Below are positions 1-31,561 of a stretch of 31,561 nt of DNA, piece after piece (positions within the stretch are counted from its first letter, which is position 1; each line of letters begins with the position of its first letter). The notes beneath the pieces were generated by a model. The model saw only the letters and a program-made list of their open reading frames with translations. It was not told the DNA's origin and searched no databases. Location of the stretch: contig QNGA01000018.1 in the NCBI GenBank assembly GCA_003298465.1, positions 1 through 31,561 of the forward strand. Reading direction: 5' to 3'. Made by a program: the position numbers and the translations under genes. The DNA is from a halophilic archaeon. Its GTDB lineage: Archaea > Halobacteriota > Halobacteria > Halobacteriales > Haladaptataceae.

Positions 1-127
1 GCTCGCCGTCGCCGAACCCGACAGGGTAGGCGGCCGCGTGGTGGTAGTGACCGACGAGGAACGGGTCGAGGTGGTCGCTCTCGTCGACCGGGGCGCCCGT
101 CTGATTCGAGAGATAGGCGACGTCGCC
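1..127. repeat. Terminal direct repeat, left copy (circular contig overlap)
   Basis: These 127 bases are identical to 31435-31561. The helicase frame interrupted at base 1 continues without a break when base 1 is joined to base 31434, so the repeat marks a circular molecule rather than true linear ends. A length of exactly 127 is what an assembler working with k=127 leaves on a closed circle, so the second copy is probably an assembly artefact and not biological terminal redundancy. Confidence 0.93.
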
Positions 128-778
128 CAGTGTCGGGGGCTCGCGTCCGAACGGCGTCGCGACACCCGCCGTCTCCAGGGGCGTCCCGGGCGCTGTCGCG
201 GTTAGTGCGTTGAAGACGGTGCTCGCGCGCCATCCCCATCCGCGGTCGTCCTCGTCAGGCGAGGCGTTCGGGTCGACGTCCGGCGCGAACCGGTCGACGA
301 CGTCGCTCCGTAACTCGACGCCGGACTCCGGGTCGAGCAGTGCCCGCGTCGTCTCACGGAGGTCGTCGAGGCTCTCGTCTACTTCGCCGCCACAGACGTC
401 CTCGCGGAGGTACGGGTGGAGGTCGGGTTTCCCGACCAACTCGATGCCGGGCGCTGTCGGTTCATGCGGGCCGCTGGCGCGGTTGATAGCGCGGGCCTCC
501 TCGACGAATTGGGCCAGTTGCGTTTTCACGGGCGTCACGGCGAGCACCCGCGAGAGAGGCGTCGCGTCGTCGCGCACCATCGTCAGGCCGGCGGTAAGCG
601 CGATAGCGGTCTTGCCGGTCCCGCACGCGCCCTCCATCGCGAGATACCCGCCGTCGCCGACGACGTCGAGCGCGTGCTCGATACCGGTCGCCTGGCCCTC
701 ATATGGCTCGTCGAACGGAAACACCGTCTCCCACAGACGGCCGGAGCGCCCGCTGTCGTCCCCGTCAGCGGTGGTCAT
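1..778 (-). CDS. XPD/DinG-type superfamily 2 DNA helicase, N-terminal part (continues at 31434 on the circle)
   Basis: Joined across the window ends, the gene runs from ATG at 778 to the stop at 29648 and encodes 854 aa; this part holds the first ~259. Walker A GACGTGKT lies at residues 50-57, in the EGACGTGKT context usual for haloarchaeal Rad3/XPD/DinG-like helicases. These are ATP-driven 5'-3' helicases of replication and repair. The family normally has four cysteines ligating a 4Fe-4S cluster between motifs I and II; here only C129 (EDVCGG) and C278 (GLCPHK) are visible, so the cluster may be absent or altered. The ATG overlaps the stop of the primase-helicase gene as ATGA, which suggests translational coupling in a shared replication operon. 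The start is well supported by this overlap and by Walker A lying close to the N-terminus. Confidence 0.88.
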   Translation of the reverse strand, partial: MTTADGDDSGRSGRLWETVFPFDEPYEGQATGIEHALDVVGDGGYLAMEGACGTGKTAIALTAGLTMVRDDATPLSRVLAVTPVKTQLAQFVEEARAINRASGPHEPTAPGIELVGKPDLHPYLREDVCGGEVDESLDDLRETTRALLDPESGVELRSDVVDRFAPDVDPNASPDEDDRGWGWRASTVFNALTATAPGTPLETAGVATPFGREPPTLGDVAYLSNQTGAPVDESDHLDPFLVGHYHHAAAYPVGFGDGE

Positions 779-3700
779 GCCCCGCCCCCCGCCGCGACGT
801 CGGCGCCGCCGCCACCATCGTCGGGTGGTCTGAGACACCGGTCGCCGGCAAGGCCGAAGACGTCGCGCGCCCATGTCACCCAGTCGAGGGCGTCACTGCT
901 CGCAACGCGCTCACGGAACTCCCGAATCGCGGCTATCTGGAACCCGCCCGACGAGGAGACGACGGACAGCGCCGCCGTGAGCGTCGCGACGTCGGCCGTG
1001 AACGGCTCGCCCTTCCGCCGGACGTAGTTCCCGCGGTCGAACAACCCGACGTCTTCGAGGGCGTCCGCCCAGTTGTAGACGGTTCTCTCGGAGACGTCCA
1101 TGCCGGAGAGACGCGCGAACCGGTAGAGTTCCGCGCGGAAGTTCGACACCTCGCCGCCGTCCTGGCCGGCGAGGCGCTCCGGGCGGAACCCGTCCGGGCC
1201 GTCGCCGTCGATGGCCTGACGGAGGTTCGCGAGCAGGTCGAGCGCGCCCTCCGGGACGGGGAGCATCGCTTTCAGCGGGTCGGCCAGCTCATCGAAGCCC
1301 GCGACCGTGTCGACCGGGATGTCGAGCGGGACGTTCGTGAGGAGATAGGCGTTCTTCTGGCCGTCCTCGTCGGCGAGAATCGGCCGTATCCGGTGGAGCG
1401 CCTGGACCAGTTCGCTCCGGCGTCCGTCCCGGAACAGCGCGCCGGTGAGCCCGCTGAAGTGCTTTGTCGGGACCGCACGCCCTCGCCCGTCGTCGTCCTC
1501 GTAGAGGAGTTTCCGGTAGACGGGCGGCTCGGCGCCGTCGCGGGTCGAGTATTCGGTGCCACCGACGCGGACGTCGTCGCGGTGCATCGCGAGCAGGTGT
1601 GCGTCCCGGCGGATGTCGCTCGGTCGGAGGTGAGGCGCGCCGATGCAAACGACGGCGTCGCACTCGGGGCGGTCGAGGCCGCGGAGGCCGTAGTAGTTGA
1701 ACACCTCTCCGTTGTCGGGGAAATCGAACATCTGTATCAGTTTCTTCTTCACAACGAACAGCGGGCGGTCATGAACCCGCCCGGCCGTGTCTATCGTCTT
1801 CTGGATGCGGCCCTGGGCGGTGCTGCTGTCCTCGATGGTGCCCGCGTGGTACTGGCCGTCGAGGACTTGCGTGACGTTCAGCCCCGGCATGGCGGCGTTC
1901 TCGTCGCCAGTGACGACCGGGGGGCGGTCCTCGCTGGTCCCGAATAGCGCGCCGAGGACGTCCGGCTCCGGTGTCGCGTCGAGGACGAGCGTCCGCGCCG
2001 GCGCCGGCAGGTCGGCCGCGAGTGGAAGCTCGCGGAACAACAGGCCGGTGTCCGTGCTCGCGTCGCGCTCGCCGTCGAGCGAGGCCCGGGCGCGGGCCCG
2101 GATGTCGTCGCGAACGAGTGTGTCGTACTCCTCGCTCCAGCCGCATTTGACACACCCGCGAGCGCCGTTCTGGTCGGTGAGCTTCCCGTCGCACCCGCGC
2201 GTCGGGCAGGTGTCGAGGACGTCCGGCGCCGCGATAGCCTCCATCGCCGCGGTCTCGTCGAGGCCGGCGCGAACAGCGAGCGCAAAGAGGGCGTCGAGCG
2301 CCATCGGCTCACCCGTCCATTCGTCGTCGCGCATCCGGGCGAGGACGCGCTCGTTATACGACAGTTTCAGGCGGGCCAGCGTCTCCCCCGGCATCTCCTC
2401 CTCGGTATACTCACCCGCAATGGGGTCTTGCGTGACGCGGTGGGTTCCCCACTTGAACCGGGGGAGAGCGATGCCATCGAGGCCGTCGGGCGCTCCCGAG
2501 GCGTCGGTTATCACGTCGACCGCGCGCCGGGCGAGCGCCGCCAGTCCCGCGTAATTCGCCGCCTCCGGCTCGGGCGCGGTGTCCGCCATATCGTCGAGCG
2601 CGTTCCCGAGCCGCGTCAGGTCGCCGACACTGAGCCGCTGCTCGCTCTCAAGGAGCCCCTGGAGGTCGTCAATGATGAGGCACTCGGCGTTCCGCACCGT
2701 CTTCTGAGTGGCGTAGTCGTGGACCGTGACGACCCGGTCGGCCTTCTGCGCGTCGTCGTATTGGTCTTGCCACGCGCACGTCTCGCCATGCCAGGGGTGC
2801 TCGTCCTCGTCGGACAGCCCGAGGAGTTCGTGCGCTTTCTGCGGGCCGATATGTGCGGCGAGCGCCTCGAAGCGCGCGCGGACTGGGTGGTCCGCGCCGA
2901 GGTCGTAGACGGGACACATCCGCGGACAGTTCCGCGTATCGCCGTGGTCCGGGCACTCGTCGTCATGCACCCGCGCGTCCATACAGCCACCCTCTCGCGG
3001 CTGTGCGGCGCCCTTGAGATGTACGTAGCCGTCCGGCTTCGCGTCGTCCTGCTGGAACTCCCGGGCGTTCTCATGCTTCGGGAGGAGGACAGCGTGCTCT
3101 TTGTCGCGACGAGCAGCGGCGCGCGCCGCGTTCGTGGTCTTGCCGGCGCCCGCGTCGTCCGCCCACACTTCGAGACGGTCGCTCGCGAGCCAATCGTCGA
3201 AGCGCTCGCCCTGGAGCGCGTCCCACCGGTCTCCTTGGTCGAACGGGACGGTGTCGTACGCGGGCGGTTCGCACTCTTCGACGCCAGCGGCCGACGCGGG
3301 CGTCTCACCCGCCCCGGACGCCCGGGGCCGGCCGGCGTCGACGCCATGCTCGTCTTCGAGCCGGTCGAGCGCCTCGTTATAAACGTCCGTCGGGAGCCAT
3401 CCATCCGCGAGGTCGCCGCGGTCGGCGAGGGCGGCGTCCTCGACAGCGAAGTGCTGGAGTGCCTTCCGGGGGACGGGGTCGTCGACCGGGACGTAGCCCT
3501 CCCGTTTCGCGTGCAACCAGGCGGCGAGGTGCTCGGCGTCGTCGAGGCGCCCATTCGGGCGGGCGGCGTCCCGCTCGTCGGCCTCGACGAGCAGGTACGA
3601 CAGCGGCGTGTACGCCTTCCCATGCTTGTAGTCGTAGGCGAAGTTCTCCGACGAGGAGACGACGAAATATTTCTCGCTCTCGCCGTGGTGACCGAGCGGG

Positions 3701-5109
3701 TTCTTCCCGCGGTAGCCGTCGGAGAGGCCTGCGACCGTCGTGATATCGAGGTCGTACAACGCCGTCTGAGAGTCACTACTCCCGCCGCTCGGTCCGGCGT
3801 CACCGCCACTGTCCGCGCCCGAACCCGTACCTGAGACCGAGGCCGCGTCGTCGGAGGCGGCGTAACTGGTCGCGCGCGCCTCGTCTATCGCTGCCTGTTT
3901 CTCGTCGTAGGCACGATGCTCGCTCGCCGGTTTCGCGCTCGCCAGTATCGGCCGGAGCGTGTCACTCCATTGCTGGAGGTAGTCGTCGAGGTCGACCTTG
4001 TCGAGGCCGAATCGGGGGAGGGTGCCGAGGCGGACCTCCACGTCGCCATTGAGTTGCGCGCCCGTCCTAACCGCGCCTTTCACGCCCTCGCCGAACTGCT
4101 CGACCGTCAGACTCCCCTCATCGTCGACGTCGCTCGTCGGCCGCTCGGCGTCCTGAACCACGTAGATGCGCGGGATGTCGTAGTCGTCAATGACGTCCCG
4201 AACGACGTCGATATCGGCGGTCTTGAATTGCTTCGTGACGGGTGAAATGCACGGGTAGCCGGCCTCTTGCGCCGTTATCGCGTCCGCGATACCCTCCGTG
4301 ACGAGCACCGGCTCGCCGGCCTCGATGCTGTCGAGGCCGAACACCGGCTCGCTCGCCCGGCTGTAGGGTTTCGTCGTCGCCGGTTTCGCGTACTTCCCCG
4401 ACATGTAGTCGGCCGGGTGACCGTCGTAGCCAACGTCACCGCCGCCATTGTCGCCAGTCGCGCGGGCGATAGCGAACACAGGCCGCCCGTCGGCATCGGA
4501 GTACGGCAGGACGTAACTCCCCTTCCAGAGCGGGGTGAGGTCCTCGTTGAACAGGCCCGTCGCGAGAATCGTCGCCCGCTCGTACCCCTCGGCCATCAAG
4601 TGGTCGAGGAGGCCCGTACGGGAGGGCGGCGCCCACCCGAGCTTGTGCTCGTCGATGGTGTCGGCGTCCCATCCACGCCCCTCGAAGTAGTCGCGCGCCG
4701 TCGTCGGACGCTCCGGGTGCCCGCCAGCGTCAGTATGGTCGCGAATCTCGCGGTCAATTTGACCGTGGAAATACTCGATGGCATCCGCGAATGCTTGCTT
4801 CCACGGCGCGACACCGCCGTTAGGCCCGCCGGCGTCGTCGTCGGTCTCCCCGGCGCTGCCGTCGGTCTCGTCGGCCCCGTCAGCGTCCTCCTCGCCGGCG
4901 AGGACGACCGCACGGGGCTCGCCGAGGTCGTTGTCGACGGCGACGAGCGCGTCGGTGTCGCGGAGCGACATCGTAATCTCGCGCTCGCTGTACCCGACCG
5001 CCGATGCCTGCCCACGCACCTCGTCGAGCGGGACCGGCTCGCCGTCGTCGAGGTCGAGGTATCCCCGCGTCTCGCGGAGTATCTCGCGCCACTCGATGCT
5101 CGCCGTCAC
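775..5109 (-). CDS. DnaG-type primase fused to a helicase-like ATPase (plasmid replication protein, 1444 aa)
   Basis: Residues ~114-190 resemble the DnaG catalytic-core N-terminal half (GRGWDADTIDEHKLGWAP). A TOPRIM fold follows at ~266-325, with VTEGIADAI carrying the catalytic Glu and VVQDAE in the DxD position. After an Asp/Ser/Gly-rich linker (~410-450) comes a second half with Walker A at ~650-658 (DDAGAGKTT), a Cys/His cluster at ~709-732, Walker B LIIDDLQ at ~811-817 and a four-Cys zinc ribbon at C968/C973/C986/C989. A superfamily-2 motif VI-like QALHRIRP lies at 1236-1243, and the C-terminus looks winged-helix. I infer a protein that unwinds DNA and lays primers for plasmid replication. 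The start is GTG, chosen because GGAGG stands 6 bases upstream. It is the first of two overlapping replication genes. Archaeal chromosomes use a different primase (PriS/PriL), so a DnaG-like replicative primase here is plasmid-specific. Confidence 0.82.
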   Translation of the reverse strand: MTASIEWREILRETRGYLDLDDGEPVPLDEVRGQASAVGYSEREITMSLRDTDALVAVDNDLGEPRAVVLAGEEDADGADETDGSAGETDDDAGGPNGGVAPWKQAFADAIEYFHGQIDREIRDHTDAGGHPERPTTARDYFEGRGWDADTIDEHKLGWAPPSRTGLLDHLMAEGYERATILATGLFNEDLTPLWKGSYVLPYSDADGRPVFAIARATGDNGGGDVGYDGHPADYMSGKYAKPATTKPYSRASEPVFGLDSIEAGEPVLVTEGIADAITAQEAGYPCISPVTKQFKTADIDVVRDVIDDYDIPRIYVVQDAERPTSDVDDEGSLTVEQFGEGVKGAVRTGAQLNGDVEVRLGTLPRFGLDKVDLDDYLQQWSDTLRPILASAKPASEHRAYDEKQAAIDEARATSYAASDDAASVSGTGSGADSGGDAGPSGGSSDSQTALYDLDITTVAGLSDGYRGKNPLGHHGESEKYFVVSSSENFAYDYKHGKAYTPLSYLLVEADERDAARPNGRLDDAEHLAAWLHAKREGYVPVDDPVPRKALQHFAVEDAALADRGDLADGWLPTDVYNEALDRLEDEHGVDAGRPRASGAGETPASAAGVEECEPPAYDTVPFDQGDRWDALQGERFDDWLASDRLEVWADDAGAGKTTNAARAAARRDKEHAVLLPKHENAREFQQDDAKPDGYVHLKGAAQPREGGCMDARVHDDECPDHGDTRNCPRMCPVYDLGADHPVRARFEALAAHIGPQKAHELLGLSDEDEHPWHGETCAWQDQYDDAQKADRVVTVHDYATQKTVRNAECLIIDDLQGLLESEQRLSVGDLTRLGNALDDMADTAPEPEAANYAGLAALARRAVDVITDASGAPDGLDGIALPRFKWGTHRVTQDPIAGEYTEEEMPGETLARLKLSYNERVLARMRDDEWTGEPMALDALFALAVRAGLDETAAMEAIAAPDVLDTCPTRGCDGKLTDQNGARGCVKCGWSEEYDTLVRDDIRARARASLDGERDASTDTGLLFRELPLAADLPAPARTLVLDATPEPDVLGALFGTSEDRPPVVTGDENAAMPGLNVTQVLDGQYHAGTIEDSSTAQGRIQKTIDTAGRVHDRPLFVVKKKLIQMFDFPDNGEVFNYYGLRGLDRPECDAVVCIGAPHLRPSDIRRDAHLLAMHRDDVRVGGTEYSTRDGAEPPVYRKLLYEDDDGRGRAVPTKHFSGLTGALFRDGRRSELVQALHRIRPILADEDGQKNAYLLTNVPLDIPVDTVAGFDELADPLKAMLPVPEGALDLLANLRQAIDGDGPDGFRPERLAGQDGGEVSNFRAELYRFARLSGMDVSERTVYNWADALEDVGLFDRGNYVRRKGEPFTADVATLTAALSVVSSSGGFQIAAIREFRERVASSDALDWVTWARDVFGLAGDRCLRPPDDGGGGADVAAGGGA

Positions 5110-5249
5110 AGACGTCCTCCTACGCGGCCGTCGCTCGCGTCAGCTTGGTCGGCGCCGGGGACGTGGAGTAAGGCACGGACGCCTCTCCAGCTTTCGTGAC
5201 CGGCAAGTACTCGGATATCAGTGCGCGTCTCGCGTTTACGCTGTTGCAT
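5106..5249 (-). CDS. Possible 47-aa protein upstream of and overlapping the primase
   Basis: A short frame starts at ATG 5249 and ends in a TGA that overlaps the primase GTG as GTGA. The product (MQQRKRETRTDIRV...) is basic, unlike most proteins here, has no recognisable domain, and its third-codon positions are only moderately GC-rich. The overlap with the next start is the main argument that it is translated, perhaps as a coupling leader. It could equally be chance. Confidence 0.3.
   Translation of the reverse strand: MQQRKRETRTDIRVLAGHESWRGVRALLHVPGADQADASDGRVGGRL
5116..5120 (-). promoter_or_regulatory. Shine-Dalgarno site that fixes the primase start
   Basis: The minus strand reads GGAGG followed by six bases and then GTG at 5109. 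Strong Shine-Dalgarno sites are uncommon in this replicon, where many genes look leaderless, so this one decides the GTG start and shows that the gene is internal to a longer transcript. Confidence 0.7.
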
Positions 5250-5568
5250 ATGGATGTCGTTGTGTGGAGTGCACGACACCCGTCGGCTGACCAGAGAAAC
5301 CGCGTTCGGCCGCGTCACGTGACGCGGGGCAAATACGGCCGGGCTGGCATACCCGCCAGCGTGTATGGCCGTCAGTAATGCTTATGGACCGCGAGCGCTT
5401 AGGTCCATCCGAACAACGTCCCACAGGTTGGATGCCTTCGGGGTCGTGTTCGCTATCGACAGCGGTGTCGTGTCTGAGTGCGATTGTGTCAGCCTGGTCG
5501 GTGGTGGGACACCGGCCTGGCATCGCGATTCCAACGCTCCACAGCGGAGCGTGTAGTTTTCCGCTCAT
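5236..5568 (-). CDS. Hypothetical Cys/Arg-rich 110-aa protein
   Basis: The frame starts at ATG 5568 (MSGKLHAPLWSVG...) with an AGGAG six bases upstream that overlaps the TAA of the preceding RHH gene. That arrangement argues for a real second gene of an RHH-led operon. The protein has scattered cysteines (GRCPTTD, GRCSDG, RVCQPGRICP) that could bind a metal, but no family was recognised. Composition is less acidic than neighbouring proteins. It lies between the RHH gene and the primase and may be cotranscribed with both. Confidence 0.55.
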   Translation of the reverse strand: MSGKLHAPLWSVGIAMPGRCPTTDQADTIALRHDTAVDSEHDPEGIQPVGRCSDGPKRSRSISITDGHTRWRVCQPGRICPASRDAAERGFSGQPTGVVHSTQRHPYATA

Positions 5569-5578
5569 AGGAGACTCC

Positions 5579-5773
5579 TTAGTCAGACGGTGCCTCGTGA
5601 GCGGTCGCGCCGTCCGTGCTGTGCGGGCTTTCACACTCGCACTCGTCGTAGACACGGAGGAGTTCGCGGACGACAGCGTCCATGCTGTCGACCCTCATGT
5701 CGTAGCGGAGTTTTTCAACCCGCTCCTTCGTGTCTACGTAGGTCGGCACGTAGACGAATTTAGTCTTCGACAT
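5579..5773 (-). CDS. Ribbon-helix-helix (CopG/Arc-like) DNA-binding protein, 64 aa
   Basis: The segment FVYVPTYVDTKERVEKLRYD followed by MRVDSMDAVVRELLRVYD has the RHH pattern: a short beta strand, a helix, a turn and a second helix. Such proteins bind DNA as dimers and usually repress their own operon; some control plasmid copy number or act as antitoxins. The acidic, His-containing tail (last ~18 aa) is probably disordered. The start is ATG 5773, with a TTAATA box 23 bases upstream, fitting a leaderless transcript. A 9-bp palindrome (ATAGTCTAT) covers the start region and is a candidate operator. As first gene ahead of the replication genes it is a plausible regulator of replication; that role is inferred. 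Confidence 0.75.
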   Translation of the reverse strand: MSKTKFVYVPTYVDTKERVEKLRYDMRVDSMDAVVRELLRVYDECECESPHSTDGATAHEAPSD

Positions 5774-5835
5774 AGACTATACAAGGGATTCGGGGGTATT
5801 AAGTCTTTCCACCTGCAACCATTGCACTATCGAAT
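5774..5835. promoter_or_regulatory. Shared divergent promoter between the replication operon and the 302-aa gene
   Basis: The 62 bases between two divergent ATGs contain one AT-rich box, TATTAA at 5797-5802, which reads TTAATA on the other strand. It lies 23 bases before the minus-strand ATG (5773) and about 33 before the plus-strand ATG (5836), so it can serve as a TATA element both ways. GGAAAGAC beside it on the minus strand could be the TFB-recognition element. The palindrome ATAGTCTAT near 5774 may be an RHH operator. Confidence 0.55.
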
Positions 5836-6744
5836 ATGCCGACCGACAAACCACCCCAAAGCACTGACAGGAAGCGCGGCGTTCTGACAAGCACCGACAT
5901 CGAGTTCCTCACTGGCGTTAAGGACGTCGAGGAAGGCACCCAGCGCGCCCGCAACCAGCGAGCAGGGCTCCGCGAACGCCTGTTCTCTGCCCTCCTTGAT
6001 TTCACCCTCATATTCCAGCATCTTGAAGACCGTGACATTCGGGCCGTGTTCGACTACAGCGACGGGGCCGGGCGAGAGCACTTCTCACAGGGCGTAAGCG
6101 ACGCTATCGCCTTCTTTCACTACGCCGACCCAACCACCTTCGAGACCAGGCTCGACCGCGGCCTCCGCCGCTCGCGTATCCGCTCGAAGACTCTCGCCGA
6201 CGTCGACATCGACATCGACATCGAGGACACCCGCCCCCTGCGAGAGGTCGAGCGGACCGTCGACGACAGCGGAATGGCCTACGCCGACGAGCTTCAACTC
6301 CTCGAATTCCACGACGCCGTTCCGATGGGCGTCCGAACCCCGCCCGGAACGCGGAGCGACCATTACGGCATCCCCGAGGACACCGCCGACCCGTACGAGG
6401 CGCTGAAACTCGTCCACCTCCCAACCATCCCCGAAGGAACCCGCGACGACCTCGACGAGAATAGCCCCGAGGTCCAGCGCGCACTCCGAGCGGCATACGA
6501 TTTCCTCGCGAAACTCCAGGACGACGATATCGACGAAAACACCTACGCCGAGCGCCTCGCCGACCACGTCTACCCGATGTACCCACTCGGGTTCGACGAC
6601 CCCGCCGACTGGTGGACGAATCTCGTTCTCCCAGTCCTCTCGCGCATCGTCAAAGACGACGACGTTCAAGGAGACCTCACACACGTCCCCTGGGAGAACC
6701 AAACTCTCACCACCGACGAGGGCGAGGACGAGCCGAACGATTGA
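5836..6744 (+). CDS. Conserved haloarchaeal protein of unknown function, 302 aa
   Basis: The N-terminus (KRGVLTSTDIEFLTGVKD, then ARNQRAGLRERLFSALLDFT) is a pattern I recognise from uncharacterised proteins of haloarchaeal plasmids and viruses. There it starts near residue 13 and is followed by helical sequence. The remainder is acidic, with an unusual DIDIDIED run at ~123-130 encoded by repeated gacatc codons, and shows no enzyme motif or membrane segment. It is transcribed alone from the divergent promoter shared with the replication operon, which hints at a plasmid maintenance role. I do not assign a function. Confidence 0.8.
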   Translation: MPTDKPPQSTDRKRGVLTSTDIEFLTGVKDVEEGTQRARNQRAGLRERLFSALLDFTLIFQHLEDRDIRAVFDYSDGAGREHFSQGVSDAIAFFHYADPTTFETRLDRGLRRSRIRSKTLADVDIDIDIEDTRPLREVERTVDDSGMAYADELQLLEFHDAVPMGVRTPPGTRSDHYGIPEDTADPYEALKLVHLPTIPEGTRDDLDENSPEVQRALRAAYDFLAKLQDDDIDENTYAERLADHVYPMYPLGFDDPADWWTNLVLPVLSRIVKDDDVQGDLTHVPWENQTLTTDEGEDEPND

Positions 6745-7286
6745 CATCCTCCCGACAGACACCCCCGAAAAACGGAGAGCGCCTGAAACGGGGGAAATCT
6801 CTACTTCGCAATCGCCGCTATGGAATAGTTCCTTAACGCCGATTGCGAAGTAGAGAATTCGGGCGGCTCAGCGCCTCTCGCCGATTTCGCCGTTTTTGCG
6901 CGAGTCCCCGCCGCCCCGACCGGTGGGACAGCCCGGCCGGGCGTGGCACCGGAGCGGTCGCTGGTCTCACGGTGATTGGAGAGTGCGCCCGAGGTGGGAC
7001 AGTGGAAAGAGGAGAGAGGGGAGACGGCAGATACTAATTACGCACACGAACCTATGGCTCGAATGACTCGATTCCCTCGAATGAACCGATAGACCTGGAG
7101 GGAGACGGACGGGAGGCTCGACATCCTCGTCGTCCGTAGGACGAATCCTGTGTGTGCCTCATGACGTGGGCTCCTCCCTCGTTTTCTGTTTCGGGCGCGG
7201 TCGCCAAAAAACCCCGCCTCGCGCGAACGCGCTCGCGGGCGCGCCCGATAGCTTTTTCCGGCTGGGATACGTGTTGTGAAAGTGTT
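6745..7286. other. 542-bp intergenic region with palindromic element copy 1
   Basis: No convincing gene is seen. It holds the first ~90-bp palindromic element (6783-6871), a GTGGGACAGCC motif near 6926 that recurs near 23171, and two TCGAATGA repeats at 7059 and 7078. There is a small hairpin CGTCC-GTA-GGACG near 7129 and a GC-rich inverted stretch just before the next gene. A TTG-started frame beginning in the palindrome (6843-7037) is arginine-rich and looks non-coding. Confidence 0.6.
6783..6871. repeat. Long palindromic element, copy 1 (29-bp arms, 31-bp centre)
   Basis: Left arm 6783-6811 and right arm 6843-6871 are imperfect inverted repeats; the inner part CTACTTCGCAA / TTGCGAAGTAG is perfect. 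The centre contains GGAATAGTTCC, itself a small palindrome. The same element occurs at 22763-22851 and 23021-23110 in the same orientation. Candidate roles, none proven, are a priming or replication hairpin, a resolvase or transfer site, or a structured RNA. Confidence 0.85.
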
Positions 7287-7817
7287 ATGCAAGGACAAAA
7301 TCGGACGCCTAACGAGCGCAAAGAGTGGATGCCGAACAACCTCAAAGAAACGCTCCCGTACCTCTCACCCGCCCGACAGCTAATCCTCGAACACATGTGG
7401 GAGTCCGACGACTACAGTCGGAGTCATGAACGCGACCTCGCGGACGCGCTCGCCGAGGAGCACCCCGACGCCGACCTCGGCCACCACCTCGACATCCTCG
7501 AACAGTGGGGATTCATCACGGACGCGGGCTGGGTGTCCGGAGGAAACATGCCGCGAACCCCGCGCTACGAACTCGTCCCGAACGCGGACCGGCTCATCTC
7601 CGAGCGCGGCGGTACCCTCGACGGCGTCGGGAAAGACCGCCAGGACTACGACATCTCCGACTGGGCGGGAATGCCGCTCTCGCCGCAACTCAAATTCCGC
7701 GAACTCGCGTCGGAGGTCGTCGAACTCCGCGGCAAAGTCGACCGGCTCGAAGACGCCCAAACCGGCGAGGGCGAGGACGGGAACGGGGACGACGAGAACA
7801 GCGAGACCGACGACTAA
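7287..7817 (+). CDS. Winged-helix DNA-binding protein with C-terminal coiled coil, 176 aa
   Basis: The start chosen is ATG 7287; ATG 7329 (MPNNLKET) is possible. Residues ~30-100 (ARQLILEHMWESDDYSRS, HLDILEQWGFITDAG, then a PRYELV wing strand) form a wHTH of the kind found in PadR/MarR-like regulators. Residues ~140-160 (ELASEVVELRGKVDRLED) are a coiled coil, and the tail is very acidic. The gene at 9708 has the same wHTH-then-coiled-coil design. A transcriptional regulator or a partition/replication adaptor are both possible. It is followed after 7 bases by a small gene, indicating an operon. Confidence 0.7.
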   Translation: MQGQNRTPNERKEWMPNNLKETLPYLSPARQLILEHMWESDDYSRSHERDLADALAEEHPDADLGHHLDILEQWGFITDAGWVSGGNMPRTPRYELVPNADRLISERGGTLDGVGKDRQDYDISDWAGMPLSPQLKFRELASEVVELRGKVDRLEDAQTGEGEDGNGDDENSETDD

Positions 7818-7824
7818 CACGGCT

Positions 7825-8052
7825 ATGCCCTCGAAACGCACCATCGAGTCGCGCCTGGAGGACTTAGAGGAGCGCGAGGCGAAATATGGCGACGGCGAGG
7901 ACCTCTCAACACGCGAGCGGATTCGCCGGGCGTGCGAGCGCACCGCGGAGAAAGCGGAGGGCAACCCGGACAAGGCGGGGTCGCTCGCCGAGGCAATTCG
8001 AATGGTCGAGAATGAGAATGAGGACGGCGACGCCCACGGCCGGTCTCCCTGA
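7825..8052 (+). CDS. Small charged helical protein, 75 aa, unknown function
   Basis: The start ATG 7825 lies 7 bases after the stop of the wHTH gene, so the two are probably cotranscribed. The product (MPSKRTIESRLEDLEEREAK...) is highly charged and predicted mostly helical, with a likely short coiled coil at residues 5-20. There is no metal site, signal or membrane segment. I do not recognise the family; it may be an accessory partner of the upstream regulator. The frame ends two bases before the 19-bp palindrome at 8054. Confidence 0.62.
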   Translation: MPSKRTIESRLEDLEEREAKYGDGEDLSTRERIRRACERTAEKAEGNPDKAGSLAEAIRMVENENEDGDAHGRSP

Positions 8053-8053
8053 C

Positions 8054-8072
8054 GTTAGCAGGTAATACTAAC
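8054..8072. repeat. 19-bp palindromic site, copy 1
   Basis: GTTAGCAGGTAATACTAAC begins two bases after the stop codon of the 75-aa gene, in the context TGAC-GTTAG. The same context occurs at 29614-29622. Related 19-mers are at 25105, 25157, 25889 and 29618. This is the most diverged copy; only the outer five bases of each arm pair. Confidence 0.6.
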
Positions 8073-8141
8073 CCATCCCCCGTCGTTATGGTTAAGTCCG
8101 GGCGTGCCGTGCTTCTCACCCGTCGGTTTCCATGAATGGCC

Positions 8142-8163
8142 GGTGTGGCCGTCGCGCCACACC
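8142..8163 (+). terminator. Hairpin downstream of the 7287-8052 operon, probable terminator
   Basis: GGTGTGGC and GCCACACC form a perfect 8-bp stem with a 6-base loop, followed by ACTTTTC. It lies between two convergent genes about 90 bases after the plus-strand stop. Haloarchaeal terminators mainly rely on T-runs, so the stem may be incidental to the function. Confidence 0.45.
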
Positions 8164-8302
8164 ACTTTTCAAGTGAATCAGCCTGGGTCGACAGCCCCAC
8201 AGCCGCCTATCGGGTCGATGTCACGGTCTCGACGCTCGTCGGACAGCCCACTCCGTCCTCGACGGGTCGACAGCCCACTCTCGTTTCCGCGCCGGCCCGA
8301 CG

Positions 8303-8584
8303 TCAGTCGTCGATACCTTGTGCGTTTTCGAGGCGCTCCAGGCGCTCGTTCATTTCCTCAAGCTCTTTGTCCTTCATGAGTTGCCGGTACTGGCCGGCGA
8401 TGTAGCCCAGCGTGCGGAACCAGCCTTGCCGCACTTTCTCGTTTTCAGCGTCGTAGACGCGGCCGCTCTCGACCTTCCGGTGAGCCTCTTCGAGGCCGTC
8501 CTCCAGCATTGAGAGCACCTCGTCGCGTTCCGGGGCGCCCCCGACGTCGGGGGTCTGTTCGCTACTGCTGTCGGACTTGCTCAC
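8303..8584 (-). CDS. Small conserved haloarchaeal plasmid/virus protein, 93 aa
   Basis: The product has a central signature (SMLEDGLEEAHRKVESGRVY, then RTLGYIAGQYRQLMKDKELEEM). I recognise this from many short uncharacterised proteins of haloarchaeal plasmids and proviruses. It is acidic and helical, with a C-terminal coiled coil (EEMNERLERLENA). The start is GTG 8584. The gene faces the 7287-8052 operon across about 250 bases that contain three GACAGCCC motifs. Its function is unknown. Confidence 0.75.
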   Translation of the reverse strand: MSKSDSSSEQTPDVGGAPERDEVLSMLEDGLEEAHRKVESGRVYDAENEKVRQGWFRTLGYIAGQYRQLMKDKELEEMNERLERLENAQGIDD

Positions 8585-9167
8585 TGTTCACCACCCCGGG
8601 AGGGGAGCCGCGTATTCGGTGGAGAGAGACGGAGATGCGCGCCATTTCGGCGTCGGAGAGTAGTGTTAGTCACGGCGTAGCTACGGATAGGGCCCACTTC
8701 TCCGTAAACGTTCGGGAGGACCACTCTCGCGTCCGTTCTCTGTGCCCACTCTCGCCCAGCGCCGGCCGACGTCGCCACTGCTTTCGCGCCCGGATGGCTG
8801 TCAGTCCTCGCCTCTCCCGCCGGTTCAAGGAAAGTGCGTTGTGTTGTTTTTCTCTCCAGTCTCGCCGTCTTCGCCGCCGTGTCACTGGTTCATGAGGCTT
8901 CCCCGTTCCCACGCCACGCGTCCCCCTCGCGTTTCTTGCACCCCTCTCCGTCCTCGACGGGGCGTCACTATTCGGTCTGTCACCGTCCAGACATCGCGCA
9001 CTCGGGCGTGCCTGAAGTCTCACATCTCGACGGTCAATCACGGGACGGCGCCCCGGCGCTATTGAAACCATTCGCTTTCCCCGTCCTATCAGCGCCGTGT
9101 CTCGTCCGTCTTGCTGTCGCCTTTCTCGCCCCGTCGGTCTTCCCGTGGGCTGTCCTGTTCTGTCCTG

Positions 9168-9279
9168 GGCCTGTTCTCGCGCCGTGGCGGCGTCCTCTCT
9201 CGTCCCGGCCTGTTGGCTGTCCCATTTGTCTCGGTGGGTGTCCTCCGTCTCTTGCGCGCTCCTCGTTGCTCTCTTGGCA
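9168..9279. repeat. Diverged direct repeat, copy A
   Basis: It shares its first 22 bases (starting GGCCTGTTCTCGCGCC) exactly with 9369-9390. The rest is clearly similar, including the blocks GGCTGTCCCATTT and CTCGTTGCTCTCT. The two copies are offset by 201 bp. Confidence 0.75.
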
Positions 9280-9368
9280 TCGCCCTCGAAAAACTCGAGA
9301 ATTTCCACTCGGTGTATGGGGCGGTCGCCCGTCCCGCTTCGCTTTCGTTTCGCACCGCGGTCTGTCTT

Positions 9369-9480
9369 GGCCTGTTCTCGCGCCGTGGCGCTGTCCTCTC
9401 GCGTCTCCGCTTGGTGGCTGTCCCATTTTCCTCGGGGGCTGTCTGTCGTCTCTTGTGCGCTGCTCGTTGCTCTCTGAGAC
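9369..9480. repeat. Diverged direct repeat, copy B
   Basis: This is the second copy of the repeat at 9168. Differences are scattered and show no clear bias to third codon positions in any frame, which argues against a duplicated protein domain. Confidence 0.75.
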
Positions 9481-9513
9481 GCGTCGGGGGACGCCTCGTT
9501 TTCACTCGTTCCC

Positions 9514-9529
9514 GGGGGCGGTAGCCCCC
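9514..9529. other. GC hairpin inside the non-coding region
   Basis: GGGGGC-GGTA-GCCCCC is a perfect 6-bp stem with a 4-base loop. It may be part of a structured RNA or a terminator; there is no T-run directly after it on either strand. Confidence 0.4.
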
Positions 9530-9664
9530 ATGTTTCGTCTCGACGTTTCTGTATCATTTCCCTGTCAGCATTGTTGGCTGTCCCCCTCTCGTTATTTTTT
9601 GACCTTTTTCTTCTCCCATAGCACCGCCCTCGGGCCCGGCGTGTCCAAGTGGATACAACCGGAA

Positions 9665-9690
9665 TATTATAGTCGCGTGGGGTCGTTATA
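9665..9690 (+). promoter_or_regulatory. Probable promoter of the 9708 regulator gene
   Basis: TATTATA (9665-9671) lies 36 bases before ATG 9708 and TTATA (9686-9690) lies 17 before it. The first has the right distance for a transcript starting about 10 bases ahead of the ATG. No Shine-Dalgarno is seen. Confidence 0.45.
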
Positions 9691-9707
9691 CTTGCTTGTA
9701 ACTGATT

Positions 9708-10208
9708 ATGGTTTCTGATACTACCGACACCATGACGGCGGACGACATCGAGCAGAAGCTCGCCCAAGGGAGCGGCCACCGACGGAACATCCTGGGCGCG
9801 TTCAAGGTCGCCGACGGGGAGCCGTTGAACACGTCGGCACTCCGGGAGCGCGCCGATGTTCCGAGCGGGAGCATGACCCACCACCTGGACACCCTGGAGG
9901 GATGGGGGGTCGTCGAGGACACCGGCGAGCGTGAATACACCGGCGGAGGAGGACGGAGGGCTCGCGTCTGGCGTCTCACTGAGCGGGGGGCGTCATTCAT
10001 CGCGGAGCGCCCGGACGCTCTCACACCGCCCGAGAGCGCCGAGGCGGCGGAGCGGGTGACGGCCCTGGAGAATCGCGTGGATGAGCTGGAGCGGGAGACC
10101 GAGCAGCGCGCCGAGACTATCGTCGAAATGCTGAAAGTGATAGCCGGCTCCGCGGACACAGAGACCCAGCAGAAGGTGCGAGAAATAGCGCGCGGCGGCG
10201 ACCTGTAG
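9708..10208 (+). CDS. Winged-helix regulator with C-terminal coiled coil, 166 aa
   Basis: Residues ~15-100 form a wHTH: a recognition helix in RERADVPSGSMTHHLDTLEG, then a Gly-rich wing GEREYTGGGGRR and the strand VWRLTERG. Residues ~108-140 (ERVTALENRVDELERETEQR) form a coiled coil. It shares this architecture with the protein at 7287, so the two may be distant paralogues. It is convergent with, and directly abuts, the last gene of the type IV secretion operon, and is a plausible regulator of transfer. That role is inferred from position. Confidence 0.75.
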   Translation: MVSDTTDTMTADDIEQKLAQGSGHRRNILGAFKVADGEPLNTSALRERADVPSGSMTHHLDTLEGWGVVEDTGEREYTGGGGRRARVWRLTERGASFIAERPDALTPPESAEAAERVTALENRVDELERETEQRAETIVEMLKVIAGSADTETQQKVREIARGGDL

Positions 10209-10214
10209 CTACAG
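10203..10214. other. Perfect 12-bp palindrome holding both convergent stop codons
   Basis: CTGTAGCTACAG contains the TAG of the plus-strand regulator (10206-10208) and the TAG of the minus-strand ATPase (10209-10211), leaving no spacer between the genes. Confidence 0.9.
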
Positions 10215-12977
10215 AAGGCCGTCGAGGTCGTCGTCGAGGCCGTCGAGGTCCTCGCCGCCGACCGCCGCCTCGTTCTTCCCGCCACTGTCCTCGGCTCCGA
10301 GCGGGCCGCGTGTAGCGCCGTGCTCGCGGTCCTCGTCCGACGCGTCCGCTTGGTCCTCCGCGTCGAGCAATTCGGTGAGCGGGATGTGCGCGCCGTCTCG
10401 CTGGTAGACGAGGAGGTCGCTGGGATGGTCGGCGTCCTCGGGGACGATGATAATGTCGAGGTCGTCCGGGTCGTAGCGAGGCATGACCGGCTCCTTCACG
10501 CGTCGGTCGCCCTCGTCGGGATACGCGCTCGCGTCCTCGACGATTTCCGCCGCCGTCCCGAAGCGGGCGTGTTCCGTCCCGTCGTCGTCGCGGAGCACGT
10601 ACTCCCCGTCGGTCTCGTCGTAGACCCAGACGTTATCGCTGCTCCCGGGCCGCGTCATGGTCTCGCCGTCGATGGTGACGTCCTTTGTCAGCGTATAGTA
10701 GCGCCGCTCGCCGTCGACGTCGTGAGTGGCGTGGCATCCCTGCGGCTCCTCCAGTAGCGTCGTCGCGACGCGTGCGGCGGTCCGCTCCCGGCAGAGGAGG
10801 AGACATCGCCGGCCGTCCGCGACGGCTTGCATGACGTTCTGGACTGTCTGACTGGGTTGGCTATCGCCCGTTGTGTGCTCGCTCTCGATATAGGCGTCCT
10901 CGACGTCGGCGAGCCGGTCGAGCAGTGGGTAGTCCTCGCGGTAGGTCTCGACGGCGTCCAGCGTCGTTCGATGCCGACCGTCGTCCGGGACGTCGAGGGC
11001 GTCGTCGAGGCGTGCGACGGCGTCCGGCATGTCGCTTGTATCCTGCTCGGGGATGTCGACGACGAATCCGAGCCGGGTCAGCGGGACGTAGGCGTCTTTC
11101 ATCGTCGCCCAGTGCTCGGGCCCGCCGTCGTTCTCGTTCTCGCCGATGTTGAGGAACGGCCGGGATTCGACGCGGACGTGCATCTCCCCGTCGACCTCGC
11201 GGGTCGACCGATAGGCCTCGGGGATGTCTTTCAGCGCGTCTCTCCAGGCCTGGGCTTTCGAGTTCATTCCGCCCGCCTCCGGGAGGTAGCGGTTCAGTCG
11301 GTCGACACACCCCCGTATCGGAGTGTATCCGCCGGGGTCGCCCCGGCGAATGCTCTCGTCGTAGACGGCTTTTAGCGCCGCGTTGCGCGCCGTCTCGTCG
11401 TCGGCTGTATCGACCGCCGGCCCGTCGCCGTCGTCGAACGCCTCGGCGAGGTTGCCGAACGGGAGTTCGCGCTGGATTTGCGTATCGGTGAGCGGCTCCT
11501 CGCCGAACCGGTCGAGGCTCGCCTCGATGATGTCGTCGACGGCGCTCTCCGGCCGGAGCGGTGGGTAGGGCGCGAACGTCGAGAGCTTCACCGGCCGGGA
11601 GTATTCGCCGCCACCGAGCGGTAGCTCCGTCCAGACGCGGTAGTCGTGTGTCTCGATGAGGTCCTCCGGGCCGTAGTCCCGGAAGCGGTCCATGAGAATG
11701 CGGGCGTCGTCGGCGTCGTTCGCGGTGAACGTGACGAGGTTGTCGGCGTTATTCTTCATGGGCTTGAGGACCTCGCTGTCGAGTTGCGAGGGGTATTGGA
11801 CCGCGGCGGTGACGGACAGCCGCATGGACCGAGCCCGGGCGAGCATTGATTTGAGGTCGAGTTCCGCGCTCGCGATGTCGTCGAATTCGTCGGCGAACAC
11901 AAAGTAGGGCTCCGGCTGTCCGGTCGTCTCATAGCTCCGATTTTGGACTGCCGACCAAACACCGCGCATGACCGCGAGCGTCGTCAGGCGCTTGATGTCC
12001 GTGTTCTCGACGGGCGTTCGAACGATAACGATTCGGTCCTCGTCGATAACGTCGCGCCACTCCACGGTCGACTCCCGTCGGGCGATTATCCGCCGGACGA
12101 CGCCGTTCTCGACCCAGGCTTTTACGCGTTTCATGAGCGGGCGTAGCTCCTCGTCGTCCATGTCGGCGATTTGGGCGAGGAACTCGCTAATGTAGGGGTC
12201 GTCGCACTCCTCGGCGAACGATTCGCGCCGGCCCTGGTCGAGCAGGACGAAATAGAAGTCAATGACGCCGTAGTCGGGCGCGTCCGGGTCGGCGTTCGCG
12301 TGCATCATGGCGCGGCCGAGGCTCTCGGTCACGCTCTCCATCGTCGCATGCAGTTCGCCTTTCGCTGCGAGCGCCGCTTTCAGGTTTTCGAGCCGATTCT
12401 CGATAGCGGTCTCTAACTCCGGGGCGCTGTCCGTCTCCGGGACGTCGAGCAGGTTCAGGCCGACCTCGCGGTCGCGCTCGGTTCCGGGCTCGACCCAGAC
12501 AACGTCGTCGAGGCGGTGCTCCGGGAGCATGCGGAGTAGCTCCCGGGAGTCCTTCCCCTTCGGGTCGAAGTACACGAAGCCCTGGCCGGCGAACGCGAGT
12601 TGCACCATCCAGTTGAGCAGTTCCGTCGTCTTGCCGGCGCCCGTCACGCCCGCTATCCATAAGTGGCGGAACAGAGAGTCGAACGGGATGCCGGCCTCGC
12701 GGAACCCTTCTTGGGGGTCCTCCGTGAATCCGACCCAGAGGTCTTTCTCCGGGTTCGAGTGGCCGCCTTCGAGGATTCGCCGGACGGTCGGCCCGGCGAC
12801 GACGCCCTCGTCCTCCGTCGTTGTGAACGCCTCGACGCCGCCGACGTACTCCGAATCGACGGGTGTGATGTCATACAGTTCGCCCGTCACCGCCGTCTCG
12901 TCCGCCGCCGGCTCGTCGTCGCTGTTGTCGCGGTCGTCGCGGTCGTTGGGGTCGCCGCCAAAGAACCCGCCAATCAT
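10209..12977 (-). CDS. VirD4/TraG- or HerA-like conjugation ATPase (coupling protein), 922 aa
   Basis: Walker A GVTGAGKT is at residues 110-117 and Walker B PYFVFADEF at 357-365. FDPKGKD follows the first strand, as is usual in VirD4/TrwB/HerA-type hexameric DNA pumps. Acidic N-terminal ~30 residues precede the ATPase. Residues ~560-922 form an extra C-terminal region of unknown fold. I see no transmembrane segment, unlike canonical VirD4. Such ATPases bring DNA to the secretion channel at the cell membrane. The start ATG 12977 overlaps the stop of the 349-aa gene (ATGA). In many bacterial and archaeal relatives the 349-aa domain is fused in front of this ATPase; here the two are separate genes. 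It is last in the operon. Confidence 0.85.
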   Translation of the reverse strand: MIGGFFGGDPNDRDDRDNSDDEPAADETAVTGELYDITPVDSEYVGGVEAFTTTEDEGVVAGPTVRRILEGGHSNPEKDLWVGFTEDPQEGFREAGIPFDSLFRHLWIAGVTGAGKTTELLNWMVQLAFAGQGFVYFDPKGKDSRELLRMLPEHRLDDVVWVEPGTERDREVGLNLLDVPETDSAPELETAIENRLENLKAALAAKGELHATMESVTESLGRAMMHANADPDAPDYGVIDFYFVLLDQGRRESFAEECDDPYISEFLAQIADMDDEELRPLMKRVKAWVENGVVRRIIARRESTVEWRDVIDEDRIVIVRTPVENTDIKRLTTLAVMRGVWSAVQNRSYETTGQPEPYFVFADEFDDIASAELDLKSMLARARSMRLSVTAAVQYPSQLDSEVLKPMKNNADNLVTFTANDADDARILMDRFRDYGPEDLIETHDYRVWTELPLGGGEYSRPVKLSTFAPYPPLRPESAVDDIIEASLDRFGEEPLTDTQIQRELPFGNLAEAFDDGDGPAVDTADDETARNAALKAVYDESIRRGDPGGYTPIRGCVDRLNRYLPEAGGMNSKAQAWRDALKDIPEAYRSTREVDGEMHVRVESRPFLNIGENENDGGPEHWATMKDAYVPLTRLGFVVDIPEQDTSDMPDAVARLDDALDVPDDGRHRTTLDAVETYREDYPLLDRLADVEDAYIESEHTTGDSQPSQTVQNVMQAVADGRRCLLLCRERTAARVATTLLEEPQGCHATHDVDGERRYYTLTKDVTIDGETMTRPGSSDNVWVYDETDGEYVLRDDDGTEHARFGTAAEIVEDASAYPDEGDRRVKEPVMPRYDPDDLDIIIVPEDADHPSDLLVYQRDGAHIPLTELLDAEDQADASDEDREHGATRGPLGAEDSGGKNEAAVGGEDLDGLDDDLDGLL

Positions 12978-14023
12978 CGCGTCTCACTCCGGTTGGAATC
13001 AGCGGGGACGCGACTCCCTTCTTGTGTGTGTTTCCAGTCTATCCGCGGCGTCTCGATGTCCTCGTTCGGGATGTGGGCCGCGCTCGCGAGTTCATCGACG
13101 GTGAGAATCATCTCGCGGTCATGCCACTTGCGGGCGTGCATCTCGTCGACGAGGCCGGGCGTGTCCTCGACCGCGTCGGCGATGAATCCCTGCTCAGTCG
13201 TCGCGTTGTAGTACTTCACGAACATGCCGGCGACGCCGCGGGCGCGTGCCTCGGCCTCCGCCTGGTCCGGTGACGCGGCGAGGACGCGGATGTTCGCGCT
13301 AAACGCTTGCTGGCCGCGTTGTTGCTCGACGACCTTGGCCGCCGCTTTCTCTTTCGAGGACGCGTCGCGAACGCGCGGGGAGAGAAGGCCGACGACGTTG
13401 CCGTCACGGAGGCTCTCGGCGACGTCGTCGACTGAGTCGCCGCGCCACCCGCCTTCGGTCCAGCCCCCGGGGACGGGCCGGAACGCGACTTGAACGACGA
13501 CCGTGGTGTCCGCGGTCGACAGCATTTCGCTCGTCACTTCGCCGTAGGGGTCTTTCTCGAACCCCTCGCCGTCCCGGAAGTGGCGAATCGGATAGTAGTA
13601 GTGCCGGTCGAGGTCGAGGCGGGCGCCGGCGAGGTAGTCGCCCTCGGAGAGCCGGGGGAAGCCCTCGCCGCCCGCTCGGAACACCGCGCTATTCGAGTAG
13701 TTGTTGCCGACGCGGCGCCGGAACTTGTCGGCCGACCGTTCGGTGGCCGCGTGCATGAAGAATCGGATGCGCTCGCCGTCGAACCAGAGTTCGTAGGTGT
13801 GACTGTCGCTGATATTCTTCCCGCGCCAGTTCGTGACGACGTCATGTACGGACTGGAGGACGCCTTTCGCGTCGGCCATGCCGTCGTTCTCGGCATGCGG
13901 TTGGACCTGGAGCAGTACGCCGGGCGTCTCGTCCGCTGTCTGTGCTCTCTCGGCGTCGAGCCGCGTCGACGGGTAATTCCGCGGGTTCGGGTTCGAGGCG
14001 CTGTCGCCGCCGAACAGACCCAT
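12974..14023 (-). CDS. Conjugation-associated protein, detached N-terminal domain of a VirD4-like ATPase, 349 aa
   Basis: The start is ATG 14023 (MGLFGGDSASN...), which overlaps the TAA of the VirB4-like gene by one base. The frame is open further upstream only by chance. The pattern LQSVHDVV, YELWFDGERIRFFMHA and a C-terminal LTVDELASAAHIPNEDIETP matches the region that precedes the ATPase domain in fused VirD4/TraM-recognition-type proteins of uncultured bacteria and archaea. No catalytic motif is seen. It probably docks the neighbouring ATPase at the membrane channel. Family membership is from memory of those sequences; the role is inferred. Confidence 0.75.
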   Translation of the reverse strand: MGLFGGDSASNPNPRNYPSTRLDAERAQTADETPGVLLQVQPHAENDGMADAKGVLQSVHDVVTNWRGKNISDSHTYELWFDGERIRFFMHAATERSADKFRRRVGNNYSNSAVFRAGGEGFPRLSEGDYLAGARLDLDRHYYYPIRHFRDGEGFEKDPYGEVTSEMLSTADTTVVVQVAFRPVPGGWTEGGWRGDSVDDVAESLRDGNVVGLLSPRVRDASSKEKAAAKVVEQQRGQQAFSANIRVLAASPDQAEAEARARGVAGMFVKYYNATTEQGFIADAVEDTPGLVDEMHARKWHDREMILTVDELASAAHIPNEDIETPRIDWKHTQEGSRVPADSNRSETR

Positions 14024-17000
14024 TAGATATCCCCCCATTCGTCCGCGACGTACTCCTCGAACGGCCCGTGTTCGTTCGCTTTGTAGGAGTAGACGATGTC
14101 CTCGAACGGGGACGCCCGGACCTGTGAGTGCATCCAGCCCTCGACGTCGGCGTAGTCGACGAGGTAGTCCGTATAGCCCTTCCCCTGCTCGCCGCGCGTG
14201 GCGTCGCTCGTTATAAAGTCCATCTGTTGGTCGTTCATGCCGAATCGCTGGATAGCGTCCTCGCGCTCCAGCTTGTCCGTGTAGAAGAATTCGGTTGTCG
14301 GTATCTGGCCGAGGATGGCTCGCTTGTATTCCTGCATATCGTCGTCCTCGGCGCTCGCGAAGTCGCTCGGTCGGTGCGAGAGGAACCAGAGACCGGCGTC
14401 GTAGTGGCGCCAGTGACGGCTCGCCTGTTGGAGCCACTGGAGAATCTCGCGCGACTGGAACAGATAGTGCGCCTCGTCTATCACGAACAGCGTCTTTCCG
14501 GGCGCCTGTTTCACGGCCTGATAGACCTGGCCGAGGATGAGTTGGAGCATGGTCGACTTGTCCGCCGCCGCGCCGAGGCCCTGGATTTGCTGGAGGTCGA
14601 GGTAGGAGACCTCGCCCGGGCGAATGTGGGCTTCGGATTCGCCGACGAGAGAGTCGTGCTCGCCGTCCTCCTTGAACCCGCTTAGGCGGCGGAGGAGCGG
14701 CCCGGCGTTCTCTTTGATTTGGGCGCGTTCGAGTTCTGAGTCGACGTAGTCGCCGGGGGTGGTGCCCATATCGCGGACGGTCGCGCGGAAATCGAGCATG
14801 GTCGGCGCGTTCTCCGAGCGGTGTGTCGAGACGTCGTCTTTCACGACGCCCGCCTGTTCGTAGGTGTGTTCGAGGCCGTCGGAGACCAAGGGCTTGAATC
14901 GCTCGCGGTCGCCGACGACGTCGAGGATGAAGTTCCGCGCCTCCTCGAACTTCATGCCGAACGGGTCAATGTTCCCGGACGCCTGGAGGACGTGCTCCGG
15001 CGTCTGTTCGATGTGGAGCGGGTTGATGGTTTGCGACCCGTCGACGGTGATATGCTGGCCGTTCAGGAGGTCGACGAGTCCTGCGAACTCGCCCATTGTG
15101 TCGCACAAGATGAGCGTCCGGTCGTCGCCCGACAACCACCACCGGACGCCCTGTTTCCCGACGTGGTAGGACTTACCGCTCCCGCTCGCGCCTATCGTCA
15201 GGCGGTGGCCGGGCGCGACTGAGAATTGGTCTTTCACGACGACGCTCCCGTTCTGGACGTTCCGGCCCTGCTCGACGCCGTCGTCGTCGTTGATGTTCGC
15301 CGAGACCGGGGGGAACGCCGCTGCTATCGTCCCGGACAGCGTCAGACTATACCGCTCGCGCGTTGAGACGTCGGCGAACTTGTCGCGGCCGTTCGGTGAC
15401 GCCGATTCGAACAGTTCCGCCTGACGCTTCTCCGGCGCGAGCGCCGTCAGGTGAGCGGGCGCGTGCTCTAGGACGTCGGTCACCTCGCCGCTCGCGCTCT
15501 CCAGCGCCCGCTGTTTCGCGATGTCGAGCGAGAGGTCCTCCTCGGTAACGAGCCCCTCGTCTATCCGCTCCTCCGCCTCGTCGAGCGCCTGACGGGTCCC
15601 CGCGCGAACCGTCACGTAGCCCGCGAGGTCCCACGGCTGGGCCTGAGTGTGGTGGAGCATTTTGTACATCTTCACGTAGGGGTCGAGGTCGTCCTCGACG
15701 AGAATCGCGGAGACGTCTGTATCGTCCTTCCGCTCGTCGATATTCGCGTCTATCTTACTGATAGAGTTCTTCAACTCGGCCTCGGTCCCCTTCTTGTGGC
15801 GAGCGCGAACGTCCAGACAGACGTCGACGTCGACGCCGCGCATGGTATACAGCTCTCGAAGAAACTTCTCGTCCGGCTCGACCGGCCAGTCGGCTATCCA
15901 GTACGTCCGGCAGTATTGGTCGCCCGTCCGAACGTAGCCGTCGCGAGCGTCGAACGTCTGTGGCGCGAGCAACTCCCGCACGCGGTCCCGGGATACTCCG
16001 CTTCTGTCGTCGCCGACAGAGACGGGTGGGTTAAAGAGGCCCTCCCGGACCCGCGAGAGGAACGACGCCGCCTCGGCATCCGCCTCGTCGTCGAGGGCGT
16101 CGGCTGGGTCGTCGGCCGCGTTCGTTCGCGACGGAACCGTCTGTGTGTCCGCGTGCTCCGGTCCGGCGACGCCGCCGTCGGCCGCCGCCCTAACCGTCTC
16201 GACGTCCGCCACGCCCGTCCGCTCCGTGCTCTCGTCCTCGTCGACGACGTCCGGCCGGGGGCTCTCGCCCTCGCTGGCGTGCGGCCACACTGACGCGTCG
16301 ACCTCTTTCGTCACGCTCTCCGCGTCAAAGTTGTGCTCCGCGCCACTCCAGAAGCGCGACAACAGAAGCGCGTGTTCGGCCGGGCCGACGCGCGTCGCGT
16401 CGACGCCGTCGATGCCGGCGAACGCCCGACTGAGCCGAGAGAGACGCGTTTTCGCCTCGCGTTGCATCCGCTGGCGCTTCGCCGTCCATTGGTCGTCGTC
16501 GCTCCCGAATAGCAGTGAGCGAACCTCGCTGTCGTCGGTCATGTCCGGGACCGTCACCTCGCCCGGCTGGACCTCGACGACGAGGTAGTGTTGCCATTCC
16601 CGGGCTTCGAACCGGGGAAAGTCGGTCTTCTCGGTCCACTGAACAACACTCCGGAGCAGCTCGCGCGCCATGCGCCAGTCCTCGCCGGCGTACTCGTCGG
16701 AATAGAGCTTCGCGCGATACTTCTCCGTGACCGCCTCCGGGTCCATGTCGGTCGCCGTCGAGTAGAGCCGGAAATTGAAATCGGTGACGTGCTGGTCGAG
16801 TTCCGTCCGAACGCGACCAATCATTTCGCGCGCCTCGCTCGTCGCCTGCATGGCCGTGTTGCGGCCGGAGATGCGTGCCATCGCGACGAGCCGACCGTCG
16901 TCCATCTCCGCGGTCCCGTCGGCGTGAATCCGCTTCACGCCATGCACGGCCACCGCCTCGTCGCTCGACTTTGGGAGGTTGCGCGCGGCCCTCGCGTAGG

Positions 17001-17307
17001 ACAGTGGCGCTTTCAGTCGGTCGAGGCCGGTCGAGTGCTCGCCGGACGTCGTCGACAGCCCGTACCCGCCGAGGCCGCCGAGGATGCCGACGCCCGCCCC
17101 GACCGCGGCGGGCGCCAAGGGCGCGCCGAATAGCGCTCCGAGGCCGCTCAGTCCGGCGAGTGCGATGCCGGGCCCCGCGTAGGCGACGTCCCCGAGCCGA
17201 ACCCCCCGGACTTTAATCGAGGAATCGATAGTCGGCGGGACGAGTTGCGTCGGGTCTTTCGGCGTCTCGTTTCCGTCTCCGTGTGCGTTTACGTTCGGTT
17301 CTGTCAT
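14023..17307 (-). CDS. VirB4-like conjugation ATPase with N-terminal membrane hairpin, 1094 aa
   Basis: Walker A GASGSGKS is at residues 706-713 and Walker B TLFVIDEAH at 939-947. A later segment, WFLSHRPSDFASAEDDD, fits the sensor/motif region. Residues ~41-84 contain two closely spaced Gly/Ala-rich hydrophobic segments, matching a VirB3/PrgI-like hairpin fused to VirB4, as in many T4SS. Between lie a VirB4 N-terminal-type region and an acidic insert at ~345-415. VirB4 energises pilus assembly and substrate transfer at the inner face of the membrane. The start ATG 17307 has a G-rich run (GGGGCGGGG) 8-16 bases upstream. The 88-bp gap ahead of it is the second largest in the operon-like series. 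Confidence 0.88.
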   Translation of the reverse strand: MTEPNVNAHGDGNETPKDPTQLVPPTIDSSIKVRGVRLGDVAYAGPGIALAGLSGLGALFGAPLAPAAVGAGVGILGGLGGYGLSTTSGEHSTGLDRLKAPLSYARAARNLPKSSDEAVAVHGVKRIHADGTAEMDDGRLVAMARISGRNTAMQATSEAREMIGRVRTELDQHVTDFNFRLYSTATDMDPEAVTEKYRAKLYSDEYAGEDWRMARELLRSVVQWTEKTDFPRFEAREWQHYLVVEVQPGEVTVPDMTDDSEVRSLLFGSDDDQWTAKRQRMQREAKTRLSRLSRAFAGIDGVDATRVGPAEHALLLSRFWSGAEHNFDAESVTKEVDASVWPHASEGESPRPDVVDEDESTERTGVADVETVRAAADGGVAGPEHADTQTVPSRTNAADDPADALDDEADAEAASFLSRVREGLFNPPVSVGDDRSGVSRDRVRELLAPQTFDARDGYVRTGDQYCRTYWIADWPVEPDEKFLRELYTMRGVDVDVCLDVRARHKKGTEAELKNSISKIDANIDERKDDTDVSAILVEDDLDPYVKMYKMLHHTQAQPWDLAGYVTVRAGTRQALDEAEERIDEGLVTEEDLSLDIAKQRALESASGEVTDVLEHAPAHLTALAPEKRQAELFESASPNGRDKFADVSTRERYSLTLSGTIAAAFPPVSANINDDDGVEQGRNVQNGSVVVKDQFSVAPGHRLTIGASGSGKSYHVGKQGVRWWLSGDDRTLILCDTMGEFAGLVDLLNGQHITVDGSQTINPLHIEQTPEHVLQASGNIDPFGMKFEEARNFILDVVGDRERFKPLVSDGLEHTYEQAGVVKDDVSTHRSENAPTMLDFRATVRDMGTTPGDYVDSELERAQIKENAGPLLRRLSGFKEDGEHDSLVGESEAHIRPGEVSYLDLQQIQGLGAAADKSTMLQLILGQVYQAVKQAPGKTLFVIDEAHYLFQSREILQWLQQASRHWRHYDAGLWFLSHRPSDFASAEDDDMQEYKRAILGQIPTTEFFYTDKLEREDAIQRFGMNDQQMDFITSDATRGEQGKGYTDYLVDYADVEGWMHSQVRASPFEDIVYSYKANEHGPFEEYVADEWGDI

Positions 17308-17394
17308 AGTCCGAAGCCCCGCCCCGGCGTTGCACCGAGGTCCCGGCGTGGATACCGGACGGGGAGGCCGTCAGCGTCAGCGTCAGTGCGGCGT

Positions 17395-18819
17395 TCAGTG
17401 GAGGCCGCGGTCCATCTCGTAGTCGGCGCGCTCCCGGTCCTCGTCGCGAACCTCACGCGCGTCAATGCCGTCGCCGCCGTCGACCGCGACGGACGAGGGT
17501 GAGCCGCTGCTCGCGCTGCTCGTCCCGCTGTCGGAGTTGGACCCCGAGCCGGAGCCGGAGGAGCCAACGCCGAACGTTGACCCGTCGGGTTGCTCCCAAT
17601 TCGTCCCGTCGTCGCCGTCGTCGTCGCTGGAGCGGTAGTCTTTGTATTTCTCATGCACGCCGTGGCCGACGCGCGAGCCGGCCTCCTCGACGTACCGACC
17701 GGCCTTCCGCTGGTTCGACGCGCTCGTCCCGAGTGCGACCGACGCCGCGTCATTGGCGTGCGAGAGCATGCTCCGCGGGAAGAGGAGGAGGAGGAATATG
17801 AGCCCGCCAAGGAGTATCGCGAGCGACTCCAGGGCGCCGGCGAATCCCGACGCCCAATTGAGTTCCGAGAGCGCCGCGAGGCCGAACGCCTGGAATAGTT
17901 TCGTGACTATAACGACGCCGAACAGGTAGACGAACGTATCGCCGATGCTTTTCACGAATCCCGAATGCGCGCGACAGCCCCACGCTATCGGCCACATGAA
18001 CACCGTGAGGTAGACGAGCGCGCGCTCCAGGCCCAGGACGAGAAGGCCGACCGCGACCGTCCCGGTCTGGAGGACGCCGACCGCCGCGGCGAATCCGAGG
18101 GAGACGCCGAGTTTCTCGGCGTTCCCGGGGGTCTGGAGGAACTCATGACCATCAGGGACGATAGTCATCGCGACCTCGTTCGCGCCGTGGAGGATGAGAG
18201 GCGGGATAACCCACGTCAGCGTCACCATGACGAATCCGATGCCGACGCGTTTCCACGCCTGGCGCTGCTCGTAGACGTCGCTCTTGTAGAACGACATGCC
18301 GAACGCCATGAGGAGGATGGTCGACCCGATAGCCATCGTCTTGTTCGTGGCATCCTGGATACCGGGCCACTGGCCGTTTTGCGGGTTCATCCACGTCCGC
18401 CAGTCGCCCGGCTGTCCGGGCGCCGGAATGGACGCGACACTGTCCCGGACCGTGTTCGCGATACCCGCGCCGATGCCGAGCAGGATGTCCGTGACGGCCT
18501 TCATCTGGCCTTTCGCCATGTCAGCGGGGTTAATTGACGGGACGAGACCCCCACTGAACAGCCCGCCGTCCCCACTGTTGCCGCTGTTACTCCCGCTACT
18601 CGACCCGTTCGTGGTCGAGTTGTTCCCCGACGCCGGCGCCGCGGCCGCCTGGCCTCCGGAGGCGTCATACCAGTGGTGGTCGAGGGTCTCCGTCGAGTTG
18701 TTCGCACTCCCGCCGTCGGGAGGGGATTGAGCAGCGCCGAGCGCCGTAGCTCCCGCCGTCGCGACGAGGACGCCGAGGACGAGAATGGTCAGTCGCCTAT
18801 AGGGTCGTTTCTGGAACAT
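17395..18819 (-). CDS. TrbL/VirB6-like polytopic membrane protein of the mating channel, 474 aa
   Basis: A hydrophobic N-terminus (residues ~9-31, LTILVLGVLVATAGATALGA) acts as signal or first membrane segment. A Ser/Asn/Gly-rich extracellular linker (~32-90) follows, then about seven hydrophobic segments between residues ~105 and 350 and a long acidic Ser/Gly-rich tail. This layout, together with its place between a pilin-like gene and VirB4, fits TrbL/VirB6, the polytopic channel component. No motif proves it, because the family diverges strongly. The start ATG 18819 lies 30 bases after the pilin-like gene, with a hairpin between them. Confidence 0.75.
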   Translation of the reverse strand: MFQKRPYRRLTILVLGVLVATAGATALGAAQSPPDGGSANNSTETLDHHWYDASGGQAAAAPASGNNSTTNGSSSGSNSGNSGDGGLFSGGLVPSINPADMAKGQMKAVTDILLGIGAGIANTVRDSVASIPAPGQPGDWRTWMNPQNGQWPGIQDATNKTMAIGSTILLMAFGMSFYKSDVYEQRQAWKRVGIGFVMVTLTWVIPPLILHGANEVAMTIVPDGHEFLQTPGNAEKLGVSLGFAAAVGVLQTGTVAVGLLVLGLERALVYLTVFMWPIAWGCRAHSGFVKSIGDTFVYLFGVVIVTKLFQAFGLAALSELNWASGFAGALESLAILLGGLIFLLLLFPRSMLSHANDAASVALGTSASNQRKAGRYVEEAGSRVGHGVHEKYKDYRSSDDDGDDGTNWEQPDGSTFGVGSSGSGSGSNSDSGTSSASSGSPSSVAVDGGDGIDAREVRDEDRERADYEMDRGLH

Positions 18820-18831
18820 AATCGGGGAGGC

Positions 18832-18847
18832 GCCCCCTACGGGGGGC
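18832..18847 (-). promoter_or_regulatory. Intercistronic hairpin after the pilin-like gene
   Basis: GCCCCC-TACG-GGGGGC (a loop of CGTA on the minus strand) is a perfect 6-bp stem between the pilin-like stop (18850) and the VirB6-like start (18819). It could act as a partial terminator or RNA stabiliser, letting the pilin be made in excess over downstream channel proteins. That function is inferred. Confidence 0.5.
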
Positions 18848-18849
18848 GA

Positions 18850-19323
18850 TTAGAACACCTGGAAATCGATGCACGACAGCGTGCTCACGCCCGCTCTGTC
18901 GAGGAGGACGGCGAACAGGGGGAACACCCAGGCACCGGCGAACGTGATACCGGCGCCGACGACCGCCTCGCGGCCCTCTTTCTTCTTGTCGGAGCGGGCG
19001 GCGCCCAGCTTCTGGACGGCGGTCCATGTGCGGGCCGCGGCGAAGAGGAGCATGCCGAGGGTCATGAGCCCGAAGAATAGCGAAATGACGTTGCCGAGGC
19101 CGGACGAGCACATGATGTCGCTCGCCTCGCCGACGCCTTGGGCGGCGACTGTCCCGGAGACCGTCGCGACGGTTCCGAGCATGCCGGCGCCGGCGCGAAC
19201 GTATCTGTCGGGGGCTTTTGCGAGCCCCGCAGCGGCCGTCTCGGTGACGGGGTAGTTGAGGATGTCTGTCAGTCGGTCTTTCACTGCCCGAGTGCCGGAC
19301 GGGGGTTGTGTTTCGTCGGTCAT
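18850..19323 (-). CDS. VirB2/TrbC-like pilin candidate, 157 aa
   Basis: The start ATG 19323 (MTDETQPPSG...) fits the promoter upstream. Three hydrophobic stretches lie at ~43-64, ~78-97 and ~120-141, separated by a short basic cytoplasmic loop (ARSDKKKEGR). This matches the VirB2/TrbC plan of a leader segment followed by a two-helix pilin. C72 and C151 flank the mature region and could form a disulphide outside the cell. It is the first gene of the secretion operon, as expected for the most abundant subunit. The identification rests on topology and gene order, not on a diagnostic motif. Confidence 0.65.
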   Translation of the reverse strand: MTDETQPPSGTRAVKDRLTDILNYPVTETAAAGLAKAPDRYVRAGAGMLGTVATVSGTVAAQGVGEASDIMCSSGLGNVISLFFGLMTLGMLLFAAARTWTAVQKLGAARSDKKKEGREAVVGAGITFAGAWVFPLFAVLLDRAGVSTLSCIDFQVF

Positions 19324-19352
19324 GAGCTTCAATACTACCATCATCCTCTCCG

Positions 19353-19360
19353 TTAATAAA
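19353..19360 (-). promoter_or_regulatory. Promoter of the type IV secretion operon
   Basis: The minus strand reads TTTATTAA about 34 bases before ATG 19323, giving a transcript that would start 5-8 bases ahead of it. This is the strongest TATA-like box near the operon and supports MTDETQ as the start rather than the in-frame ATGs 12 and 21 bases upstream. Confidence 0.6.
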
Positions 19361-19420
19361 GGTTTGTCTATGGACGAACGCTCTCCTATGCACCAACATC
19401 TAAGGTGATTGGGACAGCAA

Positions 19421-19427
19421 TAAAAAG
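19421..19427 (+). promoter_or_regulatory. TATA-like box for the 19456 gene
   Basis: TAAAAAG lies about 29-35 bases before ATG 19456, which places the transcript start a few bases ahead of that ATG. Confidence 0.45.
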
Positions 19428-19455
19428 TGGTATGTATTCAAATAGGCAAACCGAG

Positions 19456-19692
19456 ATGGCTCGCACCCGAGCACTCCTTACGGAACGCGACCGCGAACTC
19501 CTCATGAACGAGGACCAAGAGGGCCGTCGCTACCAGACGGTTTCCGTCATTCGCGGCCGAATCCAAGACGAGTTGACGACCGATGTCGAGATACTGAGAG
19601 AACATCATCCCGACCTTGCCGAGGAACTCCGGGACGTCGTCTGTCGGCAGTTCCCCGACGACCAAGAAACGGACACAGACCCGGGGGAATAG
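19456..19692 (+). CDS. Small acidic protein of the ALLT family, 78 aa (paralogue of 28446)
   Basis: The product (MARTRALLTERDRELL...) aligns with the 94-aa protein at 28446 (MPRALLTDGERKAI...). Both have ALLT at the N-terminus, an R-I-R/G-R-I segment, L-R-x-H-x-P-D-L and V-C-R. The pattern is familiar from uncharacterised haloarchaeal proteins. ATG 19456 is chosen over upstream ATG 19432 and GTG 19405 because it matches the paralogue start and the TATA spacing. It is followed after 3 bases by a two-helix membrane protein, the same pairing as at 28446/28753. Function unknown. Confidence 0.75.
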   Translation: MARTRALLTERDRELLMNEDQEGRRYQTVSVIRGRIQDELTTDVEILREHHPDLAEELRDVVCRQFPDDQETDTDPGE

Positions 19693-19695
19693 GCG

Positions 19696-19965
19696 ATGCA
19701 AATCCCCCCGCTCTCAGTTCCTGCTCGGGACGAGACGGCAAAAGAGACCGTCCAGCGACATCTCGCTGTCGTGTACGGCTTTGGCAAACTCATTCTCGTC
19801 GGCATCCCCGTTCAAGTGATTGTCCTTGCCGCGGCCTACCTCGTCGGCAAACACGTGCTCCACCTCACCCAGCATACCACCGGGTGGGTTGTGATACTCA
19901 GTTGGTTCCTCGCGGCCTACATCCTCAAATTGTACGCGAGGCGCTTGTTCCCCGTGAACGCCTAA
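19696..19965 (+). CDS. Small two-helix membrane protein, 89 aa
   Basis: Two hydrophobic segments lie at ~32-51 (LILVGIPVQVIVLAAAYLVG) and ~63-80 (GWVVILSWFLAAYILKLY), and the C-terminus is basic (ARRLFP). No domain is recognised. It follows the ALLT-family gene closely, and the same soluble-plus-membrane pairing occurs in the operon at 28446-28938. Possible roles include entry exclusion or an accessory mating-pore part, but nothing in the sequence decides. Confidence 0.7.
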   Translation: MQIPPLSVPARDETAKETVQRHLAVVYGFGKLILVGIPVQVIVLAAAYLVGKHVLHLTQHTTGWVVILSWFLAAYILKLYARRLFPVNA

Positions 19966-20014
19966 AAGCCCCCGGCGGAACGGTGCGACGCGACACCATA
20001 CCACCACACCAACC

Positions 20015-21400
20015 CTATGCTATTTTCGTGCCGTTGAGCGTCACGCCCTGGAGCGTCGCGCCGCCGTTGCGAATCACCGCCGCCTCCGACGCGTTCCACC
20101 CTGGCGTCCGAATCGAGACGTTCTGAACGCGGACGTCGCCGGCTCCCTCGTCGATAACGAGCGCCATGGTCGGCGTCCCCTGTATCGTCACGTCGATGTT
20201 TCGGAGCCGCGCCTTCTCGACCCCTGTCTGAACGGTGATACTCCACCCCGTCGGAACCTTCTGGACAATCTTGGTGTCCGTAACCGAGCACGTCCCGTCG
20301 TCGAGGCGAATCGGCCGCTGCTCGAAATAGTAGTCCTCGTCAAACGATTGGTCCGTGACTATCCCGCACTTGTGAATCCGGGAGTTATCGCCCCCGATGC
20401 GGATATTCGACGGATGCGAGTTCGCCGTTACACAGTTGACGACCTCGACCGTCCCGTCGCCCTCGCCAGGCTGGCCGCCAATCGCGTAGATGCCGTTATC
20501 CGGCCACCCGCCCACTTGCGCGTTCTCGACGCGGAGCCGCCCCTGCATTTGCGGGTGGCCGGCGATGCCCGTCGTCGACAGTGAGCGGTCCCGAGGCCCG
20601 CCGAGGCTCCGCGTGTCTCGGTCGTTAATCGTCTTCTGGAACGTCTTACCACCGAATCTGAAATCGAGGTCCCGGGCACGAATCGTCGCGTCCTCCGTCG
20701 CCGGGTGGAGCCGGAGCGGCCCCTGACAGCCGAGCGAATGCATGCCGACTTGCCGGAGCCCACGGACCTCCGACGTCCCCGACGTATGGTGATTCAACAC
20801 CTGCATGCCCGCGTTCTTCGCGCGCCAGTCGAGCGTAAACCCGCCGAACAGAAACTTCCCCTCATGCGGCGACTCAGGCACGCCAATTTTGAAGTGCTGG
20901 GCCGGCCCCGTGAACTCGCCGCCGTAGACGTCGAATCCCTTAATCTCCGTCACCGAGCCGTGAACGAGCGTCGCGTTCTCGCCGAGGATGCCGACGTCGC
21001 GGAGACTCACGCGGCGAACCTGCGAGTTCATCTTGTACCGACCACTCGGGAAATACAGCAGTGTGTCGCTCGCTATCTTGTCCTGTATCACGGGGGTGAC
21101 GTCGCGCTCGCCCGTCGGGTCGGCGCCCGCCTCGGCCATGTTAATGACCGTCCCGAACTCCGACCGCCACCGGTCGACGTTGAGCGACGGTGACCCCCCT
21201 GCGGTCACGTTCCCGTTCGTGCTATTGCCACCGGCCGCCGCCGAGCCGGTGCTCCCGCCGGTTGGCATGAGAAGACAGCCGGAGGCCGCGGTCGCGCCGA
21301 CGGCCGCGCCGGTCGCGAGAAATGCGCGCCTATCTGTCGATGTCGATGTCGATGCCGATACTCCAGTGGTTTCTTGGGCCGCGGTTTCGTCGTCTGTCAT
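20015..21400 (-). CDS. Tat-exported lipoprotein with a right-handed beta-helix, 461 aa
   Basis: The twin-arginine motif TDRRAFLAT (R24-R25) is followed by a hydrophobic Ala/Gly segment and a lipobox AASGC with C42. The protein should therefore be exported folded and anchored by lipid on the outer face of the membrane. A Ser/Gly/Asn linker follows. From residue ~100 the sequence repeats short beta-strand turns (FPSGRYKMNS, VRRVSLRDVGILGENA, RLRNIDVTIQG, VRVQNVSIRT), typical of pectate-lyase-like parallel beta-helices. I see no clear catalytic residues, so binding of a surface polysaccharide or a mating partner is as likely as glycan cleavage. It is transcribed separately from the secretion operon, behind a long structured leader. 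Confidence 0.78.
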   Translation of the reverse strand: MTDDETAAQETTGVSASTSTSTDRRAFLATGAAVGATAASGCLLMPTGGSTGSAAAGGNSTNGNVTAGGSPSLNVDRWRSEFGTVINMAEAGADPTGERDVTPVIQDKIASDTLLYFPSGRYKMNSQVRRVSLRDVGILGENATLVHGSVTEIKGFDVYGGEFTGPAQHFKIGVPESPHEGKFLFGGFTLDWRAKNAGMQVLNHHTSGTSEVRGLRQVGMHSLGCQGPLRLHPATEDATIRARDLDFRFGGKTFQKTINDRDTRSLGGPRDRSLSTTGIAGHPQMQGRLRVENAQVGGWPDNGIYAIGGQPGEGDGTVEVVNCVTANSHPSNIRIGGDNSRIHKCGIVTDQSFDEDYYFEQRPIRLDDGTCSVTDTKIVQKVPTGWSITVQTGVEKARLRNIDVTIQGTPTMALVIDEGAGDVRVQNVSIRTPGWNASEAAVIRNGGATLQGVTLNGTKIA

Positions 21401-21756
21401 GGGTCTTGGATGCCTGAGACCCAGCGCCGGGCGCTTTCCTCGCCCGGCGTCCCTTCCTCACCCCACTCCGAGAGCGGAGGAGCGACGCCCAAGGGCGCTG
21501 GTTCTCTCTAATTTCGCTACGAGCGCCGACAGGATTAAGCTTCGGGACCGCCCCCCGCGGCCGGCGATGGGAAACCAGACTGACGCCGTCGTCAGAACTC
21601 ACACACCCACAGCAGTCACTCCCCTACTACTACACTACTTAAACTAAAATAAATAATAGAGTTCACCTACAGGTACCGACCCGATACTTTCACCGCCCAC
21701 GTGTTTGAGTGCTTAGAGACGTGGCCCCTCTCAGGCGTGGCTTCTGACGCCCATGG
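21401..21756 (-). promoter_or_regulatory. Promoter and structured leader of the beta-helix lipoprotein gene
   Basis: This 356-bp gap has an AT-rich island at 21639-21663, which reads TTTATTTTAGTTTAAG on the minus strand, and a second weak box (CTTAATCC, near 21533-21540). Either could start a transcript with a leader of roughly 105-215 bases. The leader has a perfect 9-bp hairpin (21425-21449). No gene is seen; a 90-codon frame at 21330-21602 is basic and looks like a shadow. Confidence 0.5.
21425..21449 (-). promoter_or_regulatory. Strong hairpin in the lipoprotein leader
   Basis: CGCCGGGCG and CGCCCGGCG form a perfect 9-bp GC stem with a 7-base loop, 25 bases before the ATG at 21400. It may affect translation or stability of the mRNA. 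Confidence 0.5.
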
Positions 21757-22434
21757 CTATGTCCCCGCTGACGACGCTGACAGTGAGCCGCTACCGCCCG
21801 ACGCCTGTGCTTGCCTGGAGGCAAACACGTCGTGCTGTTGGAGCATCAACTCCCCGTCGCTATTCTTAAAGAACGTGATTCTCCCCTTCGAGAGGGCTTC
21901 TACCCGCCGGCACGCGCGATACACCAGCTTCCACGACAAGCGCTCGTCCACCGCCGTCGACAAGAGGTCGCGGAGGCCGTCCTTCCCCGTCTTCAAGACA
22001 AGTCCTTTCGGCGTCCTGGTCGCCCAGTTATGCCAATGGGTATAGACCTCGACAGCGCGCCGGTCACTCGGTCCGACGTGCTCCTCGATGGCGTCCTCGC
22101 CCATGATGGAGAGGCGTTCTATCGGCGTCCAATCGTCCGTCGGTGTTTCACCGCCGTCACCCCCGGGGTTGGCATCCGCAACGTCGTCCTCCAGGGTGGC
22201 AATATCGTCGTTTACGCTCTCGATGCCGGCGCCGAGCGCGTTGAGACGCATGTCGTGCTCGTCCTGCTCGTCTTCGACGTCGTCGACGCGCGCCTCCAGG
22301 GCCGCGGCCTCGTCGGCGATAGCCTCGCCCTGCTCGCGAACGGCGTCGACGGCGTCATCGGCGGCGCCGAGGTGGTCGAAGGTCTCTGCAACGGTCTCTG
22401 CGAACGCTTCAATCTGTGTGCTGATATCGTCCAT
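21757..22434 (-). CDS. Conserved haloarchaeal plasmid protein with N-terminal coiled coil, 225 aa
   Basis: The N-terminal ~100 residues form a long coiled coil (AALEARVDDVEDEQDEHDMR). After a Gly/Asp linker the C-terminal domain (DWTPIERLSIMGEDAIEEHV, GPSDRRAVEVY, TPKGLVLKT, LSWKLVYRACRRVEALSKG) matches a conserved uncharacterised domain I know from haloarchaeal plasmids. Its basic helices could bind DNA. The start ATG 22434 is preferred; an in-frame GTG at 22518 would add 28 residues that look non-native. A TATA-like box at 22537-22543 serves either start. The Ser/Ala/Gln tail is low-complexity. Function unknown. Confidence 0.75.
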   Translation of the reverse strand: MDDISTQIEAFAETVAETFDHLGAADDAVDAVREQGEAIADEAAALEARVDDVEDEQDEHDMRLNALGAGIESVNDDIATLEDDVADANPGGDGGETPTDDWTPIERLSIMGEDAIEEHVGPSDRRAVEVYTHWHNWATRTPKGLVLKTGKDGLRDLLSTAVDERLSWKLVYRACRRVEALSKGRITFFKNSDGELMLQQHDVFASRQAQASGGSGSLSASSAGT

Positions 22435-22762
22435 TAGCGTCGTTGTGTGGGGGTCGTCCGTGGAGGACGGCGGCGCACGGACCCTAACGCCGTCGCGACC
22501 GAGTGATAGTGTCGCCACTATGAGAGAGGCGAACACTTTTTATCGGTCGCGACAGAAGGAGAAACCACAGGTACCAATTGTGTTCGGGGAGGAACCGACC
22601 TCCCCGTCTCCTCCTGCCGTGGTCGACGATTCGTTACATAGCCGTGGGCTTCTCAACCACACCACTTGAATCCTGTTACAATCGGCTGATGGATGTCTGA
22701 CGCCCTCCCGACCGGGGCGAACGCCATGCCCGACGGGAAAATCGGGGGAATGGAGAGAACGG

Positions 22763-22851
22763 CTGAAACGGGCGAATTCCCTACTTCGCAAGTGCCGCTA
22801 TAGAATAGTTCCTTAACGCCGATTGCGAAGTAGAGAATTCGGGCGTTTCAG
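22763..22851. repeat. Long palindromic element, copy 2 (29-bp arms, 31-bp centre)
   Basis: Arms 22763-22791 and 22823-22851 differ at only three of 29 paired positions, making this the most complete copy. The centre is nearly identical to copy 1, including GAATAGTTCCTTAACGCCGA. It lies 257 bp before copy 3 in the same orientation. Confidence 0.88.
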
Positions 22852-23020
22852 CGTCTTGCGCCCGAACGGTCGTTTCTCTCCTCGCGGAGAGCCCCCGCCA
22901 TTTTCCCCGTCGGATTCCCCCACCTGAACGGACCATAAACCAATAACGCATTTATCAAACTACTGCCCACGTGCGGGGGGTCGGCGTCGCCAGGGCGAGA
23001 CTGTCCGGGCGGGAGAGTCA

Positions 23021-23110
23021 CTGAGGCCCTCGAATTCTCTACTTCGCAAGTGGCCGTATAGTATACCTTCCCTTCGGCCGATTGCGAAGTAGAGAATTCG
23101 GGCGCCTCGC
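23021..23110. repeat. Long palindromic element, copy 3 (29-bp arms, 32-bp centre)
   Basis: The inner 19 bases of each arm (CGAATTCTCTACTTCGCAA and its complement) pair perfectly. The centre differs from copies 1 and 2 but keeps the design: it holds its own perfect palindrome, GTATAGTATAC, and a GGCCG/CGGCC pair. Arm conservation with centre drift suggests that the stem, or proteins binding the arms, is what matters. Confidence 0.88.
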
Positions 23111-23266
23111 CACCTCTCGCGTCCGGCGGTGATTGCTCGGTGAGTCGTCCGTCTCTCTCGCTCTCTCGTAGTGGGACAGCCCCTCGTCGCGAGCGTCGAG
23201 GACGACGGTGTTGGTTTGGCGGGCGTTTCCGTACACTCAAGTAACAGTATCGCATAAAAGAAAATT

Positions 23267-23614
23267 ATGTCGAGAGGACAATCCGACGACGTCGCACAGA
23301 AAATAGACAAGCTCTCCGATAACGTCAGCGTGCTCGCCGCACTGATAGCTCACGATGCCGGGTATCCCGTCGGTCAGACGCAAGGGGGTGCCCCGAGTCC
23401 GGTCGCCAGCATCCAGCAATGGATTGAGGCGGACGAGACGGAGACCGCGCCGGGGACGGTTCACACCGTCGACGGGTCTGGCGACACTATCGCGGCCAGC
23501 TACGACCACGTGAAGCGGACGGACGGTGGCTGGGTCGAGTGCTGGCCCAGCGATGATTACGAGAGCCGGGTCGAGTACCCGCCGCAGAAGGTCGTCAAAA
23601 TCGCCCGTAATTAA
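23267..23614 (+). CDS. Hypothetical protein, 115 aa
   Basis: The start ATG 23267 lies in an AT-rich leader (CATAAAAGAAAATT). The N-terminal third is helical (DDVAQKIDKLSDNVSVLAAL); the C-terminal half looks like a small beta-rich domain (DTIAASYDHVKRTDGGWVEC). No family was recognised. It is monocistronic, sits between the palindromic elements and the serine recombinase, and converges on the latter. Acidic composition and GC-rich third positions support real coding. Confidence 0.65.
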   Translation: MSRGQSDDVAQKIDKLSDNVSVLAALIAHDAGYPVGQTQGGAPSPVASIQQWIEADETETAPGTVHTVDGSGDTIAASYDHVKRTDGGWVECWPSDDYESRVEYPPQKVVKIARN

Positions 23615-23700
23615 CGACTGCTTTTTGCGCACGCATATCCGTCTCGTTCCCGCACGGCGCCGGTGAGCGTCCGTCGTTGCGTTGCCATGGTCAGTCGTTA
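23612..23700. repeat. 9-bp inverted repeat framing the convergent gene ends
   Basis: TAACGACTG (23612-23620) begins with the stop codon of the 115-aa gene. Its exact complement, CAGTCGTTA (23692-23700), overlaps the end of the recombinase gene. The enclosed 71 bases hold a CTTTTTG run that could terminate the plus-strand gene. Confidence 0.5.
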
Positions 23701-24458
23701 GTTGTCACGCGGACGGTCGGCGTGGCGGTCCTGACGGCCTCCAGGGCCGCGTCGATGCGGTCGTCGTCGGCCTCCGCGTCGAGATACCATGCACGGCGTT
23801 CGCTATCTTGGTGGATGTTTGAGAGCGCCTGACGGGAGAGCGGGAGGCCGCTCGCGACGGAGTTGTAGGATTCCCCGTCGTCGACGCGCTCGATGGCGTC
23901 GCGAAGCTCAAGGTAGCCGACCTCGCCGGCGTCATGGTCGGGGTCGAGGAGCGGCTGGAGGTAGCCCTCGCCGTCTCGGGTGAACCCCGCGGGAACTTGG
24001 CCGAGCCACTTTCCCTCGCGTTGTGCGCGTCGCTGTCCGGCCTCGATTCGCCGTATGAGCGTCCGGCGTTCCTGTTGGTAGACCATGCCGATGATGTCGG
24101 CGACGAACCGTCCCGTTCCGTCGGGCGTGACTTTCTCGACGGCGCCGTCGGTGATAACGACGGTCGTCTCGGTATCTTCGCAGGTGTCGAAGAACTGCTG
24201 GAGCGTCGCGCCGGTTCGTGAGAGGCGGCTTATCTCCCAACAGACGACGTGTGAGTAGTCGCCGTCCTCGATGGCGTCGAGGAGTACGGTGAACTGCTCG
24301 CGGTCGTCTGCGGCGCCACTGACGCCGAGGTCGACGTAGCGGTCGACGTCCGCGGCGTCGGCGTCGTGTTCGGCTAACCAGTTGTTGATGCTTTCGCGTT
24401 GGTGGCTGTCGGTCTGCTCGTCGGTGCTTGCTCGGATGTAGGTTGCGTAGGTTGGCAT
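23691..24458 (-). CDS. Serine recombinase (resolvase/invertase family), 255 aa
   Basis: The N-terminal catalytic domain starts YATYIRASTDEQ, with S11 as the nucleophile and R9 beside it. The conserved WEISRLSRTG follows at ~90, and the helical arm with QERRTLIRRIEAGQRRAQRE at ~140-165. The C-terminal ~90 residues include a short helix-turn-helix (YNSVASGLPLSRQALSNIHQ), giving a total length near that of small resolvases. The enzyme would cut and rejoin DNA at paired sites, most likely resolving plasmid multimers or inverting a segment. ATG 24458 is chosen because GGGGTGA lies just upstream; the GTG at 24467 lies inside that site. An RHH gene precedes it by 79 bases. Confidence 0.88.
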   Translation of the reverse strand: MPTYATYIRASTDEQTDSHQRESINNWLAEHDADAADVDRYVDLGVSGAADDREQFTVLLDAIEDGDYSHVVCWEISRLSRTGATLQQFFDTCEDTETTVVITDGAVEKVTPDGTGRFVADIIGMVYQQERRTLIRRIEAGQRRAQREGKWLGQVPAGFTRDGEGYLQPLLDPDHDAGEVGYLELRDAIERVDDGESYNSVASGLPLSRQALSNIHQDSERRAWYLDAEADDDRIDAALEAVRTATPTVRVTTND

Positions 24459-24537
24459 TGCTTTCACCCCTTTGGGTACTTAAAGTCGGAGGGTTGCTTA
24501 CACCCTGTAATCGGGTATTACTCCGCTTACGGGGGTC

Positions 24538-24693
24538 TCAGGACTCATCGCTATCGTGAAACTCCCAACCAGCGGTGTCTAACAGCCGTTCGACGGCCTC
24601 GCTATACGTGATTCCATGCTCCGCCTTGTACCGACGTAGCTCGTCGCGCATCGACTTGGAGAGTTTCACCGTCGCCCGGTCGTCGTCCGTCAT
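24538..24693 (-). CDS. Ribbon-helix-helix DNA-binding protein, 51 aa
   Basis: MTDDDRATVKLSKSMRDELR followed by RYKAEHGITYSEAVERLLDT is a textbook RHH: the strand ATVKLS, helix 1, a turn, and the helix YSEAVERLL. It resembles CopG or VapB antitoxins, but no toxin gene follows; the next gene is the serine recombinase. The start ATG 24693 is directly preceded by three AGTAC repeats, likely its own operator. I infer a repressor of itself and perhaps of the recombinase. Confidence 0.82.
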   Translation of the reverse strand: MTDDDRATVKLSKSMRDELRRYKAEHGITYSEAVERLLDTAGWEFHDSDES

Positions 24694-24694
24694 G

Positions 24695-24717
24695 AGTACA
24701 GTTAGTACGATGAGTAC
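24695..24717. promoter_or_regulatory. Triple AGTAC operator at the RHH gene
   Basis: AGTAC occurs at 24695, 24704 and 24713, an exact 9-bp period, immediately upstream of the RHH start and downstream of a TTATGC box. Tandem short repeats beside an RHH gene are typical autoregulatory operators. Confidence 0.6.
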
Positions 24718-24994
24718 GAGAGGCATAAGCGTTCCCCGGTTTCCGTGACACCGAACCGGTCGCTCATCACCCGACCGCTCCACGAGTTAGTCGAGGCCAG
24801 CGTCTAATTACTCGACCCCGAGACGTGCGCGAGGCGCTCGTCGTAATTTGCTACACCCTCGCCGAGAGTGGCGGCATCCGCTTGATGACGAGTGGCCGTT
24901 CAGAAGCGCGACGACGCGGACGGCGCCTACCCCGTCCTCCGCGAAACCGAGGCCGCCGGCGAACCGCCTACAGACGGACATTTAGCGGGTTTAG

Positions 24995-25073
24995 CTGAAA
25001 GTAGGCGCTAAGCCCCCTTCCTCAGCGAGCGTCGAAGACGCGAGCAGGGAGGGGATACAGCGCCTACTTTCAG
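24995..25073. repeat. 79-nt extended hairpin element
   Basis: CTGAAAGTAGGCGCT (24995-25009) and AGCGCCTACTTTCAG (25059-25073) are a perfect 15-bp inverted repeat. The interior can continue the stem with CCCC/GGGG and TCCT/AGGGA pairing and ends in GCGTC-GAA-GACGC. It could be a structured RNA, or an end of an IS200/IS605-type or miniature element left behind after loss of the transposase; no transposase gene is present. Confidence 0.6.
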
Positions 25074-25104
25074 TCAAAACGCCCCTCTCCCCGAGTTCAG
25101 TCGG

Positions 25105-25123
25105 ATTGGTATCAGCTACTAAC
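25105..25123. repeat. 19-bp palindromic site, copy 2
   Basis: ATTGGTATCAGCTACTAAC is followed by CCGAGGCCG, the same flank as the copies at 25157 and 25889. Confidence 0.6.
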
Positions 25124-25156
25124 CCGAGGCCGCCCGGCCAGGCGCCCGCCCCCTGG

Positions 25157-25175
25157 GTTAGTAGCCGATACTAAC
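25157..25175. repeat. 19-bp palindromic site, copy 3
   Basis: GTTAGTAGCCGATACTAAC has perfect 7-bp arms (GTTAGTA/TACTAAC), which extend to 8 bp with the flanking G and C. Confidence 0.7.
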
Positions 25176-25194
25176 CCGAGGCCGTCGTCGAGGA
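25161..25194. repeat. 34-bp direct repeat upstream side of HNH gene, copy 1
   Basis: It is identical to 25893-25926. It carries part of the 19-bp palindrome plus the reverse complement of the last codons of the 25903 gene, so it is a displaced copy of that gene's 3' end. Confidence 0.85.
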
Positions 25195-25228
25195 AACGAA
25201 CGGCGTCGGTGGAGTGCCCCCGTCGGTT

Positions 25229-25837
25229 TTAACGCCGTATGTCCTGGGCGATTCCCGCCCGCCCGTGTTCCTCGAATAGGTCGGCTAACTTCTCCCGGCT
25301 CATGTGGGCGATATCGTCGACGGACGAATGCCAGTGTTCGCGCATATGCTCGGATTGGGTTTCCGGTGAGAGGTTCTCCGGGCGGTTATCCCACGGAATG
25401 CCCGTCTTATGGTGAATGTGCTTCCCAGAGACGGCGTCAAACCCGTACTCGGCGACGGCGACGAGGCGATGAATGCCGACGTTCACAAGCCCCCCGCCCT
25501 TGAACGACGCGTACGCAACGACGTACCCCTGGACAGTTGTACGGATGTGGACGGCACCGGGCCTCGTCTCGCCGAGCACTCTCGCGACGTCGTCGGGCGT
25601 GCAATCCACGGTGTATGTCGTCGCTCCGTCCGAGGTATAGCCAGTCTTCTCGACAAACCCAGCGTCGCGTAGTCCCCGTATCCGGCGCGTGACCGCCGGG
25701 AGCCCGACGTCGACGTCGGCTACCTCCGCCCACTGGCGGCTCGTCCCCTCAAAGTTGTATGATTCGTCGGCGTTCTCAACGACGTCGTTAAGAAATTCTA
25801 TGCTCGTTCTTGAAATCCCGCCACTGCTTGTCTTCAT
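25229..25837 (-). CDS. Winged-helix/HNH endonuclease fusion, 202 aa (homing-endonuclease-like)
   Basis: The start ATG 25837 (MKTSSGGISR...) is chosen because upstream codons overlap another gene's tail. Residues ~10-80 are a wHTH (EVADVDVGLPAVTRRIRGL, then a YTSDGATTYTV wing). The HNH motif is at ~122-168: IHRLVAVAEYGF, GKHIHHKTGIPWDNRPENL and SEHMREH, with H142/H143 and the DNRPEN loop as metal and catalytic residues. Such proteins nick or cut DNA, and free-standing ones often spread as homing genes. It lies between two 34-bp direct repeats, suggesting recent insertion at the end of an operon. Confidence 0.85.
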   Translation of the reverse strand: MKTSSGGISRTSIEFLNDVVENADESYNFEGTSRQWAEVADVDVGLPAVTRRIRGLRDAGFVEKTGYTSDGATTYTVDCTPDDVARVLGETRPGAVHIRTTVQGYVVAYASFKGGGLVNVGIHRLVAVAEYGFDAVSGKHIHHKTGIPWDNRPENLSPETQSEHMREHWHSSVDDIAHMSREKLADLFEEHGRAGIAQDIRR

Positions 25838-25888
25838 ATCTCTGTTGTTGGTTGTCCTCTCCGACAGGCGCCGGAGAAAAGTGTGGTT

Positions 25889-25907
25889 ATTGGTAGCCGA
25901 TACTAAC
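25889..25907. repeat. 19-bp palindromic site, copy 4
   Basis: ATTGGTAGCCGATACTAAC overlaps the TAG stop (25903-25905) of the minus-strand 132-aa gene. Confidence 0.65.
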
Positions 25908-25926
25908 CCGAGGCCGTCGTCGAGGA
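25893..25926. repeat. 34-bp direct repeat, copy 2 (3' end of the 132-aa gene)
   Basis: This is the native position of the sequence copied to 25161-25194. It spans the last seven codons and stop of the 132-aa gene and part of the palindrome. The copies are 732 bp apart and enclose the HNH gene. Confidence 0.85.
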
Positions 25927-26301
25927 GACAAACGGCGACGGCGGGGTCCGGCCAAACGCGTCGGCCGGGAGCGTCGACACCGCGACGACCGTCCGAGAGA
26001 CCTCGCGATAGGACTGGCCCCACATGCTCGTCTCATTCGGCGCCGCCTTGTGCAACTCGTGCGAGTAGTGAGCGTGCTGGCGGAGCCAATACCGGTCGCC
26101 CGGGTCGGCCTCGACGTCGTCGCCGTCGAACTCGATGCTCGTCCCCGTCTTCGGCGAGCGGACCTCCGTGACGGTCCCGACGACCGCCCGCGGGACGCTC
26201 GAATCCGAGTAGGTCGACCGATACCAAACGCGAATCCGGTCGCCCTCCTCCGGGAGCACGTAGGTCATGCGGTCGTCGACCTCGACGACGTCCCGGCTCA
26301 T
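25903..26301 (-). CDS. Hypothetical protein, 132 aa, last gene of the small-protein operon
   Basis: The start ATG 26301 overlaps the stop of the 54-aa gene (ATGA). Residues ~12-70 look like a small beta-barrel (DRIRVWYRSTYSD, AVVGTVTEVRSPKTGTSIEF), and residues ~72-110 are Trp/Tyr/His-rich (YWLRQHAHYSHELHK). No family was recognised. The Ser/Thr tail is within the segment duplicated beyond the HNH gene. Confidence 0.72.
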   Translation of the reverse strand: MSRDVVEVDDRMTYVLPEEGDRIRVWYRSTYSDSSVPRAVVGTVTEVRSPKTGTSIEFDGDDVEADPGDRYWLRQHAHYSHELHKAAPNETSMWGQSYREVSRTVVAVSTLPADAFGRTPPSPFVSSTTASG

Positions 26302-26462
26302 CGCCGACCGCCGTCCTCGGCGACGAGGAGCCGCCCGTCGCTCCCGCGGCCGACGAGGCATCCGCACGGGGCGAGGCGAGCGACGGCCGGCCCGACGGTG
26401 ACCAGCGCCGTGACGAGCGCGTCACACCGCGGGCAGCGCATCGTCGCGGCGATGTCGCTCAT
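26298..26462 (-). CDS. Small zinc-finger-like protein, 54 aa
   Basis: MRCPRCDALV gives C10-x2-C13 and APCGCLVG gives C33-x-C35, a probable four-Cys zinc knuckle. It overlaps both neighbours by ATGA junctions. Tiny zinc proteins of this kind are common on haloarchaeal plasmids; a nucleic-acid or protein-contact role is possible but unproven. Confidence 0.7.
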   Translation of the reverse strand: MSDIAATMRCPRCDALVTALVTVGPAVARLAPCGCLVGRGSDGRLLVAEDGGRR

Positions 26463-26668
26463 AGTTCCACCTGCGAGACCTCGGCGTCCTCTCGCTTGTC
26501 GTAGACGGCGTCGAACGTCCGTTGACAGCCGTCGCACCGGAAGCGACGCGCCGACCGCGGCGAGGAGAACGACCCGCCGGCGTGCGCGTTCTCGTTCAAG
26601 TCGTGGCTCCCGCACTCGACACAGACGTAGCGCCACGGGAAGGACGGTGAGAATCGCAGCCCGCTCAT
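26459..26668 (-). CDS. Zinc-ribbon protein, 69 aa
   Basis: YVCVECGSHD gives C16-x2-C19 and FRCDGCQRTF gives C45-x2-C48, a classical zinc ribbon. ATGA overlaps link it to the genes on each side. No further domain; function unknown. Confidence 0.75.
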   Translation of the reverse strand: MSGLRFSPSFPWRYVCVECGSHDLNENAHAGGSFSSPRSARRFRCDGCQRTFDAVYDKREDAEVSQVEL

Positions 26669-27000
26669 CGACGCCCTCCGTTCGTGGTCGCGGCGTCAGT
26701 CCCCGGGCCGTCGGCGTAGGGAGGGAGCCCGCGGTCGAGGCGGGCGGCCGATTCGCGGAGTTGCGCGAGCGCGTCCTCGACGTCGGCGAAGTGGCGGGTC
26801 CAGTCCTGTGGATGTTGATAGGTGATTGTCCAGTCGCGCTTATTTGGCCGATAGCCGACCGACAGCCGACCGCCACGGGCGTCCGTTTCGAGGACGGCCG
26901 CTGTCGGGTTGAGACGGGCGTGAGAGACGCCCGGCCACTCCGCGGGCGCTGGGCCCAGCCCGTCGACCGCCGCCGAGAGAGCGTCGTGCGCGGCCGTCAT
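26665..27000 (-). CDS. Hypothetical protein, 111 aa
   Basis: The start ATG 27000 and the stop both lie in ATGA overlaps. The middle (GGRLSVGYRPNKRDWTITYQ) is strand-rich and is followed by a helix (FADVEDALAQLRESAARL). There are no cysteines, unlike its neighbours. No family was recognised. Confidence 0.72.
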   Translation of the reverse strand: MTAAHDALSAAVDGLGPAPAEWPGVSHARLNPTAAVLETDARGGRLSVGYRPNKRDWTITYQHPQDWTRHFADVEDALAQLRESAARLDRGLPPYADGPGTDAATTNGGRR

Positions 27001-27164
27001 TGCCCCCTCCAGTCGAACACTCCGCCCTCGTCAGTCGGCGCGAGGCACGTCGGACAGTGACAGTCGCGTTCCGCGCGTCGCTTCGCGAGAATTTCCTCGC
27101 CACCGAACAGGCCAGCGGAGAGCGTGAGCGCGTGCGTGAGCGCCAGCAGGATGGCGTCCGTCAT
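26997..27164 (-). CDS. Small Cys-containing protein, 55 aa
   Basis: The frame from ATG 27164 begins with a hydrophobic helix (AILLALTHALTLSAGLFGG), then a basic stretch and DCHCPTC (C35, C37, C40). It ends VFDWRGQ. Both ends overlap neighbours by ATGA. It may be a membrane-attached metal-binding protein. It is short, but the junction pattern and GC-rich third positions support it. Confidence 0.62.
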   Translation of the reverse strand: MTDAILLALTHALTLSAGLFGGEEILAKRRAERDCHCPTCLAPTDEGGVFDWRGQ

Positions 27165-27274
27165 GCCGACCGCTCCGTGTCGTCACTGTCGGCCGTCAGT
27201 CGGAGAAACCAGCGGTCGGGACGCATGGGCCGAAGGTCCCCACCCGCCCGCTCGCGTCGCCTCTCGGCGTTCAT
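27161..27274 (-). CDS. Very small protein, 37 aa
   Basis: MNAERRRERAGGDLRPMRPD then RWFLRLTADSDDTERSA. ATG 27274 overlaps the stop of the SWIM gene, and its own stop overlaps the next ATG, continuing the unbroken series of overlaps. No domain is visible. It may be translated as part of the coupled series. Confidence 0.5.
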   Translation of the reverse strand: MNAERRRERAGGDLRPMRPDRWFLRLTADSDDTERSA

Positions 27275-27603
27275 AGACGGCCCTCCGCCGCGAGATGGCT
27301 CCGGAGCGTCTCGTCGAGTGCGTCCTCGACGACGCCCTCCGGGAGCGGCCGGGCGCCCGTGCGGAACTCGACGCGCCGCACGTGCTTGCACCGGCCGTCG
27401 GGCGCGCGGTATTCGGCGTCGGGACAGTCGCATTCGGCGCCCTCGACGTGGTAGCGGTTCTCACCGCTCGCGCTGTAGACGTCGAAGCGACCGACGTCGC
27501 GGTCGACGACGACCATCATTTCCGTCAGGGCGCGCACGTCGCGGTCCTCCAGCGCGTCGAGTGTCTCCGTCACGGTCTCGGGTGTGGGGGCGCTCGCGGC
27601 CAT
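27271..27603 (-). CDS. SWIM zinc-finger protein, 110 aa
   Basis: C58-x-C60 (ECDCPDAEY) and C72-x-H74 (GRCKHVRR) fit the SWIM pattern CxC...CxH, preceded by strand-rich DVYSASGENRYHVEG. SWIM domains bind DNA or partner proteins. ATG 27603 shares its first base with the last base of the upstream TAA (TAATG). A regulatory or recombination accessory role is possible. Confidence 0.8.
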   Translation of the reverse strand: MAASAPTPETVTETLDALEDRDVRALTEMMVVVDRDVGRFDVYSASGENRYHVEGAECDCPDAEYRAPDGRCKHVRRVEFRTGARPLPEGVVEDALDETLRSHLAAEGRL

Positions 27604-27794
27604 TAGCTCCCGCCTCCGGCGCCGCACCGGAAACAGCCGGCCTCCAGGCCGCGGTCCGTGCTCTCCAGGCCGCACCGGGAGCAGCGGAAGTAGTGGTGGT
27701 CGACGGCGCCGTCGGCGTCGAGGCCGACGTGCGGGCCGGATATTTCGGGGGTCTGTTCGATACCGTTTTCAGCGGTGGTGGTGTTGGTCGACAT
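27603..27794 (-). CDS. Zinc-ribbon protein, 63 aa, first gene of the eight-gene operon
   Basis: C38-x2-C41 (FRCSRCG) and C54-x2-C57 (GCFRCG) form a zinc ribbon with a 12-residue spacer. The start ATG 27794 (MSTNTTT...) is preferred. An in-frame ATG at 27878 would add 28 basic residues encoded by what looks like a structured leader. Confidence 0.7.
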   Translation of the reverse strand: MSTNTTTAENGIEQTPEISGPHVGLDADGAVDHHYFRCSRCGLESTDRGLEAGCFRCGAGGGS

Positions 27795-27819
27795 GGCTTC
27801 GGTCGGTTTGTAGAAGCTC

Positions 27820-27862
27820 GCCCGGCGTTGCACCGCCGGGCTGTCACTCGATTTTGAGTGAC
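27820..27862 (-). promoter_or_regulatory. Two adjacent hairpins in the leader of the small-protein operon
   Basis: GCCCGGCG/CGCCGGGC (27820-27841, perfect 8-bp stem, 6-base loop) and GTCACTC/GAGTGAC (27843-27862, perfect 7-bp stem, 6-base loop) stand one base apart, between the probable transcript start and ATG 27794. A regulated or stabilised 5' leader is likely. Confidence 0.55.
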
Positions 27863-27874
27863 GACGCCTCCACA

Positions 27875-27930
27875 CCATACATTACCCAGTGCATGGTATT
27901 AAAGCTTCCCATGCACTCGGTAATGCATGG
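27875..27930. promoter_or_regulatory. Divergent promoter with mirrored operators
   Basis: Two 22-bp sites (27875-27896 and 27909-27930) are inverted copies of each other with two differences; each has outer halves of the CCATGCA/TGCATGG type. Between them lies TATTAAAGCTTC, which holds a TATA box for both directions. Each site covers the predicted start of one transcript, so one bound regulator could shut off both operons. A half-site, CCAATGCATGG, recurs at about 27968-27977. Confidence 0.7.
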
Positions 27931-27985
27931 AGTTAAGAGGACGGGAGGGCAATACCCTTCTGTGGTCCAATGCATGGCAATTAAC

Positions 27986-28216
27986 ATGCCAAAGAAACGC
28001 GACGACGACAGCGGCAGATACACACAAAGCGTCGACGACGACGACATCCTCGCCTACCTCCGCGAACAGGACGGCGCCGGAACCTCCGAGGTCGCCGATG
28101 CTTTCGACTATGAACAGTCCACCGTCTACCGACGGATGAAACGCCTCGAAGACGACGGCCGCGTCTCCCGTCGCGAGGTCGGTGGAGTGATTCTCTGGAG
28201 CGTGACCGACGAATGA
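27986..28216 (+). CDS. Winged-helix transcriptional regulator, 76 aa
   Basis: The chain DDDILAYLREQDGAGTSEVA, DAFDYEQSTVYRRMKRLEDD, GRVSRREVGGVILWSV is a compact MarR/TrmB-like wHTH. The recognition helix is around STVYRRMKRLE and the wing around RREVGG. ATG 27986 is used; an in-frame ATG at 27974 would add four residues. It is the first gene after the mirrored operators and so the likely autoregulator of both divergent operons. Its stop overlaps the next ATG. Confidence 0.82.
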   Translation: MPKKRDDDSGRYTQSVDDDDILAYLREQDGAGTSEVADAFDYEQSTVYRRMKRLEDDGRVSRREVGGVILWSVTDE

Positions 28217-28446
28217 GTGTCCCTGACGACTTTGGCGTCTGTTACCGGCTCCGCGAGAACAACGCCCCACGAACGTGTCAAGGCGACTGTAGCGCCGACG
28301 CGGACTACTACCTCCTTTCGGAGACCCACGACGCCGGCGAGATACCGACCGGGGCCACCGGCGACACCCTCTCCGCCTATCTCTGCGAGGACCATGCCGC
28401 CGAGTATTACGGCCTTGAGGACGACCGCGACGAGGGTGGGGACTAA
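28213..28446 (+). CDS. Small Cys-containing acidic protein, 77 aa
   Basis: C22 and C26 (RTCQGDC) with C58 and H61 (CEDH) could form a zinc site; C10 is extra. Acidic composition and an ATGA overlap with the regulator gene support it as real. No family was recognised. Confidence 0.72.
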   Translation: MSVPDDFGVCYRLRENNAPRTCQGDCSADADYYLLSETHDAGEIPTGATGDTLSAYLCEDHAAEYYGLEDDRDEGGD

Positions 28447-28730
28447 TGCCGCGAGCACTGCTCACCGACGGCGAGCGCAAAGCCATCGCCGGCGACGACG
28501 ACATGGAACCCAACACGCATAGCTCCTACATCTCGCGAATCCGCCAGAAGATGGACGAAATGCGCGACGACGCCGCACTCCTCCGCAAACACCGCCCCGA
28601 CCTCTACGACGACCTCCATGAGGCCGTCTGTCGCGAGGGAATCGACGAACGATTCGAACGCCTGGAGCGGGAGATGGCCGACCTCCAAGACGCCGTCGAA
28701 CGCGTCCCCGACGGGGTGAACGACGAATGA
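28446..28730 (+). CDS. ALLT-family protein, 94 aa (paralogue of 19456)
   Basis: MPRALLTDGERKAIAGDDDM is followed by SRIRQKMDEMRDDAALLRKH, RPDLYDDLHEAVCREG and a C-terminal coiled coil (DERFERLEREMADLQDAVER). It is longer than the paralogue at 19456 by that coiled coil. ATG 28446 overlaps the preceding TAA by one base. As at 19456, the next substantial gene encodes a two-helix membrane protein. Conserved in haloarchaea; function unknown. Confidence 0.8.
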   Translation: MPRALLTDGERKAIAGDDDMEPNTHSSYISRIRQKMDEMRDDAALLRKHRPDLYDDLHEAVCREGIDERFERLEREMADLQDAVERVPDGVNDE

Positions 28731-28756
28731 GCGCCATGCGGGGGGTCGTGGAATGA
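28727..28756 (+). CDS. Possible 9-codon ORF bridging two genes
   Basis: ATG 28727 overlaps the stop of the ALLT gene (ATGA), and the frame MSAMRGVVE ends in a TGA that overlaps ATG 28753. It may simply carry ribosomes from one gene to the next. It may also be chance. Confidence 0.25.
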   Translation: MSAMRGVVE

Positions 28757-28938
28757 GCCATACGATGCCGGCCGCCGTCGCATGGCTCGGTCTTGCCGGC
28801 GTGATTCTTGGCCTGGCCGGCGCCCTCGCGTACTTCTTGTTCCCGGATAGTGAGAGGCCGAAATACGCCGTTGCGGTCGGCTTCGGCATCGTGTTCCTTT
28901 CCGACGTCGCCGACCATTTGTCTGGCACACTGTTTTGA
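28753..28938 (+). CDS. Small two-helix membrane protein, 61 aa
   Basis: Two hydrophobic segments (AVAWLGLAGVILGLAGALAY and AVAVGFGIVFLSDVADHL) are joined by a short charged loop (FPDSERPK). It is the membrane partner in the second copy of the ALLT-plus-membrane module. Its stop codon lies inside the first TGAATCA heptamer. Confidence 0.72.
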   Translation: MSHTMPAAVAWLGLAGVILGLAGALAYFLFPDSERPKYAVAVGFGIVFLSDVADHLSGTLF

Positions 28939-28964
28939 ATCACGACTGAATAAGTGGTGAATAT
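28936..28964. promoter_or_regulatory. Operator-like heptamer triplet at the RHH gene start
   Basis: TGAATCA (28936), TGAATAA (28947) and TGAATAT (28958) lie at an exact 11-bp period. They cover the 15-bp gap between genes and the start codon at 28963. The same heptamers form the larger array inside the gene, so the encoded RHH protein probably binds here to control itself. Confidence 0.7.
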
Positions 28965-29616
28965 GCCGCGACAGACCGCGATGCTCCCGGCTGAACTCAA
29001 GGCCTACGCCGAGTATCAGGCCGCGGAGCGGGGAATCTCGACCGCGGAGTACCTCCGCCAATTGATTCGCGAGGACTGGGTCGGCGGCGGTGAATCACGG
29101 CTGAATAACGGTGATTCATCCCGTGAATCAACAGTGAATAAGACTGATTCACTCCGTGATTCACCCGTGATTCAGGACTTATTCAGTCGGGTCGAGGCGC
29201 TCGAAGACGGCCAGGACCTCCCCGAGGACGCTCCCGGAACGGTGGCACGCGAGCCGGAGCCGGCGCCCGCCCAGGACGGCGGGACCGAGGACGTCGAGCA
29301 GGACGATAGCGCCTCCCCCGACGTCGACGGCGACGTCGATAAGCTCCTCGCCGACTGGCCGCCGCGTGGAGACCGCAAACGCGAGGAGCGGCGAGCGGTC
29401 GGCCGTGCGGCCCTCCGGTGGCTCCGCGACGAGGACGGCCCCCGCGGTCGCGGTGACTTTGAGGACGCCCTGCTCCCGGAGTACGCTGTCGACGGACAAA
29501 GCGCCGAGACGTGGTGGAGAAAGAGCGTCCGTCCCGCACTGAAAGCGGTCGACGCCGTCGAGTATCACCACGGGCCCCACACCTACGAGTGGACCGACGG
29601 GGAGAGCGGCGACTGA
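28963..29616 (+). CDS. RHH DNA-binding protein with C-terminal domain, 217 aa; gene contains heptamer array
   Basis: The start is ATG 28963, with GGTG four bases ahead; in-frame GTGs at 28954 and 28957 are possible. Residues 1-39 (MPRQTAMLPAELKAYAEYQA then AERGISTAEYLRQLIREDW) are an RHH domain. Residues ~43-74 are a polar Ser/Asn/Asp linker encoded by the heptamer array. A second linker (~80-125) is very acidic, and the C-terminal ~85 residues (ERRAVGRAALRWLRDEDGP, ETWWRKSVRPALKAVDAVEY) look like a winged helix. RHH proteins that sit on phased repeats act in plasmid partition (ParR/omega type) or copy control. I infer such a role. Confidence 0.78.
   Translation: MPRQTAMLPAELKAYAEYQAAERGISTAEYLRQLIREDWVGGGESRLNNGDSSRESTVNKTDSLRDSPVIQDLFSRVEALEDGQDLPEDAPGTVAREPEPAPAQDGGTEDVEQDDSASPDVDGDVDKLLADWPPRGDRKREERRAVGRAALRWLRDEDGPRGRGDFEDALLPEYAVDGQSAETWWRKSVRPALKAVDAVEYHHGPHTYEWTDGESGD
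29091..29185. repeat. Nine-heptamer phased array inside the RHH gene (candidate centromere or iterons)
   Basis: TGAATCA, its complement TGATTCA and the variants TGAATAA/TTATTCA start at 29091, 29102, 29112, 29124, 29135, 29145, 29157, 29168 and 29179. Spacing is 10-12 bp, about one helical turn, so all sites face one side of the DNA. A weaker TGATTCG lies at 29064. With the triplet at 28936 this makes 12 sites. Confidence 0.88.
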
Positions 29617-29617
29617 C

Positions 29618-29636
29618 GTTAGTAGCAGCTACTAAC
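29618..29636. repeat. 19-bp palindromic site, copy 5 (perfect)
   Basis: GTTAGTAGCAGCTACTAAC is a perfect 9-1-9 palindrome, one base after the stop of the RHH gene and 11 bases before the stop of the convergent helicase gene. It might serve as a bidirectional terminator or protein-binding site. Confidence 0.75.
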
Positions 29637-29647
29637 CTTGGGCGGCG

Positions 29648-31561
29648 TTATTCGACGCCGTGCTCGCTCCAGAACCCCTCGATGGCGAGGTCGAGCATGT
29701 CCGGCGAGACCGCCTGAAACCCGGTCTGTTCCTGAGGCGAGAGGTGGCTATTGACGGAATCCCATCCGTCGGACGCGTATCGCTCGTCGATGAGGATTCG
29801 CGTCCCGACGTCGGCCCCTGAGCGAATCACGCGGCCGAACGCCTGACGGGCCTTCCGGACGGCGGGAATCGTCTTCGCGTACTCGTAGCCGTTCCCGAAC
29901 TTATCGCCGTATGCAGTCACGACGGCCTCCATCCGCGGCGACTGGCCGACGAGCGGGACGCCGACGACGGCCGCCGTGTGGAGGTCGTCGTCGGGGTAGT
30001 CGACGCCCTCGGTAATCGTCCCCCGGGCGCTCGTCACGACGACGCTCGCCGGGCCGGCCGTGAACTTGTCGAGCATCGCGTCGGTCTCCGCCGCCGAAGA
30101 CGATTGGTCGACGTGTACGGGCTTGCCGAGGCGGCTGTCGCCGTCGAGGACGTCGGCCGCCCATTTCGCTTCGCGATAGCTCGGCATCGCGAGTAGGACG
30201 TTCCCGGGGCTCCGCGCCACCTTCCGAATGGCGGTCGCGTAGCGCCGGCGAGTCGGCGTCATATCGCCAGAGTCCCGGACCGGGGCGCCCCGATTCTTAT
30301 ACGTGTATTTAGTAAGGCCGACCGCCAGGCTCTCGCGGTTCTCCTCGGGGAAGTTGAGGCCGAACGTCGCAGTCTCGACGGGGCGGCCGGTCTCCTCGGC
30401 GAACGCGTCGAGGCCGACGACCTCCGTATAGATGTCGAGCGGCTCCAGGGTCGCACTCATGACGACGCCGCCGCCTAACTCCTCGAAGACGTCGGCGAGC
30501 GCGTCCGCCGGCAGACAGTCGAACAGTTCGACCTCCGCCTCATAGCCGGCTTGCCACGGCGCCGGCGGGTTGTTCCGCCCACCCGGCGTGAGCGTGACGA
30601 GCGGGAAGTGGCGCGCGTCGTCCGCTGTCCGCCAGGCGTCGAGGAGCCGCGCGACGCTCCCAAAGCGATAATCGCGGTCCCGGGGGTGAGCGTCGAGTGC
30701 TGTCGCCACGTCCTGCTCGACGCGCGAGAGCAGCGTCCAGATGTCCGTCTCGTCCGCCGGGAGCGCGGCGAGGGCGTCGCGAACACTGTCCTGCTCCGGC
30801 GTCCCGGGGTCTCGGAGCGGGACCTCTTTCTCGGAGAGGTCGGCCGCGAGCGCGTCCTTGTTCCGGGCGGGCCAATCGTCGCGCCACTCCGGAGAGAAAT
30901 CGCCACGCCGACCAGTGTCGGCGTCGATGCCGTCCTCGATAGCGTCAGAGACGGCGCCCCGGGCGTGACGGACGAACGCCTCGGCCTCGGTGAGCCGCTC
31001 GACGACGGTGTCGATGTCGCGCTGTCGCTGGCCGTCCGCAACTGGCCCACGGACGGCCTGTCGCGCACGGTCGCGGAGGTTGTCGTTCGGGTCCGGCGCG
31101 TCCTCTCCCTTCCGGAGCCGGCCCTCAGTAAGGAGGAGCCGCGCCGCCTCGATGTCGCCCGCGGCGATGTCGAACGACGCGAACGGGACCGTCTCACTCA
31201 GATAGTCGCGTGCTTTCTCCTCCAGGCCGTGCGCCTCGTCGACGACGAGAAACGTATCCTCGTCGAGAATCCCCATTTCGCCGCGGGTCATGTGGCGCGT
31301 CCCGGGGTGTACGAGGTGATTGTAGTTTCCGAGCAGGACGCTCGCACTGGACCCGAGGTGCATCATGGCCTTGTGCGGACACAGGCCGGCCGATGCCGCG
31401 GCGCGAACGAGTTGCTCATGGTCGAGGACGTCCTGCTCGCCGTCGCCGAACCCGACAGGGTAGGCGGCCGCGTGGTGGTAGTGACCGACGAGGAACGGGT
31501 CGAGGTGGTCGCTCTCGTCGACCGGGGCGCCCGTCTGATTCGAGAGATAGGCGACGTCGCC
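29648..31561 (-). CDS. XPD/DinG-type superfamily 2 DNA helicase, C-terminal part
   Basis: This is the remainder of the 854-aa helicase that starts at 778 on the circle. DEAH box VVDEAHGLE is at residues ~323-331. A central domain follows, with motif III-type VVMSATLEP at ~581-589. The C-terminal RecA-like domain carries VVVTSARGTITEGVDYP (motif V region) and QAFGRVIRSGADVGTRILID (motif VI), both as in XPD/DinG. It probably acts with the primase-helicase in plasmid replication or DNA processing during transfer. Convergent with the RHH gene; 31 bases separate their stops. Confidence 0.9.
   Translation of the reverse strand, partial: GDVAYLSNQTGAPVDESDHLDPFLVGHYHHAAAYPVGFGDGEQDVLDHEQLVRAAASAGLCPHKAMMHLGSSASVLLGNYNHLVHPGTRHMTRGEMGILDEDTFLVVDEAHGLEEKARDYLSETVPFASFDIAAGDIEAARLLLTEGRLRKGEDAPDPNDNLRDRARQAVRGPVADGQRQRDIDTVVERLTEAEAFVRHARGAVSDAIEDGIDADTGRRGDFSPEWRDDWPARNKDALAADLSEKEVPLRDPGTPEQDSVRDALAALPADETDIWTLLSRVEQDVATALDAHPRDRDYRFGSVARLLDAWRTADDARHFPLVTLTPGGRNNPPAPWQAGYEAEVELFDCLPADALADVFEELGGGVVMSATLEPLDIYTEVVGLDAFAEETGRPVETATFGLNFPEENRESLAVGLTKYTYKNRGAPVRDSGDMTPTRRRYATAIRKVARSPGNVLLAMPSYREAKWAADVLDGDSRLGKPVHVDQSSSAAETDAMLDKFTAGPASVVVTSARGTITEGVDYPDDDLHTAAVVGVPLVGQSPRMEAVVTAYGDKFGNGYEYAKTIPAVRKARQAFGRVIRSGADVGTRILIDERYASDGWDSVNSHLSPQEQTGFQAVSPDMLDLAIEGFWSEHGVE
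31435..31561. repeat. Terminal direct repeat, right copy (circular contig overlap)
   Basis: These bases are identical to 1-127 and should be removed when the circle is closed. Confidence 0.93.

What the first reader, a model, noticed from the sequence alone, without database searches (positions are those of the whole stretch)
28936..29185. Twelve helically phased TGAATCA heptamers at and inside an RHH gene
Three heptamers cover the gene start at an 11-bp period and nine more lie inside the coding sequence at 10-12-bp spacing, without breaking the frame. The gene encodes an RHH protein, the fold used by plasmid partition and copy-control proteins that coat such repeats. This is the best candidate for the plasmid's centromere or origin iterons, embedded in the gene of its own binding protein.
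Basis: partly seen in the sequence, partly recalled or inferred. Interest (0 to 1): 0.85.

Follow-up and report, generated by a model that had tools for sequence, protein, structure and literature searches.

The report
Likely binding-site array within RHH gene
A circular plasmid of a salt-loving archaeon carries twelve regularly spaced copies of a short DNA word at and inside the gene of a DNA-binding protein, and some relatives repeat the layout with other words, so the gene probably contains the landing strip for its own product.

Summary
Twelve TGAATCA-like heptamers (7 exact, 4 TGAATAA, 1 TGAATAT) lie at 28936-28964 and 29091-29185, in one phase of an 11.0-bp period, at and in a ribbon-helix-helix (RHH) gene on a closed 31,434-bp haloarchaeal plasmid. 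Chance and protein constraint do not explain them: synonymous recoding yields at most 3 (plasmid codon usage) or 5 (flat usage) of the 9 intragenic copies. The main new evidence is comparative. Of 18 haloarchaeal RHH genes tested by DNA, 6 (this one included) share one word between the start region and the part behind the RHH-coding stretch, with five different words; 12 do not. Place is kept while sequence changes, so the array is most likely the cognate site array of the encoded protein. Autorepression is likely. A role as origin, handcuffing site or centromere is plausible by analogy with pSK41 RepA_N and lambda O, whose origins lie within their initiator genes, but is not shown: no ParA-like gene was found in 19 proteins scanned, this plasmid's GC skew does not turn at the array, and one relative sits away from any annotated replication gene. 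New variant of a known kind.

The parts
28936..28964 (+). Start cluster: three heptamers (TGAATCA, TGAATAA, TGAATAT) 11 bp apart just before and at the start codon
29091..29185 (.). Linker cluster: nine heptamers (6 exact TGAATCA, 3 TGAATAA, both orientations) at 10-12 bp steps, encoding residues 43-75
28963..29616 (+). Gene of the 217-aa RHH protein (P0001), stop codon included; a GTG 9 bp upstream is a possible alternative start
28963..29088 (+). RHH-coding part (residues 1-42; predicted helices 10-23 and 27-40)
   Evidence: AlphaFold2; mean pLDDT of residues 11-20, 21-30, 31-40: 93, 95, 80; Pfam FitA-like RHH weak and below cut-off
29134..29205 (+). Predicted short helices (residues 58-65 and 68-81), partly encoded by the array
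29323..29592 (+). C-terminal winged-helix-like domain (residues 121-210), shared with HFPV-1 ORF9, SNJ1 gp13, phalar02 and others
   Evidence: fold matches weak
28753..28938 (+). Small gene upstream, hydrophobic by eye (putative membrane protein); its stop codon TGA is the first three bases of the first heptamer
   Evidence: no PHROGs match
29648..31434 (-). Convergent DinG/Rad3-like helicase gene; the open frame continues across the circle junction to 892 in window coordinates
775..5109 (-). Primase-like gene (DnaG N-terminal-like domain), related to the large gene of plasmid phalar02

Best explanation
The heptamers are the cognate binding sites of the RHH protein encoded by the gene that contains them. 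RHH dimers load cooperatively on two clusters with one site per turn: the start cluster covers the start region and represses the gene; the linker cluster, whose first site is 155 bp after the first start site and in phase with it at 11 bp, is the larger array. Because the array sits in the stretch that encodes a flexible linker between the DNA-binding head and a separate C-terminal domain, protein and sites are inherited, and may be swapped, as one cassette. I conjecture that the bound complex also serves plasmid maintenance (initiation, copy control by handcuffing, or ParA-less partition), with the C-terminal domain as effector. Shown: sites, phase, selection at the DNA level, the same layout with other words in relatives. 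Inferred: binding and autorepression (the confidence given is for these two together). Conjectured: the maintenance role (about 0.5).
For: Non-random, phased array beyond what the protein requires. One word at both places in 6 of 18 haloarchaeal RHH genes, five different words: first start site at -41 to -15 from the ATG, linker sites from +113 to +142 onward. In pHTUR06 the word occupies all three frames and non-coding DNA. In 5 of the 6, recoding reaches the observed number in under 1% of draws in at least one of two settings. Of 15 related proteins (pHTUR06's own entry included) have two or more Asn-Thr pairs in the linker, as such repeats encode; two of the 11 new ones do too. RHH repressors of archaeal viruses occlude their own promoters and oligomerise along DNA (PMC5569661, passages). 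The RHH gene of pCBA1220-05 is convergent with and overlaps a D5-type primase gene; the window's is convergent with the helicase gene.
Against: 12 of 18 RHH genes show no such sharing, so the array is not needed for the family. The layout occurs in RHH-coil proteins without the winged C-terminal domain (L135, L139, L140), one with no annotated replication gene nearby. In pHTUR06 the convergent gene has only apolipoprotein- or phasin-like matches; its primase gene lies elsewhere. Relatives with the C-terminal domain but a winged head have repeats upstream, none that I saw in the linker. No ParA-like protein found; no skew turn at the window's array. In L140 recoding alone gives as many copies in 122 and 523 of 5000 draws, and exact copies in L135 in 522 of 5000. 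pCBA1220-05 is not phased (515 of 3000) and 4 of 275 real fragments of it score as high. In L139 one start copy overlaps an element that recurs before other RHH genes. No binding data.
Confidence: 0.6

Rival explanations
1. Pure transcriptional autoregulation: the start cluster is the operator, the linker cluster an auxiliary operator that loops to it or blocks the polymerase inside the gene. No replication or partition role. (Compatible with the site and autorepression parts of the best explanation.)
For: Start sites at -41 to +7 in the six positives fit promoter occlusion as described for archaeal RHH repressors. Same layout in short RHH-coil genes on large plasmids, one without annotated replication gene in the fetched region (L139). 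A start-side array without linker copies was seen by eye in L149.
Against: Nine linker sites are more than looping seems to need; in the window and pCBA1220-05 the gene abuts replication genes; in pSK41 and lambda, sites inside the initiator gene are the origin.
Confidence: 0.35
2. Replication origin: the RHH protein is an initiator whose iterons lie in its own gene, as in pSK41 RepA_N and lambda O, and the C-terminal domain recruits the primase or helicase.
For: Head, linker and tail with linker-encoded sites as in pSK41, where pPR9 swaps head and origin but keeps the tail (PMC5703833 section 14). Array 53% AT and start cluster 64% AT in a 65% GC plasmid, though other stretches are as AT-rich; convergent with the helicase gene. 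In pHTUR06 the cumulative skew maximum (2350) is about 0.6 kb from the linker array.
Against: C-terminal domain relatives occur in elements with unlike replication proteins (SNJ1 has a rolling-circle RepA). A vector with SNJ1 nucleotides 1-4481 replicates (PMC5350488 passages); gp13 probably lies outside, but those coordinates may follow an older record. The window's skew does not turn at the array. RHH-coil members lack the domain.
Confidence: 0.2
3. Centromere of a partition system without its own ParA, comparable to R388 StbA (nine-bp repeats spaced by two, i.e. an 11-bp period).
For: Same period as the stbDRs (PMC3098194 passages); an RHH centromere-binding protein is known in archaea, SegB (PMC12284271 passages); a conjugation-type plasmid may need active stability (inference).
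Against: No ATPase partner found; no stability data; StbA is not an RHH protein as I recall it.
Confidence: 0.2
4. The repeats are a by-product of a repetitive protein linker or of tandem duplication.
For: In L140, and partly L135, coiled-coil heptads place the word every 21 bp, and recoding explains L140; NTQP-type peptides repeat in frame in several proteins.
Against: Window copies lie in three frames and two orientations with rare codons (TTA is 4 of 445 Leu codons in the eight genes counted, the RHH gene among them); copies also stand before the ATG.
Confidence: 0.05

Closest known systems
pSK41 RepA_N initiator and its origin (staphylococcal theta plasmids)
   Same: N-terminal head binds several sites located centrally in its own gene; that stretch encodes a dispensable linker; separate C-terminal effector; pPR9 has another head and origin with the same tail (PMC5703833 section 14, read)
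   Different: Head is RHH, not the RepA_N winged helix; further sites at the start codon; archaeal; no replication function shown here
Phage lambda O protein and ori-lambda
   Same: Iterons in the middle of the initiator gene; dimers assemble a higher-order complex (PMC3985674 passages)
   Different: Four 19-bp iterons against short words every 11 bp; no relation found. That ori-lambda encodes an interdomain linker is recalled, not from a call
RHH repressors of archaeal viruses (SvtR, AvtR, F55); plasmid CopG
   Same: RHH fold, autorepression by sites over the own start, spreading along DNA (PMC5569661 passages)
   Different: The passages I saw speak of sites at or near promoters or distal to them, none in the linker of the own gene
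R388 StbA and its stbDRs
   Same: Repeats with an 11-bp period at the own operon; StbA needed for stability (PMC3098194 passages and start of abstract)
   Different: Repeats lie around the promoter, not in the gene; other protein
SegB of Sulfolobales
   Same: Archaeal RHH DNA-binding segregation protein with sites upstream of its operon and mostly inside genes (PMC12284271 passages)
   Different: Partner SegA; 13-bp palindrome scattered over the chromosome; no phased array in its own gene in the passages

Membership tests
Ribbon-helix-helix (CopG/MetJ/Arc) superfamily | RHH profile match over curated cut-off | tested here: inconclusive
   Window protein: FitA-like RHH 13.5 bits against 27. Relatives: pHTUR06 29.3, H. 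jeotgali p4 31.6, H. caseinilyticus p6 28.6 and H. jeotgali p3 20.6 pass RHH_1 (20.5); pCBA1220-05 does not (17.0)
Ribbon-helix-helix (CopG/MetJ/Arc) superfamily | N-terminal strand followed by two helices, as a dimer | tested here: inconclusive
   Helices 10-23 and 27-40 predicted; strand (residues 1-8) not formed in the monomer model; dimer not modelled
RepA_N plasmid initiators | RepA_N domain | tested here: not met
   Pfam scan lists only FitA-like RHH at E up to 0.1
RepA_N plasmid initiators | Sites in the linker-encoding part of the gene act as origin | not testable with these tools
   Sites are there; function needs an experiment
ParA-type partition system with RHH partner (type Ib), SegAB included | ParA/SegA ATPase gene with the RHH gene | tested here: not met
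   No ParA family hit in the 19 window proteins scanned; Walker-A frames of 100 codons or more are VirD4-, VirB4- and helicase-like plus two that look spurious
Single-protein partition (StbA-like) | Array needed for plasmid stability | not testable with these tools
   An 11-bp period is met; stability cannot be tested here
Type II antitoxin (FitA/ParD/CopG type) | Toxin gene next to the RHH gene | tested here: inconclusive
   Convergent neighbour is a helicase; the gene at 28446 matches only a PHROGs family of unknown function and the small upstream gene nothing

The most novel reading that the evidence does not exclude
Haloarchaeal plasmids have an RHH-based, self-embedded replicon cassette: head, cognate sites and linker form one exchangeable unit in which the gene is at once the operator and the origin or centromere, with the word read by the head evolving together with the copies inside its gene, an archaeal counterpart of lambda O and RepA_N built on an unrelated fold.
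Probability: 0.35. Interest if true: 0.85.

Novelty: new variant of a known kind. Interest (0 to 1): 0.68.

Why it matters
How small haloarchaeal plasmids are initiated and partitioned is, as far as I know, poorly understood. A gene whose product probably reads sites inside that same gene, with five different words in six loci, gives a ready set of protein-site pairs for working out RHH recognition, and a testable origin or centromere candidate. It would suggest that the in-gene array of lambda O and RepA_N arose again on another DNA-binding fold.

Tried and rejected
Search routes: no whole genome is held for the window. A protein search with P0001 found only the window's own product. P0001 and an alignment of relatives found no locus in genome contigs or viral contigs. 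A further alignment gave two SNJ1-like loci, another none. The plain lag scan did not pick out the window's array, whose steps and orientations vary. GC skew gave no origin at the window's array. Fold searches gave only weak matches, mostly winged-helix proteins in the PDB, none at E of 0.001 or better. The SNJ1 replicon paper is not held.

Choices and dropped rows. Dropped before the count of 18: L142 (Natronococcus AD-5; unannotated, frame disturbed, with CGAATCG repeats); the second copy of the H. jeotgali gene (NC_014299; identical protein; not fetched); short hits NZ_CP085304 and HG796347 (not fetched). The window's second RHH gene was not tested. Gene starts were chosen by me against annotation in three cases: pHTUR06 1593 (annotated 1803, which would leave out head and array; another entry starts at 1626, as P0003), H. 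jeotgali plasmid 3 at 196 (annotated 379), N. occultus at 6776 (annotated 6790). The set came from tblastn with relatives as queries (and L149, L150 from an alignment scan), so it is no random sample; some queries contain the repeat peptide, which may enrich positives. Site lists allow one mismatch; in the phase test I left out a few outlying one-mismatch copies (window 29063; pHTUR06 1822 and 2084; H. caseinilyticus 3326) and kept window 28958 with two mismatches. For L140, codon usage was taken from L135 of the same organism. Of the 17 records with the C-terminal domain, I looked at 7.

Recalled, not from a call: the parS site in B. subtilis spo0J (one search did not show it); operators of Arc, MetJ and omega; that StbA is not an RHH protein; that ori-lambda encodes a linker.

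Full report
What is there. The window ends in a 127-bp direct repeat of its beginning, so it is a closed circle of 31,434 bp, 65% GC. It carries VirD4-like and VirB4-like genes (weak, below-cut-off Pfam matches), a primase-like gene and a DinG/Rad3-like helicase whose frame crosses the junction. DNA and protein matches are to haloarchaeal plasmids and viruses. The finding concerns the 217-aa gene at 28963-29616, convergent with the helicase gene 31 bp away.

The repeats. Twelve heptamers: 28936, 28947 and 28958 before and at the start codon, and nine from 29091 to 29185. Seven are exact TGAATCA, four TGAATAA, one TGAATAT; five of the nine inner copies are inverted. A one-mismatch copy at 29063 is out of phase. 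The upstream gene ends in the TGA of the first heptamer. The twelve fall in one phase at 11.0 bp, across the gap between the clusters too (vector strength 0.96; 0 of 3000 jittered arrays). Shuffles, a motif-blind cluster scan and synonymous recoding (20,000 draws; maximum 3 with plasmid codon usage, 5 with flat usage, against 9) speak against chance and protein constraint. The array uses codons that are rare in this plasmid.

The protein. A database search with it found only the window's own product. AlphaFold2 with 22 sequences (mean pLDDT 75.8, pTM 0.46) gives two RHH helices, a low-confidence stretch at residues 45-57, short helices at 58-81 and a C-terminal domain at 121-210 that is confident from residue 141 on. 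The array encodes residues 43-75, between head and tail. The Pfam RHH match of the window protein is below cut-off; four of the five other array carriers pass RHH_1. The C-terminal domain recurs in HFPV-1 ORF9 (62% over 100 aa), SNJ1 gp13, HJIV1, phalar02 and pHTUR06. With P0008 as query, related domains appear in regulators next to lactate permease genes, so the domain by itself does not mark a maintenance protein; P0001 itself did not reach these.

Relatives. pHTUR06 of Haloterrigena turkmenica encodes a protein alignable over 98% of P0001 (29% identity) with another word, CGAATACG, at like places; the word is read there in all three frames and stands upstream too. This uses my choice of start (1593); the annotated gene begins at 1803. 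Of 15 proteins found with it, 9 including its own entry have two or more Asn-Thr pairs in the linker; their DNA could not be reached. tblastn of plasmids with relatives gave more RHH genes, and an alignment scan two in viral contigs. I scored 18 genes (15, 3) for one 7-mer shared between -70..+15 and +110..+270. Six beat the Markov control (0 of 300 each): window, pHTUR06, pCBA1220-05 (but 4 of 275 real fragments), H. jeotgali plasmid 4, H. caseinilyticus unnamed6 and H. jeotgali plasmid 3. Twelve do not; two of these are borderline (15 and 14 of 300; 12 of 245 and 28 of 261 real fragments). Positions are alike: start sites between -41 and +7, linker sites from +113 to +142 onward; pHTUR06, pCBA1220-05 and H. 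caseinilyticus also have copies in the RHH-coding part. Best period and phase control: window 11.0 (0 of 3000), H. jeotgali plasmid 4 10.8 (0), pHTUR06 11.4 (35), H. caseinilyticus 10.3 (50), pCBA1220-05 11.2 (515), H. jeotgali plasmid 3 10.3 with only four sites (311). Recoding, exact and one-mismatch sites, of 5000: window 0 and 0, pHTUR06 1 and 24, pCBA1220-05 6 and 0, H. caseinilyticus 2 and 1, H. jeotgali plasmid 4 522 and 1, H. jeotgali plasmid 3 122 and 523. The last is thus supported by shared words only. In the motif-blind scan the array is also top in pHTUR06 (4 copies, shuffles reach 4).

Relatives with another head. SNJ1 gp13, HJIV1, HFPV-1 ORF9 and HRDV1 share the tail but have a winged head. 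A lag scan, without a significance control, puts periodic repeats directly upstream of the gene: lag 11 is the best of all in HJIV1, lags 22 and 11 are among the best in SNJ1, lag 11 is fourth in HFPV-1, lags 8 and 12 lead in HRDV1. The HFPV-1 repeat is also the top 7-mer cluster (4 copies, at most 3 in shuffles); those of SNJ1, HJIV1 and HRDV1 are not. I saw none in the linkers. In phalar02 and pHV2 no phased array was found; only ACCATATTG-like words by eye. So phased sites at the own gene may be common in this group, and linker copies go with RHH heads in what I saw.

How it most likely works. The data fit sites for the encoded protein: place is kept, word changes. RHH repressors are known to occlude their own promoters and to spread (PMC5569661, passages), so autorepression through the start cluster is the safest functional inference. 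What nine more sites in the linker are for is open. The nearest precedent is pSK41 RepA_N, with Rep boxes in the middle of rep, a dispensable linker, and another head and origin in pPR9 (PMC5703833, section 14); next lambda O (PMC3985674, passages). Convergence with the helicase gene here and with a primase gene in pCBA1220-05 fits a replicon role. Against it: the convergent gene of pHTUR06 is no recognisable replication gene, RHH-coil genes lack the tail, and the window's skew gives no signal (in pHTUR06 the skew maximum lies about 0.6 kb from the array). I give about 0.85 to 'cognate sites of the own protein', 0.6 to that plus autorepression, about 0.5 to any maintenance role, and 0.35 to pure autoregulation.

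Novelty. Ten literature searches, of which I saw the listed rows only, showed no paper on linker-embedded arrays in haloarchaeal RHH genes; the library lacks most subscription papers, so this is weak. The layout is known from other initiators, so I call it a new variant of a known kind.

Noticed in passing
window 1-127 and 31435-31561: 127-bp terminal direct repeat: the contig is a closed circle of 31,434 bp.
   Followed up: yes
L005:5911-6011: HFPV-1 ORF9 is probably annotated 81 nt too long; 11-bp-spaced CGAACGAA copies lie just before the better start at 6011.
   Followed up: partly
L003 about 1816; L006 about 9484; L130 about 6881-6976: Periodic repeats directly upstream of the gp13-type genes of HJIV1, SNJ1 and HRDV1.
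   Followed up: partly
L137, L138, L139, L146, L147, L148, L150 upstream of the RHH gene: A recurring element close to CGTCTGACTGAA about 30-80 bp before haloarchaeal RHH-coil genes, perhaps a promoter part; in L139 it overlaps the first start site. Seen by eye only.
   Followed up: no
L149:2794-2874: RHH-coil gene with several GTAGAC/GTCTAC copies upstream, none seen in the linker (by eye).
   Followed up: partly
L142:2420-2520: Natronococcus AD-5: frame-disturbed RHH-coil gene with many CGAATCG-like repeats.
   Followed up: no
L135:4008 and L136:1014: A copy of the word covers codons 3-5, so part of the presumed DNA-reading strand is itself encoded by a presumed site.
   Followed up: no
window 29648-31434 and 1-892: The helicase matches PADLOC models of type IV CRISPR-associated DinG (best E 9e-65); no CRISPR genes were looked for.
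   Followed up: no
window 24541-24783: Second small RHH-like gene (weak matches) next to a serine recombinase gene.
   Followed up: no
window 20015-21400: Pectate-lyase-like protein gene within the plasmid (weak Pfam match).
   Followed up: no
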